From the NCBI RefSeq assembly GCF_024508275.1, contig NZ_CP101989.1, positions 3,348,001-3,412,000 on the forward strand: a stretch of DNA of 64,000 nt, written 5' to 3'. This DNA is from Cellulomonas wangsupingiae. GTDB taxonomy: Bacteria > Actinomycetota > Actinomycetes > Actinomycetales > Cellulomonadaceae. Positions 1 through 64,000 of the stretch are shown here, piece by piece (position 1 is the stretch's first letter; the number at the start of each line of letters is the position of its first letter). The translations under genes were made by a program, and so were the position numbers. A model generated the notes under the pieces. The model was given only the letters and a program-made list of their open reading frames with translations. It was not told where the DNA came from and ran no database searches.

Positions 1-552
1 GTGACGTACGGGGGGTCGGTCGCCGCGGCCGTGCTGTCCGGCTGGGCCACGACGGGCCTCGTGTTCGCCGGGTGGAGCTGGTCCTTCCTGTGGCCGCTGG
101 ACGCCGAGCAGACCCGCACCCACGCGACCCGCGAGGAGCCGACGCGGCTGGTGACCCACGGGATCGTCCTGGGGGCCGGCGCCATGAGCCTCGTCGGCGT
201 CGTGGTCGTGCTGGCCACGCACGAGCGCGGGCGCGTGGTCGCGCTCGTCGCGGCGCTCGTCGCCGTCGTCGCGTCGTGGACGTCGATGCACACGGTGTAC
301 GCGCTGCACTACGCGCGCCTGTGGTACACGCCGCCGTACGGGGAGATCGACTTCCACCAGGAGGCGCCGCCCCGCTACTCGGACTTCGCCTACGTCGCGT
401 TCACCGTCGCCATGAGCTTCGCGATGTCCGACCCGGACGTCCGGTCGTCGGACCTGCGCCGCGTGATCCTGGGCCACGCGCTGCTGTCGTACCTCTTCGG
501 CACGGTGATCGTGGCGCTGCTGGTCAACGTGGTCGCCGGGCTCACGCCCTAG
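1..552 (+). CDS. DUF1345 family membrane protein, probably 5'-truncated by the window edge
   Basis: Predicted integral membrane protein of unknown function. The 183 residues visible carry four hydrophobic stretches, near residues 5-30, 53-72, 78-100 and 157-180. The family's conserved middle is present: an H-Y-A-R-L-W-Y motif near residue 102, then a GEIDF stretch and a Y-x-D-F-A-Y motif near 125. DUF1345 proteins I know are usually 210-230 residues with one more N-terminal helix. The GTG at base 1 may therefore be internal, with the true start upstream of the window. The gene is convergent with the DUF72 gene, whose stop codon begins two bases after this one ends. Family assignment is good; function is unknown. 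Confidence 0.75.
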   Translation: MTYGGSVAAAVLSGWATTGLVFAGWSWSFLWPLDAEQTRTHATREEPTRLVTHGIVLGAGAMSLVGVVVVLATHERGRVVALVAALVAVVASWTSMHTVYALHYARLWYTPPYGEIDFHQEAPPRYSDFAYVAFTVAMSFAMSDPDVRSSDLRRVILGHALLSYLFGTVIVALLVNVVAGLTP

Positions 553-554
553 CG

Positions 555-1283
555 TCACCGCCCCAGGAACCCGCGCAGGGTCCACGCGTTGCGCACCGCG
601 TTGCCGCCGCCGTCGTTGTTGAAGTAGGCGACCACGTCGTGCCCCGCGGCCGACCACTCGCCGATGCGGTCGGCCCACCAGCGCAGGTCGTCGTCGGAGT
701 ACGAGCCGGCGTACAGGTGCTGGTGGTCGGGGCCGTGCAGCCGCACGTAGACCAGGCGGGACGTGGCGCGCAGGACGCACGGGATGCCCGCCCCCGACAC
801 CACGCAGTACGCGGCCCCGTGGCGTGCGAGCAGGTCGAGGACCGCGTCGTCCTGCCACGACGGGTGCCGCAGCTCGACCGCCACCTGGACCCACCCCGGC
901 AGCGAGCCCAGGAACCAGTCGAGCCGCGCGTCGTCCCGCACGGCGTCCGGGCGCAGCTGCACGAGCAGCGCCTCGCGTCGGTCGCGCAGCTCGTGCCAGG
1001 AGCGCGCGATCCGCTCCGACCACACCTCCGGCGCGTACAGCCGCTTCGCGTGGGTCAGCCCGCGCGGGGCCTTGACCGACATCGTGAAGCCGTCCGGCAG
1101 CCGCCGGTTCCACGACGCGAACGCCGCCTCGCGCGGCCAGCGGTAGAAGCTCGCGTTGAGCTCGACGGTGTCGAACGCCTCGACGTACCGGGCCAGGCGG
1201 TCGCGCGCCGGCAGGCCGGGGCGGTAGAGCACGCCGTCCCAGTGGTCGTACGACCACCCGGACGTGCCGATGCGGATCGTCAC
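555..1283 (-). CDS. DUF72 (YecE-like) family protein
   Basis: TIM-barrel-like protein of the DUF72/YecE family, 242 residues from the chosen GTG. The N-terminus RIGTSGWSYDHWDG is the family hallmark. It is followed by E-L-N-A-S-F-Y-R-W-P near residue 40, K-A-P-R-G-L-T-H near 71, and a C-terminal Y-F-N-N-D block typical of the family. The biochemical role of DUF72 is not established. The frame is open 48 bases further upstream, but the GTG at 1283 is preceded by a GAGGG ribosome site at normal distance and puts the conserved start at residue 2, so I prefer it. Confidence 0.85.
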   Translation of the reverse strand: MTIRIGTSGWSYDHWDGVLYRPGLPARDRLARYVEAFDTVELNASFYRWPREAAFASWNRRLPDGFTMSVKAPRGLTHAKRLYAPEVWSERIARSWHELRDRREALLVQLRPDAVRDDARLDWFLGSLPGWVQVAVELRHPSWQDDAVLDLLARHGAAYCVVSGAGIPCVLRATSRLVYVRLHGPDHQHLYAGSYSDDDLRWWADRIGEWSAAGHDVVAYFNNDGGGNAVRNAWTLRGFLGR

Positions 1284-1394
1284 CCCCGTACCCTCGCGCG
1301 AGCGGCGCGGCGTCGCACGCCGTGGCGGCACCGGGTGCGCGTCGTTACGGTCGGGGCAGCGACGGCGTGCGTCGTGGACCTCGAGGGGGCGGTC

Positions 1395-1949
1395 ATGGCA
1401 CGGACGACGGTACGACGCAGGACCAGGTGGCGGGCCACGACGGGGACCGGCAGGAGGTCCCGGCGGGCGTCCGTCACGGGGCTGGCGCTCGCCGGGGTGC
1501 TGGTCGCCGCCGGGTGCGCGACGGGCACCGAGCCGGGCGACCAGGAGACGTTCACCGCCTCGTCGTCGTCCTCGCCCGGCGCGTCGGCGACGTCGGCCGC
1601 ACCGACCGCCGACGGCGCGTGGACGCTGCAGTCCGGCGACGTCGACGGCACCGCCCTGACGCTCGTGGAGTCCGCCCCCGTGACCCTGCTCCTCGAGGAG
1701 GGGCGGGCGTCGGGGAGCGCCGCGTGCAACACCTACACGACGAGCGTGGACACCTCGGACGGGTGGCGGATCGAGCCGGCCGGCGTGACGCGCATGGCCT
1801 GCGCGCAGGACCTGATGACCCTCGAGTCGACGTACCTCGACGCCCTCGCGCGGGTCGACGCGGCCGAGGTCACGGACGGGACGCTGGAGCTCACGGGCCC
1901 TGACGTGCGGCTGGTGTTCGCCGCCGACGGCGAGGCCGACGCGGGGTGA
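1395..1949 (+). CDS. META-domain (HslJ-like) lipoprotein
   Basis: Secreted lipoprotein of 184 residues. A basic N-terminus (about residues 1-25) is followed by a hydrophobic stretch ending in LVAAGC, a lipobox with the lipidated Cys near residue 37. A Ser/Ala/Thr-rich linker comes next. The C-terminal ~105 residues look like a META domain: W-T-L near residue 67, A-S-G-S-A-A-C-N-T-Y near 100, and T-R-M-A-C later. Proteins of this family are linked to heat-shock or antibiotic tolerance in E. coli (HslJ), but the function here is not known. The ATG at 1395 has a GAGGGGG ribosome site about 5 bases upstream. Confidence 0.78.
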   Translation: MARTTVRRRTRWRATTGTGRRSRRASVTGLALAGVLVAAGCATGTEPGDQETFTASSSSSPGASATSAAPTADGAWTLQSGDVDGTALTLVESAPVTLLLEEGRASGSAACNTYTTSVDTSDGWRIEPAGVTRMACAQDLMTLESTYLDALARVDAAEVTDGTLELTGPDVRLVFAADGEADAG

Positions 1950-2027
1950 CGGCGCGTCGGACGTCGCGCGCGGACCACCGGGACACCGGCTCGTCGACCA
2001 TCCCCCCGCACGTCGCCGCCAGGGGCG

Positions 2028-2723
2028 TCAGGAGACGAGCGCCTGCAGGACCGACGTGAAGAACCGCAGTCCGTCGGTGCCGCTGCGCGGGCCGGCGGCA
2101 CCGTCGGGTCCGAAGCCGGCCTCGACGGCGTGCTCGGGGTGCGGCATGAGCCCCACGACGTTGCCGGCGGCGTTGCTGATGCCGGCGATGTCCCGACGCG
2201 ACCCGTTGGGGTTCACGCCCTCGTAGCGGAAGACGACCCGGCCCTCGCCCTCGAGCTCGTCGAGCGTGCGCTCGTCGGCGACGTACTGGCCGTCCTGGTT
2301 CTTCAGCGGGATCGTGAGGCGCTCACCGGTCGCGTACGCGCGCGTCCACGCGGTGTCGGCGTTCTCCACCGTCAGCACCTGCTCGCGGCAGACGAAGTGC
2401 AGGTGGTCGTTCTTGATCATCGACCCGGGCAGCAGGTGCGCCTCGGTGAGCACCTGGAAGCCGTTGCAGATGCCCAGCACGGGCAGGCCGCGCCCGGCCG
2501 CGTCGACGATCTCGCCCATCACGGGCGCGAACCGGCTGATCGCGCCCGCGCGCAGGTAGTCGCCGTAGGAGAACCCGCCGGGGAGCACGACCGCGTCGAC
2601 GCCCTTGAGATCGGCGTCGGCGTGCCACAGCGCGACGGGCTCGCCGCCGGCCAGGCGCACCGCACGCGCGGCGTCGCGGTCGTCGAGCGTCCCGGGGAAC
2701 GTGACGACCCCGATGCGACCCAT
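2028..2723 (-). CDS. purQ: phosphoribosylformylglycinamidine synthase subunit PurQ
   Basis: Glutaminase subunit of FGAM synthase (purine synthesis step 4). It hydrolyses glutamine and passes ammonia to PurL. The 231-residue class I amidotransferase shows VTFPG near residue 7, [13 protein letters not shown] at 49-61, the nucleophile Cys86 in GICNGFQ, and the His195/Glu197 pair in PHPEH. Its ATG overlaps the purS stop codon by one base (TGATG), so the two are translationally coupled. PurL, the synthase subunit, is not in the window, which is unusual because it often adjoins purQ. Confidence 0.97.
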
Positions 2724-3010
2724 CAGGCCAGGCCCTGCGACGTGACGGTCGCGGCCGCGTCGGCCTCGATGTCCGCGACGCGCACGACGTCCTCGATGAC
2801 GGGGTTCGACAGCACCTGCTCGGCCGCGGCCGCGGCGGCCTCGAGGACCTCGGGCGTCACCGGCCCGTCGACCTCGAGCTCGAACCGCTTGCCCTGCCGC
2901 ACGCTGCGGAACTGGCCGAATCCGAGGCGCGGCAGCGCGTTGGCGACGGCCTTGCCCTGCGGGTCGAGGATCTCGGGCTTCGGCATGACGTCGACGACGA
3001 CTCGTCCCAC
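2723..3010 (-). CDS. purS: phosphoribosylformylglycinamidine synthase subunit PurS
   Basis: Small structural subunit that bridges PurL and PurQ in the FGAM synthase of Gram-positive bacteria and archaea. It is 95 residues, the normal size, starting at a GTG (3010) with the typical [10 protein letters not shown] opening. The LDPQGKAV stretch near residue 16 is the conserved family core, followed by V-R-Q-G-K near 38. An in-frame extension runs far upstream but translates the repeat region and is not protein-like. The gene lies directly upstream of purQ with a one-base overlap. Its upstream side is the repeat tract at 3133-3263. Confidence 0.95.
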
Positions 3011-3132
3011 GGGTGCTCCCTGGCTCGCGACGGTGGGGTCGGTGCCGATCCTACGGCGACCGGCACGGCGACCGTCCCACGTCCCACCCACCGGTCGGCG
3101 CTCCGCCGCCCCACTCACTCTCTCCCGCGCGT

Positions 3133-3263
3133 GAGAGAGCAATCCAGTCGAGGACGGGGCGTGCCGGATTGTTCTGTCACGGGCGGGGGGTGGGGGTGGG
3201 GGTGCGCTGGATTGCGCTGTCACGGGTGGGGGTGGGGTGTGGGGTGTGCTGGATTGTGCTGTC
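3133..3263. repeat. intergenic repeat tract, one forward and three reverse copies of a CTGGATTG-type box
   Basis: One forward box GAGAGAGCAATCCAGTC lies at 3133-3149. Three reverse boxes of the form GCTGGATTGNNCTGTC start at 3163, 3206 and 3248, spaced 43 and 42 bp. The spacers are G-rich (GGGTGGGGG-like). The boxes are degenerate relatives of those in the 62341-62658 array, with the same spacing and the same forward-then-reverse order. The tract sits between the amidohydrolase stop and the purS start, on the upstream side of purS. Its function is unknown; see findings. Confidence 0.85.
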
Positions 3264-3278
3264 GCGGGCGGGGTGGGG

Positions 3279-4760
3279 TCAGAGGGTGTCGTGGGTCCAG
3301 GTGCCGGCGACGAGGGTGCCGGCGACGCGGACGGTGCGGAGGCCGCCCGGCGCTCCCGCCAGCGCCACGGGGTCGTCGTCCAGCACGACGAGGTCCGCGG
3401 GGTCACCGGCGCGCAGGCCGAGGGGCCGTCCGTCGACCGACGACGCGAGCGCGGTGACGACGTCGATCGCCTGCTCGGGGTGCCACGGTGCGCGCGCGTC
3501 CCCGGTGCGCCAGACCGCGGCGTCGACCGCGAGCCACGGGTCGAGCGGTGCGACGGGCGCGTCGGAGCCCAGCGCGAGCGGGACGCCGGCGGCGTGCAGG
3601 TCCGCGAGCGGGAAGGCCCGGTGCGTGCGGCCCGCCCAGTGCCGGTCGGCCACGTCCCGGTCGTCGGGGATGTGCGCGGGCTGCACGCTCGCCGTGACCC
3701 CGAGGGCCGCGAACCGTGGGACGTCCGCGGGGTCGAGGAGCTGGGCGTGCTCGACCGACCCGCGGGCGCCGCTCGCGGCGAACGCGTCGAGGACGAGGGT
3801 GTTGGCGGCGTCGCCGATGGCGTGCACGGCGCAGCGCAGACCGTGGGCGTGCGCGTACCGCAGCAGCGGGACCAGCTCGTCGCCCGGCACGTTCAGCACG
3901 CCGCGGGCCGGCGGGCCGTCGACACCCGGGTAGGGGTCGTGGCACCAGGCGGTGCGCGTGTTGAGCGAGCCGTCGACGATGACCTTCAGCGGTCCCTGCG
4001 TGACGCGCGCACCCGCGAGCCGGTCGCCGGTGTGCAGATCCTCGGCGACGACCCGGTCCAGGTACGGCTGCCACACGCCCGCGCGCACCCGCAGCGGCGG
4101 GTCCCCGGCCTCCGCGCGGCGACGCCACGCGGCGACGTTGTCGGCGATCTCCAGGTCGACGACGCCCACGACGCCCCGTGCGGCGGCGGCCCGCAGCGCG
4201 TCGTCGACGAGCGCGTCCTGCGCGTCGGCCGTCAGGTGGTCGAGCGCACCCATGAGCGGCATCCACTCCGTCTCGCGCAGCACGCCCGTGGGGTGCGTCG
4301 CGACGCCGAACATCCGCAGGCCCGCGGTCGACACCCACGCGCAGTGCAGGTCACCGGAGACGAGCACGACGGGGACGTCGCCCGCGACCGCGTCGAGCAG
4401 CGCGGCCGACGGCGCGTCGGGCCACGTCCCGTCGCGGAACCCGAGCCCGACCAGGGGACGTCCCGGCGGCGGCGGGTCGGTGCGCAGGCGCTCCGCGACG
4501 AGCACCACGGCCTGGGCCGCGGACGCGGCGCCGGACACGTCGAGCCGGCCGCGCGCGAGCGCCCACTGGGTGAGGTGCGTGTGCTGGTCCCACAGGCCGG
4601 GCAGCAGCCACCGCCCGTCGAGGTCGACGACGTCGGCGTCGGACGCCTCGGACGCCTCGCCGAGCGACGCGATCCGGCCGGCGCGCACGACGACGTCGAC
4701 GGGCGCGTCCCGCCTGTGCAGGCGCGCGCGGCGCAGGACGAGCGTGCGGGTGACGTCCAC
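3279..4760 (-). CDS. YtcJ-like amidohydrolase (amidohydrolase 3 family)
   Basis: Metal-dependent amidohydrolase of the YtcJ/Amidohydro_3 type, 493 residues, probably cytoplasmic. The N-terminal beta-sandwich (residues 1-50) leads into the metal-site motif L-W-D-Q-H-T-H-L near residue 60. Later blocks are VIVDGSLNTRTAW near 265, H-A-I-G-D-A-A-N near 310, and a C-terminal L-G-S-D-A-P-V-A-P-L-D-P-W near 400. All are characteristic of the family, whose substrates are mostly undefined. The GTG at 4760 is chosen because GGAGG lies 5 bases upstream; longer in-frame starts translate non-conserved sequence. A candidate -10 (TAGTCT) is at 4796-4801 on the minus strand. Confidence 0.88.
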   Translation of the reverse strand: MDVTRTLVLRRARLHRRDAPVDVVVRAGRIASLGEASEASDADVVDLDGRWLLPGLWDQHTHLTQWALARGRLDVSGAASAAQAVVLVAERLRTDPPPPGRPLVGLGFRDGTWPDAPSAALLDAVAGDVPVVLVSGDLHCAWVSTAGLRMFGVATHPTGVLRETEWMPLMGALDHLTADAQDALVDDALRAAAARGVVGVVDLEIADNVAAWRRRAEAGDPPLRVRAGVWQPYLDRVVAEDLHTGDRLAGARVTQGPLKVIVDGSLNTRTAWCHDPYPGVDGPPARGVLNVPGDELVPLLRYAHAHGLRCAVHAIGDAANTLVLDAFAASGARGSVEHAQLLDPADVPRFAALGVTASVQPAHIPDDRDVADRHWAGRTHRAFPLADLHAAGVPLALGSDAPVAPLDPWLAVDAAVWRTGDARAPWHPEQAIDVVTALASSVDGRPLGLRAGDPADLVVLDDDPVALAGAPGGLRTVRVAGTLVAGTWTHDTL

Positions 4761-4959
4761 CAGACCTCCGTGACGCAGGACGACGAGCCGCCAGGAGACT
4801 ACGTCCCCCCGCCGGCACCCCCGAACGGGGGCACCGTCCCACCACCTGGGACGCACCCCTCGCGACCCCGGGCGTAGCGCCCTCATGGGCGGCGATGAGC
4901 GCACCGGGCCCGGTCTCGCCGGCGGCCCGTCCCACCCACCGGACCGCGGGCCGAGTGGG

Positions 4960-4965
4960 TAGCGT
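4960..4965 (+). promoter_or_regulatory. candidate -10 element of the endonuclease gene
   Basis: TAGCGT, a TANNNT-type -10 hexamer of the form seen before several genes here, lies 40 bases before the endonuclease ATG. No convincing -35 is visible. The stretch 4761-5005 otherwise contains only a small GC hairpin near 4820-4837. Confidence 0.35.
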
Positions 4966-5005
4966 GGTCGACGTCCGACGGTCCGCGCGTGGGCAGGGGT
5001 GACGC

Positions 5006-5824
5006 ATGGGGTACGACCCGACGTTCCTGGGGCCGGTGGTCCCGCTGCCCGTCGCCGGGCAACCGGTGCGCGAGCTGCCCTCGACGCACTTCACGGTGCT
5101 GCTCGACCCGGAGCGCCGGCTCGCGGCCGCCACGGCCGTGAACATCGACGGCGTCACGCTGCTCGACGTCCCGCGCGACGACGACTGGCACCTCGACCCG
5201 CGCGTGCCCGCCGACGAGCAGACCGGCCCGGCGCTCTACGCGCGCAACGACCTCGACCGCGGGCACCTGGTGCGCCGACGCGACCCGGTGTGGGGCGACC
5301 CGGGCGTCGCGGCGCAGGCGAACCGCGAGACGTTCGCGTACCCCAACGCCGCCCCGCAGGCGTCCGACTTCAACCAGGGCCGCGATCTGTGGCTGGGCCT
5401 GGAGGACCACGTGCTGGAGCACGCGCAGGCGCAGCGCCTGCGCCTGTCGGTGCTCACCGGGCCCGTGCTCGCGGGCGACGACCCGGCCTACCGCGGCGTC
5501 GCGGTCCCCCGGCGGTTCTGGAAGGTCGTCGCGTGGGCGCTCGACGCCGGCCGGCGCCTGGCCGCGGCGGGCTTCGTCCTCGACCAGACGCCGCAGCTGC
5601 CCGCCACCGAGCTCGCCGCCGCGACGCACGCGTCCGCCGCGGCGGACGAGCCACCGCCGCTCGGCCCGTTCCGCACGTTCCAGGTGCCCGTCGCCGACAT
5701 CGCGGAGCTCACGGGCCTCGACCTCGGCCCGCTGCCGGCGGGCGACGTGCTCGCCGTGACCGCGCCGCAGGAGGTGGGCTGGCGCGAGCTGCACGCGCTG
5801 CCCGAGGTGGACCTGGGCGCCTGA
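5006..5824 (+). CDS. DNA/RNA non-specific endonuclease (NucA/EndA family)
   Basis: Predicted metal-dependent, sugar-non-specific nuclease of 272 residues. The catalytic DRGH motif (general-base His) is at about 89-92, followed by R-R-R-D-P-V-W-G. A downstream N-Q-G (in SDFNQGRDLW, near 128) supplies the metal-binding Asn typical of the beta-beta-alpha-metal fold. GPVLAGDDP near 153 and RRFWKVV near 171 complete the family pattern. Most relatives are secreted or periplasmic, but this protein has no signal peptide, membrane segment or inhibitor-like neighbour, so its cellular target is unclear. It is convergent with purC, 15 bp apart. Confidence 0.9.
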   Translation: MGYDPTFLGPVVPLPVAGQPVRELPSTHFTVLLDPERRLAAATAVNIDGVTLLDVPRDDDWHLDPRVPADEQTGPALYARNDLDRGHLVRRRDPVWGDPGVAAQANRETFAYPNAAPQASDFNQGRDLWLGLEDHVLEHAQAQRLRLSVLTGPVLAGDDPAYRGVAVPRRFWKVVAWALDAGRRLAAAGFVLDQTPQLPATELAAATHASAAADEPPPLGPFRTFQVPVADIAELTGLDLGPLPAGDVLAVTAPQEVGWRELHALPEVDLGA

Positions 5825-5839
5825 CCACGGCGCCGACCC

Positions 5840-6775
5840 TCACACGCCGAGCGGACGTCCCGTCAGCCGCTCGTACGCGTCGAGGTACCGGTCGCGGGTG
5901 CGCGCGACGACGTCGGCGGGCAGCGGCGGCGGCGGGGTGTCGGACGCGCGGTCCCAGCCCGACACCGGTGACGTGAGCCAGTCGCGCACGTACTGCTTGT
6001 CGAAGCTCGGCTGCGGGTGCCCCGGCTGCCAGGCGTCGGCCGGCCAGAAGCGCGAGGAGTCGGGGGTGAGGACCTCGTCCCCCAGGGTCGTCGCCCCCGT
6101 CACCGGGTCCGTGCCGAACTCCAGCTTGGTGTCCGCGAGGATCACGCCGCGCTCGCGCGCCACGGCCTCGGCCCGCGCGTAGACGGCCAGCGTCAGGTCG
6201 CGCAGCTCCTCGGCGACGGCCGGACCGACCGTGTCCACGACGACCGAGAACCGCACGTTCTCGTCGTGCTCCCCCAGCTCGGCCTTGGTCGCGGGCGTGA
6301 AGATCGGCTCGGGCAGCCGCGACCCGTCGACGAGCCCCGGGGGCAGCGCGACGCCGGTGACCTCGCCGGTCCCGCGGTACTCCGCGAGGCCCGACCCCGT
6401 CAGGTACCCCCGCGCGACGCACTCGACCGGGAACATCTCGAGACGACGGCAGACCAGCGCCCGCCCGGCGACGGCGTCCGGCACGTCCGTCGTCAGGACG
6501 TGGTTCGGCACGAGGTCGGCGAGCTGGTCGAACCACCACAGGCTCAGCTGCGTGAGCACGACGCCCTTGTCCGGGATCCCCGGGCTCAGGACGTGGTCGT
6601 ACGCCGACACCCGGTCGGACGCGACGACGAGGACGGCGTCACCGTGCCGCTCGCGCAGCGCGACGCCGGCCGCCGAGCCGTCGGGCTCGTAGAGGTCGCG
6701 GACCTTGCCCGAGTAGGTGTGCCGCCAGCCGGGCAGCGCGTCGTCGTCCGCGCGGGTGGGGTTCGCGTCGCTCAC
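5840..6775 (-). CDS. purC: phosphoribosylaminoimidazole-succinocarboxamide synthase
   Basis: SAICAR synthase, which condenses CAIR with aspartate using ATP in purine synthesis. It is 311 residues, matching the longer actinobacterial form. Markers are Y-S-G-K-V-R-D-L-Y near residue 21 (phosphate loop), D-R-V-S-A-Y-D near 54, [13 protein letters not shown] near 116, and DTKLEFG near 215 with the catalytic acidic residues. The start follows from family alignment. The gene stands alone between the endonuclease and the AAA ATPase, unlike the contiguous pur operons of many bacteria. Confidence 0.97.
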
Positions 6776-6801
6776 CCCCGCAGTCTTCCGTACCGCAGCC
6801 C

Positions 6802-6807
6802 TAGGGT
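6802..6807 (+). promoter_or_regulatory. candidate -10 element of the AAA ATPase gene
   Basis: TAGGGT in the 56-bp gap between the divergent purC and AAA ATPase genes, 24 bases before the ATG. An AGGGAG ribosome site follows closer to the start. It is one of a set of similar TANNNT hexamers in this window. Confidence 0.4.
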
Positions 6808-6831
6808 GGGCGCACCGACCAGGGAGCGAAC

Positions 6832-8235
6832 ATGGACGACGCCGTCACCCCCGCCCGCCTCCGGGACTTCCTCGAGGACGTCCGGGTCCTCGCCCAGGCG
6901 GCGCAGAGCGCGCACCCCGAGCAGGAGCCCGGGGTCGCGCCGCTCCTGCCCCTGCTCACCGCGCACCTCGGGCTGGACCCCCGCACCTTCGCCGTGCACA
7001 CCCTCGAGCTGCCGGTGCTCCGCCGGGTGGACACGGACGTCGCCGTCGCGGCGGTCGTCGGGGAGGACCCCGCGGCCCGGCTGGTGGGCGTGGGCGGCGG
7101 CGAGCAGCGCATGCACATGTCGCTCTCGGAGATCCTCCAGCACGCCGGGTCGTGGCCGGGCCAGTTCCCGGTCGGCCCGGTCGACTACCACCGCGCCGCG
7201 ACCGGGCCGAGCACCTCCCGGCAGACCGTCGCGTTCGGGCTGCACCTGTGGCACGCGGACGGCGTGCCCGTCGTGCTGCTGCAGCGCCGGGCCTCGATGC
7301 GGCACAACGGCGCCCCGGTGCTCGAGGTGCTCTGCCCGTCCGACGACGTCGCGGGCGCGCTGCTCACGCGCGTGCGTGCCGAGATGGACGCCCGCTCGAC
7401 CCTGCGGGGGCAGGTCGTGACGTTCTCGGGGTCGCCGTTCGACCCGGGCGAGGCGGGCGTCGTCCACGTGCCGCGACCGTCCGTGCCGCGCGAGGACGTC
7501 GTGCTGCCCGCCGGGACGCTCGAGCGCATCGAGCGCCAGGTGCTCGGCGTGGCACGCCACCGCGACGCGCTGCGGGCGGCGGGTCAGCACCTCAAGCGCG
7601 GCGTCCTGCTGTACGGGCCCCCGGGCACCGGCAAGACCCACACGGTGCGGCACCTGGTCGGCGCCAGCCCGGGGGTCACCGTCACCCTGCTGTCGGGCCA
7701 GGCGCTCCAGCTCGTCACGGTCGCGGCGGAGACGGCCCGCGCGCTGCAGCCGGCGATGGTCGTGCTCGAGGACTGCGACCTCGTCGCCGAGGACCGCTCG
7801 CTCACCGGCGGCACGCCCGTGCTGTTCGAGGTGCTCGACGCGCTCGACGGCCTGGCCGCCGACGCGGACGTCACCTTCCTGCTGACGACGAACCGTGCCG
7901 ACGTCCTCGAGCCGGCGCTCGCCCAGCGCCCGGGGCGCGTCGACCTCGCGGTCGAGGTGCCGCTGCCCGACGCACCGGGCCGCCGCCGGCTGTTCCGGCT
8001 CTACGCCGCGGACCTGCCGTTCACCCCGGACGCGCTCGACGCGGCGGCCGAGGCGACCGCCGGCATGACCGCGTCCTTCGTCAAGGAGGCGATCCGCCGG
8101 GCGGTGCTCCTCGCGGCCGAGGACGGGCGGCACGTCGGCGACGACGACCTGGCGAGCGCCGTGCAGGAGATGACCGGCGACTCCGAGCGCATCACGCGGT
8201 CGCTGCTCGGGGTGGGTGCCGGCGCCGACGTCTGA
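6832..8235 (+). CDS. AAA+ ATPase with an uncharacterised N-terminal domain
   Basis: Single-module AAA+ protein of 467 residues. Residues 1 to about 225 form an N-terminal domain I do not recognise. The AAA core follows: Walker A GPPGTGKT at about 262-269, Walker B as VVLEDCD near 310 (E-D rather than the usual D-E, a BCS1-like form), and sensor-1/arginine-finger region [20 protein letters not shown] near 350. A helical lid with K-E-A-I-R-R near 420 ends the core. No protease domain or membrane segment is present, so a remodelling role is plausible, but substrate and process are unknown. It lies between purC and purD without functional linkage. Confidence 0.85.
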
Positions 8236-8244
8236 CCGCGCGGT

Positions 8245-8263
8245 GCCGGCGGCTGCCGCCGGC
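8245..8263. terminator. short hairpin between convergent genes
   Basis: Eight-bp perfect stem GCCGGCGG/CCGCCGGC with a 3-base loop in the 32-bp gap between the AAA ATPase and purD stop codons. No T-run follows on either strand. Its role as a bidirectional terminator is inferred from position. Confidence 0.4.
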
Positions 8264-8267
8264 CCCG

Positions 8268-9569
8268 TCAGTCCTGGCTCACGGCCAGCGCGATGTCGGT
8301 GCGGTGCTGGGAGCCGGCGAGCGCCACCTGGTCGACCGCGACGTACGCGGCGCGGCGCGCCTCGCCCAGGGTCTCCCCCACGCCGACGACCGAGAGCACC
8401 CGGCCGCCGTCGGAGACGAGCAGCGGGTCGTTCAGGGGGTTGTCCGGGTTGTCGGGGTCGTCGACGGCGGTCCGGACCGCGGTGCCCGCGTGCAGGACGT
8501 GGACGCCGGGGACCGTGTCCGCGCCGTCGAGGCCCGTGATGGGGTCGCCCGTGCGCACCTCGCCGGGGTACCCGGCCGACGCGATCACGACCGTGACCGC
8601 CGCGTCGGCGCGCCAGTGCAGCGGCTCGAGCGCACCGAGCCCGCCCTGCGCCGCGGCCAGCAGGACGCCCGCCAGCGGCGTCGCGAGCCGCGCGAGGACG
8701 ACCTGCGTCTCGGGGTCGCCGAACCGCGCGTTGAACTCCACGACCCGCACGCCGCGGCTCGTCAGCGCCAGGCCGCAGTACAGGACGCCGACGAACGGCG
8801 TGCCCCGACGCGCCATCTCCGCGACCGTGGGGCGCGCGACGGTCTCGACGACCTCGTCCACGAGGCCGGCGGGTGCCCACGGCAGCGGCGAGTAGGCGCC
8901 CATCCCGCCGGTGTTGGGGCCCTGGTCGCCGTCGAGCGCGCGCTTGAAGTCCTGCGCCGGCACGAGCGGGACGACGTCGGTGCCGTCGCACAGCACGAAC
9001 AGCGACACCTCGGGGCCGTCGAGGAACTCCTCGACGACGACGCTCCCGCCGTCCTTGGCGAGGCACGCGCCGGCGTGCGCGAGCGCCGCGTCCCGGTCGT
9101 CCGTGACGACGACGCCCTTGCCGGCGGCGAGGCCGTCCTCCTTCACGACGTACGGCGCGCCGAACTCGTCCAGCGCGGCGGCGACCTCGTCGAGCGTCGT
9201 GGCGACGCGGGCGGCGGCGGTCGGCACGCCGGCCGCGGCCATGACGTCCTTGGCGAACGACTTGGAGCCCTCGAGGCGCGCGGCCTGCGCGGACGGGCCG
9301 AAGACGGGGACGCCCGCCTCACGCACCGCGTCGGCGACCCCGGCGACGAGCGGCGCCTCCGGGCCGACGACCACGAGCCCGACGCCGAGGTCGGTCGCGA
9401 GCCGCGCGACCGCCGGCCCGTCGAGCGGGTCGACCGCGTGCAGCGTCGCGTGCTGCGCGATCCCGGGGTTGCCGGGCGCGGCGTGCACCTGCGTCACCGC
9501 CGGGTCCAGGGACAGCGTGCGGGCGAGGGCGTGCTCACGGGCACCGGTGCCGACGACGAGGATCTCCAC
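8268..9569 (-). CDS. purD: phosphoribosylamine-glycine ligase
   Basis: GAR synthetase, the second step of purine synthesis: it joins phosphoribosylamine to glycine using ATP. The 433-residue length is typical. The N-terminus ILVVGTGAREHAL is the family start; the ATP-grasp fold follows with VVVGPEAPLVAGVAD near 68, VVKEDGLAAGKGVVV near 145, and GPEVSLFVLCDG near 195. The GTG at 9569 is favoured because it opens the conserved domain; the frame upstream is open but not protein-like. The ribosome site is weak. Downstream (toward lower coordinates) it is convergent with the AAA ATPase. Confidence 0.97.
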   Translation of the reverse strand: MEILVVGTGAREHALARTLSLDPAVTQVHAAPGNPGIAQHATLHAVDPLDGPAVARLATDLGVGLVVVGPEAPLVAGVADAVREAGVPVFGPSAQAARLEGSKSFAKDVMAAAGVPTAAARVATTLDEVAAALDEFGAPYVVKEDGLAAGKGVVVTDDRDAALAHAGACLAKDGGSVVVEEFLDGPEVSLFVLCDGTDVVPLVPAQDFKRALDGDQGPNTGGMGAYSPLPWAPAGLVDEVVETVARPTVAEMARRGTPFVGVLYCGLALTSRGVRVVEFNARFGDPETQVVLARLATPLAGVLLAAAQGGLGALEPLHWRADAAVTVVIASAGYPGEVRTGDPITGLDGADTVPGVHVLHAGTAVRTAVDDPDNPDNPLNDPLLVSDGGRVLSVVGVGETLGEARRAAYVAVDQVALAGSQHRTDIALAVSQD

Positions 9570-9591
9570 GGCGTCCGACCCTACCGGCCGC

Positions 9592-9640
9592 GTGCCCGCA
9601 CGCGGTGCCGACGTCCGCGCGGCGCGGCGGGTGCGGGCAC
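9592..9640. terminator. long-armed hairpin downstream of the winged-helix regulator
   Basis: Perfect 10-bp arms GTGCCCGCAC (9592-9601) and GTGCGGGCAC (9631-9640) enclose a GC-rich loop that can itself fold (CCGCGC/GCGCGG). The structure lies just past the stop of the minus-strand regulator gene and upstream of purD. It probably separates the two transcripts. No T-run is seen. Confidence 0.45.
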
Positions 9641-9666
9641 ACCGGGTGCCGTGTGGACGCGTGCGG

Positions 9667-10245
9667 TCACGCGGGCGGCGTCGGCGCGAGCGGGAAGGCG
9701 TCGAGGTGGACGCGGATGCGCCGGTACCGACCGTCGCCGGGCTCCCGCTCGCGAGCGAGGGTCTCGAACTCCTCGATGACGGCACGCGTCCGGGTGATGA
9801 GGTCCGCGGTCTCGTCCTGCGTGAGCAGGATGCTGGAGCTCGTCGCGACCTGGGCCTGCCAGTCGTCGTCGAGGTGGTCGACCCAGGCCGACATGGTCTG
9901 CGCGCGGTCGGCGACGACCGACCGCAGCACGGCACGTGCGGACGACGCGGTGTCGGGGTCCTGGAGCAGGTCGGCGTCGTCGAGGGAGAAGCCGACCGCG
10001 CGCCACCACCGCTCCCGACCGCCGGTGTGCGCCGGGTCGTCCTCGACGAAGCCGTGCCGCTCGAGCTGCCGCAGGTGGTAGCTGGTCTGGCCGCTCGACT
10101 CCCCCAGCGCCCGCCCGAGCATGGTCGCGGTCGCCGGGCCGTCGTTGGTCAGCACGGAGTACATCGCCATGCGCAGCGGGTGCGCGAACGCCTTGAGCGC
10201 GTCGGCGCCGATCCCGTGCGGCTCCCGGGTCTTGTCCTCAGCCAT
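9667..10245 (-). CDS. ArsR-like winged-helix transcriptional regulator
   Basis: DNA-binding regulator of 192 residues. The N-terminal half is a winged helix: ALKAFAHPLRMAMYSVL near residue 17, then G-R-A-L-G-E-S-S-G-Q-T-S-Y-H-L-R-Q-L-E near 45-63 as the recognition segment, and a wing near 75-90. The C-terminal half is mainly helical with no metal-binding cysteines, so a metal-sensing role is unlikely. It is divergent from the MFS gene across 77 bp that hold a striking repeated palindrome (10247-10295), the likely operator for both genes. The effector is unknown. Confidence 0.87.
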   Translation of the reverse strand: MAEDKTREPHGIGADALKAFAHPLRMAMYSVLTNDGPATATMLGRALGESSGQTSYHLRQLERHGFVEDDPAHTGGRERWWRAVGFSLDDADLLQDPDTASSARAVLRSVVADRAQTMSAWVDHLDDDWQAQVATSSSILLTQDETADLITRTRAVIEEFETLAREREPGDGRYRRIRVHLDAFPLAPTPPA

Positions 10246-10246
10246 G

Positions 10247-10295
10247 TGCAGAGCTACCTTTGCAGAGTTATCTCTGCAAAGGTTTCTCTGCAGAG
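10247..10295. promoter_or_regulatory. triple overlapping palindrome, likely operator of regulator and MFS genes
   Basis: TGCA recurs at 10247, 10261, 10275 and 10289, exactly every 14 bp. Adjacent TGCA units bound three overlapping palindromes. The central one, TGCAGAGTTATCTCTGCA (10261-10278), has perfect 7-bp arms; the flanking two (10247-10264 and 10275-10292) each have one mismatch. The array begins one base after the regulator's ATG and ends 28 bases before the MFS ATG. It therefore covers the whole divergent promoter, in an AT-richer island unlike the surroundings. Confidence 0.8.
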
Positions 10296-10322
10296 CCGTC
10301 CCTCCACCCTAGCGAGGCCACC

Positions 10323-11681
10323 ATGGAGAGTGTCGTCAGCCCGGGACCCGCGGCGCACCAGGACGAACCGACGCCCGACGCCGCCGCAGCGACCACCCCG
10401 CAGGGCACCGCGCCCCGGCTCGGCAGCCGCTTCCACGCCCTGCTCGCCGCCACGGGCGCCGCGAACCTCGGCGACGGCGTCGTCCAGGCCGCGATCCCCC
10501 TGGTCGCGCTCGGCCTGACGCGCTCGCCGTCCCAGATCGCGCTGCTCACCGCGGTCGCCTGGCTGCCCTGGCTCCTGCTCGGCATCGGCGCGGGCGTGCT
10601 CGTCGACCGCGTGGACCGGCGCCGCGTCCAGATCGGCGCGCTGGTCGCGCGCGGGGCGCTGCTCGCCGTCGCCGCGTGGCTCGCGGTGCACGGCCTGACG
10701 ATCGCCTGGCTGATCGCGCTCGCCCTGGCCTACGGCGTCACCGAGGTGCTCGCCGACCTCGCCGCCGGCGCCCTCGTCCCGGACGTCGTCGCCCCCGCCG
10801 ACCTGCCGGCCGCCAACGGCCGGATCATGGCCGTCCAGCAGGTGGCCAACGCCTTCCTGGGCGGTCCGCTCGCCGGCCTGCTGCTGACGCTCGGCACCGC
10901 GTGGGCCCTCGGCGCGCCCGCGGCCCTCGCCGTGCTCGCCGCCGCGGTGCTGTGGCGCGGCGTCCCGGGCGTCTACCGCCACGCCCCGGTCGCGCCCGAC
11001 GCACCGCACGACCCCCGTCCGGGGGCGGCCGCCGCGGTGCGGCGCGCGGGCCGTGACGTCCGCGAGGGCCTGAGCCTCGTGCTGCGCCACCGCGTGCTGC
11101 GACCCGTGGTCCTGGCCGCCGCGCTGCTCAACATGGCGAGCACCGCGTACTTCACGGTGTTCGTGCTGTGGGCGGTCGGGCCCGGGTCCCGGATCGGCAT
11201 GACCGCGGGCACCTACCCGCTGCTGCTCGTCGCCCTGGCGGTCGGCGCCGTGGCCGGCTCGGTCCTCGTCGCGCGCGCCGCGCGGGCGCTCGGCGAGGTG
11301 CGCCTCATGGTCGGCGCGTTCACGCTCGCGTTCGCGCTGCTCGTCGTCCCCGTGGTGGCGCCGCACCCCGCGGCGGTCGCGGCCACGCTGCTGCTCGTCG
11401 GAGCCCTGAGCACCACGGGCAACGTCGTCAACGAGACGCTGCGCCAGCGCATCGTGCCCGCTCACCTGCTGGGGCGCGTCGGCGGCGCCGGCCGCACGCT
11501 GTCCGTGGGCCTGATGCCGGTGGGCGCCCTGCTCGCCGGTGGGGCGGCCGAGCGGTGGGGCCTGGCCGCCACCATGCTCGGCGCCACCGCCCTCGCCGTG
11601 GCCGTCGCCCTCGCGCTGGCCGCGAGCCTGCGCGGGACGACGCCCGCCGACGTCGCCACGCCGGACGGTCGCGCCGCGTGA
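10323..11681 (+). CDS. MFS transporter, efflux type
   Basis: Major facilitator superfamily permease of 452 residues with about 12 membrane helices. The cytoplasmic N-terminus (about residues 1-38) precedes helix 1. The MFS signature between helices 2 and 3 reads G-V-L-V-D-R-V-D-R-R-R-V near residue 93. The overall pattern resembles the enterobactin-exporter/MFS_3 group, suggesting drug or metabolite export; the substrate is not evident. The ATG at 10323 is preferred to upstream in-frame starts because it has GAGG upstream and lies outside the operator array. Regulation by the divergent winged-helix protein is likely. Confidence 0.87.
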   Translation: MESVVSPGPAAHQDEPTPDAAAATTPQGTAPRLGSRFHALLAATGAANLGDGVVQAAIPLVALGLTRSPSQIALLTAVAWLPWLLLGIGAGVLVDRVDRRRVQIGALVARGALLAVAAWLAVHGLTIAWLIALALAYGVTEVLADLAAGALVPDVVAPADLPAANGRIMAVQQVANAFLGGPLAGLLLTLGTAWALGAPAALAVLAAAVLWRGVPGVYRHAPVAPDAPHDPRPGAAAAVRRAGRDVREGLSLVLRHRVLRPVVLAAALLNMASTAYFTVFVLWAVGPGSRIGMTAGTYPLLLVALAVGAVAGSVLVARAARALGEVRLMVGAFTLAFALLVVPVVAPHPAAVAATLLLVGALSTTGNVVNETLRQRIVPAHLLGRVGGAGRTLSVGLMPVGALLAGGAAERWGLAATMLGATALAVAVALALAASLRGTTPADVATPDGRAA

Positions 11682-11733
11682 CCGCGCCCGCCGCCGGCGA
11701 GCGCGAGGCGCCCGGTCGGACGCCTCGCCGTCC

Positions 11734-13020
11734 TCAGCCCAGGAGCTCGTGCCGGACGATCGTCGCCTCGCGGCCCGGGCCGACCCCCACCGACGAGATC
11801 CGGGTCCCGGACACGTCCTCGAGGTACTGCAGGTACCGCTGCGCGGCCGGGGGCAGGTCGTCGAAGTCGCGGGCGCCCGAGATGTCCTCGGTCCAGCCGT
11901 CGAGGTACTCGTACACCGGGCGCGCGTGGTGGAAGTCGCTCTGGTCGATCGGCATCTCCTCGACGCGCCGGCCGTCGACGTCGTACGCGATGCAGACCGG
12001 GATGCGCTCGCGGCCCGTCAGGACGTCGAGCTTGGTCACGACGAGGTCCGTCAGCCCGTTGACCATCGACGCGTAGCGCACGACGACCGCGTCGTACCAG
12101 CCGGTGCGGCGCGGGCGGCCCGTCGTGGTGCCGAACTCCCCGCCGGTCTGGCGCAGCCACTCGCCGTCGGTGTCGAGCAGCTCGGTGGGGAACGGCCCCT
12201 CGCCCACGCGCGTGGTGTAGGCCTTGGCGACCGCGACGACCCGGTCGATGCGCGTCGGGCCGACGCCCGAGCCCGTGCACGCCCCGCCCGCGGTGCACGC
12301 GGACGACGTGACGAACGGGTACGTGCCGTGGTCGACGTCGAGCATGGTCGCCTGCCCGGCCTCGAAGACCAGGGTCTTGCCCTCGTCGAGCGAGCGGTTG
12401 AGGAACTGCGGGGTGTCGGCGACGAAGGGGCGCAGCCGCTCGGCGTGGCGCAGCAGGTCGTCGAGCGTCTCGTCGACCGTGATCGCGCGGCGGTTGTAGA
12501 TCTTGACCAGCAGGTGGTTCTTCTGGTCGAGCGCGCCCTCGACCTTCTGGCGCAGGATGCCCTCGTCGAACAGGTCCTGCACGCGGATCCCGATGCGGTT
12601 GATCTTGTCCGCGTACGTCGGGCCGATGCCGCGGCCCGTCGTGCCGATGCGGCGCTTGCCGAGGAACCGCTCGGTCACCTTGTCCATCGTGCGGTTGTAC
12701 GGGGCGATGACGTGCGCGGCGGACGACACCAGCAGGCGCGACGTGTCGACGCCGCGGGCCTCGAGCGCGTCGATCTCCTCGAACAGCACCTCGATGTCGA
12801 CGACGACGCCGTTGGCGATGACGGGGACCACGCCCGGCGTGAGGATGCCCGACGGCAGCAGGTGCAGGGCGTACTTCTCGCCCTCGATCACGACCGTGTG
12901 ACCAGCGTTGTTGCCGCCGTTGAACTTCACGACGACGTCGGTGCGGTCACCGAGCTGGTCGGTCGCCTTCCCCTTGCCCTCGTCGCCCCACTGCGCACCG
13001 AGCACCACGACGGCCGGCAT
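11734..13020 (-). CDS. purA: adenylosuccinate synthase
   Basis: Joins IMP and aspartate with GTP to give adenylosuccinate, the first committed AMP step. The 428-residue protein opens with [14 protein letters not shown], the GTP-binding/catalytic loop. NNAGHT (near residue 38), [12 protein letters not shown] (near 130), [14 protein letters not shown] (near 230) and [11 protein letters not shown] (near 303) are all conserved. The ATG at 13020 is set by the conserved N-terminus. The DUF3151 gene upstream on the same strand is a frequent actinobacterial neighbour. Confidence 0.98.
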
Positions 13021-13191
13021 GACGATCACCACTCCCAGGCTGCCTGCGGTGCGGCTCCGCCCGCAGACGGGCGCGAGCGGGCTCGCGACGCGGGGGTGCC
13101 GAGGACGCGCGGCAGTCACGCGTACCACCGGCAGGGTACCGGAGCGCCGCCGGACGCCCCGGGGACGTCCGCGGACGACCCCCGTCGCGGC

Positions 13192-13608
13192 TCAGCGCAG
13201 CGCAGCGACCTCGTCGGCCGACGTGCCGCTGTCCTCGAGCAGCCGACGGCACCTCTCGCCCTCCGCGACCTCGCCGATCGCGTCCGCCGCGACCGCCAGG
13301 GCGAGCACCGCCCGCAGGAACCCCTGGTTCGGGACGTGCGCCACCGGCACCGGGCCGCGTCCCCGCCAGCCCGCGCCGCGCAGCGCGTCCAGGCCCCGGT
13401 GGTAGCCGGTCCTGGCGTACGCGTACGCCGCGACGGGGTCGTCGGCCCGCTCCGCGAGCAGCGCCCACACCAGGGAGGCCGCCGGGGCCGCCGGCACCAC
13501 GTCGCGCGGGTCCGTGCCGGCCGCGAGGGCGTCACGGGCCACCGCGTCGGGACCGGCGGCGGGCAGCAGCGTCGGCGCAGGGCCGTCGAGGAGGTTCTCG
13601 TGGGTCAT
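13192..13608 (-). CDS. DUF3151 family protein
   Basis: Actinobacteria-specific protein of unknown function, 138 residues. The conserved opening N-L-L-D-G-P-A-P-T-L-L-P is at residues 5-16. A helical body follows with A-Y-A-Y-A-R-T-G-Y-H-R-G-L-D near 65 and V-P-N-Q-G-F-L near 95, as in DUF3151 members. The ATG at 13608 precedes the conserved block. The gene lies upstream of purA on the same strand with a 171-bp gap. No enzyme motif is visible. Confidence 0.85.
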   Translation of the reverse strand: MTHENLLDGPAPTLLPAAGPDAVARDALAAGTDPRDVVPAAPAASLVWALLAERADDPVAAYAYARTGYHRGLDALRGAGWRGRGPVPVAHVPNQGFLRAVLALAVAADAIGEVAEGERCRRLLEDSGTSADEVAALR

Positions 13609-13739
13609 GGCGCCAGTCTCGCACCGCGCCGGACGGAGGGGTCGCGGGGTCCTGCGCTCACGGTTACAGTCGAACATCCGACCAGTACCCCGCCCCCGCG
13701 GGACCCCCTCGCCGGTCGGCACGGACCCCAGGACCTCTC

Positions 13740-14105
13740 ATGATCGAGATCTCGACGTCGTCCACGACGACGACGCTGGTCATCACCGGTGACCTCGACC
13801 TGGCCGAGCGCGACCAGTTCCCCGAGGTGACGGCACGCATCGTCGGCCTGCGTCGCCAGCTGCTGGTGATCGACATGTGCCGCGTCACGTTCATGGACTC
13901 CACGGGCGCGGCGTTCCTCATCTCGCTGGCCGACGCCGGCCGGCGCCGCGGCGGTGCGACCGTGCTGCGCGGCGCAGCCGACCGGGAGCTGTTCGTGCTG
14001 GAGATCTGCGGCGCGCTCGAGCTGTTCCGCATCGACACGGACCACCGGTGCGAGCTGGGCGCCGGGGCGCTCCCGACGAGCCGGGACGCGCCCGCGCCTG
14101 CCTGA
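13740..14105 (+). CDS. STAS-domain anti-sigma factor antagonist
   Basis: Small (121 residues) SpoIIAA/RsbV-like protein. A GDLDLAERDQF strand-helix start at 17-27 precedes the switch loop FMDSTG near 51-56, whose Ser54 is the expected phosphorylation site. Such proteins sequester an anti-sigma kinase when unphosphorylated. It is convergent with the large PP2C/HATPase fusion (gap 18 bp), which has domains for both phosphorylating and dephosphorylating such antagonists. No sigma factor gene is nearby. Confidence 0.9.
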   Translation: MIEISTSSTTTTLVITGDLDLAERDQFPEVTARIVGLRRQLLVIDMCRVTFMDSTGAAFLISLADAGRRRGGATVLRGAADRELFVLEICGALELFRIDTDHRCELGAGALPTSRDAPAPA

Positions 14106-14123
14106 CCGGCGGGCGTCCGGGCG

Positions 14124-16277
14124 TCACGTCACCGGGCGCGCTGCGCCGGGCATCTCCCCCGGGCGGACCTTCGCCCACACCACCTTGCCGGCGCGCGACT
14201 GCCGCCAGCCCCAGTCGGCGAGCCGCTCGACGATCTGCATGCCGAACCCGCCGACCCGGCCCGGGTGCCCGTCGGTCGTGATCGGGGGCGTCGGGTTGGC
14301 GTCCTCGACCTCGATGCGCAGCCCGTCCCCCGTGTCGTGCAGCTGCAGCGCGACGTGCCCCCAGCCGTGCAGCACGGCGTTGGCGACGAGCTCGGAGACG
14401 ACGAGCTCGGCGTTCGCCGCGTCGGCGATCTCCCACGTCTCACACGTGCGCAGGACCGCGTGCCTGGCCCTGCCGATCGACGCCGGTTCGCTCGGCAGCG
14501 CCCAGCGGCGCCGGCGCGGGCTGACGGCCCCGGCGAGCTGGTCGTCGGGGCCCGGGACGCGCAGCACGACGACCGCGACGTCGTCCTCGGGCTGGTCCGC
14601 GAGCCGCGAGAGCAGGTCCTCCCCGATGCCGGCGGCGTCGCGGGCCGTGACGCCCGCCGCGACGGTCTCCAGCACCGCCAGCCCGTCGCGCAGGCTGCGG
14701 TCGCGCCGCTCGACCAGGCCGTCGGTGTAGTAGACGACGACGTCGCCGGGCGCGAGCACGACCTCGTCGGTCGCGCGCCCGCCCGCTCCGAAGCCGATGA
14801 GCAGACCGCCCCTGCCGGTCAGCTGCCGCGCCTGCCCGTCGCGGACGTGCAGCAGCGGCAGGTGCCCCGCGCGCGAGTACCGCAGCACCCACCGGCCCGC
14901 GTCGTCCCGGTGCAGCGCCGAGTAGACCAGGCTCGCCGCCCGGGCGATGCGCATGCCGCCGAACAGCTGGTCGACGCGGTCGAGGACCGGACCGGGCGTC
15001 GTGATGTCGAACGCGTACGACCGCACGACCGAGCGCAGCTGGCCCATGGTCGCGGCCGCCTCGACGTCGTGGCCCACGACGTCACCGATGACCACACCGA
15101 TCGTCCGGGCGTCGATCTGCAGGACGTCGTACCAGTCGCCGCCGACCTGCGCGTCGTCCGCGTTCGGGGAGTAGTACGTCCAGACGTCGAGGCCGTCGAC
15201 CTCGGCCTGCTCGGGGAGCATCGCGCGCTGCAGCGTCTCGCACAGGCGGTGCTCACGGTCGTACAGGCGCACGTTGTCGATCGACAGCCCGACGCGGCGG
15301 GCGACGAGCTCGACCACCGTGCGGTCGTGCGAGCCGAGGGCCTCGACCCCGCCGCCGCCGTGGGGACGCACCACGAGCAGTCCGACCGTGCGCCGCCGCC
15401 CGGGGACGGGCTGGACGACGACCCGGGCGTCGTCGCCGGGGACGTCGGGCCGCAGCCGCTCGGCGAGCCAGTGGGCGTAGGTGCCCTGCGGGTGGTCCGC
15501 GGCCAGGTCCAGCTCGAGCACGTCGTCGCGCGCACCCGCCAGGAGCCGGCCCACCGGGTCGTCGGTGCAGCGCGACAGCATGCGTCCCGACGGTCCGTGG
15601 TGCCGTGCCGTGCTGCGGTACGGGCCGAGCCCGTCGGCCGCCCACAGCCCGTTGTCGAACAGGAAGAACCGCGCGCGCTCGACGACCTGCGACTCCAGCA
15701 GCGCCGCGATCTCGCGCAGCCCGTCGGGCTCGTCGACGTCCACCAGCAGGTCCGACACGCGGGCGATGAGCGACAGGCTGCGGCGCTCCCGGCGCTCCTC
15801 GGCGACCAGCGCCGCCTGCTCCGCGGACGCCGTCAGCTCGGTCGTCAGGTCCTGCACCGCGGCCACCAGCGTGCCCGGCGGGACGTCCGGGCCGGCCGGC
15901 ACCGCGGACAGGTGGGCGACGCAGCACACGTGCGCACCGTCGGCCCGGCGCAGCACCACCGGGTGCGAGGACGACTCCGCGAGGGCCGTCAGCGCCGCCT
16001 GCGGGTCCGACGGGCGCACGCGGGGGTCGGTCAGCACGTCCACGCCCACGACGTCGTCCGCGGCGTACCCGACGGCCCGGGCGAGCGCGTCGTTGACCCA
16101 GGTGACGTGCAGCCGCGACCGCTCCGCACGCAGCACCGCGAGGGGGATCTGGGTCGCCCCGAGGGCCGCCGCGAGGGCCGACGAGCCCGGCCCGAGAGCG
16201 GCGGACGGACCTCGCACGTCGCTGTGCGGCGTAGGCTCGGCACGCTGTTCGGTGGCAGGGGAGTTGACCACCACCAC
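14124..16277 (-). CDS. PAS-GAF-PP2C (SpoIIE-type) phosphatase fused to an RsbW-like HATPase domain
   Basis: Multidomain regulator of 717 residues, cytoplasmic. In order: PAS-like segment (about 40-150), helical linker (150-180), GAF-like domain (180-330), SpoIIE/PP2C phosphatase domain (about 345-565; GGDWYDV near 378, V-I-G-D-V-V-G-H-D near 398 and D-G-L near 515 provide metal-binding Asp residues), then a GHKL ATPase domain (about 590-710). The last has N-box E-L-V-V-S-E-L-V-A-N-A-V and G-box G-R-V-G-G-F-G-M. Phosphatase and kinase of a partner-switching system are thus in one chain. Its STAS targets are probably the two flanking genes. Confidence 0.92.
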   Translation of the reverse strand: MVVVNSPATEQRAEPTPHSDVRGPSAALGPGSSALAAALGATQIPLAVLRAERSRLHVTWVNDALARAVGYAADDVVGVDVLTDPRVRPSDPQAALTALAESSSHPVVLRRADGAHVCCVAHLSAVPAGPDVPPGTLVAAVQDLTTELTASAEQAALVAEERRERRSLSLIARVSDLLVDVDEPDGLREIAALLESQVVERARFFLFDNGLWAADGLGPYRSTARHHGPSGRMLSRCTDDPVGRLLAGARDDVLELDLAADHPQGTYAHWLAERLRPDVPGDDARVVVQPVPGRRRTVGLLVVRPHGGGGVEALGSHDRTVVELVARRVGLSIDNVRLYDREHRLCETLQRAMLPEQAEVDGLDVWTYYSPNADDAQVGGDWYDVLQIDARTIGVVIGDVVGHDVEAAATMGQLRSVVRSYAFDITTPGPVLDRVDQLFGGMRIARAASLVYSALHRDDAGRWVLRYSRAGHLPLLHVRDGQARQLTGRGGLLIGFGAGGRATDEVVLAPGDVVVYYTDGLVERRDRSLRDGLAVLETVAAGVTARDAAGIGEDLLSRLADQPEDDVAVVVLRVPGPDDQLAGAVSPRRRRWALPSEPASIGRARHAVLRTCETWEIADAANAELVVSELVANAVLHGWGHVALQLHDTGDGLRIEVEDANPTPPITTDGHPGRVGGFGMQIVERLADWGWRQSRAGKVVWAKVRPGEMPGAARPVT

Positions 16278-16355
16278 CTCCGATCGTCTAGCGTGCCGAA
16301 CGGACGGAAGGCTCGACCACCCCGGTCAGCCCCTCCAGCGCCCGGAAGGAGCATC

Positions 16356-16769
16356 GTGCGAGACGGTAACAGCCCTTCCGCCGAGGATGAGGCCACCACG
16401 GCCGACGCGTCGGCGGCGGTGACCGCCGGGGAGCCCGGCGCCGTTCAGGTGATCGTGGGCGCCGACCGGACACGGATCGTCCTGTCCGGCGAGGTCGACG
16501 CGGACCTCGGCCCGGAGCTGCAGGAGGCGACGGCCGAGGCGGAGCAGCGCGGGCTGCCCATCGAGGTCGACGCGCACCACGTGACGTTCATGGACTCGTC
16601 GGGCGTGGCCTTCCTCGCCCGGCTGTCGATCCGCAGCGAGCACCGCGTCCGCCTGCTGCGCGTGCCGCCGACCGTGCGCTTCCTCCTCGAGGTCACGCGC
16701 ATCGGCGAGCTCCTCGACGTCGTCGACGACGACGAGGCACCGTTCGAGCCCGTCGAGCCGACGGCCTGA
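16356..16769 (+). CDS. STAS-domain anti-sigma factor antagonist
   Basis: SpoIIAA/RsbV-like protein of 137 residues. An acidic, disordered N-terminal tail (about 1-30) precedes the STAS fold. SGEVDADLGPEL begins near residue 44, and the switch loop FMDSSG at 79-84 has Ser81 as the phosphorylatable residue. The GTG start at 16356 has an AAGGAG ribosome site at ideal distance. It is divergent from the PP2C/HATPase fusion, with which it probably shares the 78-bp promoter region. It is the second STAS protein bracketing that gene. Confidence 0.9.
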   Translation: MRDGNSPSAEDEATTADASAAVTAGEPGAVQVIVGADRTRIVLSGEVDADLGPELQEATAEAEQRGLPIEVDAHHVTFMDSSGVAFLARLSIRSEHRVRLLRVPPTVRFLLEVTRIGELLDVVDDDEAPFEPVEPTA

Positions 16770-16816
16770 CGGCCGGCGCACCGGGCACGCCCGGGCGCAC
16801 GGCCCGCCGGAACGCC

Positions 16817-16853
16817 GACGGCCCCGGTCCCCCTCGCGGGGGCCGGGGCCGTC
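16817..16853. terminator. strong bidirectional hairpin
   Basis: Sixteen-bp GC-rich stem (GACGGCCCCGG pairing with CCGGGGCCGTC, plus CCCCC/GGGGG) with one bulged T and a TCGC loop. It lies between the STAS gene and the convergent fba gene. It is a good candidate for a shared terminator even though no T-run follows. Confidence 0.7.
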
Positions 16854-16874
16854 GTGCGTCATCAGGCCGGCGGA

Positions 16875-17897
<1,023 letters not shown>

Positions 17898-17982
17898 CGC
17901 GGCTCTCCTGATGTTCGGGTGCGGTACGACACGAGTCTGCCACCACCCGGCCGTCGGCGTTCCGGGACGTCCACCGGGACCG

Positions 17983-18675
17983 TCAGGAGCGTGCGTGCGT
18001 CGTCATCCACGTGTGCATCGCGATGGCACCGGCGGCCCCCGCGTTGAGGGACCGCGTGCTGCCGTGCTGCGTGATGTGGACGACGACGTCGCACACCGCC
18101 TGCGCCTGCGGGGTGAGGCCCGTCGACTCCTGGCCGAGCAGCAGGACGCACGCGCGCGGCAGCGGCGTCGTCTCGATCGGCACCGAGCCCGGGACGTTGT
18201 CCACGCCGACGACCGGCAGCCGTCCCCCGCCCGGGCCGGCCCCTGCCGCCCACGTCGCGAGCGCGGCCGCGTCGGGGTGGTGGTGCACGTGCAGGTACCG
18301 GTCGGTGACCATCGCGCCCCGCCGGTTCCACCGCCGTCGCCCCACGACGTGCACGCCGGCGGTGTTGAAGGCGTTGGCGGTGCGCACGACCGAGCCGATG
18401 TTGAGGTCGTGCTGCCAGTTCTCGATGGCGACGTGGAACGGGTGGCGGCGGGTGTCGAGGTCGGCGACCACCGCCTCGACGGTCCAGTACCGGTAGGCGT
18501 CGACGACGTTGCGGCGGTCGCCGTGCGCGAGCAGCTCGGGGTCGTACCGGGGGTCGAGCCCGCCGCCGGGCAGCCGGGGCCACGCGGCGGGCCCACCGGG
18601 CCACGGGCCCACGCCCACGGGCTCGTCGGGCCGGTCGCCGGGCACGTCGTCGGACGTCCCGCCGGTCGGCGTCAC
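17983..18675 (-). CDS. TrmH/SpoU-family RNA 2'-O-methyltransferase
   Basis: SPOUT-fold RNA methyltransferase of 230 residues using S-adenosylmethionine. Motif 1 is NIGSVVRTANAF near residue 91, motif 2 LLLGQESTGL near 178 and motif 3 HGSTRSLNAGAAGAIAMH near 204. The N-terminal ~45 residues are Pro/Gly-rich and probably disordered. Which RNA it modifies cannot be told from sequence. It is divergent from an IclR gene. Confidence 0.9.
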   Translation of the reverse strand: MTPTGGTSDDVPGDRPDEPVGVGPWPGGPAAWPRLPGGGLDPRYDPELLAHGDRRNVVDAYRYWTVEAVVADLDTRRHPFHVAIENWQHDLNIGSVVRTANAFNTAGVHVVGRRRWNRRGAMVTDRYLHVHHHPDAAALATWAAGAGPGGGRLPVVGVDNVPGSVPIETTPLPRACVLLLGQESTGLTPQAQAVCDVVVHITQHGSTRSLNAGAAGAIAMHTWMTTHARS

Positions 18676-18774
18676 CTCGCCGTCCCATCGCGCTGACCTG
18701 CGACCTCACCCGTGCACGGCATGCTCCGAGCGTAGCCGCGGGCGGGCGCGGCACCGGGCGCCGGCGGGCCCTCC

Positions 18775-18780
18775 TACGCT
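18775..18780 (+). promoter_or_regulatory. candidate -10 for a leaderless iclR-type transcript
   Basis: TACGCT ends six bases before the ATG at 18787, so transcription would start at or next to the initiation codon. No ribosome site is present in the intervening GGGGCC. The same arrangement occurs before the DedA and RecQ genes. Confidence 0.5.
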
Positions 18781-18786
18781 GGGGCC

Positions 18787-19578
18787 ATGGCACACCCGGA
18801 CGACGTCGCCGCACCCCGGCCCGGTGCGGACCGGACGGCGTCCCCCGTCGAGGCCGTCGACCGCGCGCTGCGTGTCCTCGAGGCGCTCGCGGCGGCCGGC
18901 CCGCACGGCGCCGGACTCGCGGACCTCGCGGCCGGGCTGGACCTCAACAAGACGACCGTGCACCGCACGCTGGCGGCGCTGCGCCACCGCGGCTTCGCGT
19001 CGCAGGAGCCGTCCGGCCGGTACGCGCTGGGACCCGCCGCGACGCGCCTGGCCGAGGACTACTTCGGCGACGAGAACCTGCCGGTGCTGCTGCACCCGGC
19101 GCTCGTGGCGCTGAGCCGTGAGGTCGACGAGCTCGTGCACCTCGGCGTGCTCGGCGGGCGCGAGGTCGTCTACCTCGACAAGGTCGAGCCCGAGCGTCCC
19201 GTGCGGGTGTGGTCGGCGATCGGCCGACGCAGCCCTGCGGTGACCACCGCGCTCGGGCGGGCGCTGCTGGCCTACCGCGGGACCGACCGGGCGGCGCTCG
19301 CCGGCTACCTCGACACCGCCGGCGTCGACGCCGAGCACGTCTGGGAGGCGCTCGAGCGCGCGCGCCGTGACGGGTACGCGACCGAGGTCGAGGAGAACGA
19401 GGCCGGAATCAGCTGCGTCGCGGTCCCCCTGCTGCGCGCGGGCGCGGCCGTCGCGGCGGTCTCGGTCACGGCACCCGTCGAGCGCATGACGCCGTCGCGC
19501 GTCGCCGGGCTGCACGCGGCCGTCGCGCGCACGCTGCCTCCCCTGCTGCCCGCGGGGCTCACCCTCCCCCGGCCCTGA
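18787..19578 (+). CDS. IclR-family transcriptional regulator
   Basis: Regulator of 263 residues. The N-terminal winged helix spans about 15-80, with recognition segment LDLNKTTVHRTLAALRHRGF near 50-70. The IclR effector domain follows: HLGVLGGREVVYLDKVE near 118 and a C-terminal ENEAGISCVAVPLL block near 200 that is typical of ligand-binding IclR proteins. It stands between the TrmH-like gene and nhaA, with no catabolic operon adjacent, so its targets are not evident. The divergent methylase gene is the only close candidate. The transcript is probably leaderless. Confidence 0.9.
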   Translation: MAHPDDVAAPRPGADRTASPVEAVDRALRVLEALAAAGPHGAGLADLAAGLDLNKTTVHRTLAALRHRGFASQEPSGRYALGPAATRLAEDYFGDENLPVLLHPALVALSREVDELVHLGVLGGREVVYLDKVEPERPVRVWSAIGRRSPAVTTALGRALLAYRGTDRAALAGYLDTAGVDAEHVWEALERARRDGYATEVEENEAGISCVAVPLLRAGAAVAAVSVTAPVERMTPSRVAGLHAAVARTLPPLLPAGLTLPRP

Positions 19579-19591
19579 GGCGGGCCGGGGG
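19566..19591. terminator. bidirectional terminator hairpin overlapping the iclR stop
   Basis: Perfect 10-bp stem CCCCCGGCCC/GGGCCGGGGG with loop TGAGGC, between the convergent IclR and nhaA genes. The loop contains the IclR TGA stop codon. Confidence 0.65.
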
Positions 19592-19599
19592 ACGGCGGG

Positions 19600-20862
19600 T
19601 CACCTCACGGACGCGGAGGGCTGCCCGCCGGTGACGTCCCGGCGGGCCTGGACCCGGGTCCGCCAGGTCAGGAGGGCACCGCCGAGCGCGGCCGCGGCGA
19701 GCGAGCCGAGCAGGATGGCGGCCTTGACGTTCTCGCCGTGCGGCGAGCCCGCGTCGAACGACAGCTCGCCGATGAGCAGCGAGACCGTGAACCCGACGCC
19801 GGCGACGACGCTGACGGCCGCCAGGTCGGGCCACCGCACGCTCGGGTCGAGCGTGGCCTTGGTCAGCCGCACCAGCAGGAACGTCGCCAGCAGGATCCCG
19901 ACGGGCTTGCCGAGCACGAGCCCGAGGGCGACGCCCTGCGCGGCCGGGTCCGACACCGCGTCGGCCAGCGCGCTCGGGCTCATGCTCACGCCCGCGGCGA
20001 ACAGCGCGAACACCGGCACCGCGAGGCCCGCGGACACCGGGCGCCACACGTGCTCGAGGCGCTCGGCGCGGCTGACCGTCTCGCCGCTGCGGGCCAGCGC
20101 GGGCACCGTGAACCCGAGGATGACGCCCGCGATCGTCGCGTGCACGCCGGACATGTGCATGAAGGTCCACGCCAGCACGGCGAGCGGGACGAGCAGCCAG
20201 GCGGTGGTGCGGCGCCGCACGAGCACCGCGAACACGGCGATGGTCAGGAGCGAGACGCCGAGCCACACGATCTGCAGGCCGACGGCGTAGAAGACCGCGA
20301 TGACGACGATGCCGAGCAGGTCGTCGACCACGGCGAGCGTCAGCAGGAACGCGCGCAGCGCCGTGGGCAGCCGCTTGCCGAAGACGGTGAGCACGGCCAC
20401 CGCGAACGCGATGTCGGTCGCCACGGGGATGGCCCAGCCCTCGGAGCTGCCGCCGGCCTGCAGGTTGACCACCGTGTACACCAGCGCGGGCACGGCCATG
20501 CCGCCGACGGCCGCGAGGATCGGGACGATCGCGGTCGACGGGCGCCGGAGCTGGCCGTCGACCATCTCGCGCTTGAGCTCGAGGCCGACCACGAAGAAGA
20601 AGATCGCGAGCAGACCGTCGGTGGCCCACTGCGCGACCGTGAGGTCGAGGTGCAGCGCCGCCGGCCCGACGACCGTGTCGCTCAGCGCGGCGTAGCCGCC
20701 CGCCCACGGGGAGTTCGCCCAGACCAGGGCGACGACCGCGCCGAGCAGCAGCAGGATCGCCCCGGCGTTCTCGGCACGCAGCGTGTCGGCCAGGTTGCGC
20801 AGCGATCCGGGGGTGAGCGGCCCGATCACGCGGGTACGGCGCTCGGGGGTGGGGTCGGTCAT
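19600..20862 (-). CDS. nhaA: Na+/H+ antiporter NhaA
   Basis: Inner-membrane sodium/proton antiporter of 420 residues with about 12 helices. Helix 4 carries VATDIAFAVAVL near residue 150, and helix 5 carries VVDDLLGIVVIAVF near 182, with the paired ion-binding aspartates of NhaA. A LGLVLGKPVGI block near 308 holds the essential Lys. It exports Na+ in exchange for protons, for pH and salt homeostasis. The gene is monocistronic; the 192 bp upstream (20863-21054) contain no gene or clear riboswitch. Confidence 0.95.
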   Translation of the reverse strand: MTDPTPERRTRVIGPLTPGSLRNLADTLRAENAGAILLLLGAVVALVWANSPWAGGYAALSDTVVGPAALHLDLTVAQWATDGLLAIFFFVVGLELKREMVDGQLRRPSTAIVPILAAVGGMAVPALVYTVVNLQAGGSSEGWAIPVATDIAFAVAVLTVFGKRLPTALRAFLLTLAVVDDLLGIVVIAVFYAVGLQIVWLGVSLLTIAVFAVLVRRRTTAWLLVPLAVLAWTFMHMSGVHATIAGVILGFTVPALARSGETVSRAERLEHVWRPVSAGLAVPVFALFAAGVSMSPSALADAVSDPAAQGVALGLVLGKPVGILLATFLLVRLTKATLDPSVRWPDLAAVSVVAGVGFTVSLLIGELSFDAGSPHGENVKAAILLGSLAAAALGGALLTWRTRVQARRDVTGGQPSASVR

Positions 20863-21054
20863 GACAGTCCTCGCGTCAGGTCAGGGCACGCCGGGCGCCG
20901 GTGCCCGGGGCGTGGCGGTGGAAACGTAGTCGAGCGTCGGTGGCACCCCCGTGGCAGGACGTCCCCCGGGGGCACGGGCCCGCGGTGGTACCCGCGCCTG
21001 CCCGTGTCGCGCACGGAGATGAGTGCGCCGCGCGACGTGCAGGGCGCACCGGGC

Positions 21055-21945
21055 TCAGCCACGGGGGGTCCGCGCGGCGAGCCAGTCCTGCACGACGGAC
21101 GTGTCGAGGTCGCCGAGGCCGGCCGCGGTGACGTCGGTGAACACCTCGAGCAGCACGTCCGTCAGCACCGTCGCGGTGCCGGTGGCGCGGGCCTCGTCGA
21201 GCGCGGCGCGCAGGTCCTTGACCATGTAGCGCGCCGGGCCCGACGGGCTGTGGTCGTGCGCCACGAACCGGTGCTTCTTGACCTCGAGCAGGCGGCTGGC
21301 CGCGTAGCCGCCGCCGAGCAGGTCGAGCATCCGGCCGACGTCGAGCCCGGAGCGCTCGGCGACGACCGCGGCCTCGGCCAGGGCGGTGACGGTCGCGGCG
21401 ACGACGACCTGGTTGCACGCCTTGGCGACCTGCCCCGACCCCAGCGGGCCGAGGTGGACGGGCGTCCCGGTGGCACCCAGGACGGGCAGCACGCGGGCGA
21501 CGTCGTCGTCCGCGCCGCCGACCATGACCGCGAGCGTCCCCGCCGCGGCGCCCTCCTGCCCGCCGCTGACGGGCGCGTCGACCACCCGCACCCGGCCGTC
21601 GGTGCGGGCGTCGAGCGTGGTGGCGAGCGCCCGCACCCCGGCCGGGGCGCTCGTCGAGCACACGACGAGCACGAGCGGGCCGGTGACGCCGGCGAGCAGC
21701 CCGTCGGGGCCCTCGAGCACGTCGACGAGCTCGGGCAGGTCGGGCAGCACGGACAGGACGACGTCGCTGTGCGCGGCCAGGGCGCGGGCGGTGGCGTGCG
21801 CGGTGGCGCCGGCGGCGACGAGGCCGGTGGTCGCCTCGGGCCGCCGGGCCGTGACGTGCAGGGGGTACCCGGCGGCCAGAACGTGCCCGGCCATCGGTGC
21901 GCCCATCGTGCCGAGGCCGACGACGCCGACGCGGGTCGCGCTCAT
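21055..21945 (-). CDS. 2-hydroxy-3-oxopropionate reductase-like beta-hydroxyacid dehydrogenase
   Basis: NAD(P)-dependent beta-hydroxyacid dehydrogenase of 296 residues (GarR/HIBADH family). The Rossmann signature VGVVGLGTMGAPMA starts at residue 6. DAPVSGGQEGAAAGTLAVMVGG near 125 is the substrate-binding signature, and K-A-C-N-Q near 172 supplies the catalytic Lys. In glucarate/galactarate pathways GarR reduces tartronate semialdehyde to glycerate, and the neighbouring uronate island fits, but 3-hydroxyisobutyrate or gamma-hydroxybutyrate substrates cannot be excluded. Its start overlaps the DUF4862 stop by four bases (ATGA). Confidence 0.85.
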   Translation of the reverse strand: MSATRVGVVGLGTMGAPMAGHVLAAGYPLHVTARRPEATTGLVAAGATAHATARALAAHSDVVLSVLPDLPELVDVLEGPDGLLAGVTGPLVLVVCSTSAPAGVRALATTLDARTDGRVRVVDAPVSGGQEGAAAGTLAVMVGGADDDVARVLPVLGATGTPVHLGPLGSGQVAKACNQVVVAATVTALAEAAVVAERSGLDVGRMLDLLGGGYAASRLLEVKKHRFVAHDHSPSGPARYMVKDLRAALDEARATGTATVLTDVLLEVFTDVTAAGLGDLDTSVVQDWLAARTPRG

Positions 21946-22895
21946 CGGGCGGCGCCGGCCGCCGTCACCTGCGCGAGTGCGGCGCGGGCGACCTCGATCC
22001 GGGTGGCGACGTCCGCGTCGGCCGGGCGGACGGCGACCTTGACCGCCACGAGGCAGCCGGGGTCGGTGAGCGCGAGCGCGGCCGCGATCTCGTCGGGCCC
22101 GAGCAGCGAGTCGGCCGAGGCCGCGAGCGCCGGCGCGTCGCCGCGCGGCGGGATGTGCGCGTCGGCCCACGGCGCGCCCCACTCCGTCGTCACGTCGGTG
22201 GCGCCCGAGAGCACGAGCGCCCCGAGCAGGCCGGCGTCGCGTGCGGCCCGCAGGTGCTCGAGCGGGGTGTGCAGGCTGCGACCCTCGATGGCCGAGCGGC
22301 CCCAGTTGACCGCCAGGGCGGGCCCGGAGCCGTCGGTGCGGGCGAGGTCGGCGAGCACCGTGAGCTCGTCGTCGAGCGTGAGGAACCCCTTGGCCGGCAC
22401 CTGCCCGGTGACGAGGGCGTCGCAGTGCTCGACGAGCAGCCGGGCACCGGCCAGGTCCCACGTGGCGATCTCCTCGAGCGACCGCAGGAGCGCGTCGCGG
22501 CTCCCGCCGCGGGGGCCGGGTGCGCTGTGGACCTGGATCGCGGCGACCCGCGCGGCCCCGGCGGCGGCCTGCGTCGCGGCGAGGTCGGCGGCGCGCCGGA
22601 CGTCGTCGAGCGCCCGCCGACGGCCGTCGGGATCCCCCGAGGCCAGGCCGTACACCGGGTCGTCCGCGAGGCGGCCCATGACGGTCGGGATGCAGGTCAC
22701 GAGCAGGTTCAGGTCGTCACGCGCGGCGAGCAGGGCCGGTTCGGCGGGGGTGCCGGGCGCGGGCAGCGGCAGCTCGAGGCCGCCGATCGGGAGGTCGGCG
22801 ACGGCGGCCCAGAACTGCGCGCGTGCGGCGCCGTCGGCCGGGGCCATCGCGTACGCCCCGAGCAGGGGCAGGTCCGACGAGGGGGTGAGGTGCAT
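21942..22895 (-). CDS. DUF4862 family protein, sugar-isomerase-like fold
   Basis: Predicted TIM-barrel protein of 317 residues, related in pattern to xylose-isomerase-like barrels. L-L-G-A-Y-A-M-A-P near residue 11, L-V-T-C-I-P-T-V-M-G-R-L near 64, V-H-S-A-P near 121, V-E-H-C-D-A near 154 and VNWGRSAIEGRS near 195 match DUF4862 proteins. These keep His, Glu and Asp residues in barrel positions suitable for a metal site. No activity is established. It is the first gene of a two-gene operon with the GarR-like reductase, divergent from the TRAP operon. An isomerase or epimerase step in uronate catabolism is a reasonable guess only. Confidence 0.8.
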   Translation of the reverse strand: MHLTPSSDLPLLGAYAMAPADGAARAQFWAAVADLPIGGLELPLPAPGTPAEPALLAARDDLNLLVTCIPTVMGRLADDPVYGLASGDPDGRRRALDDVRRAADLAATQAAAGAARVAAIQVHSAPGPRGGSRDALLRSLEEIATWDLAGARLLVEHCDALVTGQVPAKGFLTLDDELTVLADLARTDGSGPALAVNWGRSAIEGRSLHTPLEHLRAARDAGLLGALVLSGATDVTTEWGAPWADAHIPPRGDAPALAASADSLLGPDEIAAALALTDPGCLVAVKVAVRPADADVATRIEVARAALAQVTAAGAAR

Positions 22896-22971
22896 CGTTG
22901 CTCCGTCTCACAGGGTGGGTGGTACACGCCGGACGGCGGCCCACCCGGGACCAAGGTTGTGCTGCGCGGCC

Positions 22972-23068
22972 CCGGACATCCGGCAGGGTTTGTTCCGTGC
23001 CTCGGAACATGGTTCCATACTCGTGGCACTGACAGCGAGGTCAGCAACGCCGGACAGCGATGTCCGGC
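22972..23068. promoter_or_regulatory. divergent control region with nested inverted repeats (IclR-type operators)
   Basis: Within the 249-bp gap between the DUF4862 and dctP starts lie CCGGACATCCGG (22972-22983), GTTCCGTGCCTCGGAAC (22992-23008), overlapping GGAACATGGTTCC (23004-23016), and GCCGGACAGCGATGTCCGGC (23049-23068). The middle pair resembles IclR-family operators (GGAAC-N3-GTTCC). The outer pair shares CGGACA and flanks them 77 bp apart. The IclR protein encoded inside the TRAP operon (27009-27797) is the obvious candidate binder. Confidence 0.6.
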
Positions 23069-23144
23069 ACAGCCCCCCCCGGGCGGTGCTCACCGACACC
23101 ACCCGCTCACCTCCCCCGGGTGAGCCGACAGAGGAGTAGTCCCC

Positions 23145-24203
23145 ATGAGGCGATCCAAGGCCGCCACGATCACGGCCCTCATCGGCGCTTCCGTGCTCGC
23201 GCTGACGGCGTGCAGCGCGGGCACCAGCCCGGTCACGCAGGACTCCCCCAGCGCGTCGTCCGACGACACCGCGGCGAAGCCGAACGCGGACACGCTCGTC
23301 ATGAAGGCCGCGTTCAACCAGCCCGAGACCCACCCGCAGTACATCGTGCTCGACGAGCTGGGCGACAAGCTGTTCGAGGCCACCGACGGCGCGTACGACA
23401 TCGAGGTCTTCCCCAACGAGACCCTCGGCGCGCAGCGCGAGACCATCGAGCTCGTCCAGGCCGGCACGATCGAGATGGCCTACGTCGGCGGCCCGCTGCT
23501 CGAGAACTTCAACCCCGACTTCGTGGTCTTCAACCTGCCGTTCGTCTTCGACTCGCCCGAGCACCAGTCCGCGACGACGAACGACCCCGAGATCGTCGGC
23601 GACCTGTACTCGTCCCTCGAGGACGAGGGCATCAAGGTCGTCAGCGCGTTCCACGGCGGCGTCCGGTCCGTCTACAACGCCGACAAGCCGATCAACACGC
23701 CGGCCGACCTCGCGGGCATGAAGATCCGCGTCATCGAGTCCGACACGAACATCGAGATGATGGCGCTGATGGGCGGCACGGGCACCCCGATGGGCCAGGG
23801 CGAGGTCTACACCGCCATCCAGTCCGGCGTCCTCGAGGGCGGCGAGAACAACGAGCTCATCTACTCGAACCTCAAGCACGCCGAGGTCGCGCCGTTCTAC
23901 AGCTACACGCGCCACCTCATGTTCCCCGACTACCTGATCATCAGCCCGGCCGTCTACGACGCCATGACGCCCGAGCACCAGGAGATCTTCACCGACCTGC
24001 TCGCCGAGGCCCGCGTCGAGGAGGCGAAGCTCTGGAAGGAGCAGGTCGCCGAGGGCATCAAGGCCGCCGAGGCCGCCGGTGCGACGTTCAACGAGGTCGA
24101 CACGGACGCGTTCACCGAGGCCATCGCCCCGCTGACGCAGAAGAAGCTGACGAACGACGTCACCAGGACGATCTTCGACCAGGTCCGCGCCGCGGCCGAG
24201 TGA
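23145..24203 (+). CDS. dctP: TRAP transporter solute-binding protein, DctP family
   Basis: Extracytoplasmic receptor of 352 residues for organic or sugar acids. A lipobox ALTACS near residue 22-27 anchors it as a lipoprotein, as usual in Gram-positives. The DctP fold shows VEVFPN-like IEVFPNETLGAQRE near 85, G-T-I-E-M-A-Y-V near 106, and N-T-P-A-D-L-A-G-M-K-I-R near 185. The conserved arginine (Arg in KIR-V) normally binds the ligand carboxylate. It is the first gene of the island's plus-strand operon. Uronate is the likely cargo given KduI and KduD downstream; this is inference from context. Confidence 0.93.
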   Translation: MRRSKAATITALIGASVLALTACSAGTSPVTQDSPSASSDDTAAKPNADTLVMKAAFNQPETHPQYIVLDELGDKLFEATDGAYDIEVFPNETLGAQRETIELVQAGTIEMAYVGGPLLENFNPDFVVFNLPFVFDSPEHQSATTNDPEIVGDLYSSLEDEGIKVVSAFHGGVRSVYNADKPINTPADLAGMKIRVIESDTNIEMMALMGGTGTPMGQGEVYTAIQSGVLEGGENNELIYSNLKHAEVAPFYSYTRHLMFPDYLIISPAVYDAMTPEHQEIFTDLLAEARVEEAKLWKEQVAEGIKAAEAAGATFNEVDTDAFTEAIAPLTQKKLTNDVTRTIFDQVRAAAE

Positions 24204-24232
24204 CGACGAGGCGACGCGGAGAGGCCCGACCA

Positions 24233-24736
24233 ATGACCAGAGCAAAGTCCCTGCTCGACCGGCTGCTGACGTGGGTGTGCGTGGTGCTGTTCGCCGTGCT
24301 CGTCCTCGACGTCACGTGGCAGGTCTTCGCCCGACAGGTCCTCGACCAGCCCAGCACGTGGTCCGAGGAGCTCGCCAAGTACCTGTTCATCTGGCTGGGC
24401 CTCTTCGCGTCGGCGCTCGTCTTCGGCGAGCGCGGCCACATCGCGGTCGACTTCGCCGTGAAGAAGCTCCCCGGCAAGGCCCAGGTCGCCGTGGCGGTGC
24501 TCGTCCAGCTCTCGATCCTCGTCTTCACCGCCCTCGTCCTGATCTGGGGCGGGCTGCGGGTCGTCGACCTGGCGTGGGACCAGAACCTCACCGGCCTGCC
24601 GGTGAACGTCGGCCCGCTGTACCTGGCGCTGCCGATCTCCGGGGTGCTCATCGCCCTGTACACCGTCTACCACCTGGTCAGGATCCTCACCGGCGCCGAG
24701 CGCGCCGTCGAGGACGCCGAGCCTGACGTCCTGTGA
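24233..24736 (+). CDS. dctQ: TRAP transporter small permease, DctQ family
   Basis: Small membrane subunit of 167 residues with four predicted helices, near 8-28, 48-66, 84-108 and 125-147. The first loop has QVFARQVLDQPSTWSEELAK, matching DctQ proteins (E-E-L-A motif). It pairs with the DctM subunit. The ATG at 24233 follows the dctP stop by 29 bases; the reading frame is open upstream only as a shadow of dctP. Confidence 0.93.
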   Translation: MTRAKSLLDRLLTWVCVVLFAVLVLDVTWQVFARQVLDQPSTWSEELAKYLFIWLGLFASALVFGERGHIAVDFAVKKLPGKAQVAVAVLVQLSILVFTALVLIWGGLRVVDLAWDQNLTGLPVNVGPLYLALPISGVLIALYTVYHLVRILTGAERAVEDAEPDVL

Positions 24737-24750
24737 AGGAGGCCTGACCC

Positions 24751-26061
24751 ATGGACCCCGCAGCGCTCGCAGCAGTCATCCTGCTCGCCGGCATCGTCGT
24801 CTTCCTGCTCCTCGGAGCACCCATCAGCATCGCGGTCGGCCTGTCGTCGCTCGCCGCGATCGTCACCGCGCTCGGTCTCGAGAACGGTGTGCTCACGGCC
24901 GCCCAGCAGGTCTTCCGGGGGATCAACTCCTTCCCCCTGCTCGCGATCCCGTTCTTCGTGCTGGCCGGCGTGATCATGAACCAAGGCGGGATCGCGCTCC
25001 GGCTCGTCAACGCCGCCAAGGTGATGGTCGGGCGCATGCCCGGCTCGCTGGCCCAGACGAACGTCGCCGCCAACGCGCTGTTCGGCGCGGTGTCCGGCTC
25101 GGGTGTCGCGGCAGCCGCCGCGATCGGCTCGACCATCGGCCCGATCCAGAAGCGCGAGGGCTACGACAAGTCCTTCGCGGCGGCGGTCAACATCGCCTCG
25201 GCGCCCTCGGGCATGATCATCCCGCCGAGCAACCTCATGATCGTGTACTCGCTCGTCTCGAGCGCCTCGGTCGCCGCGCTGTTCGTCGCGGGCTACATCC
25301 CCGGTGCCATGTGGGCCGCGGCCTGCATGATCATCGTGTACCTGTACGCCCGCAAGCGGCCCGAGCTCAAGGTGACCGAGCGGATCAGCTTCCGCGACGG
25401 CGCCAGGACGATCCTCGCCGCCGTGCCGGCCCTGCTGCTCATCGTCGTGGTGATCGGCGGCATCCTCGCCGGGTACTTCACGCCGACCGAGGGCTCGGTC
25501 ATCGCGGTCGTCTACTCGCTCGTGCTGTCGTTCATCTACAAGACGATCAGGGTCGGGCAGCTGCCGACCATGCTCATGGACGCGGCTCGCACGACCGCCG
25601 TGGTCATGTTCCTCGTCGGGGTCAGCTCGATCATGGGCTTCGTCATGGCGTTCGCCCGGATCCCGCAGATGGCGTCGGAGGCGATCTTCTCCGTCAGCAC
25701 CAACCCGGTGGTCATCCTGCTGCTCATCGCGGTCATCCTGCTGATCCTCGGGTGCTTCATGGACCCGACGCCGGCGGTGCTGATCTTCGCGCCGATCTTC
25801 CTGCCGATCGTCACGGCCATGGGGATCGACCCCGTCCACTTCGGCATCATGATGGTCTTCAACCTCTCCATCGGGACCATCACGCCACCGGTCGGGCCGA
25901 TCCTCTTCGTGGGAGCCAAGGTCGCGGACATCTCGATCGAGGCGGTGATCCGGCGCCTGCTGCCCTTCTTCGGCGCGCTGGTGCTCGTCCTGATCATGGT
26001 GATCTTCACCCCGGCGCTGTCCCTGTGGCTGCCCACGCAGCTCGGCCTCATCACCCCCTGA
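24751..26061 (+). CDS. dctM: TRAP transporter large permease, DctM family
   Basis: Main translocating subunit of 436 residues with about 12 helices. L-L-G-A-P-I-S-I-A-V-G near residue 20, N-V-A-A-N-A-L-F-G-A-V-S-G-S near 93, IIPPSNLMIVY near 155 and T-P-P-V-G-P-I-L-F near 380 are DctM signatures. Transport is Na+-coupled in characterised TRAP systems. It lies 14 bases after dctQ with its own GAAGGAGG ribosome site. Confidence 0.95.
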   Translation: MDPAALAAVILLAGIVVFLLLGAPISIAVGLSSLAAIVTALGLENGVLTAAQQVFRGINSFPLLAIPFFVLAGVIMNQGGIALRLVNAAKVMVGRMPGSLAQTNVAANALFGAVSGSGVAAAAAIGSTIGPIQKREGYDKSFAAAVNIASAPSGMIIPPSNLMIVYSLVSSASVAALFVAGYIPGAMWAAACMIIVYLYARKRPELKVTERISFRDGARTILAAVPALLLIVVVIGGILAGYFTPTEGSVIAVVYSLVLSFIYKTIRVGQLPTMLMDAARTTAVVMFLVGVSSIMGFVMAFARIPQMASEAIFSVSTNPVVILLLIAVILLILGCFMDPTPAVLIFAPIFLPIVTAMGIDPVHFGIMMVFNLSIGTITPPVGPILFVGAKVADISIEAVIRRLLPFFGALVLVLIMVIFTPALSLWLPTQLGLITP

Positions 26062-26066
26062 CCGAC

Positions 26067-26105
26067 CCGCCGGGACGCCGCGCACCTGCGCGGCGTCCCG
26101 GGCGG
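26067..26105 (+). terminator. strong hairpin between dctM and kduI, possible attenuator
   Basis: Left arm 26067-26084 and right arm 26087-26105 pair over about 18 bp (GGGACGCCGCGCA with TGCGCGGCGTCCC at the core, one bulge). It lies inside an otherwise tightly packed operon. It could stop part of the transcripts or protect the transporter mRNA. No T-run follows. Confidence 0.55.
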
Positions 26106-26146
26106 GCGGCCCCGCGCCGCCCGGACGCCCCCACGGAAGGTTCCCC

Positions 26147-26977
26147 ATGGAACAGCGCTACGCGACCAGCCCCGAGCAGATCCCGGGCATGGACACCGCC
26201 GAGCTCCGCCACCGCTACCTCGTGCCCGGACTGTTCGTCGACGACGAGGCGAACGCGGTCTACACGCACCACGACCGTGTCGTCCTGCTCGGCGCCAAGC
26301 CCGTCACGGGACCGGTCGCGCTGCCGACGTTCCCCGAGATCCGCTCCGAGTACTTCTTCGAGCACCGCGAGGGCGGCATCGTCAACGTCGGCGGCACCGG
26401 CACCGTCGCGGTCGACGGCACCTCCTACGAGCTCACCCACGGCTCGTGCCTGTACGTCGGGCGCGGTGCCCGTGACGTGACGTTCACGTCGGCCGACGCC
26501 GCGAGCCCCGCGCGCTTCTACCTCGTGTCCGCGCCCGCCCACACCGCCTACCCGACGACGCTCGTCGCGGCCGGCCAGGGCAACGTCCGCGAGCTGGGCG
26601 ACCCGCTGACGTCGAACCGCCGCACGCTCAACCAGTACATCCACGAGAACGGCGTGCGCTCCTGCCAGGTCGTCATGGGCGTGACGACGCTGCACCCGGG
26701 CAGCATGTGGAACACCATGCCGGCGCACACGCACGACCGCCGCACGGAGGCCTACCTCTACTTCGACGTCCCCGAGGACGCGCGGATCGTGCACCTGCTC
26801 GGACGCCCCGACGAGACCCGGCACCTGGTCGTCGGGAACGAGGAGGCGGTCATCTCCCCGAGCTGGTCCGTCCACTCGGGTGTCGGTACCGCGAGCTACA
26901 GCTTCGTGTGGGCCATGGCGGGCGAGAATCAGTCGTTCGACGACATGGACGGCTTCCCCATCACCGACATGCGTTGA
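26147..26977 (+). CDS. kduI: 5-keto-4-deoxyuronate isomerase KduI
   Basis: Cupin-type isomerase of 276 residues that converts 4-deoxy-L-threo-5-hexosulose uronate to 3-deoxy-D-glycero-2,5-hexodiulosonate. Family markers: RHRYLVPGLF near residue 23, FEHREGGIVNVGG near 69, and the metal-binding cupin block MPAHTHDRRTEAYLYF near 193, whose two His, Glu and a later His (SVHSG) coordinate zinc. E. coli KduI has also been reported to act on glucuronate or galacturonate. No polysaccharide lyase, the usual source of its substrate, is present in the window. Confidence 0.96.
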   Translation: MEQRYATSPEQIPGMDTAELRHRYLVPGLFVDDEANAVYTHHDRVVLLGAKPVTGPVALPTFPEIRSEYFFEHREGGIVNVGGTGTVAVDGTSYELTHGSCLYVGRGARDVTFTSADAASPARFYLVSAPAHTAYPTTLVAAGQGNVRELGDPLTSNRRTLNQYIHENGVRSCQVVMGVTTLHPGSMWNTMPAHTHDRRTEAYLYFDVPEDARIVHLLGRPDETRHLVVGNEEAVISPSWSVHSGVGTASYSFVWAMAGENQSFDDMDGFPITDMR

Positions 26978-27008
26978 CGGTTCCGACCCGCGACGAGAGG
27001 TGAGCCCC

Positions 27009-27797
27009 ATGGCACGGACCCAGCCCACGCCCCCGGAGCAGGACGCGGCGGGCGCGAAGACGAACGCGAGCGAGAAGACGCTGCTCGTGCTCGAGGCGGC
27101 GCTGCGCCATCCCCGGTTCACGGACGTCGTCGAGGCGACGGGCCTGGCGAAGGCCACGACGCACCGGATCCTGAGCACGCTGGTCGAGCGGAGCTTCGTC
27201 GTCGTGACGCCGGACGGGCTGTACCAGCCCGGCCCGCAGATCCTGTCCCTCGCGGGGCAGGCGCTGCAGCGGCTCGACATCTCGGCGATCGCCGAGCCCC
27301 TCGTCAGCGAGCTGGTCGACCGGGTCCACTGCACGGCCCACGTCGGGGTCGCGAACGGCGACGAGATCGTCTACCTCGTCCGCACGGACTCCGACAAGCC
27401 GTACCAGATGCCGTCGCGGGTCGGTCACGCGATCCCCATGCACTCCTCGGGGATCGGCAAGGTCGTGCTCGCCGCGCGCGGCGACGACGAGATCGAGCGC
27501 TTCGTCGCCCGCTCCGGCCTGCCGCAGCGGACCGAGCGCACGATCACGCAGCTCAGCGCGCTGCGTGAGGAGCTGGCGCGGGTCCGCGAGCGCGGGTACG
27601 CCTTCGACCTCGAGGAGAACGTCCCCGGGATCGTCTGCGTCGCCGCCCCCGTGCGCGACCACACCGGCACCGTCAAGTACGGCGTCAGCATCTCCACCCT
27701 GGCCGTCGAGTGCTCCCCCGAGCAGCTCGAGGCCCACGCCCCGGCGGTCGTCGAGACCGCCGGCCAGATATCGGCGGCCCTGGGCTACACGCCCTGA
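27009..27797 (+). CDS. IclR-family regulator of the uronate operon (KdgR-like position)
   Basis: Regulator of 262 residues. The winged helix at about 20-80 has TDVVEATGLAKATTHRILST as helix-turn-helix. The effector domain follows with THVGV-like TAHVGVANGDEIVYLVRT near 105, H-S-S-G-I-G-K near 140, and DLEENVPGIVCVAAPV near 200. It is embedded between kduI and kduD, so it probably controls its own operon, possibly through the inverted repeats at 22992-23016. A 2-keto-3-deoxygluconate-type effector would be expected by analogy with KdgR. Confidence 0.9.
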   Translation: MARTQPTPPEQDAAGAKTNASEKTLLVLEAALRHPRFTDVVEATGLAKATTHRILSTLVERSFVVVTPDGLYQPGPQILSLAGQALQRLDISAIAEPLVSELVDRVHCTAHVGVANGDEIVYLVRTDSDKPYQMPSRVGHAIPMHSSGIGKVVLAARGDDEIERFVARSGLPQRTERTITQLSALREELARVRERGYAFDLEENVPGIVCVAAPVRDHTGTVKYGVSISTLAVECSPEQLEAHAPAVVETAGQISAALGYTP

Positions 27798-27824
27798 GGC
27801 ACCACCTACGGAAGAGAGCACGCG

Positions 27825-28607
27825 ATGACGACGACCCCGACCGAGTACGCGGCGGGCCTGTTCACCCTCGAGGGCCGCCAGGCGGTGGTCACCGGCGCCA
27901 GCCAGGGCATCGGCCTGGCGATCGCCGTCGCCCTCGCGTCGGCCGGAGCCGACGTCATCGGTGTCAGCTACGACATGCCCGAGGGGGACAGCGACGCGCG
28001 GCGCGCGATCGAGGCCACCGGGCGCACGTTCACGCCGCTGCGCGCGGACTTCTCGGACCGCGACCAGGTCACGGCGCTGGCCGCCGACCTCGGCGCACGC
28101 GACGTCGACATCCTCGTCAACAACGGCGGGACGATCCGCCGCGTCCCCGCCGCGCAGCACCCCGACGAGGACTTCGACCACGTGCTCGACGTCAACCTGC
28201 GCACGACGTTCGTGCTCTCGCGCGAGGTCGGCCGCCGCATGCTCGAGCGCGGCCACGGCAAGATCGTCAACACCGCGTCGATGCTGAGCTTCCAGGGCGG
28301 CATCAACGTGCCCGGCTACACGTCGTCCAAGTCGGCCGTCGCGGGGCTGACGAAGGCGCTCGCCAACGAGTGGGCCGGCTCGGGCGTCAACGTCAACGCC
28401 GTCGCCCCCGGGTACGTCGCCACCGCCAACACACACGACCTGCGCCAGGACGCCGCGCGCAGCCAGGCGATCCTCGACCGCATCCCGGCCGGGCGCTGGG
28501 CCACGCCGGAGGACATCGCCGGCGCCGTCCTGTTCCTCTGCTCGTCCGCCGCGGACTACGTCCACGGTGCCGTGCTCCCCGTCGACGGCGGGTGGCTCGC
28601 GCGATGA
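27825..28607 (+). CDS. kduD: SDR dehydrogenase, KduD type (first copy)
   Basis: Short-chain dehydrogenase of 260 residues closely matching KduD, which interconverts 2-keto-3-deoxygluconate and 3-deoxy-2,5-hexodiulosonate with NAD(H). VTGASQGIGLAIA near 22 binds cofactor; the catalytic Ser lies in TASMLSFQGG and the Tyr/Lys pair in GYTSSKS. RIPAGRWATPEDI and the terminal V-D-G-G-W-L-A-R are KduD-like. One oddity: the usual N-N-A-G reads N-N-G-G (near residue 102). A second KduD-like gene lies 2 kb downstream in the same operon. Confidence 0.9.
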   Translation: MTTTPTEYAAGLFTLEGRQAVVTGASQGIGLAIAVALASAGADVIGVSYDMPEGDSDARRAIEATGRTFTPLRADFSDRDQVTALAADLGARDVDILVNNGGTIRRVPAAQHPDEDFDHVLDVNLRTTFVLSREVGRRMLERGHGKIVNTASMLSFQGGINVPGYTSSKSAVAGLTKALANEWAGSGVNVNAVAPGYVATANTHDLRQDAARSQAILDRIPAGRWATPEDIAGAVLFLCSSAADYVHGAVLPVDGGWLAR

Positions 28608-29623
28608 GGATCGTCGTCACCGAGTGCGACCACGACTCGTTCGACGCCGAGCTCGAGGTCACGCGTGCCGCGGGCGCCGAGCTCGTCGTCACGCAGTCCT
28701 TCACGCCCGAGGACCTGGTCGCCAACGCCGCCGGCGCCGACGCGGTCCTCGTGCAGTACGCGGCCATCACGGCCGAGGTCATGGACGCCCTGCCGAGCCT
28801 GCGCGCGATCGGCCGGTACGGCGTCGGCATCGACTCGGTCGACGTCGCCGCCGCCACGGCGCGCGGCATCGCGGTGTGCAACGTGCCGGACTACGGCACC
28901 GAGGCCGTCTCCGACCACGCGATCGCCATGGCCCTCGCCGCGGCCCGCGGCATCCCGCGCCTGGACCGCGGGATGCGCGCCGGGTCGTTCGACCTCGCCG
29001 CGATCCGCCCCGCGTACCAGACGCGGGGCCGGGTGTTCGGCGTCGTCGGCATGGGCCTCATCGGCACCGCGACCGCGCGCAAGGCCGCCGGTCTGGGCTA
29101 CGAGGTGATCGGGTACGACATCGCCGCCGACCCGGGCGCGTCGACGTACCACGGCGTCGCCTCGGTGAGCCTGGACGAGCTGCTCGAGCGCGCGCAGGTC
29201 GTCTCGCTGCACACGCCGCTCGACGCGACGACGCGGGGCCTCATCGGTGCGGCCGAGCTGAGCCGCATGCGCACCGACGCGATCCTCGTCAACACCAGCC
29301 GGGGCGGCGTCGTCGACACCGCCGCGCTGGTCGAGGCGCTGCGCACCGGCAGCATCCGCGCCGCCGCGATCGACGTGCACGACGCGGAGCCGCTGCCGGT
29401 GGACCACCCGCTCATGGACCTCGACAACGTCGTCCTCACCCCGCACCTCGCCTGGTACACCGAGGAGTCGTACGACGAGCTCAAGCACCGCACGGCGGCC
29501 AACGTCGTCGAGGTCTGCGCCGGCCGCGCACCGCGCAACATCGTCAACCCCGAGGTGCTGGGCGCCCCCGGCCGCAACGAGGACTGCGCGCCCGCGGGCG
29601 CGACGGCCCGGACAGGAGCCTGA
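28604..29623 (+). CDS. D-2-hydroxyacid dehydrogenase family protein
   Basis: NAD(P)-dependent dehydrogenase of 339 residues. YGVGIDSVDVAAA near residue 75 is followed by the Rossmann motif GVVGMGLIGTATARKA near 148. Catalytic residues are the Arg in NTSRGGVVD, the Glu in HDAEPLP and the His in LTPHLAWYTEE. Members act on glycerate, phosphoglycerate, glyoxylate or 2-keto sugar acids; the substrate here is presumably a 2-keto-acid from uronate breakdown. The ATG overlaps the kduD stop (ATGA), so translation is coupled. Confidence 0.87.
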   Translation: MRIVVTECDHDSFDAELEVTRAAGAELVVTQSFTPEDLVANAAGADAVLVQYAAITAEVMDALPSLRAIGRYGVGIDSVDVAAATARGIAVCNVPDYGTEAVSDHAIAMALAAARGIPRLDRGMRAGSFDLAAIRPAYQTRGRVFGVVGMGLIGTATARKAAGLGYEVIGYDIAADPGASTYHGVASVSLDELLERAQVVSLHTPLDATTRGLIGAAELSRMRTDAILVNTSRGGVVDTAALVEALRTGSIRAAAIDVHDAEPLPVDHPLMDLDNVVLTPHLAWYTEESYDELKHRTAANVVEVCAGRAPRNIVNPEVLGAPGRNEDCAPAGATARTGA

Positions 29624-29626
29624 GCG

Positions 29627-30661
29627 ATGAGCACCATGCGCGCGGCGGTGTGGACCGGCGCGGACGAGATCGCGGTCGAGCAGGTCCCCCTGCCCGACGT
29701 GCCCGAGGGCTGGGCCCTCGTGCGCGTCGCGTACAACGGGATCTGCGGCACCGACCTGTCGATCCACCACGGGAAGCACCCGCGGGCGACCGCGCCGCTC
29801 GTGCCCGGCCACGAGCTGTCCGGCTGGGTCGAGCGTGCCGGTGCGACGGGTCCGCGCGAGGGCGCGCTCGTCATCGCCGAGCCCCTCATCTCGTGCGGGG
29901 AGTGCAAGGCCTGCCGTGACGGGCACGGGCACGTGTGCCGCCGCCTCGGGCTGTACGGCATCGACGCGCCCGGCGGCATGGCCGAGTACGTCGCGCTGCC
30001 GCCGCACGTGCTGCACGAGGTGCCCGCGGGCGTCGACCCGCGCCTCGCCGCGCTCGTCGAGCCGCTGGCCGTCGCGGTGCACGCGGTCGACCTGTCGGGC
30101 ATGCAGGCCGGCGACACGGTCGCGGTGTACGGCGCCGGGCCGATCGGCGTGCTCACCGCGCTGGTCGCGCGGCACGCCGGGGCCGGCGCGGTCGTCGTCA
30201 CCGAGCCCAGCCCGTGGCGTCGCCAGGTGGCGGCCGACCTGGGCCTGACCGTGGTGCCCGAGGGCGCGACGATGGCCGAGGTGCTCGCGCCGCTGACCGA
30301 CGGCGAGGGCGCCGACACGACGTTCGACTCCGCCGCGCACCCCGCGGTCGCGGCCGACGTCACCGCGGCCACCCGCGTGCTCGGCCGGATCGTCGTCGTG
30401 GGCGTCTACAAGCAGCCCACGCCGTTGGACCTGCAGGCCGTGTGCTTCAAGGAGCAGTCGCTGGTCGGGGTGCGGGTGTACACGTCCGCCGACGTGCGGC
30501 GCGCGATCGAGCTGCTCGCGTCCGACGTCCTCGGTCTCGCGGCGTTCCCGACCCGGGCCTTCGACCTGGCCGACGTCGACGCCGCGTTCGCGGCCGCCGC
30601 GTCGGGGCAGGACTGCCTCAAGGTCCTCCTCACCCCCCTGCACGGGAAGGCAGACGCATGA
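29627..30661 (+). CDS. zinc-dependent alcohol dehydrogenase (MDR family)
   Basis: Medium-chain dehydrogenase of 344 residues. Catalytic zinc ligands: Cys in G-I-C-G-T-D near residue 40, and His-Glu in PGHELSG near 65. The structural zinc site is CGECKACRDGHGHVC near 90 (four cysteines). The Rossmann motif V-Y-G-A-G-P-I-G-V near 167 binds NAD. It resembles sorbitol, idonate and threonine dehydrogenases, so oxidation of an aldonate or ketouronate hydroxyl is plausible. It lies three bases after the hydroxyacid dehydrogenase and overlaps the next SDR by four. Confidence 0.88.
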   Translation: MSTMRAAVWTGADEIAVEQVPLPDVPEGWALVRVAYNGICGTDLSIHHGKHPRATAPLVPGHELSGWVERAGATGPREGALVIAEPLISCGECKACRDGHGHVCRRLGLYGIDAPGGMAEYVALPPHVLHEVPAGVDPRLAALVEPLAVAVHAVDLSGMQAGDTVAVYGAGPIGVLTALVARHAGAGAVVVTEPSPWRRQVAADLGLTVVPEGATMAEVLAPLTDGEGADTTFDSAAHPAVAADVTAATRVLGRIVVVGVYKQPTPLDLQAVCFKEQSLVGVRVYTSADVRRAIELLASDVLGLAAFPTRAFDLADVDAAFAAAASGQDCLKVLLTPLHGKADA

Positions 30662-31413
30662 GCACCCCGTTCGACCTCACGGGCCGCACGGCCGTCGTCA
30701 CCGGCGGCGGCCGCGGCCTGGGCCGCGGCATCACCGACGCCCTGCTCGCGGCCGGCGCGGACGTCGTCGTGCTCGCCCGCAGCCCGCTGCCGGCCGACCT
30801 CGAGGAGCACGCGGCGGCGCTGGGCCGCAGCGTGACCTTCGAGCCGCTGGACCTCGGCGACGGCGACGCGATCGCCGCGACCGCCGAGCGCGTGCTCGCG
30901 GAGCACCGCGTCGACATCCTCGTCAACAACGCCGGCACGCAGGACCGCCACCCCGCCGCGGAGTTCCCGCTCGAGGCGTGGGACCGCGTGATCGACGTCA
31001 ACCTGCGCTCGGTGTTCCAGCTCTGCCAGCTCTTCGGGCGCCCGATGCTCGAGCGCGGTGACGGCAAGATCGTCAACCTCGCCTCGCTGCTGTCGTTCCA
31101 GGGCGGCCTGACGGTCCCGGCGTACGCCGCGAGCAAGGGCGCCGTCGCCCAGCTCACCAAGGCGCTGTGCAACGAGTGGTCGCCGCGGGGCGTCAACGTC
31201 AACGCGGTCGCACCGGGCTACATGGCCACCGACATGAACGCCGCGCTGCTGGCGGACCCGGTGCGCCTCGAGCAGCTCTCGGTCCGCATCCCGGCCGGCC
31301 GCTGGGGCCGCCCGGAGGACATCGGCAACGTCGTCGTGTTCCTCGCCTCCCCCGCGGCCGCGTACGTGCACGGCCAGGTCCTCGCGGTGGACGGCGGGTG
31401 GCTCGCCCGCTGA
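30658..31413 (+). CDS. kduD: SDR dehydrogenase, KduD type (second copy)
   Basis: Second KduD-like short-chain dehydrogenase in the operon, 251 residues. VTGGGRGLGRGITDAL near residue 14 binds cofactor, followed by I-L-V-N-N-A-G near 89. The catalytic Ser lies in LASLLSFQGG and the Tyr/Lys in AYAASKG; then NEWSPRGVNVNAVAPGYMAT, RIPAGRWGRPEDI and the ending V-D-G-G-W-L-A-R. Conserved blocks are shared with the first copy, but this one keeps the canonical N-N-A-G. It overlaps the zinc dehydrogenase by four bases and is the last gene of the operon; it faces the GntR gene. Confidence 0.88.
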   Translation: MSTPFDLTGRTAVVTGGGRGLGRGITDALLAAGADVVVLARSPLPADLEEHAAALGRSVTFEPLDLGDGDAIAATAERVLAEHRVDILVNNAGTQDRHPAAEFPLEAWDRVIDVNLRSVFQLCQLFGRPMLERGDGKIVNLASLLSFQGGLTVPAYAASKGAVAQLTKALCNEWSPRGVNVNAVAPGYMATDMNAALLADPVRLEQLSVRIPAGRWGRPEDIGNVVVFLASPAAAYVHGQVLAVDGGWLAR

Positions 31414-31432
31414 GCCCCGCCGGCGGCCCGCC

Positions 31433-32137
31433 TCAGTCCTCGGTGCGCAGGAAGTCCTCGACCGCGAGCAGGTGGGCCGCCATACGGACGCGCGCGCGGT
31501 CGACGTCGCCCGCCACGACCGCGTCGAGGATGGCCTCGTGCTCCCGCTGCGTGCGGGCCTCGGCGCCCTGCTCGGCGAGGCCGCGGGACAGCCGGTGCCG
31601 GGCGGTGCGCCCGCCCATGGCGTCGGTGAGCGCCGCGAGCACGGGGTTGCCGGCGAGCGCCGCGAGCGCGCGGTGGAACGCGAGGTCGGCCGCCAGCAGC
31701 GCCTCGTGGTCGACCTCGTCGTCCGTCCCCGCACGGGCCAGCACGTCCGCGCCCTGCGCGAGCGCGTCGCGGGCGGCCGTCAGGTCGGCGTCCGGTGCCC
31801 GGGCGCCGGCCGCGGCGAGGCCCGCGACCTCGGTCTCGAGCAGGCGGCGCACGGTGTGCACGTGCAGCGCGTGCCCGGCGGCCTGCAGCTCGACGACCAG
31901 CCCGAGCGGGCTGACGAGGCTGCCCGGGTCGAGCGCCGTGACGTACGTGCCGTCGCCCTGGCGCGTCTCGACGACGCCGAGCACCGCGAGCGCGCGCATC
32001 CCCTCGCGCAGCGACCCGCGCGAGACGCCGAGCGCGTCCGCGAGGTCCTTCTCCACCGGCAGGCGCTGCCCCGGGCCGAGGCGGCCGTCGAGGATCATCG
32101 CGGTGACGCCGTCGACGACCCGGTCCGTGCGTGACAT
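31433..32137 (-). CDS. GntR-family regulator, FadR subfamily
   Basis: Regulator of 234 residues. The N-terminal winged helix spans about 1-70, with LADALGVSRGSLREGMRAL as helix-turn-helix and V-E-T-R-Q-G-D-G-T-Y-V as wing. The C-terminal all-helical FCD domain (85-225) has E-V-A-G-L-A, F-H-R-A-L-A and E-H-E-A-I-L-D, positions that usually bind metal and a carboxylate ligand. It follows fucD on the same strand and probably regulates it and the divergent operon at 33669. The ATG at 32137 lacks a clear ribosome site; an upstream in-frame start at 32206 cannot be excluded. Confidence 0.88.
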   Translation of the reverse strand: MSRTDRVVDGVTAMILDGRLGPGQRLPVEKDLADALGVSRGSLREGMRALAVLGVVETRQGDGTYVTALDPGSLVSPLGLVVELQAAGHALHVHTVRRLLETEVAGLAAAGARAPDADLTAARDALAQGADVLARAGTDDEVDHEALLAADLAFHRALAALAGNPVLAALTDAMGGRTARHRLSRGLAEQGAEARTQREHEAILDAVVAGDVDRARVRMAAHLLAVEDFLRTED

Positions 32138-32202
32138 GCCAGGAGTATGCCGAACGGCGGGGGCGGCACCGGCCGCCCCCGCCGTCCCGGCGGTCGGGTC
32201 CG

Positions 32203-33525
32203 TCACGCGGACGCGAGCCGCCCGGCCCAGTACGCCCCGTCGGGGAAGCGGAACTCGGCGACCGACGCGTCGTGCATCTGCGTCGAGTAGCCCGGCAGGC
32301 TCGGCAGCACGTACGCCGCGTCACGCACGACGCAGGGGTCGGTGAAGTGCTCGTGCAGGTGGTCGACGTACTCGGTGACACGGCCCTCGCGCGACCCCGA
32401 GACCGCGACGAAGTCGAGCATCGAGATGTGCTGGACCATCTCGCACAGCCCGACGCCGCCGCCGTGCGGGCAGACCTTGACGTCGAACTTCGCCGCGAGC
32501 AGCAGCACCGCGACGATCTCGTTGAGGCTCGCCAGGCGCCCGGCGTCGAGCTGGCAGAAGTCCATGGCCCCGGCCTGCATGAACTGCTTGAACATCACGC
32601 GGTTGTGGCAGTGCTCGCCCGTCGCGACGCCGACCGCTCCCACACCCGCGCGGATCGCGGCGTGGCCCAGCACGTCGTCGGGGCTCGTGGGCTCCTCGAT
32701 CCACAGCAGGTCGAACTGCGCGAGGGCGTTGGTCCACTCGATCGCCTGGTCGACGTCCCACACCTGGTTGGCGTCGATCATGAGCGTGCGGTCCGGGCCG
32801 ATGACCTCGCGCGCGATGGCGCAGCGGCGCACGTCCTCGGCGAGGTCGGCACCGACCTTGAGCTTGACGTGCTGGTAGCCCTCGTCGACGGCCTCCTGGC
32901 ACAGCCGGCGCAGCTTGTCGTCGCTGTAGCCGAGCCAGCCGGCGGACGTCGTGTAGCAGGGGTAGCCGGTGGCCTCGAGCTCGGCGATGCGCCCGGCCTT
33001 GCCGGCCTCCTGCGCGCGCAGGATCGCGATCGCCTCGTCGCGCGTCAGGGCGTCGGACAGGTAGCGCAGGTCGGCGACGTCGACGAGCTGCTCGGGGGTC
33101 ATGTCGGCCAGCAGCCGCCACACGGGCTTGCCGGCCAACCGGCCGGCCATGTCCCACGCGGCGTTCATGACGGCCGACAGCGACAGGTGGACGACGCCCT
33201 TCTCGGGCCCGAGCCAGCGCATCTGCGCGTCGGCGGTGAGGTCGCGGTAGACGCCGCCCATGTCGGCCGCCATCTCCTCGACGTCGCGCCCGACGAGCAG
33301 GGCGGCCTGCTGGCGCGCGGCCATCGCGACGATGTCGTTGCCGCGACCGGTCGTGAACGTCAGGCCGTAGCCCGCGAGCGGCGCGCCGGCGGCGTCGGTG
33401 CCGTCGGTGCGCAGGACGACGTAGGCGGCGGAGTAGTCGCCGTCCTTGTTCATGGCGTCCGAGCCGTCAGCGGTGAGCGAGGTGGGGAACCGGACGTCCT
33501 CGACGTCGACGGCGGTGATCTTCAC
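32203..33525 (-). CDS. L-fuconate dehydratase (enolase superfamily)
   Basis: Dehydrates L-fuconate to 2-keto-3-deoxy-L-fuconate. The 440-residue protein follows the FucD/ENOSF1 pattern closely: [15 protein letters not shown] near residue 13, [12 protein letters not shown] near 105, [12 protein letters not shown] near 185, KLKVG near 210 (catalytic Lys region), D-A-N-Q-V-W and W-I-E-E-P-T-S-P (metal ligands), and [15 protein letters not shown] near 350. The GTG at 33525 has GAGAGGA upstream. An L-fucose role fits the GH95 fucosidase at the window end; action on a related six-carbon acid is possible. Confidence 0.92.
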
Positions 33526-33569
33526 GGACCAGTCCTCTCGGTGGGGGTCACCCCACCCTAGCCGCAATT

Positions 33570-33654
33570 CATCAGACCTTTGCACCTCGGCCGGACGCGA
33601 CTGTCGCCACGGGCTCGCGGCCAGGCGTACGTTGGTCGCACGAAACATCAGATG
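33570..33654. promoter_or_regulatory. GntR-type operator pair and promoter between fucD and the eda-kinase operon
   Basis: The 143-bp divergent gap contains CATCAGACC at 33570-33578 and CATCAGATG at 33646-33654. The second is a palindrome about its central base, inside an AT-richer pocket (AAACATCAGATGACTT). A TACGTT -10 candidate at 33628-33633 faces the plus-strand operon. Two CATCAGA copies about 76 bp apart suggest a common regulator, most simply the adjacent GntR/FadR-type protein. Confidence 0.5.
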
Positions 33655-33668
33655 ACTTGGAGCGCACG

Positions 33669-34691
33669 ATGAACCCCACGTACCGCGTCGGCGTCACCGC
33701 CGACGGCTTCCTGCCCGACGGCACGTCCCGCTTCGGCGACCTCGGCCTCGAGCGCCTCACGGTCGCCGGGCTCGAGTGGGAGTACCTGCCGCCGCTCGCG
33801 CACGAGCTCACCGCCGACGCCCTCGCGCCCTACGACGCCATCCTGTCGCTCGGCCACCTCGGGCTCACGCGCGACGCCGCGGCCGCGGCCCCCCGGCTGC
33901 GCCACCTCGCGCGGTACGGCGCGGGGTACGACGGCATCGACGTCCCCGGGCTCGCGGCCGAGGGCGTCGTCGTGACGAACACGCCCGACGCCGTCCGCCG
34001 CCCGCTCGCGCTCGCGGCGCTCACGCTGCTGCTCGCGCTGGCCCACCGGCTCCCCGAGAACCACCGGGCGGCCGCCGAGGGTCGCTGGGCCGACCGCGGC
34101 CGCTACCGCGGGCCCGGCGTCGTCGGCCGCACGGTCGGGATCGTCGGCCTGGGCAGCGTCGGCTGCGAGGTCGCCGACCTCGTCCGCCCGCTGGGGATGC
34201 GCGTGCTGGCGACCGACCGCCGCGGCGACGTCGCCCGCGCCGAGCGCGTGGGCGCCGAGCTCGTGACGCTCGACCGGCTGGCCGCCGAGTCGGACTACGT
34301 CGTCCTGACCGCCGCCCTGACGCCGTCCTCCCACCACCTCGTCGACGCCGGCTTCCTGGCCGCCATGCGACCCACCGCGCACCTGGTCAACGTCGGCCGC
34401 GGCGGGCTCGTGGACCACGACGCCCTGCGCGCCGCCCTGGCCGCGGGGCGGATCGCCGGCGCGGGGCTCGACGTGCTCGACCCCGAGCCCCCGGCTCCCG
34501 ACGACCCGCTGCTCACGCGCGAGGACGTCGTCGTCACGCCGCACGCGCTGTGCTGGACCGAGGACTTCACGCAGGCGGTCGCGACGAGCGCGGTCGAGGC
34601 GATCGTCGACGTCGCGCAGGGCCGCCGGCCCGTGCACGCGCTCGACGCGTCCGCGCTGCGGCACGCGCGCCACGCCCGCCTGGTCCCGTGA
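33669..34691 (+). CDS. NAD-dependent 2-hydroxyacid dehydrogenase
   Basis: Second D-2-hydroxyacid dehydrogenase of the island, 340 residues. [14 protein letters not shown] near residue 83, Rossmann motif [15 protein letters not shown] near 158, catalytic Arg in NVGRGGLVD, Glu in DPEPPAP, and His in [10 protein letters not shown]. The last block differs from the first copy (L-A-W-Y-T), so the two are distinct subfamilies and not a recent duplication. It is the first gene of the eda-kinase operon, with a GGAG ribosome site. A role in reducing or oxidising a 2-keto-3-deoxy acid or pyruvate-type product is inferred. Confidence 0.87.
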
Positions 34692-34713
34692 CGCCCGGGG
34701 TCCCGTCGTGAGA

Positions 34714-34728
34714 GTGTGTTCCTCACAC
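34714..34728 (+). promoter_or_regulatory. small inverted repeat upstream of the KDPG-aldolase gene
   Basis: GTGTGTTCCTCACAC has perfect 5-bp arms around TTCCT in the 85-bp gap between the hydroxyacid dehydrogenase and the aldolase gene. It could be an operator or an internal promoter element. Evidence is limited to the symmetry. Confidence 0.3.
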
Positions 34729-34776
34729 CGGGACACCCGTTCCGCCCAGCGCAACGCACACCGAGGAGACCCCACG

Positions 34777-35397
34777 ATGGACACCCTGGACCGGCTCGCC
34801 GACGCACGGCTCGTCCCCGTCGTCGTGCTCGACGACGCCGCCGACGCCGCCCCGCTGGCCGCCGCGCTCGTGGCGGGCGGGCTCCCCGTCGCCGAGGTGA
34901 CGTTCCGGACCGCCGCGGCGGCCGAATCGATCCGCGCGATGAGCGAGCGCGGCGACATGCTCGTCGGCGCCGGCACCGTCCTCACGCCCGCCCAGGTCGA
35001 CCAGGCCGTCGCGGCGGGTGCGTCGTACGTCGTGTCCCCCGGCCTCAGCCGGGCCGTCGTCGAGCGGTGCCAGGAGCACGGCGTCCTCGCGCTGCCGGGC
35101 GCCGTGACCGCCACCGAGATCCAGGCGGCCCTCGAGCTCGGACTGACCACCGTGAAGTTCTTCCCCGCCGGCACGTCGGGCGGCCCGAAGGCCATCGCCG
35201 CGCTCGCCGCGCCCTTCGGCGGCCTGCGGTTCGTCCCCACCGGTGGCGTCAGCGCCGCCAACCTCCACGAGTACCTCGCCGTGCCGGCCGTCGTCGCCGT
35301 CGGCGGCTCGTGGATGGTGAGCAAGGAGCTCGTCCGGGCAGGGGACTTCGCCGAGGTCACCCGCCTCACCGCCGAGGCCGTCGCCCTCACCCGCTGA
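34777..35397 (+). CDS. eda: KDPG/KHG-type 2-keto-3-deoxy-aldonate aldolase
   Basis: Class I aldolase of 206 residues that cleaves 2-keto-3-deoxy-6-phosphogluconate (or a 2-keto-3-deoxy acid) to pyruvate and an aldehyde. AEVTFRTAAA near residue 39 carries the catalytic Glu region, VGAGTVLTPAQVD near 61 is conserved, and the Schiff-base Lys lies in T-V-K-F-F-P-A near 126. F-V-P-T-G-G-V near 149 and V-G-G-S-W-M-V near 171 bind phosphate. It lies directly before the sugar kinase, matching a KDG-to-KDPG-to-pyruvate sequence. The start has a GAGGAG site. Confidence 0.93.
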   Translation: MDTLDRLADARLVPVVVLDDAADAAPLAAALVAGGLPVAEVTFRTAAAAESIRAMSERGDMLVGAGTVLTPAQVDQAVAAGASYVVSPGLSRAVVERCQEHGVLALPGAVTATEIQAALELGLTTVKFFPAGTSGGPKAIAALAAPFGGLRFVPTGGVSAANLHEYLAVPAVVAVGGSWMVSKELVRAGDFAEVTRLTAEAVALTR

Positions 35398-35423
35398 CCA
35401 CCCCCACGAGACGAAGGACGACC

Positions 35424-36527
35424 ATGACCGCCCTGACCATCCGCCCCGCCGACGAGTGCGCCTACGACGTCGTCTCCCTCGGCGAGGTCATGCTGCGCCT
35501 CGACCCGGGCGAGGGCCGCATCCGCACCGCCCGCTCCTTCCGCGCGTGGGAGGGCGGCGGCGAGTACAACGTCGCCCGGGGCCTGCGCCGCGCGTTCGGC
35601 CTGCGCGCGGGGGTCGTGACCGCGCTGGCGGACAACGAGGTCGGCCGGCTCGTCGAGGACTTCATCCTCACCGGCGGCGTCGACACCTCCCTGATCCGGT
35701 GGGTGCCGTACGACGGCATCGGCCGCGGCGTGCGCAACGGGCTGAACTTCACCGAGCGCGGCTTCGGCGTGCGCGGTGCCGTCGGGGTCTCCGACCGGGG
35801 CCTGACGGCGGCGTCGCAGATGAAGCCCGGCGACGTCGACTGGGACCACCTGTTCGGCGACCTCGGGGTGCGCTGGCTGCACACCGGCGGCATCTACGCC
35901 GCGCTCAGCGAGACCACCGCGGAGCTCGTCGTCGAGGCCGTGACCGCCGCCAAGCGCCACGGCACCGTCGTGTCCTACGACCTCAACTACCGGCCGTCGC
36001 TGTGGAAGTCGATCGGCGGGCAGGCCAAGGCGCAGGAGGTCAACAGGCGGATCGCGGAGCACGTCGACGTCATGATCGGCAACGAGGAGGACTTCACGGC
36101 CTCGCTCGGGTTCGAGGTCGAGGGCGTCGACGAGAACATCTCCGCCATCGAGGTCGACGCGTTCGCCGCCATGATCGAGAAGGCCGCCGCGGCGTACCCG
36201 AACTTCCGGGTCATCGGCACGACGCTGCGCACGGTGCACTCGGCGTCCTGCAACGACTGGGGCGCGATCGCCTGGTCGCGCGAGACGGGCGTCGTCGAGG
36301 CGACGTACCGCGAGCGGCTCGAGATCCTCGACCGCGTCGGCGGCGGCGACTCCTTCGCGTCGGGCCTGGTCTTCGGCCTGCTGGACGGGCAGCCGCTGGC
36401 CACCGCCGTCGAGTACGGCGCGGCGCACGGTGCCCTCGCCATGACGACCCCGGGCGACACGACCATGGCGACCAGGGCCGAGGTCCTCAAGCTCGCCGGC
36501 GGCGGCGGCGCGCGGGTGGACCGATGA
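35424..36527 (+). CDS. PfkB-family 2-keto-3-deoxygluconate kinase
   Basis: Ribokinase-like kinase of 367 residues. V-S-L-G-E-V-M-L-R-L-D near residue 17, WEGGGEYNVARGLRRAFG near 42, SYDLNYRPSLW near 190, and D-R-V-G-G-G-D-S-F-A-S-G near 310 with the catalytic Asp. The G-E-Y-N substrate block and the aldolase neighbour favour 2-keto-3-deoxygluconate as substrate. It is somewhat longer than typical KDG kinases (about 310-340), with an insertion around 208-240. It overlaps the following SDR by four bases. Confidence 0.88.
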   Translation: MTALTIRPADECAYDVVSLGEVMLRLDPGEGRIRTARSFRAWEGGGEYNVARGLRRAFGLRAGVVTALADNEVGRLVEDFILTGGVDTSLIRWVPYDGIGRGVRNGLNFTERGFGVRGAVGVSDRGLTAASQMKPGDVDWDHLFGDLGVRWLHTGGIYAALSETTAELVVEAVTAAKRHGTVVSYDLNYRPSLWKSIGGQAKAQEVNRRIAEHVDVMIGNEEDFTASLGFEVEGVDENISAIEVDAFAAMIEKAAAAYPNFRVIGTTLRTVHSASCNDWGAIAWSRETGVVEATYRERLEILDRVGGGDSFASGLVFGLLDGQPLATAVEYGAAHGALAMTTPGDTTMATRAEVLKLAGGGGARVDR

Positions 36528-37282
36528 GCGACGCCACCCCGCTGCTCGGGCGGACGGCGCTGGTCACCGGCGGCGGCACCGGCATCGGGCGCGAGGTCGC
36601 GCTCGCGCTCGGCCGCGCCGGCGCCGACGTCGCCGTCACGTACCGCACGCACGACGCCGCCGAGGTCGTCGCCGAGCTGCGGGCACTGGGCCGCACGGCC
36701 GAGGCGTTCGCGCTCGACGCGACCGACCCGCAGGCCGTCCGCGAGGTCGTCGCGGCGGCCGCGCAGGCGCTCGGTGGGCGCCTCGACGTCCTGGTCAACA
36801 ACGCCGGCGGCCTCGTCGGACGCGTGCCGCTGGCGGAGATGTCCGCGGAGCACTGGCACACCGTGCTCGACGTCAACCTCACGAGCGCCTTTCTCGTCAC
36901 GCAGGCCGTGCTCGAGGTCATGCCCGCCGGGGGCCGCGTCGTGCAGGTGTCGTCGGCGGCCGGGCAGGACGGCGGCGGTGCGGGCGCGAGCGCGTACGCG
37001 GCGGCCAAGGCCGGCATGGACGGGCTCACGCGGGCGCTCGCCAAGGAGCTCGGACCCCGCGGGATCACCGTGAACTCCGTCGCGCCGGGCTTCATCGGCG
37101 ACACCCCCTTCCACGCGCGCTTCACGCCCGAGACCGGGCAGCGGGCCGCCGTCGCCGGGACGCTCGTCGGTCGCGCGGGCACGCCGCAGGACGTCGCCGC
37201 AGCCGTGGTGTACCTCGCGTCCGAGCCGGGCTTCGTCACCGGCGCCGTGCTCGACCTCAACGGCGGCGGCCACCTGCGCTGA
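36524..37282 (+). CDS. SDR-family oxidoreductase (FabG-like)
   Basis: Classical short-chain dehydrogenase of 252 residues: VTGGGTGIGREVALALG near residue 14, L-V-N-N-A-G-G near 90, catalytic Ser in QVSSAAGQDG, Tyr/Lys in AYAAAKAG, then VNSVAPGFIGDTPFHARF near 183. The C-terminus L-D-L-N-G-G-G-H-L-R differs from the KduD copies, so its substrate is probably different. The acidic residue after the first glycine motif is absent, so NADP use is possible. It is the last gene of the operon, with a terminator 15 bases downstream. Confidence 0.87.
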   Translation: MSDATPLLGRTALVTGGGTGIGREVALALGRAGADVAVTYRTHDAAEVVAELRALGRTAEAFALDATDPQAVREVVAAAAQALGGRLDVLVNNAGGLVGRVPLAEMSAEHWHTVLDVNLTSAFLVTQAVLEVMPAGGRVVQVSSAAGQDGGGAGASAYAAAKAGMDGLTRALAKELGPRGITVNSVAPGFIGDTPFHARFTPETGQRAAVAGTLVGRAGTPQDVAAAVVYLASEPGFVTGAVLDLNGGGHLR

Positions 37283-37296
37283 CCACCGCGTACACC

Positions 37297-37332
37297 CGCA
37301 GGCCCGTCCCGGCTCCCCGGGGCGGGCCTGCG
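37297..37332 (+). terminator. hairpin terminator of the eda-kinase-SDR operon
   Basis: Perfect 10-bp arms CGCAGGCCCG/CGGGCCTGCG with partly paired CCGG sequence in the loop, 14 bases after the SDR stop codon. No T-run follows. Confidence 0.7.
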
Positions 37333-37383
37333 TCGCGCACAGGTCCTGCACGCGGAGCCCGCCTGGCCGCACGTCGCGCGCCG

Positions 37384-37389
37384 TACGCT
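37384..37389 (+). promoter_or_regulatory. candidate -10 of the dedA transcript, leaderless type
   Basis: TACGCT lies seven bases before the DedA ATG. The intervening GGGACAC is not a ribosome site. Transcription would begin at or next to the start codon. Confidence 0.45.
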
Positions 37390-37396
37390 GGGACAC

Positions 37397-38254
37397 ATGC
37401 TGACGACGACGGCGCTCGCCGCCGCCCTGACCGACGCCTCGCTCCCGCTCCTGGCGGGCGGGCCGCTGCCCGCGCTCGGGCCGGACTTCCTCGACGCCGA
37501 GAAGCTCATCGAGTCGTTCGGCACCGCCGCGCTCATCGGCATCGTCGCCGTCGTGTTCATCGAGACCGGGCTGCTGTTCCCGTTCCTGCCCGGTGACTCG
37601 CTGCTGTTCACCGCCGGTGCGCTCGTCGCGCAGGACTCGCTGCAGCTCAACATCTGGGTGCTGTGCCTGCTGCTGTTCCTCGCCGCGTTCACGGGTGACC
37701 AGGTGGCGTACGCGATCGGACGCAAGCTCGGCCCCAGGGTCTTCAGCCGGCCGGACTCGCGGTTCTTCAAGCAGAAGTACATCGACCAGACGTACGCGTA
37801 CTTCGACAAGTACGGCGGCCGCACGATCATCGTGGCGCGCTTCGTGCCCTTCGTGCGCACCTACGCGCCGGTCGCGGCCGGCGTCGGCAAGATGAGCTAC
37901 CGGCACTTCGTGTCCTACAACGTCGTCGGCGCGCTGCTGTGGGGCGTCGGGGTGACGCTGCTGGGCTACTGGCTGGGCAACTTCTCCTTCATCAAGAACA
38001 ACATCGAGGCCCTGCTGATCCTCATCGTCGGCGTCTCGGTGCTGCCGGTCGTGTTCGAGCTGTGGAAGGCGCGCCGCAAGGAGGAGACGGGCGAGACCGT
38101 CGAGGGCCGCGACACCGACTTCGACGAGCCGGTCGAGCGCGCGGCCGTCGAGCGCGAGGTCTTCGGGCACGCGGCGACCCCGCCGGTCCCCGGCCAGGCC
38201 GGCACCGAGGTCGTCGACGGCGCCCCCGACGCCGGAGGGCGCGCGGACCGATGA
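37397..38254 (+). CDS. DedA family membrane protein
   Basis: Polytopic membrane protein of 285 residues in the DedA/VTT superfamily, some members of which flip undecaprenyl phosphate or other lipids. F-I-E-T-G-L-L-F-P-F-L-P-G-D-S-L near residue 56-71 is the family signature with the essential acidic residue. GDQVAYAIGRKLGP and R-F-V-P-F-V-R-T-Y-A-P-V-A-A-G near 153 carry the conserved Arg pair. The C-terminal ~60 residues are charged and probably cytoplasmic. It overlaps the HAD gene by four bases, so they form an operon. Confidence 0.92.
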   Translation: MLTTTALAAALTDASLPLLAGGPLPALGPDFLDAEKLIESFGTAALIGIVAVVFIETGLLFPFLPGDSLLFTAGALVAQDSLQLNIWVLCLLLFLAAFTGDQVAYAIGRKLGPRVFSRPDSRFFKQKYIDQTYAYFDKYGGRTIIVARFVPFVRTYAPVAAGVGKMSYRHFVSYNVVGALLWGVGVTLLGYWLGNFSFIKNNIEALLILIVGVSVLPVVFELWKARRKEETGETVEGRDTDFDEPVERAAVEREVFGHAATPPVPGQAGTEVVDGAPDAGGRADR

Positions 38255-39024
38255 CGCACGAGATCCGGTCGTGGCTCTGCGACATGGACGGCGTCCTCGT
38301 GCACGAGGGCACCGCCCTGCCCGGGGCGCCGGAGTTCGTCGACGCGCTGAAGGCCGCCGGCCGGCCGTTCCTCATCCTGACGAACAACTCCATCTTCACG
38401 CCGCGGGACCTGCGCGCCCGGCTGTCCGCCACGGGGCTCGACGTCCCGGAGGACGCGATCTGGACGTCGGCCCTGGCCACCGCGCAGTTCCTCCACGCGC
38501 AGATGCCCGACGGGTCCGCGTACGTCATCGGCGAGGCGGGCCTGACCACGGCGCTGTACGAGGCGGGCTACACGCTGACCGCCGCGCGGCCCGACTTCGT
38601 GGTCCTGGGCGAGACCCGCACGTACTCCTTCGAGGCGATCACCCAGGCCGTGCGCCTCATCCAGGCCGGCGCCCGGTTCATCGCGACGAACCCCGACGTC
38701 ACCGGGCCCAGCGCCGAGGGCGACCTGCCCGCGACGGGTGCCGTGGCCGCGATGATCTCCGCCGCGACGGGGCGCAAGCCGTACTTCGTGGGGAAGCCCA
38801 ACCCCGGCATGATCCGCTCCGCGCTCAACCGGATCGACGCGCACTCCGAGACGACCGTGATGGTCGGCGACCGCATGGACACCGACGTCGTCGCCGGCAT
38901 CGAGGCGGGCCTGCGCACCTACCTGGTGCTCACGGGCTCGACGCGCGCGCACGACGTCGAGCGCTTCCCGTTCCGCCCCACCGCGGTGCTCGACTCGGTG
39001 CGCGACCTGATCGAGCTCGTCTGA
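38251..39024 (+). CDS. HAD-superfamily IIA hydrolase (NagD-like)
   Basis: Predicted phosphatase of 257 residues. Motif I is WLCDMDGVLVHEG at 8-20, with the nucleophile Asp and acid/base Asp. Motif II is ILTNNS near 43, followed by the type-IIA cap domain. The K-P-N-P-G-M-I motif III region is near 185, and motif IV is VMVGDRMDTDV near 205. Relatives dephosphorylate nucleotides, sugar phosphates or damaged metabolites; the substrate is unknown. Translation is coupled to the upstream DedA gene. Confidence 0.9.
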   Translation: MTHEIRSWLCDMDGVLVHEGTALPGAPEFVDALKAAGRPFLILTNNSIFTPRDLRARLSATGLDVPEDAIWTSALATAQFLHAQMPDGSAYVIGEAGLTTALYEAGYTLTAARPDFVVLGETRTYSFEAITQAVRLIQAGARFIATNPDVTGPSAEGDLPATGAVAAMISAATGRKPYFVGKPNPGMIRSALNRIDAHSETTVMVGDRMDTDVVAGIEAGLRTYLVLTGSTRAHDVERFPFRPTAVLDSVRDLIELV

Positions 39025-39107
39025 CCCGTGGCGCGTCGCCGCCGCCCAGCGGTCCGGCGGGGCCGTTCGTCCCCCCTGCGGCACCGCCGGCCAGCGCATG
39101 CTGGGGT

Positions 39108-40133
39108 ATGCGCAACCTCGAGCTCGCCCAGCTGCTGCGCACCGCCAACCCCTGGTGGTCGCGCCGCCGCCGCGCCTCGTGGGTGCTCGACGACGCCGAG
39201 CTGACGGCCCGCGCACGCCACGAGTGGGCGCCCGCGACGGCGACCGCCCGCGGCGCCCTGGCCGACCTCGCCCGTCAGCCGCGCCCGCGGACGGTGACGC
39301 TCGTGGTCGGGCCCCGTGGCGTCGGCAAGACGACGGCCGTCAAGGACGTCGTCGCGCACCTGGTGGCCGACCCCGCGGTCGACCCGCGACGGGTCGTCCT
39401 GGTGCCGGCGCAGCGCGTCGACGCCGCGGGCACCACGCACACGCTCGCGCCACCGGACCTCGCGACGGTGGTGCGCACCCCCACCCGGACCGGCGCCCCC
39501 GCGTCCGACGAGCCGCGGGTGCTCGTCGTCGACGAGGTCGGGACCGTCGACGGGTGGCCCGGCGTCCTGGCCGACGCGTGCCGCCGCGGCGACCAGGTCG
39601 TCGCCACGACCTCCGTGCTCGAACCGGCCGACCTGCAGGCCCTCGAGGCGCTGGCCCCCGCGGGCAGCGTGTCCGTGCGCCGCCTGCACCCGTCCAGCAT
39701 GTCCGAGGTGCTGCTGGCGCTGCCCGCGGGCGGGACGCAGGACGTGCGGGCCGCCTACCTGCACCACGGGGGTCTGCCCCGCGCGCTCGCGGAGCACCGT
39801 GACCTGGGCGACGTGGGCGAGGAGTTCGTGGCGTGGCTGGCCGCAGGGCTCCACGTCGACGTCTGCCGCGGCGCGGACGGCTGCCCGCTCGACGTGCTGC
39901 TCGCCGCGGTGTGCGCCACCACGGACCGGTTCGTCGAGCCCGAGCCGCTGGCCCGCACCCTCGGGCTGACGACGGCCGAGGTGGGACGCCTGCTGACCCG
40001 TCTGGAGGACGCCCACGTCCTCGACCCCCGGCGCGGGCTCGTGGACCCGCTGCTGCACCGGCTGGCGTCCCTCATCGCGCCGGGACGTCACGCCTCCCCG
40101 TCGGTCGAGCACATCGCGGCCTTCTCGCACTGA
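39108..40133 (+). CDS. P-loop ATPase of the AAA_14-like group
   Basis: Predicted ATPase of 341 residues, cytoplasmic. Walker A is VVGPRGVGKTTAV near residue 67-79, and Walker B VLVVDEVGTVDG near 139. A C-terminal winged-helix-like part (about 250-330) includes LARTLGLTTAEVGRLLTRLE. The overall plan resembles AAA_14/archaeal-type ATPases of unclear role. The ATG at 39108 is chosen because the Arg/Trp-rich start and domain follow; a CATGCT hexamer six bases upstream suggests another leaderless transcript. No functional partner is adjacent. Confidence 0.75.
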   Translation: MRNLELAQLLRTANPWWSRRRRASWVLDDAELTARARHEWAPATATARGALADLARQPRPRTVTLVVGPRGVGKTTAVKDVVAHLVADPAVDPRRVVLVPAQRVDAAGTTHTLAPPDLATVVRTPTRTGAPASDEPRVLVVDEVGTVDGWPGVLADACRRGDQVVATTSVLEPADLQALEALAPAGSVSVRRLHPSSMSEVLLALPAGGTQDVRAAYLHHGGLPRALAEHRDLGDVGEEFVAWLAAGLHVDVCRGADGCPLDVLLAAVCATTDRFVEPEPLARTLGLTTAEVGRLLTRLEDAHVLDPRRGLVDPLLHRLASLIAPGRHASPSVEHIAAFSH

Positions 40134-40147
40134 CGTCCCGCGCACGC

Positions 40148-40182
40148 CGACGCCCGGCCTCCTGTGAGGAGGCCGGGCGTCG
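40148..40182. terminator. strong bidirectional terminator
   Basis: Perfect 16-bp stem with a 3-base GTG loop. The left arm is CGACGCCCGGCCTCCT and the right arm is its exact reverse complement. It lies between the convergent ATPase and LemA genes. Confidence 0.75.
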
Positions 40183-40193
40183 GGGGTGGCGCG

Positions 40194-40763
40194 TCAGAAG
40201 CTGACGGAGGGCGCCTGGCGCACCTGCGGGTCGTCGACCTCGAAGTACTCGGCGCGGGTGAAGCCGAACATCTTGGCGATGACGTTGGCCGGGAACGTCT
40301 CGACCTTGGTGTTGAGCTCGCGCACGTTGGCGTTGTAGAACCGGCGGCCCGCGGCGACGCGGTCCTCGGTGTTCGCCAGCTCGGCCTGCAGCTGCTGGAA
40401 GTTCTCGCTGGCACGCAGCACCGGGTAGTTCTCCGCGACGGCGAGCAGCCGGCCGAGGGCCGCGTTGAGCGCGTTCTCCTGCGCCGCCTGCTCCGCCGGG
40501 CCCGCGCCCGGTCCGGCTGCCGCGGCACGCGCGCGTGTGACCTCGTCGAACACGCCGCGCTCGTGGGCGGCGTAGCCCTTGACGGTCTCGACGAGGTTGG
40601 GGATCAGGTCGTGCCGGCGGTGCAGCTCGACGTCGATCTGCCGCCACGACTCCTGCACGAGGTTCCGCAGCCGGACGAACCCGTTGTACTGGGAGACCGC
40701 CCACAGCAGGACGATGACGACGACGGCGATCACGACGACGAGGGCGATGGTGCCACCGGTCAC
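40194..40763 (-). CDS. lemA: LemA family protein
   Basis: Membrane-anchored coiled-coil protein of 189 residues. One N-terminal helix (about 5-25) is followed by YNGFVRLRNLVQESWRQIDV, the LemA core R-R-H-D-L-I-P-N-L-V-E-T-V-K-G-Y near 50-65, and F-P-A-N-V-I-A-K-M-F-G-F near 160. Function is unknown; relatives often accompany membrane proteases or secretion stress genes. The GTG at 40763 is preceded by AAGGAG and overlaps the upstream membrane-protein stop by four bases. Confidence 0.93.
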   Translation of the reverse strand: MTGGTIALVVVIAVVVIVLLWAVSQYNGFVRLRNLVQESWRQIDVELHRRHDLIPNLVETVKGYAAHERGVFDEVTRARAAAAGPGAGPAEQAAQENALNAALGRLLAVAENYPVLRASENFQQLQAELANTEDRVAAGRRFYNANVRELNTKVETFPANVIAKMFGFTRAEYFEVDDPQVRQAPSVSF

Positions 40764-41563
40764 GAGGACTCCTTGGATTCGGGGTGTGCAGCGATCGTAG
40801 TCGCCGGGTCGTGGCCGTGGTCCTGCCACACGTGCCGCGGGACGCCCCGCACGATCCCCGCCAGGACACCGAGCCGCGGCGCGATGCGCGCCGCGTCGGT
40901 GGCGCCCCCCTCCCACGAGAGGAGCCAGGTGCCCTCGATGCGCCACGACAGCCCGAGCGCGTCGGGCCGCAGCAGCCGCTCCAGGGTGCGCGGGTGCAGG
41001 ATCGCGTGGGCGGTGCGCGCGTCGGGGGCGTCCACGCGGTACGCGGCGTTGAACGCGGCGGACTCGAGCTGCAGGTCGCGCGCCCCGAACGCCTTGGCGA
41101 GCCGGGCGCCGACGCCCTCGGGGGTGACCTCGAGGACGGGCAGGTACGCGGGCAGCGCGACGCCGACGACGTGCACCTCGTGCTCGCGCCGCTCGTCACC
41201 GCTGCCGGTCGTCCACCCGTAGGTGAACGACACGGCCCGCATCCCTTCGTACGTGCCCGTGAGCACGTCCTCGACGGTGCGGCTCCGGCCCTGCGCGAAC
41301 GGGGGACGGCTGTGCACGGTCGCCAGCCCGAGCCCGGGGTCGCGTCGCGAGTACGTCCAGCCCGTCTGCTGCGCCCACGCCACGAGCTGCTGGCGGCGTC
41401 GCTCGGCCAGCCACCGCCCCGCCACGCCCGCGACCACGACGACCACGGCACCCACCGCGAACACGCCGATGCCCGGGTGGTCCGTCCCGAGCCACGACAT
41501 CGCCAGCCGGAACCCGACCAGCGCCGCGACGACGACGACGCCGTACCTCAGCGCGCGGTGCAC
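40760..41563 (-). CDS. membrane protein of unknown function coupled to LemA
   Basis: Protein of 267 residues with two N-terminal membrane helices, about 4-24 and 33-52, and a cytoplasmic C-terminal domain of about 215 residues rich in Trp and Tyr. I recognise no family with confidence; the layout resembles DUF3137-like LemA partners. The start MHRALRY follows from the first helix. Four-base overlap with lemA indicates a coupled pair. Confidence 0.7.
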   Translation of the reverse strand: MHRALRYGVVVVAALVGFRLAMSWLGTDHPGIGVFAVGAVVVVVAGVAGRWLAERRRQQLVAWAQQTGWTYSRRDPGLGLATVHSRPPFAQGRSRTVEDVLTGTYEGMRAVSFTYGWTTGSGDERREHEVHVVGVALPAYLPVLEVTPEGVGARLAKAFGARDLQLESAAFNAAYRVDAPDARTAHAILHPRTLERLLRPDALGLSWRIEGTWLLSWEGGATDAARIAPRLGVLAGIVRGVPRHVWQDHGHDPATTIAAHPESKESS

Positions 41564-41574
41564 GCCTCCGCCGC

Positions 41575-42150
41575 TCAGGCCAGGCCGAGGTCGGCCAGGT
41601 CGAACAGGTGGTGGTACGGCACCCCGAGGGCCTCGATGACCTCGCGGGCGCCGGTGCCGCGGTCGACGATGGTCGCGACGCCCACGACCTCGCCACCGGC
41701 CTCCCGCACCGCCTGCACCGCCGTGACGGGCGAGCCGCCGGTGGTCGACGTGTCCTCGACGACGACGACACGCCGTCCGGCGACGTCGGGGCCCTCGATG
41801 CGGCGCTGCATGCCGTGCGCCTTGGCCTCCTTGCGCACGACGAACGCGTCGAGGTCCTGCCCGCGCGACGCCGCCGCGTGCAGCAGCGCGGTCGCGACGG
41901 GGTCGGCACCGAGCGTCAGGCCGCCGACCGCGTCGATCTCCGCCGTGCCGAGCCCGACCTCCTCCAGCAGGTCGAGCAGGAGGTGGCCGATGAGCGGCGC
42001 GGCGCGGTGGTGCAGCGTCACACGCCGCAGGTCGACGTAGTAGTCGGCCTCCTTGCCGGACGAGAGCGTGACCCTGCCGTGCACGACGGCGAGGTCACGG
42101 ACGAGGGCGATGAGCTGGTCACGCGGCGTTGCGCCGGGGGCGTCGGTCAC
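41575..42150 (-). CDS. pyrE: orotate phosphoribosyltransferase
   Basis: Converts orotate and PRPP to OMP in pyrimidine synthesis. The 191-residue protein has LSSGKEADYYVDLRR at 29-43, G-A-D-P-V-A-T near 81, RKEAKAHG near 107 with catalytic Lys, and the PRPP loop VVVVEDTSTTGGS at 128-140. No other pyr genes are nearby, a common arrangement for actinobacterial pyrE. Confidence 0.96.
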   Translation of the reverse strand: MTDAPGATPRDQLIALVRDLAVVHGRVTLSSGKEADYYVDLRRVTLHHRAAPLIGHLLLDLLEEVGLGTAEIDAVGGLTLGADPVATALLHAAASRGQDLDAFVVRKEAKAHGMQRRIEGPDVAGRRVVVVEDTSTTGGSPVTAVQAVREAGGEVVGVATIVDRGTGAREVIEALGVPYHHLFDLADLGLA

Positions 42151-42184
42151 GGCCCCGAGGTTACCGGCCGGCGCACCGGCCCGG

Positions 42185-42982
42185 TCAGGAGGCGCCGGTC
42201 CGTCCCTCGTCCGCCTCGTCCTTCAGCGCGCGGCGGTACCCGCCGTACGCCCGCACCGCGGAGCGCGGCGCGAGGCGCAGCAGCGCCGAGGCGGCCTTGT
42301 ACCGCAGGCTCGGCGTCGAGATGACGACACCGCGGCGCACGTCCGCGAGCGCCGCCGCGACGACGTCCTCGGCGTCGAGCCAGCCCAGCTCCGGGTAGTG
42401 GCGCGTGTCGATGCGGCCGCGCTCGTGGAACTCGGTGCGGGTGAACCCGGGGCACACGACCGTCGCCGTCACGCCGGTGCCCTTGAGCTCGACCGCGAGC
42501 GCCTCGGTGAAGACCCGCACCCACGCCTTGTGCGCCGAGTACGTGCCGGTCGCGATGAGCCCGGCGACCGAGCCGACGTTGAGGATCGCACCGCGACCGC
42601 GGGCGACCATCGCGCCCGCCGCGGCGTGCGACAGGACCATGGGGGTGCGGACCATGAGGTCGAGCGCGCGCTCCTCGGCGGCCAGGTCGCCGTCGACGAA
42701 CCGCTGGTTGAGGCCGAGGCCGGCGTTGTTGACCAGCAGACCGACCGGGCGCTCGTCGGCACGCAACCGCGCGGCCACGCGCTCGACGTCGGACGTGTCG
42801 GTCAGGTCCGCGGCCAGCACCTCGGCGTGGATGCCGGCGGCCGCCTCCAGCTGGCCCGCGAGGCGCGTCAGGCGCTGCTCGTCGCGTGCGACCAGGACGA
42901 CGTCGTGCCGCGCCGTGGCGAGCTGCCAGGCGAACTCCAGACCGAGTCCGGCGCTCGCGCCGGTGACGAGTGCTGTTCCCAT
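42185..42982 (-). CDS. SDR-family oxidoreductase
   Basis: Short-chain dehydrogenase of 265 residues. VTGASAGLGLEFAWQLA near residue 6 precedes the Arg (VARDEQR) that favours NADP. LLVNNAGLG near 81, catalytic Ser in NVGSVAGLIA, Tyr/Lys in TYSAHKAW and VCPGFTRTEF near 180. Its closest overall pattern is the DltE/YqjQ-like SDR group. The substrate is unknown. It is divergent from another SDR across 134 bp. Confidence 0.85.
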   Translation of the reverse strand: MGTALVTGASAGLGLEFAWQLATARHDVVLVARDEQRLTRLAGQLEAAAGIHAEVLAADLTDTSDVERVAARLRADERPVGLLVNNAGLGLNQRFVDGDLAAEERALDLMVRTPMVLSHAAAGAMVARGRGAILNVGSVAGLIATGTYSAHKAWVRVFTEALAVELKGTGVTATVVCPGFTRTEFHERGRIDTRHYPELGWLDAEDVVAAALADVRRGVVISTPSLRYKAASALLRLAPRSAVRAYGGYRRALKDEADEGRTGAS

Positions 42983-43079
42983 GGCCGCCACCCTACGTAG
43001 CGGGCGGCCGTCGCGTCGCGTCGTCGGCCCTCGGGACTCACCCGGTTGCGCAGCGGGTGCCCCCGCGCGGGCCCGCCCG

Positions 43080-43085
43080 TACCGT
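43080..43085 (+). promoter_or_regulatory. candidate -10 of the plus-strand SDR gene
   Basis: TACCGT, 31 bases before the SDR ATG, with a GGAGG ribosome site closer to the start. It is a TANNNT form like others in the window. Confidence 0.4.
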
Positions 43086-43116
43086 GGGCAGACCGACCCC
43101 GACACGGAGGTGGCCC

Positions 43117-43932
43117 ATGGACTCGACCCTCGTGCCCGCACCGCTCGCACTCGTGACGGGAGCGTCCAGCGGTATCGGCCTGGAGATCGCGACGCGGCTC
43201 GCGGAGCTCGGCCACGACCTGGTCGTCACGGCGGAGGACGAGCAGCTGAGCCTCGTCGCCGACGGCCTGACGCAGCACGGTCGCGCGGTGCGCGCGGTGC
43301 GTGCGGACCTCACGCAGGCGGCAGGCGTCGACGCGCTCGTCACCGACGTCGTGGGCACCGGCCGGCCGCTGGACGTGCTCGTGCTCAACGCGGGGCGGGG
43401 CGCCGGCGGCGCGTTCCTCGACGTGCCGCTGGAGGACGACCTCGCGACGATCGCGCTCGACGTCGTCGCGCCGGTGCGCCTCGCCAAGGCGCTGGTCCCG
43501 GCGATGGTCGCGCGCGGGGCCGGGCGCGTGCTGATCACGTCGTCCGTGGGCGCGCTCATGCCCGGGCCGTACTACGCGACGTACGCCGCGTCCAAGGCGT
43601 TCGACCTGTCGTTCGCGCAGGCGCTGCGCTACGAGCTGCGGGACACGGGCGTCACCGTGACCGCCCTGCTGCCCGGGCCCACGGACACGGACTTCTTCGA
43701 GCGGGCCGGCATGGAGGACACCCGCGTGGCGCACGGCGGCAAGGACGACCCCGCGGACGTCGCCCGTCAGGCCGTCGAGGGCCTGCTCGCCGGTGACGAG
43801 AAGGTCGTCGTGCGCTCGCTGCGCGCCCGTGGGCAGGCGGCCGCCGGCGCGCTCCTGAGCGACGGCGCCGGGGCGGCCGTGCAGGCGCGGTTCGTCGAGC
43901 CGCTGGAGCGGGGCCCCGCCCCGGAGCGCTGA
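43117..43932 (+). CDS. SDR-family oxidoreductase
   Basis: Short-chain dehydrogenase of 271 residues. VTGASSGIGLEIATRLAELG near residue 14, D-V-L-V-L-N-A-G-R-G near 87, catalytic Ser in LITSSVGAL, Tyr/Lys in YATYAASKAF, and LLPGPTDTDFF near 185. It belongs to the same broad group as the divergent SDR but is not a recent copy. Its function is unknown. The ATG has a GGAGG site; the candidate promoter is at 43080. Confidence 0.85.
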   Translation: MDSTLVPAPLALVTGASSGIGLEIATRLAELGHDLVVTAEDEQLSLVADGLTQHGRAVRAVRADLTQAAGVDALVTDVVGTGRPLDVLVLNAGRGAGGAFLDVPLEDDLATIALDVVAPVRLAKALVPAMVARGAGRVLITSSVGALMPGPYYATYAASKAFDLSFAQALRYELRDTGVTVTALLPGPTDTDFFERAGMEDTRVAHGGKDDPADVARQAVEGLLAGDEKVVVRSLRARGQAAAGALLSDGAGAAVQARFVEPLERGPAPER

Positions 43933-43981
43933 GCGGACCATCCGTCCACAGCCCCGCCCGCGAGGTGACGCCGGCGGCTCG

Positions 43982-43987
43982 TAGGGT
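43982..43987 (+). promoter_or_regulatory. candidate -10 for leaderless recQ transcript
   Basis: TAGGGT lies six bases before the GTG at 43994. The intervening AGGCGC is too close for a ribosome site. Confidence 0.45.
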
Positions 43988-43993
43988 AGGCGC

Positions 43994-46120
<2,127 letters not shown>

Positions 46121-46256
46121 GGGCGTCGAGGAGGCCGCCCTTCCGACGCGGGACGAGGTGCTGGACCGCGCCGGCGGGCGCACCGGCGGCGCGCCGGCGC
46201 TCCAGGACGCGGTGACGGCGCTGCGCGACGACCGTGGTCGTCGTCGGCTCCCGCCC

Positions 46257-47306
46257 TCAGCCCGCTGCGCCCGTCGACGACCTGACCACCAGGTGCGTGG
46301 GCAGCAGCACCGGGTCCGCCGCGTCGCGCGGGTGCGCGAGCGGCTCGTCGTCGAGGTCCGCACCGGTGGGCTCGTCGTCCGTCTGGTCGCCCTCGAGCCG
46401 CGCGAGCAGCAGGTCGGCGGCCATGCGCCCGGCGCGCTCGACGGGTGACTCGACCGTCGTCAGCGCGGGACGCACGAGGTCGGCCCCGAAGATGTCGTCG
46501 CAGCCGATGACGCTCATGCGCTCGGGCACGGGGACGCCGAGCGCGTCGAGCCGTTCCAGCACGCCGAACGCCAGCAGGTCGTTGAACGCGACGACGGCCG
46601 TGGCACCGGCGGCCAGCGCCGCGTCGGCGGCCTGCGCGCCCGCCTGGCGCACGGGCGCGTACGGGCCCACGACGACCAGCTCGACACCGAGGCGGGCCGC
46701 GGCGGGCAGGAGCGCCTCACGGCGACGCCCGTCGGACCAGGAGGTCGCGGGGCCGGACGCGTACGCGACGCGCCGGTGGCCCAGGGAGGCGAGGTGCTCG
46801 AGCGCCCGGACCATGCCGCCCGCGGTGTCGAGCAGCACGCCCGGCGTGCCGGGGATGGTCCGGTTGACCACGACGAGCGCGAGGTCGGCCGCTGCGGCGG
46901 CGATCTGCTCGTCGGAGAGGCGGGAGGCGGCGAGCACGGCGCCGTCGACCTGCCCGCGCAGCTTGCGCAGGGTGTCGGCCTCGACCTCCGCGGACTCCTC
47001 GGTGTCGGCGAGCACCTGCACGTAGCCCGACTCGCGCAGCCGTGCGCCGGTACCGCGCACGAGGCCGAAGAAGAACGGGTTGGTGACGTCGGGCAGAACG
47101 AGCGCGACCGTCGCGGTCCGGCCGGACAGCAGGGCGCGCGCCGACGCGCTCGGGATGTACCCGAGCTCCTTGGCGACCGCGACGACGCGGTCCGCCGTGT
47201 CGGCGTTCACGCGCCCGGGCCGCGTGAGCGCCCGTGAGGCGGTCGACACCGCGACCCCTGCAGCCGCTGCGACATCACGCAACGTGGGTTGCCGCCTGAC
47301 GGCCAT
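46257..47306 (-). CDS. LacI-family transcriptional regulator of the manD-GH67 unit
   Basis: Repressor of 349 residues. The DNA-binding headpiece [20 protein letters not shown] (residues 8-27) is followed by the hinge helix [10 protein letters not shown], and a periplasmic-binding-protein-like core with [12 protein letters not shown] near 72. The ATG at 47306 has GGGAGGG upstream; in-frame starts further up translate non-conserved sequence. It is divergent from manD-GH67, with a LacI-type palindrome in between (47362-47381), so control of glucuronate release and breakdown is likely. The probable inducer is a uronate or xylan-derived sugar. Confidence 0.93.
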
Positions 47307-47361
47307 GCACCCTCCCGGTCGGCTCGTCACGACCCTGCGCGACGATGCGCGGGCCAATCTT

Positions 47362-47381
47362 GCTGGCAAACGATTGCCAGC
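47362..47381. promoter_or_regulatory. LacI-type operator upstream of manD
   Basis: GCTGGCAAACGATTGCCAGC has perfect 8-bp arms around the ACGA centre, matching the LacI/GalR-family consensus with a central CG step. It lies 55 bases upstream of the LacI start and just upstream of the manD -10 candidate, so it can control both. Confidence 0.85.
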
Positions 47382-47382
47382 C

Positions 47383-47388
47383 TACCGT
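47383..47388 (+). promoter_or_regulatory. candidate -10 of the manD-GH67 operon
   Basis: TACCGT begins two bases after the operator palindrome. The operator would cover the -35 side and block RNA polymerase. The ATG is 65 bases further on, with AAGGAG in the leader. Confidence 0.5.
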
Positions 47389-47453
47389 GTCCCTGCCTAG
47401 TCTCACCAGTGCCCCCTCGCGACGTCGCAGGGCGGCGGAAGGAGCATCCCACG

Positions 47454-48689
47454 ATGTCCGGCACTGCGATTCGCACGGCCGAGGTGCTGGTGTCCAGCCC
47501 CGGTCGCAATTTTGTAACGTTACGCCTCGTCACCGAGGACGGGGTGGAGGGACTCGGCGACGCGACTCTCAACGGCCGCGAGCTGGCCGTCGCCAGCTAC
47601 CTCACCGACCACGTCGTGCCGCTGCTGCACGGCCGGGACGCGCACACGATCGAGGACACCTGGCAGTTCCTCTACCGCAGCGCGTACTGGCGCCGCGGGC
47701 CCGTGACCATGGCCGCGATCGCCGCCGTCGACGTCGCGCTGTGGGACATCAAGGCCAAGCTCGCCGGCATGCCGCTCTACCAGCTGCTCGGCGGCGCCTC
47801 ACGCAGCGGGATCATGGCGTACGGCCACGCGTCGGGCCGTGACCTGCCCGAGCTCTTCGACTCGATCCGCCAGCACCTCGACGAGGGCTTCCGGTCCATC
47901 CGGGTCCAGACCTCCGTGCCCGGCGTCGACGCCGTCTACGGCGTCGCGGCACAGCCGTCGTCGTCGGGACGCTACGACTACGAGCCCGCCCAGCGCGCGC
48001 CCCTGCCGGCCGAGGAGGACTGGGACACCCGGGCCTACCTGCGCCACATCCCGCGGGTGTTCGAGGCCGTGCGCAACGAGTTCGGCCCCGAGCTGCCGCT
48101 GCTGCACGACGGCCACCACCGCATGACGCCCATCCAGGCCGCGCGCCTGGGCAAGGACCTCGAGCCGTACGACCTGTTCTGGCTGGAGGACTGCACGCCG
48201 GCGGAGAACCAGGACGCGCTGCGCCTGGTGCGGCAGCACACCGTGACGCCGCTCGCGATCGGCGAGGTCTTCAACACGGTCTGGGACTACCAGACCCTCA
48301 TCCGCGAGCAGCTCATCGACTACGTGCGCTCGGCGGTCACGCACACCGGTGGCATCACGGCGCTGCGTCGCATCCTCGACTTCGCGGCGCAGTACCAGAT
48401 CAAGTCCGGCATCCACGGCCCCACCGACATCTCCCCCGTCGGCATGGCCGCGGCGCTGCACCTGGACCTCGCGATCCACAACTTCGGCATCCAGGAGTAC
48501 ATGAAGCACTCCGCCACCACGGACGAGGTCTTCCGCACGTCGTTCACGTTCGCCGACGGCTACCTGCACCCGGGCCACGAGCCCGGCCTGGGCGTCACCT
48601 ACGACGACGAGGCGGCCTCGCGCCACCCGTACCAGGCGGCCTACCTGCCGTTCAACCGGCTCAAGGACGGCACGGTGCACGACTGGTGA
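47454..48689 (+). CDS. manD: D-mannonate dehydratase ManD (enolase superfamily, RspA-like)
   Basis: Dehydrates D-mannonate to 2-keto-3-deoxygluconate. The 411-residue protein has the capping domain at 1-120 and barrel motifs matching Man[10 protein letters not shown] near 222 (metal Asp, catalytic His), [11 protein letters not shown] near 243, [12 protein letters not shown] near 268, and [19 protein letters not shown] near 320. The relative V-to-G in the first motif is minor. Residues 19-23 are encoded by rare codons AAT, TTT, GTA, ACG, TTA that create a palindrome. It overlaps the GH67 gene by four bases (GTGA). Confidence 0.94.
47514..47523. promoter_or_regulatory. palindrome GTAACGTTAC embedded in the manD coding region
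   Basis: Perfect 10-bp palindrome with central CG, 60 bases into manD, inside an AT-rich pocket unlike the rest of the gene. It fits the AACGTT core of LacI-type operators and lies about 150 bp from the upstream operator (centre to centre), a distance suited to looping. It could act as an auxiliary operator. Evidence is sequence symmetry and codon choice only. Confidence 0.45.
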
Positions 48690-50872
48690 GCGCCACCGAC
48701 ACGCCCCACGTCCACCCCGCGTGGCTGCCGGACGCCGCGTTCGCACCGCTCGGTTCCCGACGCGTGCTCGTGGCCGTCGGCCCCGACGCGGGCCCGGTCG
48801 GCGCGACCGTCGTCGACGAGGTCCGCCGGGCCACCGCCGCGCACGGCGGGTCGCTCACCGTCCTCGCGCCCGGCGAGGTGCTGCCCGACGCCGCGTCCGT
48901 CAGGTCGCACGACCTCGTGCTGCTCGTGGCGTCGCGTGCCGCCGCACGCGACAGCGCGGCGGCCCGACAGGCCCCGGAGCGCGCCCCGCAGCCGCCGCAC
49001 CCCAACGACGCCCTGGTGGCCGTGGCCACCGACGGCGCGCTCGTCGCCGCCGACGGGGCCCTGGGCCTCAGCCCTGACATGTTCGTCCGTGCCCACGCCG
49101 ACGGCACCACCGTGGTCGTCGGCGGTGCCGCGACGGGCCTGCTCTACGGCCTGCACGACGTGGTGCGGCTCGGCGAGGACGCGTTCGGTGACGACGCCCC
49201 GCCGGTGCGCGACCTGCCCGTCGCCCCGGTCCGGATGCTCGACCACTGGGACAACATCGACGTCCACCCCGTCATGGGGCAGGTCGAGCGCGGGTACGCG
49301 GGCGGCTCGATCTTCTACGCCGACGGCCGCGTGCGCGAGGACCTGTCGCGGGTGGCCGACTACGCGCGGCTGCTCGGGTCGATCGGGATCAACGCGGTCG
49401 CGATCAACAACGTCAACGTGCACCGCACCGAGGCGCGGCTGCTCACCGACGGGCTGGCCGACGTCGCGCGCGTCGCCGACCTCTTCCGGCCCCACGGGGT
49501 GCGGACGTACCTGTCGGTGTCGTTCGCGTCGCCCGTCGTCCTCGGTGGCCTGCCGACGTCGGACCCCGCCGACCCCGACGTGCAGGCGTGGTGGGCCGCC
49601 GCCGCGGACCGCGTGTACGCGACGATCCCCGACTTCGGCGGGTTCGTCGTCAAGGCGGACTCCGAGGGGCAGCCCGGCCCGTTCGCGTACGGCCGGGACC
49701 ATGCCGACGGCGCGAACCTGCTGGCCCGCGCGCTGCGCCCGCACGGCGGCACGGTGTTCTGGCGGGCGTTCGTCTACAACCACGAGCAGGACTGGCGCGA
49801 CCGGCGCACCGACCGCGCCCGGGCCGCGTACGACCACTTCGCACCCCTGGACGGCCGGTTCGACGAGAACGTCGTGCTGCAGGTCAAGTACGGACCGATC
49901 GACTTCCAGACACGGGAGCCGATCTCGCCCGTGCTGGCCGCGATGCCCCGCACGCGCCTGGCCGTCGAGCTGCAGGTCACGCAGGAGTACACGGGCCACC
50001 AGAAGCACGTGTGCTACCTGGGCCCGCTGTGGTCGCAGGTGCTCACGTTCCCGCTGGCCGAGGACGCGACGCGGGACGTCGCCGCGCTCGTCTCGGGGCT
50101 GCCGGGCCGGCGGGGCACGCCGTCCGGGGACCTGCCGGCCGGCGGCGTCACCGCGGTGTCCAACGTCGGGGACGACGAGTTCTGGACGGGCCACCCGCTG
50201 GCGCAGGCCAACCTCTACGCGTACGGGCGGCTCGCGTGGGACCCGGAGGCGGACCCGATCGGGCTGCTCGACGAGTGGATCGGCCTGACGTTCCCCGGCG
50301 CCGACCCGCGCGTGCGCGAGACGCTGCACACGCTCATGGACGGCTCGTGGCTGACGTACGAGGCGTACACGGCACCGTTGGGCGTCGGCTTCATGGTCGA
50401 CCCGGGGCGCATGCACTACGGGCCGAACGTGGACGGGTACGAGTACTCGAAGTGGGGCACGTACCACTTCGCGGACCGCGACGGCATCGGCGTCGACCGC
50501 ACGGTGGCGACCGGGACCGGCTACGCCGGGCAGTACCCCTCGCCGTGGCGCGAGACGTACGAGGACCTGGCCACGTGCCCGGACGAGCTGCTGCTGTTCT
50601 TCCACCACGTGCCGTACACGCACGTCCTGCACAGCGGCACGACCGTCATCCAGCACATCTACGACACGCGCGCCGACGCGGTCGACGTCGTCGAGTCGTG
50701 GGTGCCCGCCTGGGGCGCGCTGCGCGGCCTCGTCGACGACCGCCTGCACGCGCGCGTCGCCGAACGGCTGACCGAGCAGGTGCGCTCGGCCACCGAGTGG
50801 CGCGACCAGCTCCGCTCGTACTTCTTCCGCAAGTCGGGCGTCCCCGACGCGAGCGGGCGGCCGATCTACTGA
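48686..50872 (+). CDS. aguA: GH67 alpha-glucuronidase
   Basis: Hydrolyses alpha-1,2-linked (4-O-methyl-)glucuronate from xylooligosaccharides. The 728-residue length fits. The N-terminal domain (1-150) precedes the barrel with [12 protein letters not shown] near 184. SEGQPGP contains the proposed acid Glu (327), GPIDFQ contains Asp406, and VELQVTQEY near 428 carries the other conserved acid. W-H and Y-G-P-N-V blocks are present in the C-terminal region. No signal peptide is visible, so it acts in the cytoplasm on imported oligosaccharides. The GTG start overlaps the manD stop. Confidence 0.95.
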
Positions 50873-50919
50873 GAGTGTGCAGCGTCGGGGACCATATGCG
50901 TCCCCGACGCTGCACACTC
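50873..50919. terminator. 20-bp perfect inverted repeat after the GH67 gene
   Basis: Twenty-bp perfect arms (GAGTGTGCAGCGTCGGGGAC and its reverse complement) around a 7-base loop CATATGC. The repeat starts directly after the GH67 stop codon and ends 13 bases before the convergent aldo/keto reductase. A bidirectional terminator is likely. The arm is much longer than needed and the loop carries CATATG. Confidence 0.75.
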
Positions 50920-50931
50920 CGGCACAATGCG

Positions 50932-51972
50932 TCAGCGGCCGGTGCCGTCGACCGCGTGGGCGTCGATGGCGGCCAGCTCGTCGTCCGTGAAGGGCGGGGC
51001 CGCGAGGGCCGCGACGTTGTCCTCCAGCTGGGGCACCGAGCTCGCACCGACCAGCGCGGACGTGACGCGCTCGTCGCGCAGGACCCACGACAGCGCGAGC
51101 TGCGCGAGCGTCTGCCCACGGCCCGCCGCGATCTCGTTCAGCGCACGCGCGCGCGTCAGGTACGTCTCCGAGAGCGCGCCCTGCGACAGGAACGGGCTCG
51201 CCCCGGCCGCCCGCGACCCGGCCGGCGCCTGCCCGCCCAGGTACTTGTCGGTCAGCAGCCCCTGCGCCAGCGGCGAGAACACGATGGTCCCGACGCCCAG
51301 GTCGCCGACCACGTCGAGCAGCGACTCGTGCTGCCCCGGGCCGACGTTCTCGACGTGACGGTCGAACATCGAGTAGCGCGGCTGGTGGAGGAGCAGCGGC
51401 ACGCCCATCCCGGCGAGCACCGCGTGCGCCTCACGCGTCTGCGCCGGCGAGTAGTTGGAGACGCCGACGTACAGCGCCTTGCCGCTGCGCACCGCCTGGG
51501 CGAGGGCGCCCATGGTCTCCTCGAGCGGCGTCGAGGGGTCCGGGCGGTGGTGGTAGAAGACGTCGACGTACTCCAGGCCCATGCGGCGCAGCGACGCGTC
51601 GAGGGAGGACAGCAGGTACTTGCGCGAGCCGCCGTCCTGGTACGGCCCCGACCACATGTCGTAGCCCGCCTTGGTGGAGATGACGAGCTCGTCACGGTAC
51701 GGACGCAGGTCCGCGGCGAGGTGCCGCCCGAGGTTCTCCTCCGCCGCGCCCGGCTGCGGACCGTAGTTGTTCGCCAGGTCGAGGTGCGTGATCCCCAGGT
51801 CGAACGCGCGCCGCAGCACGTCGCGCTGCGTGGCCAACGGCGTCAGGTCACCGAAGTTGTGCCACAGGCCCAGCGACAGCGCGGGCAGGTCGAGGCCGGA
51901 GCGGCCCGTGCGGCGGTAGGGCATGGTGGCGTACCGGTCGTCGGCGGCGCGGTACGGGTCGAGCGCGGGCAT
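50932..51972 (-). CDS. aldo/keto reductase, YghZ/Gpr (L-glyceraldehyde-3-phosphate reductase) type
   Basis: NADPH-dependent reductase of 346 residues. Y-R-R-T-G-R-S-G-L-D near residue 19 opens the barrel. Catalytic tetrad: Asp in L-D-L-A-N-N-Y-G, Tyr of that block, Lys in VISTKAGYDMW, His in YVDVFYHHRPDP. VGVSNYSPAQT near 170 and the closing L-V-G-A-S-S-V near 313 are typical. The W-S-G-P-Y and G-G-S-R-K-Y segments match the YghZ/YdbC subfamily, which reduces glyceraldehyde-3-phosphate or methylglyoxal. It is convergent with GH67; a shared pathway is not evident. Confidence 0.9.
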   Translation of the reverse strand: MPALDPYRAADDRYATMPYRRTGRSGLDLPALSLGLWHNFGDLTPLATQRDVLRRAFDLGITHLDLANNYGPQPGAAEENLGRHLAADLRPYRDELVISTKAGYDMWSGPYQDGGSRKYLLSSLDASLRRMGLEYVDVFYHHRPDPSTPLEETMGALAQAVRSGKALYVGVSNYSPAQTREAHAVLAGMGVPLLLHQPRYSMFDRHVENVGPGQHESLLDVVGDLGVGTIVFSPLAQGLLTDKYLGGQAPAGSRAAGASPFLSQGALSETYLTRARALNEIAAGRGQTLAQLALSWVLRDERVTSALVGASSVPQLEDNVAALAAPPFTDDELAAIDAHAVDGTGR

Positions 51973-52086
51973 GCGGGCTCCTCGTCGAAGGGTTGCCCCA
52001 GGCTACGACCTCGGCGTGGACGACCTTCCCCGACGACCGCCCGGACGCCACGCGCCGTCGCGCTGCTCGTCCCGTGACACCCGCGC

Positions 52087-52578
52087 TCAGCCCTCCTGCT
52101 CCTGCTCCGCCTTCGCCGCCGCCGCCTCGGCCGGGTACGCCTCGTCGAGGTGGTCGAAGAGCTGCAGCGCGGTGGCGATGCCGCACGCGAGGTGCTGGTC
52201 GACCTGCTCGTCGCTGAGCCCGTGCGCGTAGTCGACCGTGTGCTCGCCGTACACGCCGACCACGCCGTCCTCGGACCGCACGTACGCCTTGGGCCACAGG
52301 TGCGTGGAGTTCCACTCGTTGACCAGGGCGGCCACCTGAGGCAGCTGGTCCACGCCGACCTGCCGGTTCCAGCGCCCGCGGACCTGCAGCGACTTGTCGC
52401 CCGGGCCCATGAGGAAGAAGTAGAAGAGGTGGCCGTCCCAGTACCCGCCGACGTCGCCGTCCTCGTCGATGCCGTACCCGAGGTTCCGTGCGTCGAGGGC
52501 CGCGGTGACGCGGTCCCGGGTGAGCGGCCCCAGCGCCGGGGGCGTGGGGACGGACGTGTCGTTGCTGAAGAAGGCCAT
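52087..52578 (-). CDS. YbjN-domain protein
   Basis: Predicted cytoplasmic protein of 163 residues with a YbjN-like fold. L-T-R-D-R-V-T-A-A-L-D near residue 18, D-E-D-G-D-V-G-G-Y-W-D-G near 37, then L-Q-V-R-G-R-W near 64 and a C-terminal A-L-Q-L-F-D-H-L-D helix. Family members are possible regulators or chaperone-like proteins with no known enzyme activity. The ATG at 52578 has GGGGAG upstream. The last ~20 residues are Ala/Glu-rich. It lies downstream of GH42 on the same strand, 108 bases apart. Confidence 0.75.
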   Translation of the reverse strand: MAFFSNDTSVPTPPALGPLTRDRVTAALDARNLGYGIDEDGDVGGYWDGHLFYFFLMGPGDKSLQVRGRWNRQVGVDQLPQVAALVNEWNSTHLWPKAYVRSEDGVVGVYGEHTVDYAHGLSDEQVDQHLACGIATALQLFDHLDEAYPAEAAAAKAEQEQEG

Positions 52579-52686
52579 GATCTCCCCGGTCGGTGCGGTG
52601 CGCGGGCCACGTCGCCGGCGGCGCCCCGGTGGCGTCGCCCTCGACCCGTCCGCAGAGCCTAGCCACACCCGCACGTCGCCGCGGCG

Positions 52687-54723
52687 TCAGGTCCGCAGGA
52701 CCAGCACCTCCGCCGCGCCGAGCGTCAGCGCCTCCCCCACCTCGAGCGTGCGACCGGTCAGCAGGTCCTCCCCCGCCACCTGCGCGGTCACCGTCACGGG
52801 CGCCGAGCCGTGGTGGAGCACGAACGCGTACGTCGTGCCGTCGGGTGCGACGCGGCGGGTGACCTCGACGCCCTCGTCGTCGGCGTGCGGCCCGACCAGC
52901 CCGTGCCCGGCCAGCACGTGCCGCAGGACCCGCGCGACGCCCTCGTCGTCGAGCCCCGTCGCGACGTGCCACGCGGCCCCGTCGCCCCGACGCGCGCGGG
53001 TCACGGCCGCGCCGCCGGCGTAGAACTCGGCCCCGTACCTGCCGACGACCTCGGTCCCCTCGTCGACGGCCAGCAGCTCGAGGACGAGCGTCGCGTCGTG
53101 CGTCGTCGCCACGCCGTCGAGCACGAGGGTCACGGGGTTGGCCGCGCCGGGGACCCCCGAGTCCGTCTCCTCCACGCGGGTGCCGAGCAGCGGGTCGAGC
53201 GGCGGGACGCCGAGGTACGCGTTGTCGTCCTCGTCGACCCGGCCGCCGTAGAACGTCGTGACCAGCGACCCCCCGCGCTCGACGTGCGCGGTGAGCCGCG
53301 CCACGACGTCGCCCTTGAGCAGGTGCAGCAGCGGCGCGACGACCACGTCGTACCCCGCCAGGTCGGTGGTCACGGGCACGACGTCGACCTCGGCGTTGGC
53401 CGACCACAGCGCCCGGTGGTACTGCAGCAGCGTCTGCAGGTACGACACGTGCCGGTTGTACCCGTCGGTCATCTCGACCGCCCACCACGAGTCCCAGTCG
53501 AGCAGCAGCGCGACGCGCGCGGGCGTGCGGGCGCCCAGCAGAGCCGGCCCGGTCGTCGCCAGGGCGGACCCGAGCGCCGCCGCCTCCCGGAACACGCGCG
53601 TGTCCGTGCGGCCGGAGTGGTCGATCAGCGCGCCGTGGTACTTCTCGCACGCCCCCTTCGACTGCCGCATCTGGAAGTACAGGGTCGCGTCTGCGCCGTG
53701 CGCCACCGACTGCCACGTCCACAGCGCGAGCACGCCCGGCCGCTTGACGGGGTTGACGTCGCGCGAGGCCGTGATGGACGGCGTCTGCTCCATGACCCAG
53801 AACGGCTGCCCGCCCTTGATCCCCCGCATCGCCGCGTGCGTGGCGGCCATGCGGGCGGCGGTGCGCAGCGGGTCGTCGGGCAGCGGCGGGTAGTTGTCCC
53901 ACGACACGAAGTCGAGGTCGTCGGCCCAGCGGTGGTAGTCGACGGGCTGGAAGAACCCCATGAAGTTGGTGGTGACCGGCGTGGCCGGGACGTGCGCGCG
54001 GATCGCGGCCTTCTCGGCGACGTAGCCCTCGCGGAGCCGGTCGGACATGTACCGGCGGTAGTCCAGCGTGATGCCCTGGAACGCCGTGTGGTTCGGCCCG
54101 CGCCAGTGCTCGGAGAGCATCGACGGCGGCACGACCTCGTCCCAGTCGCCGAAGACGTGCGACCAGAACAGCGTGTTCCACGCGTCGTTGAGCCGCTCGA
54201 GCGTGCCGTAGCGCGCCCGCAGCCACTCCCGGAACCCCGCCGCGCACAGGTCGCAGTAGCAGGCGCCGCCGTACTCGTTGCCGACGTGCCACGCCACGAC
54301 GGCCGGGTGGTCGCCGTAACGCTCGGCCAGCCGCCCGGCCATCGCCACCGACAGCCGCCGGAAGTCCGGCGACGACGGGCAGTGGTTGTGCCGCTGCCCG
54401 TACACGTGGCGCCGGCCCTCGAGGTCGACGCGGCACGCGTCCGGGTACGCCCGGGCCAGCCACGGCGGCATCGCGCCGCTCGGTGTCGCCAGGACGACCG
54501 ACCGGCCCTGGGCGTGCACCCGCTCCACGATCGCGTCGAGCCGCGTGAAGTCGTACGCACCCTCCGCGGGCTCGGTGTGCGCCCACGCGAAGACGCCCAC
54601 GGTCAGCGTCGTGACGTGCGCGAGGTCGAACGCGGCCTCGTCCTCGTCCCACACCTCCACCGGCCACTGCTCGGGGTTGTAGTCGCCGCCGTAGCGGATG
54701 TGGTCGCTCACGGGCAGGGGCAT
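52687..54723 (-). CDS. GH42 beta-galactosidase
   Basis: Intracellular beta-galactosidase of 678 residues (no signal peptide). The N-terminal barrel opens with GGDYNPEQWP near residue 12. The acid/base Glu lies in AWHVGNEYG near 145; the nucleophile Glu lies in WVMEQTPS near 306. A trimerisation domain and beta-sandwich (about 380-678) follow, typical of GH42. GACYCDLC near 153 supplies the cysteines of the structural zinc. The ATG at 54723 has a GAGGTG site; a GTG four codons upstream (54735) is an alternative start. It is the last glycosidase of the GH39-DUF624-GH42 operon. Confidence 0.94.
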   Translation of the reverse strand: MPLPVSDHIRYGGDYNPEQWPVEVWDEDEAAFDLAHVTTLTVGVFAWAHTEPAEGAYDFTRLDAIVERVHAQGRSVVLATPSGAMPPWLARAYPDACRVDLEGRRHVYGQRHNHCPSSPDFRRLSVAMAGRLAERYGDHPAVVAWHVGNEYGGACYCDLCAAGFREWLRARYGTLERLNDAWNTLFWSHVFGDWDEVVPPSMLSEHWRGPNHTAFQGITLDYRRYMSDRLREGYVAEKAAIRAHVPATPVTTNFMGFFQPVDYHRWADDLDFVSWDNYPPLPDDPLRTAARMAATHAAMRGIKGGQPFWVMEQTPSITASRDVNPVKRPGVLALWTWQSVAHGADATLYFQMRQSKGACEKYHGALIDHSGRTDTRVFREAAALGSALATTGPALLGARTPARVALLLDWDSWWAVEMTDGYNRHVSYLQTLLQYHRALWSANAEVDVVPVTTDLAGYDVVVAPLLHLLKGDVVARLTAHVERGGSLVTTFYGGRVDEDDNAYLGVPPLDPLLGTRVEETDSGVPGAANPVTLVLDGVATTHDATLVLELLAVDEGTEVVGRYGAEFYAGGAAVTRARRGDGAAWHVATGLDDEGVARVLRHVLAGHGLVGPHADDEGVEVTRRVAPDGTTYAFVLHHGSAPVTVTAQVAGEDLLTGRTLEVGEALTLGAAEVLVLRT

Positions 54724-54751
54724 GGGGGACGGCACCTCACGAGGGGACGGG

Positions 54752-55438
54752 TCAGGCGGTGAAACGCGCGGTCGCGTCGCGCACGACCGGCTCGGTGGTC
54801 GTCACGACGGCGAACGCCAGCAGCCCGGACAGCATCACCAGCACCCAGTCGGACGTGAAGAGGACGATGCCCACGCACAGCACCAGCAGCGACAGCACGC
54901 CGACCGCCACCAGCGGCTTCGCCGCCAGGTAGTAGGCGCTCAGCCGTGCCACGTCGCGCGTGCGCAGGCTCAGGTGCGACGACAGCGCCAGCGCGAGGAC
55001 GGCCCACATGAGCACGGCCACGGCGATGACGATCAGCACGATGCCGTAGCCGGCGGGCAGGCCGGCGGTGTCGATGTGCGCCAGGGAGAACGCGATGACC
55101 GCCAGCGCCGCCACCGTCGGCACCCACCACCGCAGCACGTCGAACGCGTTGAGCCGGTACCCACGCAAGAAGTGGCTCGCGGGGCGCAGGTCCCGCTCCT
55201 CGATGAACCGGCGCCACGTGAACATCGCCGCGGCCAGGGCCGGGCCCATCGGCACGACGAGCAGCGCCACGAGCCACACGTTCGCGGCGTCGCCGGTGAG
55301 GAACGGCACGAGCGTCAGCGGCAGCCCTCCGGTGAGGAGCACCAGCGCGCAGATGGTCAGCACCCACAGCACGGCGGCGGCGCCGCGCGACAGCGGTCCG
55401 GCGCCGACCTCGTCGAGGTCGTCCCGACGCGGAGCCAT
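54752..55438 (-). CDS. DUF624-like membrane protein
   Basis: Predicted membrane protein of 228 residues with five or six hydrophobic helices. F-T-W-R-R-F-I-E-E-R-D-L near residue 74-85 and F-L-R-G-Y-R-L-N near 89 resemble the F-x-x-F-x-x-N-F-K-Q-A pattern of DUF624 proteins, which often accompany sugar ABC transporters. Its role is unknown; it may be an accessory to the LplABC system. Its ATG overlaps the GH39 stop codon by one base (TGATG), so translation is coupled. Confidence 0.8.
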   Translation of the reverse strand: MAPRRDDLDEVGAGPLSRGAAAVLWVLTICALVLLTGGLPLTLVPFLTGDAANVWLVALLVVPMGPALAAAMFTWRRFIEERDLRPASHFLRGYRLNAFDVLRWWVPTVAALAVIAFSLAHIDTAGLPAGYGIVLIVIAVAVLMWAVLALALSSHLSLRTRDVARLSAYYLAAKPLVAVGVLSLLVLCVGIVLFTSDWVLVMLSGLLAFAVVTTTEPVVRDATARFTA

Positions 55439-56985
55439 CACGCCCGTCCGCGCTCGTGCCGCGCGACGAGACGGTCGTCGTCGGCGCCCAGCAGGCGGCG
55501 GTCGTCCAGACCCTCGTGGTGCGTGGGCGTCACGGGCGTCAGCTCGACGAACGTCACCTCGTGGCGCCCCAGCACCAGGTCGAGGTCGACGCGTCCGTCG
55601 CCGCCGCGCAGCAGGTCGTGCTCGACCGCCGGGCGCGCGCACGCGTGCAGCACGTCCAGCTGGCGCGCCGTCGGGGACATCGGGCGGCCCATCTCGCGCC
55701 AGGCGCCGAACGCGTTGCCGTCGTGCTCGTTGACCCGCTCGCGCAGCACGAACGCGGCGTCGCCGCGCACCGGCAGCGACAGCTCCACGCGGTGCTCGCC
55801 GGCCACGTCGGCGGCGTCCGTGCCGCCCACCGGCTGCCAGGCCAGCACGGTGACGCGCCCGTCGGGGTCGGAGCACACGAGGTGGTCCTCACCGCGCGCG
55901 AGCACGTCACGGCCCATGCGCGCCATGAACGCGTAGAGGTGGAAGGTCGGCTTGGCGACCTGGCGGTGCGTGAGCATGCCGAAGCCGCCGTGGAAGAACG
56001 ACGTGGGGACGTTCGCCTCCTCGAAGACGTCGCAGAACGTCCAGTAGGAGAACGAGTCGACGACGTCGCCGCCGCCCGCGACCACCGGGGCCAGGAACGC
56101 CGCGTTGTACGCCGTGTCGTGGATCGGGTTGTCGGGCCGGTAGGAGGTGTTGAACTCCGTGATGTGCACGGGCAGCCCGGCGAGCTTCGTGCCCTCGAGG
56201 TAGCGGCGCGGCGCGTCGAACTGGTGCAGCAGGTCCTGCGGCGGCATCTGCGTCTGGTAGACGCCGAACGGGATCCGCTGGACCGGCCCGGAGGAGTACG
56301 CGTGCCGGCTGACGAAGTCGATCGGCACGTCGCGGCTGGTGACGAAGTCCGTGAAGGGCGCCCACCACTCGTCGTCGGAGCCACCGCAGATCGCCGGGCC
56401 GCCGACCTGCAGGTCCGCGTCGACGTCCTTGATCGCGCGCGCCGTCTCCTCGTAGAGCCGGAAGTACGCCGCCTGGTCGGCGTCCTTCCAGAAGACCGTG
56501 AGGTTGGGCTCGTTCCACACCTCGATCGGCCACTGCCGGACCTCGTCGATGCCGTAGCGGTCGATCTGGTGACGCAGCACGGCCTGCACGAGCGCGACCC
56601 ACTCGGCGTGGTCCGTCGGCGGCGTGACGTTGCCCTTCCACCAGAACACCGTCTGGTCGCCCGAGGCGAGCTGCGAGGGCATGAACCCGAGCTCGAGGAA
56701 CGGGCGGATCCCCACCGACAGGAAGAAGTCGTGGACCTGGTCGACGTAGCTGAAGGCGTAGCGCGAGTGCGTCCGGCCGTCGATCTCGTCGGTGCGCAGG
56801 ACGCCCATGTCGTCGGACAGCAGGCCGTGGCCGCGGATGTGCCGGAAGCCGATCTCCCGCTGCACCCGCGTCAGGGAGTCACGGTAGTCGGAGCGCAGCG
56901 CGAGGTTCATGCGTCCCGTGCCGACGCACGCGCGCCAGGCGTCGGGCAGCGGACCGGTGGGCTGGGCGGGGACGACGGTGCGCAC
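55438..56985 (-). CDS. GH39 beta-xylosidase
   Basis: Retaining beta-xylosidase of 515 residues, probably cytoplasmic. RHIRGHGLLSDDMGV near residue 49 is the family start, W-P-I-E-V-W-N-E-P-N near 158 carries the acid/base Glu, and HITEFNTSYRP near 265 carries the nucleophile Glu. FSYWTFCDVFEE near 310 and a C-terminal beta-sandwich (about 370-480) complete the pattern. The GTG at 56985 has GGAGG nine bases upstream; a longer in-frame start (57051) gives no conserved sequence. It follows the solute-binding protein gene after a terminator-like hairpin. Confidence 0.93.
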   Translation of the reverse strand: MRTVVPAQPTGPLPDAWRACVGTGRMNLALRSDYRDSLTRVQREIGFRHIRGHGLLSDDMGVLRTDEIDGRTHSRYAFSYVDQVHDFFLSVGIRPFLELGFMPSQLASGDQTVFWWKGNVTPPTDHAEWVALVQAVLRHQIDRYGIDEVRQWPIEVWNEPNLTVFWKDADQAAYFRLYEETARAIKDVDADLQVGGPAICGGSDDEWWAPFTDFVTSRDVPIDFVSRHAYSSGPVQRIPFGVYQTQMPPQDLLHQFDAPRRYLEGTKLAGLPVHITEFNTSYRPDNPIHDTAYNAAFLAPVVAGGGDVVDSFSYWTFCDVFEEANVPTSFFHGGFGMLTHRQVAKPTFHLYAFMARMGRDVLARGEDHLVCSDPDGRVTVLAWQPVGGTDAADVAGEHRVELSLPVRGDAAFVLRERVNEHDGNAFGAWREMGRPMSPTARQLDVLHACARPAVEHDLLRGGDGRVDLDLVLGRHEVTFVELTPVTPTHHEGLDDRRLLGADDDRLVARHERGRA

Positions 56986-57114
56986 GGGTGCGACCTCCAG
57001 GCGACGGTGACAGGGGGCGACGACGGCGTCCGCCGCGGCGGACGGGAACACCCTCGCACGTGGGCGGAGCGGGGGTGGGACGACGGTGCACAGGCTGCAC
57101 CACCGCAGGGAGAA

Positions 57115-57157
57115 GCCCGGCCCCCTCGCCCGCCGGGGCGGGACGAGGGGGCCGGGC
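57115..57157 (-). terminator. strong hairpin after the solute-binding protein gene
   Basis: Nineteen-bp stem with one bulge: GCCCGGCCCCCTCG pairs with CGAGGGGGCCGGGC, extended by CCCGC/GCGGG, loop of four. It lies ten bases past the solute-binding protein stop and upstream of the GH39 gene. It may attenuate transcription into the glycosidases or stabilise the transporter mRNA. Confidence 0.7.
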
Positions 57158-57166
57158 CGAGGTGGA

Positions 57167-58828
57167 TCAGCCGTTCTTCTCGGCGAAGCGCTGCTGCGCG
57201 CCGTTCACCACGTCGAGGTACTGCTGGAGGCTCTTGCCCTCGAGCTCGGCCACGTACGCGTCCCACTCGTCGAACGAGCGCTGGCCGAGGATGAAGGCGG
57301 CCGTGTTCTGCGAGACGTGGTCCTTCAGGGCCGTCGTCCACAGCGACACCTGCTCGCGCTCGAGCTCGTCGAGCGGGGCCGGCGGCGCCACGGGAGCGAG
57401 CTCCTTGTCGGACATGGACTGGACGAACTCCACGACCTCGGGCCGCAGCATCGACTGGTCGAGCTCGTCGGAGGAGCCGTGCTCGAGCATCCACACGCCG
57501 TTGTGGTAGCCGTAGTCCACGTTGAGGAACTTCGGCGCGCCCGGGTTCAGGCCGTTCTGGTCGATCTCCGGCATGAGGGTGCGCTTGCCGTCGGCGTCCT
57601 TGGTGTAGGTCTCGCCCTCGACGCCCCACTTGGCGAACTCGAGGCCCTCGTCGGAGTAGAACAGCCAGTCGAGGAACTGGAGCATCGCGAGGAAGTCGTC
57701 CTCCTCGGCCACCGACGACGCGAGCATGACGCCGCTGATGAGGCGCCCGCCGGCGACGATGTCACCGGCCGGGCCGCCCGGGACCCGGATCATGGCGACC
57801 TCACCGGGGGTGCCGGTCTCGGTCATCGCGGTGCGGACCTTGAGGATCTCCTGGTCGTTCGTGAGCTGCGCGAACGCCTGGCCGGACGCGAACTTCGTGA
57901 TGGCCTGGTCGTCCTCCTGGGTGAGGCTCTCGGGGTCCATGAGACCGTCCGCGACGAGCCCGTTGAAGTACTCGAGCAGCTCGCGGTACTCGTCCATGGC
58001 GCCGGTGTAGACGAACTCCTCGGCGTCCTCGTCCCACCAGGTGCCCTCGCCGTAGCCCCAGCCCGCGGCGGTGCCGAAGTTCGGGGCGGCGACGTTGAGG
58101 CTGGCCTCGAGCGGGCCGTTGGCCGACCAGCGGTCGGACAGCGGGTACTTGTCGGGGTAGGCGGCCTTGACCTTCGCCAGGTCGGCGGCGAACTCCTCGT
58201 AGGTCTCCGGCGCGAGGCTCAGACCGAGCTGCTCCCACACGTCCTTGCGGACCGCGTAGGAGTACGACGGGCGGACCGACTCACGCAGACCCGGCAGCAC
58301 GTAGTACTTGCCGTCCTCCTGGCGCATCCGGTCGATCTCGGCCTGCAGGTCCCACTTCTCGACCTTGTCCAGGAAGTTCGGCATGTGCTCGACGTAGTCG
58401 CTGACGGGCAGGATCGCCCCGCCCGCGACGAACGCCGACTCCTGGCCGGGGTAGGTCACCGAGATGATGTCGGGCGCGTTGCCGGCACCGATCGCGATCG
58501 ACTGCGCCTGCTGCCAGTCCGACAGCGGGGCGGTCTGGATCTCGAACTCGACGTTCTGGTTCTCCTTGAACTTCGTGAGGATGTCCCAGTCGTCCTTGAG
58601 CGGGTAGTTCGGGTGGTCGCGGTACATCAGCCCGAAGCTCACCGGCTCGGTGGCCTTGAACGTCGTACCGACCTCGTAGTCCTCCATCGCACCGACCTGG
58701 CCGAGCGCGCTGGCCTCGGGTGTCTCGGCGGTCTCTTCCTCCGCACCTCCCGAGCAGGCCGCCAGGGCCAGCGCGAGGGTCGCGGCGGTCGCGGCGAGCG
58801 CGAGGGGCCGCTTCTTCGTCGTCCTCAT
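57167..58828 (-). CDS. sugar ABC transporter substrate-binding lipoprotein (LplA-like)
   Basis: Extracellular receptor of 553 residues, in the large LplA-like class of CUT1 transporters. A lipobox L-A-A-C-S-G-G near residues 22-28 follows a cleavable leader. The body has LSDWQQAQSIAIGAGNAPD near 105, VLPGLRESVRPSYSYAVRKD near 180, and L-D-W-L-F-Y-S-D-E-G near 385. The ATG at 58828 is preferred to the immediately preceding ATG (58831) because the AAGGAG site is then better spaced. It lies downstream of the two permease genes; no ATPase gene is in the operon, so a shared MsmX-like ATPase is expected elsewhere. The sugar is probably a xyloside or galactoside oligomer. Confidence 0.92.
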   Translation of the reverse strand: MRTTKKRPLALAATAATLALALAACSGGAEEETAETPEASALGQVGAMEDYEVGTTFKATEPVSFGLMYRDHPNYPLKDDWDILTKFKENQNVEFEIQTAPLSDWQQAQSIAIGAGNAPDIISVTYPGQESAFVAGGAILPVSDYVEHMPNFLDKVEKWDLQAEIDRMRQEDGKYYVLPGLRESVRPSYSYAVRKDVWEQLGLSLAPETYEEFAADLAKVKAAYPDKYPLSDRWSANGPLEASLNVAAPNFGTAAGWGYGEGTWWDEDAEEFVYTGAMDEYRELLEYFNGLVADGLMDPESLTQEDDQAITKFASGQAFAQLTNDQEILKVRTAMTETGTPGEVAMIRVPGGPAGDIVAGGRLISGVMLASSVAEEDDFLAMLQFLDWLFYSDEGLEFAKWGVEGETYTKDADGKRTLMPEIDQNGLNPGAPKFLNVDYGYHNGVWMLEHGSSDELDQSMLRPEVVEFVQSMSDKELAPVAPPAPLDELEREQVSLWTTALKDHVSQNTAAFILGQRSFDEWDAYVAELEGKSLQQYLDVVNGAQQRFAEKNG

Positions 58829-58876
58829 CATTCTCCTTCGGGGTGGAACGTCGTCGTCCTGATCCGGGGAAGTGCA

Positions 58877-58896
58877 CCGCTGCCCGGGGGCAGCGG
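58877..58896 (-). terminator. hairpin between lplC-like permease and solute-binding protein genes
   Basis: CCGCTGCCC pairs with GGGCAGCGG around a two-base centre. It lies in the 105-bp gap between the permease and receptor genes. A role in separating transcripts or stabilising the receptor mRNA is inferred. Confidence 0.45.
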
Positions 58897-58933
58897 GGGT
58901 CTGGCGGCCCGGGGCCTCACTGCGTGCCGGGCC

Positions 58934-59860
58934 TCACTGCTTGACGGAGCCGAGCATCACGCCCGACACGAAGTACCTCTGCACGAACGGGTAGAGGCAC
59001 ACGATCGGCAGGACGGTGAGCAGCATCGTCACCGCCTTGACGTTGGCCGCGATCTGCGTGGCCTCGGCCGACCCGGCGGCGCCGTCGACGCTCGTCGCGC
59101 CGGCGATGAGGTTGCGCAGGTAGACCGTCACCGGGTACAGGTCGCGGTGGTCCATGTAGAGGAACGCGGCGAACCACGAGTTCCAGAACGACACCGCGTA
59201 GAACAGGATCATCGTGGCGATGACCGCCTTGCTCAGCGGCAGCACGATCCGCCAGAGCTTGCCGTAGGTGCTCAGGCCGTCGATCTCGGCGGCCTCCTCC
59301 AGCTCGGTCGAGAAGTTCTCGAAGAAGGACTTCATGACGAGCAGGTTGAACACACTGATGGCATTCGGCAGCGCAATCGCCCACACGCTGTTGCGCAGGC
59401 CCAGCTCGTTCACCAGGACGTAGTTGGGGATCAGGCCGCCGTTGAAGAACATGGTGAACACGGCGATGCCGATGAACACCTTGCGGCCCTTGAGGTTGTA
59501 CTTCGAGATCGCGTAGGCGAACGTCGTCGTGAGGACCATCGCGACGAGGGTCGCGACGACCGTGTAGTAGACGGTGTTCTGGTAGTTGCGCCAGAACATG
59601 GCGTCACTCATGACGAGCTGGAACGTCGTGACGTTGAAGCCCTTGGGCCACAGGTTGACCTGGCCGGCGTTGATGTACGACTCGGAGCTGAACGCCTGCG
59701 CGACGAGGTTGACGAACGGGTACAGCGTGACCGCGGCGATGATCACCAGCAGCGTGCCGTTGATGACGCGGAACGCCGTGTAGGCACGGGTGTCCTTGAC
59801 CGCGCGGACGGTCGACTGCGACAGCCGCTCGTCGAGGTGCGTGACGTTCTCGGCGGTCAC
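58934..59860 (-). CDS. carbohydrate ABC transporter permease (LplC-like)
   Basis: Second inner-membrane permease of the sugar ABC system, 308 residues with six helices. The EAA loop E-L-E-E-A-A-E-I-D-G-L-S near residue 194 interacts with the ATPase. N-G-G-L-I-P-N-Y near 147 and F-F-A-F-L-Y-M-D style blocks are characteristic of LplC. The GTG at 59860 overlaps the LplB stop (GTGA) and has GGGAG at normal distance. Confidence 0.93.
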   Translation of the reverse strand: MTAENVTHLDERLSQSTVRAVKDTRAYTAFRVINGTLLVIIAAVTLYPFVNLVAQAFSSESYINAGQVNLWPKGFNVTTFQLVMSDAMFWRNYQNTVYYTVVATLVAMVLTTTFAYAISKYNLKGRKVFIGIAVFTMFFNGGLIPNYVLVNELGLRNSVWAIALPNAISVFNLLVMKSFFENFSTELEEAAEIDGLSTYGKLWRIVLPLSKAVIATMILFYAVSFWNSWFAAFLYMDHRDLYPVTVYLRNLIAGATSVDGAAGSAEATQIAANVKAVTMLLTVLPIVCLYPFVQRYFVSGVMLGSVKQ

Positions 59861-60906
59861 CACAGGGACGCTCCCACCACTCGACGCGAGATCGCGTTGG
59901 CCGACAGGACGAGGGTGAGGCCGATGATCGCCTCGAACAGGCCGATCGCCGTCGCGTACGAGAACTGGCTCGAGCCGATGCCGACCCGGTACAGGTACGT
60001 CGCGATGACGTCCGCCGTCGGGTAGAGCAAGGGGTTGTAGAGCAGCAGGATCTTCTCGAACCCGACCGCCAGGAACGACCCGATGTTGAGGATGAGCAGC
60101 ACGACCATCGTGGGGCGGATGCCGGGCAGCGTGACGTGCCAGGTCTGGCGCCAGCGGTTGGCACCGTCGATCCGGGCGGCCTCGTAGAGCTGCGGGTCGA
60201 CGGTCGACAGGGCGGCGAGGTAGAGGATCGTGCCCCAGCCGACGGTCTGCCAGATCTCCGAGCCGACGTAGATGGTGCGGAACCACTCGGCGAGCTGCAT
60301 GAAGGAGATCGCGTCGCCGCCGAACGCGGTGATCGCCTGGTTGATCGTGCCCCGCATGGCGGTGAGCTGGAACACCAGGCCGGCGACGATGACGACCGAC
60401 ATGAAGTGCGGGAGGTAGGAGATCGTCTGGACGAGCCGCTTGAACCGCCGCGAGCGCAGCTCGTTGAGCATGAGCGCCAGGATGATCGGCAGCGGGAAGA
60501 CGATGACGAGGCCGAGCACACCGAGGACCAGCGTGTTCTGGAAGACCTGCCAGAACGTCGGGTCGTTGATGAACATCCGCACGTAGTGCAGTCCGACCCA
60601 TTCCTCGCCGAAGATCGAGCCCCCGGGCCGGAACCGCCGGAACGCGATGACGTTGCCGAGCATCGGCACGTAGCGGAACACGACGAAGAAGACGAGCGGC
60701 AGGATCAGCAGCGTGTAGAGCTGCCAGTCGCGGCGCAGCGCGCGCCGCCACGTCCTGTGCCCGGCGGCACGCTTGCGCGCCGCCCGGCTCTGCGGGCCCT
60801 CGGGGCCGGCGGTGGCGGTACGGGCCACCGCGGAGGCGGCCGGGTCGTGCTCGAGGGCCGCCTGCGCGGAACCCCCGCCGGCGACGGTCACACCGTCCGT
60901 GGACAT
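59857..60906 (-). CDS. carbohydrate ABC transporter permease (LplB-like)
   Basis: First inner-membrane permease, 349 residues with six helices after a basic cytoplasmic N-terminus. The segment L-I-L-P-L-V-F-F-V-V-F-R-Y-V-P-M-L-G-N near 80 is the LplB start, and the EAA loop L-Y-E-A-A-R-I-D-G-A-N-R near 240 contacts the ATPase. ATYLYRVGIG near 305 is a family block. It is the first gene of the operon; upstream lies a LacI-type palindrome (61094-61105). The ATG at 60906 begins a conserved-length protein; further upstream frame is not protein-like. Confidence 0.93.
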   Translation of the reverse strand: MSTDGVTVAGGGSAQAALEHDPAASAVARTATAGPEGPQSRAARKRAAGHRTWRRALRRDWQLYTLLILPLVFFVVFRYVPMLGNVIAFRRFRPGGSIFGEEWVGLHYVRMFINDPTFWQVFQNTLVLGVLGLVIVFPLPIILALMLNELRSRRFKRLVQTISYLPHFMSVVIVAGLVFQLTAMRGTINQAITAFGGDAISFMQLAEWFRTIYVGSEIWQTVGWGTILYLAALSTVDPQLYEAARIDGANRWRQTWHVTLPGIRPTMVVLLILNIGSFLAVGFEKILLLYNPLLYPTADVIATYLYRVGIGSSQFSYATAIGLFEAIIGLTLVLSANAISRRVVGASLW

Positions 60907-61283
60907 GACTTCACCACCCTTCGCGGGACAGGAGCACCCCGGTGGCGCTCGGGTGGGGATGGTCGTGGACGTGCCGCGCCGGACCGGGCTGCACCGGGTG
61001 CACGTCCTGCTGCTGCGCCTGCATCGATCTCCACGCCCTCGTGGCCGAAAGTGGCGGCGGACGATCCCGCCGCGGTGATGGCCGCCACGGTAGGCAAACG
61101 TTTGCGGTGCCGTCAACCCGCGTGACCTAACCGAGACCGAGGACGTCGACGAGAAGGGCCGGAAGGGGGCCGACAGATGGCCGGGGTGGGTGCTACCGTC
61201 GACATCGAAACTTGCGAACCCGCCCCGGAGTGCGAGGTCGGCACGCGCCGGCGCGGCGCGACGGGCCCGTCAGAGGAGAACCC
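60907..61283. other. 377-bp divergent intergenic region between permease operon and lacI-type gene
   Basis: Contains the permease leader (60907 to about 61090), the perfect palindrome at 61094-61105, and a TACCGT -10 candidate (61194-61199) facing the lacI-type gene, whose leader is about 80 bases with an AGAGGAG ribosome site. No gene or RNA is recognised. An imperfect dyad (TCGAAACTTGCGA) at 61205-61217 may be autoregulatory. Confidence 0.5.
61094..61105. promoter_or_regulatory. LacI-type operator of the GH39/GH42/LplABC unit
   Basis: GCAAACGTTTGC, a perfect 12-bp palindrome with a central CG, matching the LacI/CcpA-like consensus. It lies 188 bp upstream of the permease start. It is the presumed binding site of the divergent LacI-family protein; half-site GCAAACG also appears in the manD operator. 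Confidence 0.8.
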
Positions 61284-62315
61284 GTGGCCACCTCCGCCGA
61301 CGGCCGCAACGTGACGATCGCCGAGGTCGCCGCCCTCGCCGGCGTCTCGGTCCCCACCGTGTCCAAGGTGCTCAACGGACGCAGCGACGTCGCGGCCGGC
61401 ACCCGAGCGCGCGTCGAGGCGATCCTCGAGGAGCACAGCTACCGACGCCGCCGCGGACGCGGGACGGGCGACCCCAACCTCATCGACCTGGTGTTCCACC
61501 ACATCGACAACGCGTGGGCGCAGGAGGTCATCAAGGGCGTCGAGGACGCCGCCGCCGCCCGGCGCGTCGGCGTGGTGCTCTCCGAGCTCGGCGGCGCGCA
61601 CCGCCCGCAGCAGGAGCTGATCGACGACATCCTCGCCCGGCGCCCTCTCGGCGTCCTGCTCGTGCTGTCCAGCCTCGACGCCACGCAGCGCCACCAGCTG
61701 GAGTCGCGGTCGATCCCGTTCGTCGTCGTCGACACGTTCGGCGAGCCCCCCGCGGGCGTCCCCACGGTCGGCTCGAACAACTGGAACGGCGGCCTCATCG
61801 CGACCCGTCACCTGCTGTCGCTGGGCCATCGTCGCATCGCCGTCATCGCCGGCCCGTCGGACGTCCTGTGCTCCCGCGCCCGCGTCGACGGCTACCGCAG
61901 CGCGCTGGAGGAGGCGGGGATCCACCCGGACCCGTCGCTCGTGCGCTGGGGCAACTTCCACGTCGACGGCGGCTACCAGCACGGCCTGGAGCTGCTGTCC
62001 CGCCCGGACCGCCCGACCGCCATCTTCGCCGGCTCGGACTACCAGAGCCTCGGCGTGATGCGGGCCGTGCGCGAGCTCGGCCTGTCCATCCCCGAGGACG
62101 TCTCGGTGGTCGGCTACGACGACATCCCGCTGGCCCAGTGGCTCGGACCGTCGCTGACGACCGTCCGGCAGCCGCTGCGCGAGATGGCCGGCACCGCGAC
62201 CGAGATGGTGCTCAGCCTGGCCGCCGGCCAGCGTCCGGCGAACCTGCGGATCGACCTCGCGACCGAGCTCGTCGTCCGCGAGTCCACCGCCCCCGCCCCG
62301 GCCGGCACGGCCTGA
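61284..62315 (+). CDS. LacI-family transcriptional regulator of the glycosidase/ABC operon
   Basis: Repressor of 343 residues. The headpiece TIAEVAALAGVSVPTVSKVL (residues 11-30) with N-G-R-S-D-V hinge binds DNA, followed by the sugar-binding core: DLVFHHIDNAWAQEVIKG near 68, SIPFVVVDTF near 140, AVIAGPSDVLCSRARVDGY near 190 and SVVGYDDIPLAQW near 274. The GTG at 61284 has AGAGGAG upstream. It is the only regulator adjacent to the operon it faces, and likely binds 61094-61105. Confidence 0.92.
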   Translation: MATSADGRNVTIAEVAALAGVSVPTVSKVLNGRSDVAAGTRARVEAILEEHSYRRRRGRGTGDPNLIDLVFHHIDNAWAQEVIKGVEDAAAARRVGVVLSELGGAHRPQQELIDDILARRPLGVLLVLSSLDATQRHQLESRSIPFVVVDTFGEPPAGVPTVGSNNWNGGLIATRHLLSLGHRRIAVIAGPSDVLCSRARVDGYRSALEEAGIHPDPSLVRWGNFHVDGGYQHGLELLSRPDRPTAIFAGSDYQSLGVMRAVRELGLSIPEDVSVVGYDDIPLAQWLGPSLTTVRQPLREMAGTATEMVLSLAAGQRPANLRIDLATELVVRESTAPAPAGTA

Positions 62316-62340
62316 CCCCCACCCCCACCCCCGCGGGCGC

Positions 62341-62658
62341 GAGAGGTCAATCCAGTCGTCCCGTCCCACCCCCCGGGTGGGCGTGAGAAGTCAATCCAGT
62401 CGTCCCGCCCAACCCCCCGGGGGTGTGAGAAGTCAATCCAGTCTCGCCCGCCCCACCCCCGTGTACCCGAGAGCTCAATCCAGTCCAGCCCGACCCACCC
62501 CCGTGCGGGCGAGACGAGACTGGATTGACCTCTCACGCCCAAGGGAGGCGCGGGGGACGAGACTGGATTGACCTCTCACGCCCCCCGGGGGTGGGCGGGA
62601 CGACTGGATTGACCTCTCGCGGCCCGGGGGGTGGGCCCGGGGGCTGGATTGACCTCTC
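62341..62658. repeat. mirrored array of eight 17-bp boxes (four forward, four reverse) between convergent genes
   Basis: Forward boxes GAGARNTCAATCCAGTC start at 62341, 62385, 62427 and 62469. Reverse boxes GACTGGATTGACCTCTC start at 62518, 62561, 62602 and 62642 (the last with one change). Spacing is 40-44 bp. The spacers are C-rich or G-rich and mostly self-complementary (CCCACCC...GGGTGGG). The array as a whole is a nested palindrome centred near 62500, between the LacI gene and GH95; the last box contributes the GH95 stop codon. It is related to the tract at 3133-3263. Confidence 0.95.
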
Positions 62659-64000
62659 ACCCCCGGGGGGGCAGGGGGGTGGGGTGGCCCGGGGTGACGG
62701 TGACCTGCTGCCGGCGTGCCCCTCCGGCCTCGCGGACGTCGACGACGACGGCGCGGTCCGACTCCAGGACCGCGTGCACCACGCGTCCGTCCTGCCACCG
62801 CAGGTCCGCCAGGCGCAAGCCGCCGCGCAGCCGCAGGCCCCGGACGCGCCCGTCGGGCCAGGCGGCGGGCAGGGCGGGCAGCAGGTGGACCTCGCGCACA
62901 CCGTCGGCGCCCTGGTGGTGCGCCTGCACGAGGGCCTCGGCGACGCCGGCCGTGAAACCGAGGTTCCCGTCGATCTGGAACGGCGGGTGCGCGCACAGCA
63001 GGGACCGGTAGACGCCGCCGCGCAGGTGCGCCGGCAGGTCCGTGCCGCGCGGGGCGGCACCCTCCGCGTCCACGGGGTGCAGGAACGCGTCGACCAGCGC
63101 CGCGACCCCGTCGGCGTCGCGCAGCCGCGCCCGCAGCGCGAGGCGCCACGCCAGCGACCACCCGGTGGACTCGGGTCCCCGCGCGTCGAGCGTGCGCGCG
63201 GCGGCGGCCGCGAGCGTCGGCGCGGTGTCGGGGTCGATCGACGTCCCGGGGAACACGCGGTACAGGTGCGACTGGTGGCGGTGGGCGGGCTCGGCGTCCG
63301 GGACGTCCGTGTGCCACTCCGCGAGCCGACCGTCGGGGCCGACGCGCTCGGTGGGCAGCCGCTCGAGCGCCCCCTCGACGGCGTCGCGCAGGTCGGCGTC
63401 GTGGTCGCCCACGACGGGGGTGAGGCGCCGCACGTGCTCGAGGAGGTCGCGCACCATCGCGAGGTCGGACGTGGTCGACACCGACACCGACGCGGCGCGC
63501 CCGTCGGGCAGCAGGTACTGGTTCTCGGGGCTCGTCGCCGGGGACGTGCCGAGGGTGCCGTCGGGCAGCTCGACGAGCATGTCGAGCGCCGCCAGCGCGG
63601 CACCGCGCACCACCGGCCAGTGCCGCCGCAGGGCGTCGTCGTCGCCCGTCCAGTCGCGGTGGTCCACGACGTGCCGCGCCAGCCACACGCCGCCGAGCGG
63701 CCAGGAGGACCAGCTCGCGGAGTCGTGCCCCTGGCCCGTCGGGCCCGTGAAGCACCACGGGTCGGAGTTGTGGTGCGCCACCCAGCCGCGCACGCCGTAG
63801 AACGTCCGGGCGGTGCCCTGCCCCGCGACGGCGAGCCGGTCCAGCCAGGCCAGGAGCGGCTCGTGGCACTCGGCCAGGTCGCCGACGAGCGTGGGCCAGT
63901 AGTTCATCTCGGTGTTGATGTTGATCGTGTAGTTCGAGCTCCACGGCGGGCGCACCCGCTCGTTCCAGATGCCCTGCAGGTTCAGCGGCAGGGTCCCCGG
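62657..64000 (-). CDS. GH95 alpha-L-fucosidase, C-terminal part (5' end outside window)
   Basis: Inverting alpha-fucosidase family. The visible part, about 448 residues, starts inside the catalytic domain. L-Q-G-I-W-N at the window edge, followed by YTININTEMNYWP and AHHNSDPW, is the GH95 core containing the conserved Asn-x-Asn residues of the active site. HRHQSHLYRVFPG near the middle and FQIDGNLGFTAGVAEAL near the C-terminus are also diagnostic. The C-terminal ~60 residues are a beta-domain ending in a Pro-rich tail whose stop codon lies in a repeat box. The fucose residues of xyloglucan or glycans are the expected substrates; some members act on galactosides. Confidence 0.92.
   Translation of the reverse strand, partial: PGTLPLNLQGIWNERVRPPWSSNYTININTEMNYWPTLVGDLAECHEPLLAWLDRLAVAGQGTARTFYGVRGWVAHHNSDPWCFTGPTGQGHDSASWSSWPLGGVWLARHVVDHRDWTGDDDALRRHWPVVRGAALAALDMLVELPDGTLGTSPATSPENQYLLPDGRAASVSVSTTSDLAMVRDLLEHVRRLTPVVGDHDADLRDAVEGALERLPTERVGPDGRLAEWHTDVPDAEPAHRHQSHLYRVFPGTSIDPDTAPTLAAAAARTLDARGPESTGWSLAWRLALRARLRDADGVAALVDAFLHPVDAEGAAPRGTDLPAHLRGGVYRSLLCAHPPFQIDGNLGFTAGVAEALVQAHHQGADGVREVHLLPALPAAWPDGRVRGLRLRGGLRLADLRWQDGRVVHAVLESDRAVVVDVREAGGARRQQVTVTPGHPTPLPPRG

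What the first reader, a model, noticed from the sequence alone, without database searches (positions are those of the whole stretch)
62341..62658. Mirrored eight-box repeat array, four forward then four reverse, between convergent genes
Seventeen-bp boxes with core TCAATCCAG recur every 40-44 bp, first in one orientation and then in the other, so the block is a nested palindrome of about 320 bp. The boxes are far better conserved than the C/G-rich spacers, and most spacers fold on themselves. I know no described family with this layout. It could be a transcription barrier between convergent operons, a protein-binding platform, an RNA structure, or a miniature mobile element.
Basis: seen in the sequence. 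Interest (0 to 1): 0.75.

Follow-up and report, generated by a model that had tools for sequence, protein, structure and literature searches.

The report
Repeat arrays with a nuclease companion
Eight mirrored 17-base boxes between two genes belong to a family of more than 200 such boxes scattered through this Cellulomonas genome, which in the genomes searched is abundant only in species that also carry one particular gene set among the same boxes, whose protein likely binds them and is predicted to cut DNA in a way that would spread them.

Summary
The array is real: four boxes (GACTGGATTGnnCTCTC) on one strand, then four on the other, between convergent lacI-type and GH95 genes. It is one of 46 intergenic box sites in the fetched tenth of this genome. 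Among 81 Cellulomonas genomes boxes are abundant in 10, all in one 12-species clade; the two exceptions are sisters. Exactly those 10 carry a gene for an AbiEi-like/Vsr-like nuclease fusion (orthologs 64-81% identical to own), with boxes on both sides in 9. In the sisters the gene is absent or a fragment and boxes are nearly gone. Of 29 distant paralog loci, 20 share a repeat between their flanks (controls 51 of 302), 19 with a CGAG word; one such box is dispersed 63 times in its genome. Tandem spacings favour multiples of 10.5 bp, and inverted arms do not covary at most positions, so the box looks read as double-stranded DNA. The window site is empty in both relatives compared. Best reading: a REP/RAYT-like repeat system whose companion is a homing-endonuclease-like protein, not a Y1 transposase. 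Binding, cutting and spreading are inferred.

The parts
61284..62315 (+). LacI-type regulator gene, left convergent neighbour (start as called by the script; the longest ORF starts at 61212)
   Evidence: Pfam LacI, Peripla_BP_3
62341..62357 (-). box 1
62385..62401 (-). box 2 (1 mismatch)
62427..62443 (-). box 3 (1 mismatch)
62469..62485 (-). box 4
62518..62534 (+). box 5
62561..62577 (+). box 6
62602..62618 (+). box 7
62642..62658 (+). box 8 (1 mismatch; overlaps the stop codon of the GH95 gene by 2 bp)
62316..62656 (.). whole intergenic array; the gap is 0 bp in G047 and 37 bp in G045 at the orthologous site
62657..64000 (-). GH95 family glycoside hydrolase gene, right convergent neighbour (runs off the window)
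   Evidence: Pfam Glyco_hydro_95_cat
3133..3263 (.). second, smaller box cluster in the window (3133 minus exact; 3205 and 3247 plus, 3 mismatches each)

Best explanation
The block is one of 46 mapped intergenic sites of a dispersed box that is likely the binding site of a companion protein, an AbiEi-like domain fused to a homing-endonuclease-like nuclease domain, which is predicted to spread the boxes. SHOWN: the boxes are a clade-specific family with over 200 copies in this genome. The array fills a site that is empty in the two relatives compared. The companion gene lies outside the window (genome position 1929065-1929985). Its orthologs occur in exactly the 10 box-rich genomes, lie among boxes, show purifying selection, and are gone or broken where the boxes are nearly gone. 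Many distant paralogs have shared repeats of their own in both flanks. Tandem box spacings favour one face of the DNA helix. INFERRED: the protein binds tandem boxes through its AbiEi-like part. It nicks or breaks DNA at or near boxes. Repair templated by other box loci, or slipped re-alignment within an array, copies and multiplies boxes in intergenic DNA. The window's minus-then-plus layout has the polarity of the boxes around the companion gene (nearest left box minus in 9 of 9, nearest right box plus in 7 of 9), with the gene missing. In short, it works like a REP/RAYT pair but with an unrelated enzyme.
Against: No binding, cutting or mobility was measured. Inside the clade the loss of gene and boxes can be a single event (G047 and G079 are sisters), so the profile may rest on one gain and one joint loss; other genes could share it and were not scanned. 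No target-site duplication was seen for the window family. 9 of 29 paralog loci showed no shared flank repeat, and the flank controls come from other genomes than the paralogs. Of three paralogs scanned, Pfam saw the nuclease in two (one below cut-off) and AbiEi_1 in none. The companion's own nuclease match is below its cut-off (25.0 against 38.2 bits), and the model is weak around H246 (pLDDT under 50 at 245-247). Phasing needs no nuclease. It is weaker if spacings from 37 bp are used (p 5e-5), the 22-27 bp spacings do not fit it, and the second family's 19- and 35-bp steps are not whole turns. In own, three other genes also have boxes on both sides. The origin bias is unexplained. In the second family the loops vary freely while boxes do not, which simple copying of a unit does not predict.
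Confidence: 0.57

Rival explanations
1. A host-beneficial bidirectional terminator or protein roadblock at gene 3' ends: a DNA-binding protein on phased boxes stops RNA polymerase running out of convergent genes.
For: Convergent regions make up 17 of 46 box sites against 71 of 327 intergenic regions in the fetched stretches and window; divergent ones only 4 of 46. At the purL 3' end, 7 of the 10 box-rich species have boxes, while several outgroup species show ordinary GC hairpins (hairpins read by eye). Phasing fits a bound protein.
Against: 25 of 46 sites are between codirectional genes. Box orientation near gene 3' ends is 30 against 24. The window site is empty in both relatives compared, boxes are found at only 2 of 11 matched sites in G047, and 70 of 81 genomes have no boxes.
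Confidence: 0.17
2. The boxes are plain operators of the AbiEi-like protein (autoregulation at its own gene). The dispersed arrays arose by recombination and slippage, and the nuclease domain plays no part in their spread.
For: AbiEi-family antitoxins bind inverted repeats in their own promoters and autoregulate (PMC7319586, abstract read). The companion lies among boxes. Arrays differ in copy number at the same site, 4 boxes in G029 against at least 6 in G007, whose contig starts there.
Against: Boxes lie on both sides of the gene, including its 3' side. Divergent (promoter) regions are the rarest box sites. Dispersal to tens of sites needs some copying process. The nuclease-like residues are invariant.
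Confidence: 0.16
3. A chromosome-organising platform (nucleoid or segregation protein) with sites kept near the replication origin.
For: Origin-proximal half: own 36 of 41 loci, G045 25 of 32, G003 15 of 18, G072 9 of 9; phased arrays.
Against: G044 11 of 16 is not significant. 70 of 81 Cellulomonas genomes have no boxes, and sisters G047/G079 have almost none, which is odd for an essential function.
Confidence: 0.06
4. An ordinary REP/RAYT family or an RNA hairpin element.
For: Intergenic, high copy, inverted doublets; strong fold.
Against: Y1_Tnp (PF01797) is in 1 of 81 genomes, a box-free one. No GTAG head. Over 74 inverted pairs, arms agree beyond chance clearly only at position 11 and weakly at position 3. 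No Rfam match in five array loci.
Confidence: 0.04

Closest known systems
REP/REPIN elements with RAYT transposases (GTAG-tagged)
   Same: Short dispersed intergenic repeats, inverted doublets and clusters, and a companion gene next to the repeats (PMC3116915, abstract; PMC2817692, start of abstract in a listing; PMC3733652, passages).
   Different: The companion is AbiEi-like plus a Vsr/homing-type nuclease, not a Y1 HUH transposase. The head is CGAG/TGAG, not GTAG. The 17-bp box is not itself a palindrome. Tandem spacing favours whole helical turns.
CGTC-tagged REPs
   Same: Tagged dispersed repeats without a Y1 companion (PMC3733652, passages read: they 'apparently lack a dedicated transposase').
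   Different: Different tag and structure; the passages read report no companion, whereas here a candidate is found.
AbiEi antitoxins (type IV toxin-antitoxin; S. agalactiae AbiEi, M. tuberculosis Rv2827c)
   Same: AbiEi_1 domain and fold; AbiEi and Rv2827c bind inverted repeats (PMC7319586, abstract).
   Different: In all 10 genomes the gene lies beside a radical-SAM gene and/or a FadJ-like gene (both in 6, one in the 4 whose contig ends there), with no other gene called between. A nuclease-like domain is fused on. The repeats are dispersed through the genome.
Vsr-like homing endonuclease I-Bth0305I
   Different: Not known here to be intron- or intein-borne; homing was not tested.

Membership tests
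REP/REPIN-RAYT | Companion Y1 (HUH) transposase, PF01797 | tested here: not met
   0 of the 10 box-rich genomes; 1 of 81 genomes has it (G004), and that one has no boxes
REP/REPIN-RAYT | GTAG-type tetranucleotide head beside a palindromic stem | tested here: not met
   Column counts of 148 boxes, read on the other strand, give (G/C)G(C/T)GAGAGnnCAATCCAGTC; no GTAG
REP/REPIN-RAYT | High-copy, intergenic, inverted doublets and clusters | tested here: met
   215 of 225 boxes intergenic, in 46 regions; -/+ neighbours at 26-30 bp in 22 of 35
REP/REPIN-RAYT | Companion gene flanked by the repeats | tested here: met
   With a different protein: both sides in 9 of 10 genomes, one side (weak boxes) in G072
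Type IV toxin-antitoxin AbiE | AbiEi-like domain | tested here: met
Type IV toxin-antitoxin AbiE | Adjacent AbiEii (DUF1814) toxin gene | tested here: not met
   Immediate neighbours are radical-SAM and 3HCDH/ECH genes; no search for an unlinked toxin was made
Homing endonuclease | Vsr-like catalytic fold | tested here: met
Homing endonuclease | Cleaves an empty site and copies itself in | not testable with these tools
   Needs an assay
MITE / TIR transposon | Terminal inverted repeats plus target-site duplication | tested here: inconclusive
   Clean gap in G047 opposite the array at 3560145-3560587, but no duplication seen by eye
Known structured RNA (Rfam) | Covariance-model match at gathering score | tested here: not met
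   0 matches in five array loci

The most novel reading that the evidence does not exclude
A new class of genome parasite or symbiont in actinobacteria: solitary nuclease genes of the AbiEi/Vsr companion type, each owning its own CGAG-headed dispersed repeat, which copy their boxes around the chromosome by homing-like breakage and repair. This would be a nuclease-driven equivalent of REP/RAYT in which box and protein diverge together from species to species.
Probability: 0.38. Interest if true: 0.9.

Novelty: new variant of a known kind. Interest (0 to 1): 0.78.

Why it matters
Relatives of the companion are many: 1056 database proteins match its profile at E <= 0.001 among the 7998 candidates scored. 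Those of the 120 listed that bear a source name are called type IV AbiEi antitoxins, very-short-patch-repair endonucleases or hypothetical. If such genes in actinobacteria are repeat companions, a large unexplained gene family and a set of unexplained intergenic repeats explain each other. The system also offers natural box-protein pairs with different specificities, which makes the question of how REP-like repeats spread without a Y1 transposase directly testable.

Tried and rejected
RAYT search: rejected. RNA element: no Rfam hit, little arm covariation. Orientation rule relative to gene 3' ends: it looked real in a few low-copy genomes but is 30 against 24 in own. A GC-shifted box in G047 (GACCGGGTCGCTC), suspected from the purL hairpin, is not a family: 8 hits at <=1 mismatch in 390 kb, 5 of them intergenic. 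A common neighbour gene, sought by clustering array neighbours of six genomes: most shared neighbours are ordinary genes at inherited sites; the companion was picked because it lies between two box clusters in own and G003. mis-oriented several purL loci (antisense frames are open in this GC-rich DNA) and was replaced. Literature: searches gave no paper that links Cellulomonas, AbiEi or DUF559 proteins to dispersed repeats, or REPINs to a restriction-like enzyme; one search gave the REP/RAYT papers, another the AbiEi paper, one Vsr-like paper (listing only). They cover only the held open-access library.

Rows dropped or limited: array statistics use only fetched stretches of the own genome (40 loci: 37 around matches, three of about 20 kb elsewhere); the window's cluster at 3133 is not among the 46. 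The match list was cut at 100 of 150, so searches were used to find further clusters. The phasing test removed same-length spacers >=75% identical. The flank test used 9 loci returned plus 20 picked from its list (29 in all). The origin test used matrix hits >=12 for own, exact matches for G045 and G044, and <=1 mismatch for G003 and G072; that contigs of the relatives start at the origin is inferred from the similar purL position. The order survey drew 396 genomes with only 14 other Cellulomonas.

Full report
OBSERVATION. They fill the 341-bp gap between a LacI-type gene and a GH95 gene that converge. Eleven matches at <=3 mismatches in the window compare with 0.92 expected. The block folds as one long imperfect hairpin.

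THE FAMILY IN THIS GENOME. The window lies in a 4.118-Mb single-contig genome. I place it in Cellulomonas because the named records with several copies of the motif are Cellulomonas. Pattern GACTGGATTGnnCTCTC with <=1 mismatch has 150 matches and its reversed control 0. A weight matrix from 148 copies shows an extended motif, GACTGGATTGcnCTCTC(A/G)C(G/C). It finds 225 boxes in the fetched stretches. Of these 215 are intergenic, in 46 regions, some with a single box: 17 convergent, 25 codirectional, 4 divergent. All intergenic regions in the same stretches and the window are 71, 182 and 74. Arrays are mosaics: same-orientation neighbours exceed shuffles, and -/+ neighbours cluster at 26-30 bp (22 of 35). 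The contig starts next to dnaA (my reading of the protein). Taking that as the origin, box loci are biased to the origin half in own (36 of 41), G045 (25 of 32), G003 (15 of 18) and G072 (9 of 9), but not significantly in G044 (11 of 16). I cannot explain this.

DISTRIBUTION. Of 81 Cellulomonas genomes, 10 have 13-199 copies at <=1 mismatch, one (G047) has one copy, and 70 have none. Of 67 genomes of other genera, 6 have one match each, against 2 for the reversed control. In 396 genomes of the order, a two-box pattern occurs in 3, all Cellulomonas. A purL tree puts the 10 in a 12-species clade (support 100/99); the two poor members, G047 and G079, are sisters (100/99).

EMPTY SITES. At the window locus G047 has a 0-bp gap and G045 37 bp, with flanks 82-88% identical and no boxes. 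So this array is a local gain, or it was lost more than once. Of 13 own sites in the compared region, 11 were matched in G047, with boxes at 2, and 8 in G045, with boxes at 5. At 3560145-3560587 G047 lacks about 370 bp that own has, and G045 has a differently arranged array there. G047's 390-kb stretch holds 7 boxes, mostly weak, against 59 in G045 (reversed control 1 each). Array sites are also shared between own and G003. At the purL 3' end 7 of the 10 box-rich species have boxes (weak in G072); G053, G029 and G007 do not, and several outgroups show ordinary hairpins by eye.

HOW THE BOX IS READ. Over 74 close inverted pairs from several species, the two arms agree no more often than chance at most variable positions (clearly only at position 11, weakly at 3), while 196 tandem neighbours agree far more. 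A selected hairpin should covary, so the box looks conserved as sequence. Tandem spacings peak at 31-32 and 42 bp, with small groups near 53 and 62, close to multiples of the 10.5-bp DNA turn. With the phase fixed by the main peak, deduplicated spacings of 38-75 bp (n = 59) give mean cosine 0.44, p about 1e-6; from 37 bp p is 5e-5, and for 47-110 bp (n = 25) 0.017. The effect holds in own and in other species taken separately (p 0.006 and 0.001 for 37-110 bp). Against it, the 22-27 bp spacings do not fit, and related spacers may inflate the p-values. This points to proteins lining up on one face of double-stranded DNA.

THE COMPANION GENE. No RAYT was found. A small gene lies between two box clusters at one terminus-half locus of own and G003. 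Searching its protein across the genus gave full-length orthologs only in the 10 box-rich genomes (64-81% identical to own; next best 38-40%), a 120-residue fragment in G079 and only a distant match in G047. In all 10 it lies beside a radical-SAM gene and/or a FadJ-like gene, with boxes on both sides in 9; G072 has weak boxes on one side. G047 has those two neighbours 59 bp apart, with no gene and no box; G079 has the fragment, one box pair and one weak box. In own, 4 of 312 genes have boxes within 250 bp on both sides, this one among them.

A CLASS, NOT ONE CASE. Distant paralogs in other Cellulomonas (35-40% identity in most of the best listed matches) often lie between their own repeats. 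20 of 29 loci share a 13-mer between 700-bp flanks, against 33 of 149 (G047), 18 of 153 (G045) and 15 of 117 (own) control genes. In 19 of the 20 the shared words contain CGAG/CTCG, against 25 of 302 controls (Fisher p 3e-12). Examples are GAGATCGTGGGTTCGGC, CCGAGTTCGGCAC, CGAGAACGACCCTC and GCCGAGGTCGAGCGTTT. The window family reads CGAG or TGAG at the same end. Two cautions: the controls come from other genomes, and of three paralogs scanned Pfam saw the nuclease in two and AbiEi_1 in none. One such box, CGAGTTCGCCGGTT, has 63 copies in G073, whose paralog it flanks on both sides, 29 copies in six other genomes and none in 74. In 15 of 17 fetched G073 loci it forms the same 68-69 bp layout (+, +19, -54/55) with variable loops; those steps are not whole helical turns.

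MECHANISM. I commit to a REP/RAYT-like pair with an unrelated enzyme: the AbiEi-like part binds boxes and the Vsr-like part breaks or nicks DNA, so that repair spreads and multiplies boxes. Binding, breakage and spread are all inferred. The window array has the polarity of the boxes around the companion gene (minus left, plus right), as if it were the gene-less form. The main rivals are a terminator/roadblock, plain operators, and a chromosome platform; each of these, too, has a protein bound to the boxes. On checking the calls I lowered the novel case from 0.42 to 0.38, because of the Pfam result for the paralogs.

KNOWN OR NEW. It is not a REP/RAYT by membership (two defining features not met), but it works like one. 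CGTC-tagged REPs are described as apparently lacking a dedicated transposase (PMC3733652, passages). I found no paper linking AbiEi/DUF559 proteins to dispersed repeats in the searches listed.

Noticed in passing
L154, genome 3478773-3478859 (own): A run of more than 30 C sits between two boxes of an array, a likely slippage hot spot.
   Followed up: no
own, G045, G003, G072 genomes: Box loci are concentrated in the origin-proximal half of the chromosome; not significant in G044. Unexplained.
   Followed up: partly
L189 (G072), purL 3' region: Three tandem copies of a different box-like word (GCCGGAACGACGCCTCGC) lie in the region where other species have the usual box; possibly a diverged box.
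   Followed up: no
L201 (G058), beside purL: CCGAGATCGG-type repeats lie in the intergenic region; G058 also has a companion paralog with CGAG-type flank repeats (L329).
   Followed up: partly
G029 L170 3722-3846 against G007 L171 11-211: Near-identical loci with 4 against at least 6 tandem boxes, probably a recent copy-number change.
   Followed up: no
window 3133-3263: A second small box cluster in the same window, one exact and two degraded boxes.
   Followed up: no
G004 (L168): The only Y1_Tnp gene found in 81 Cellulomonas genomes is in a genome without boxes.
   Followed up: no
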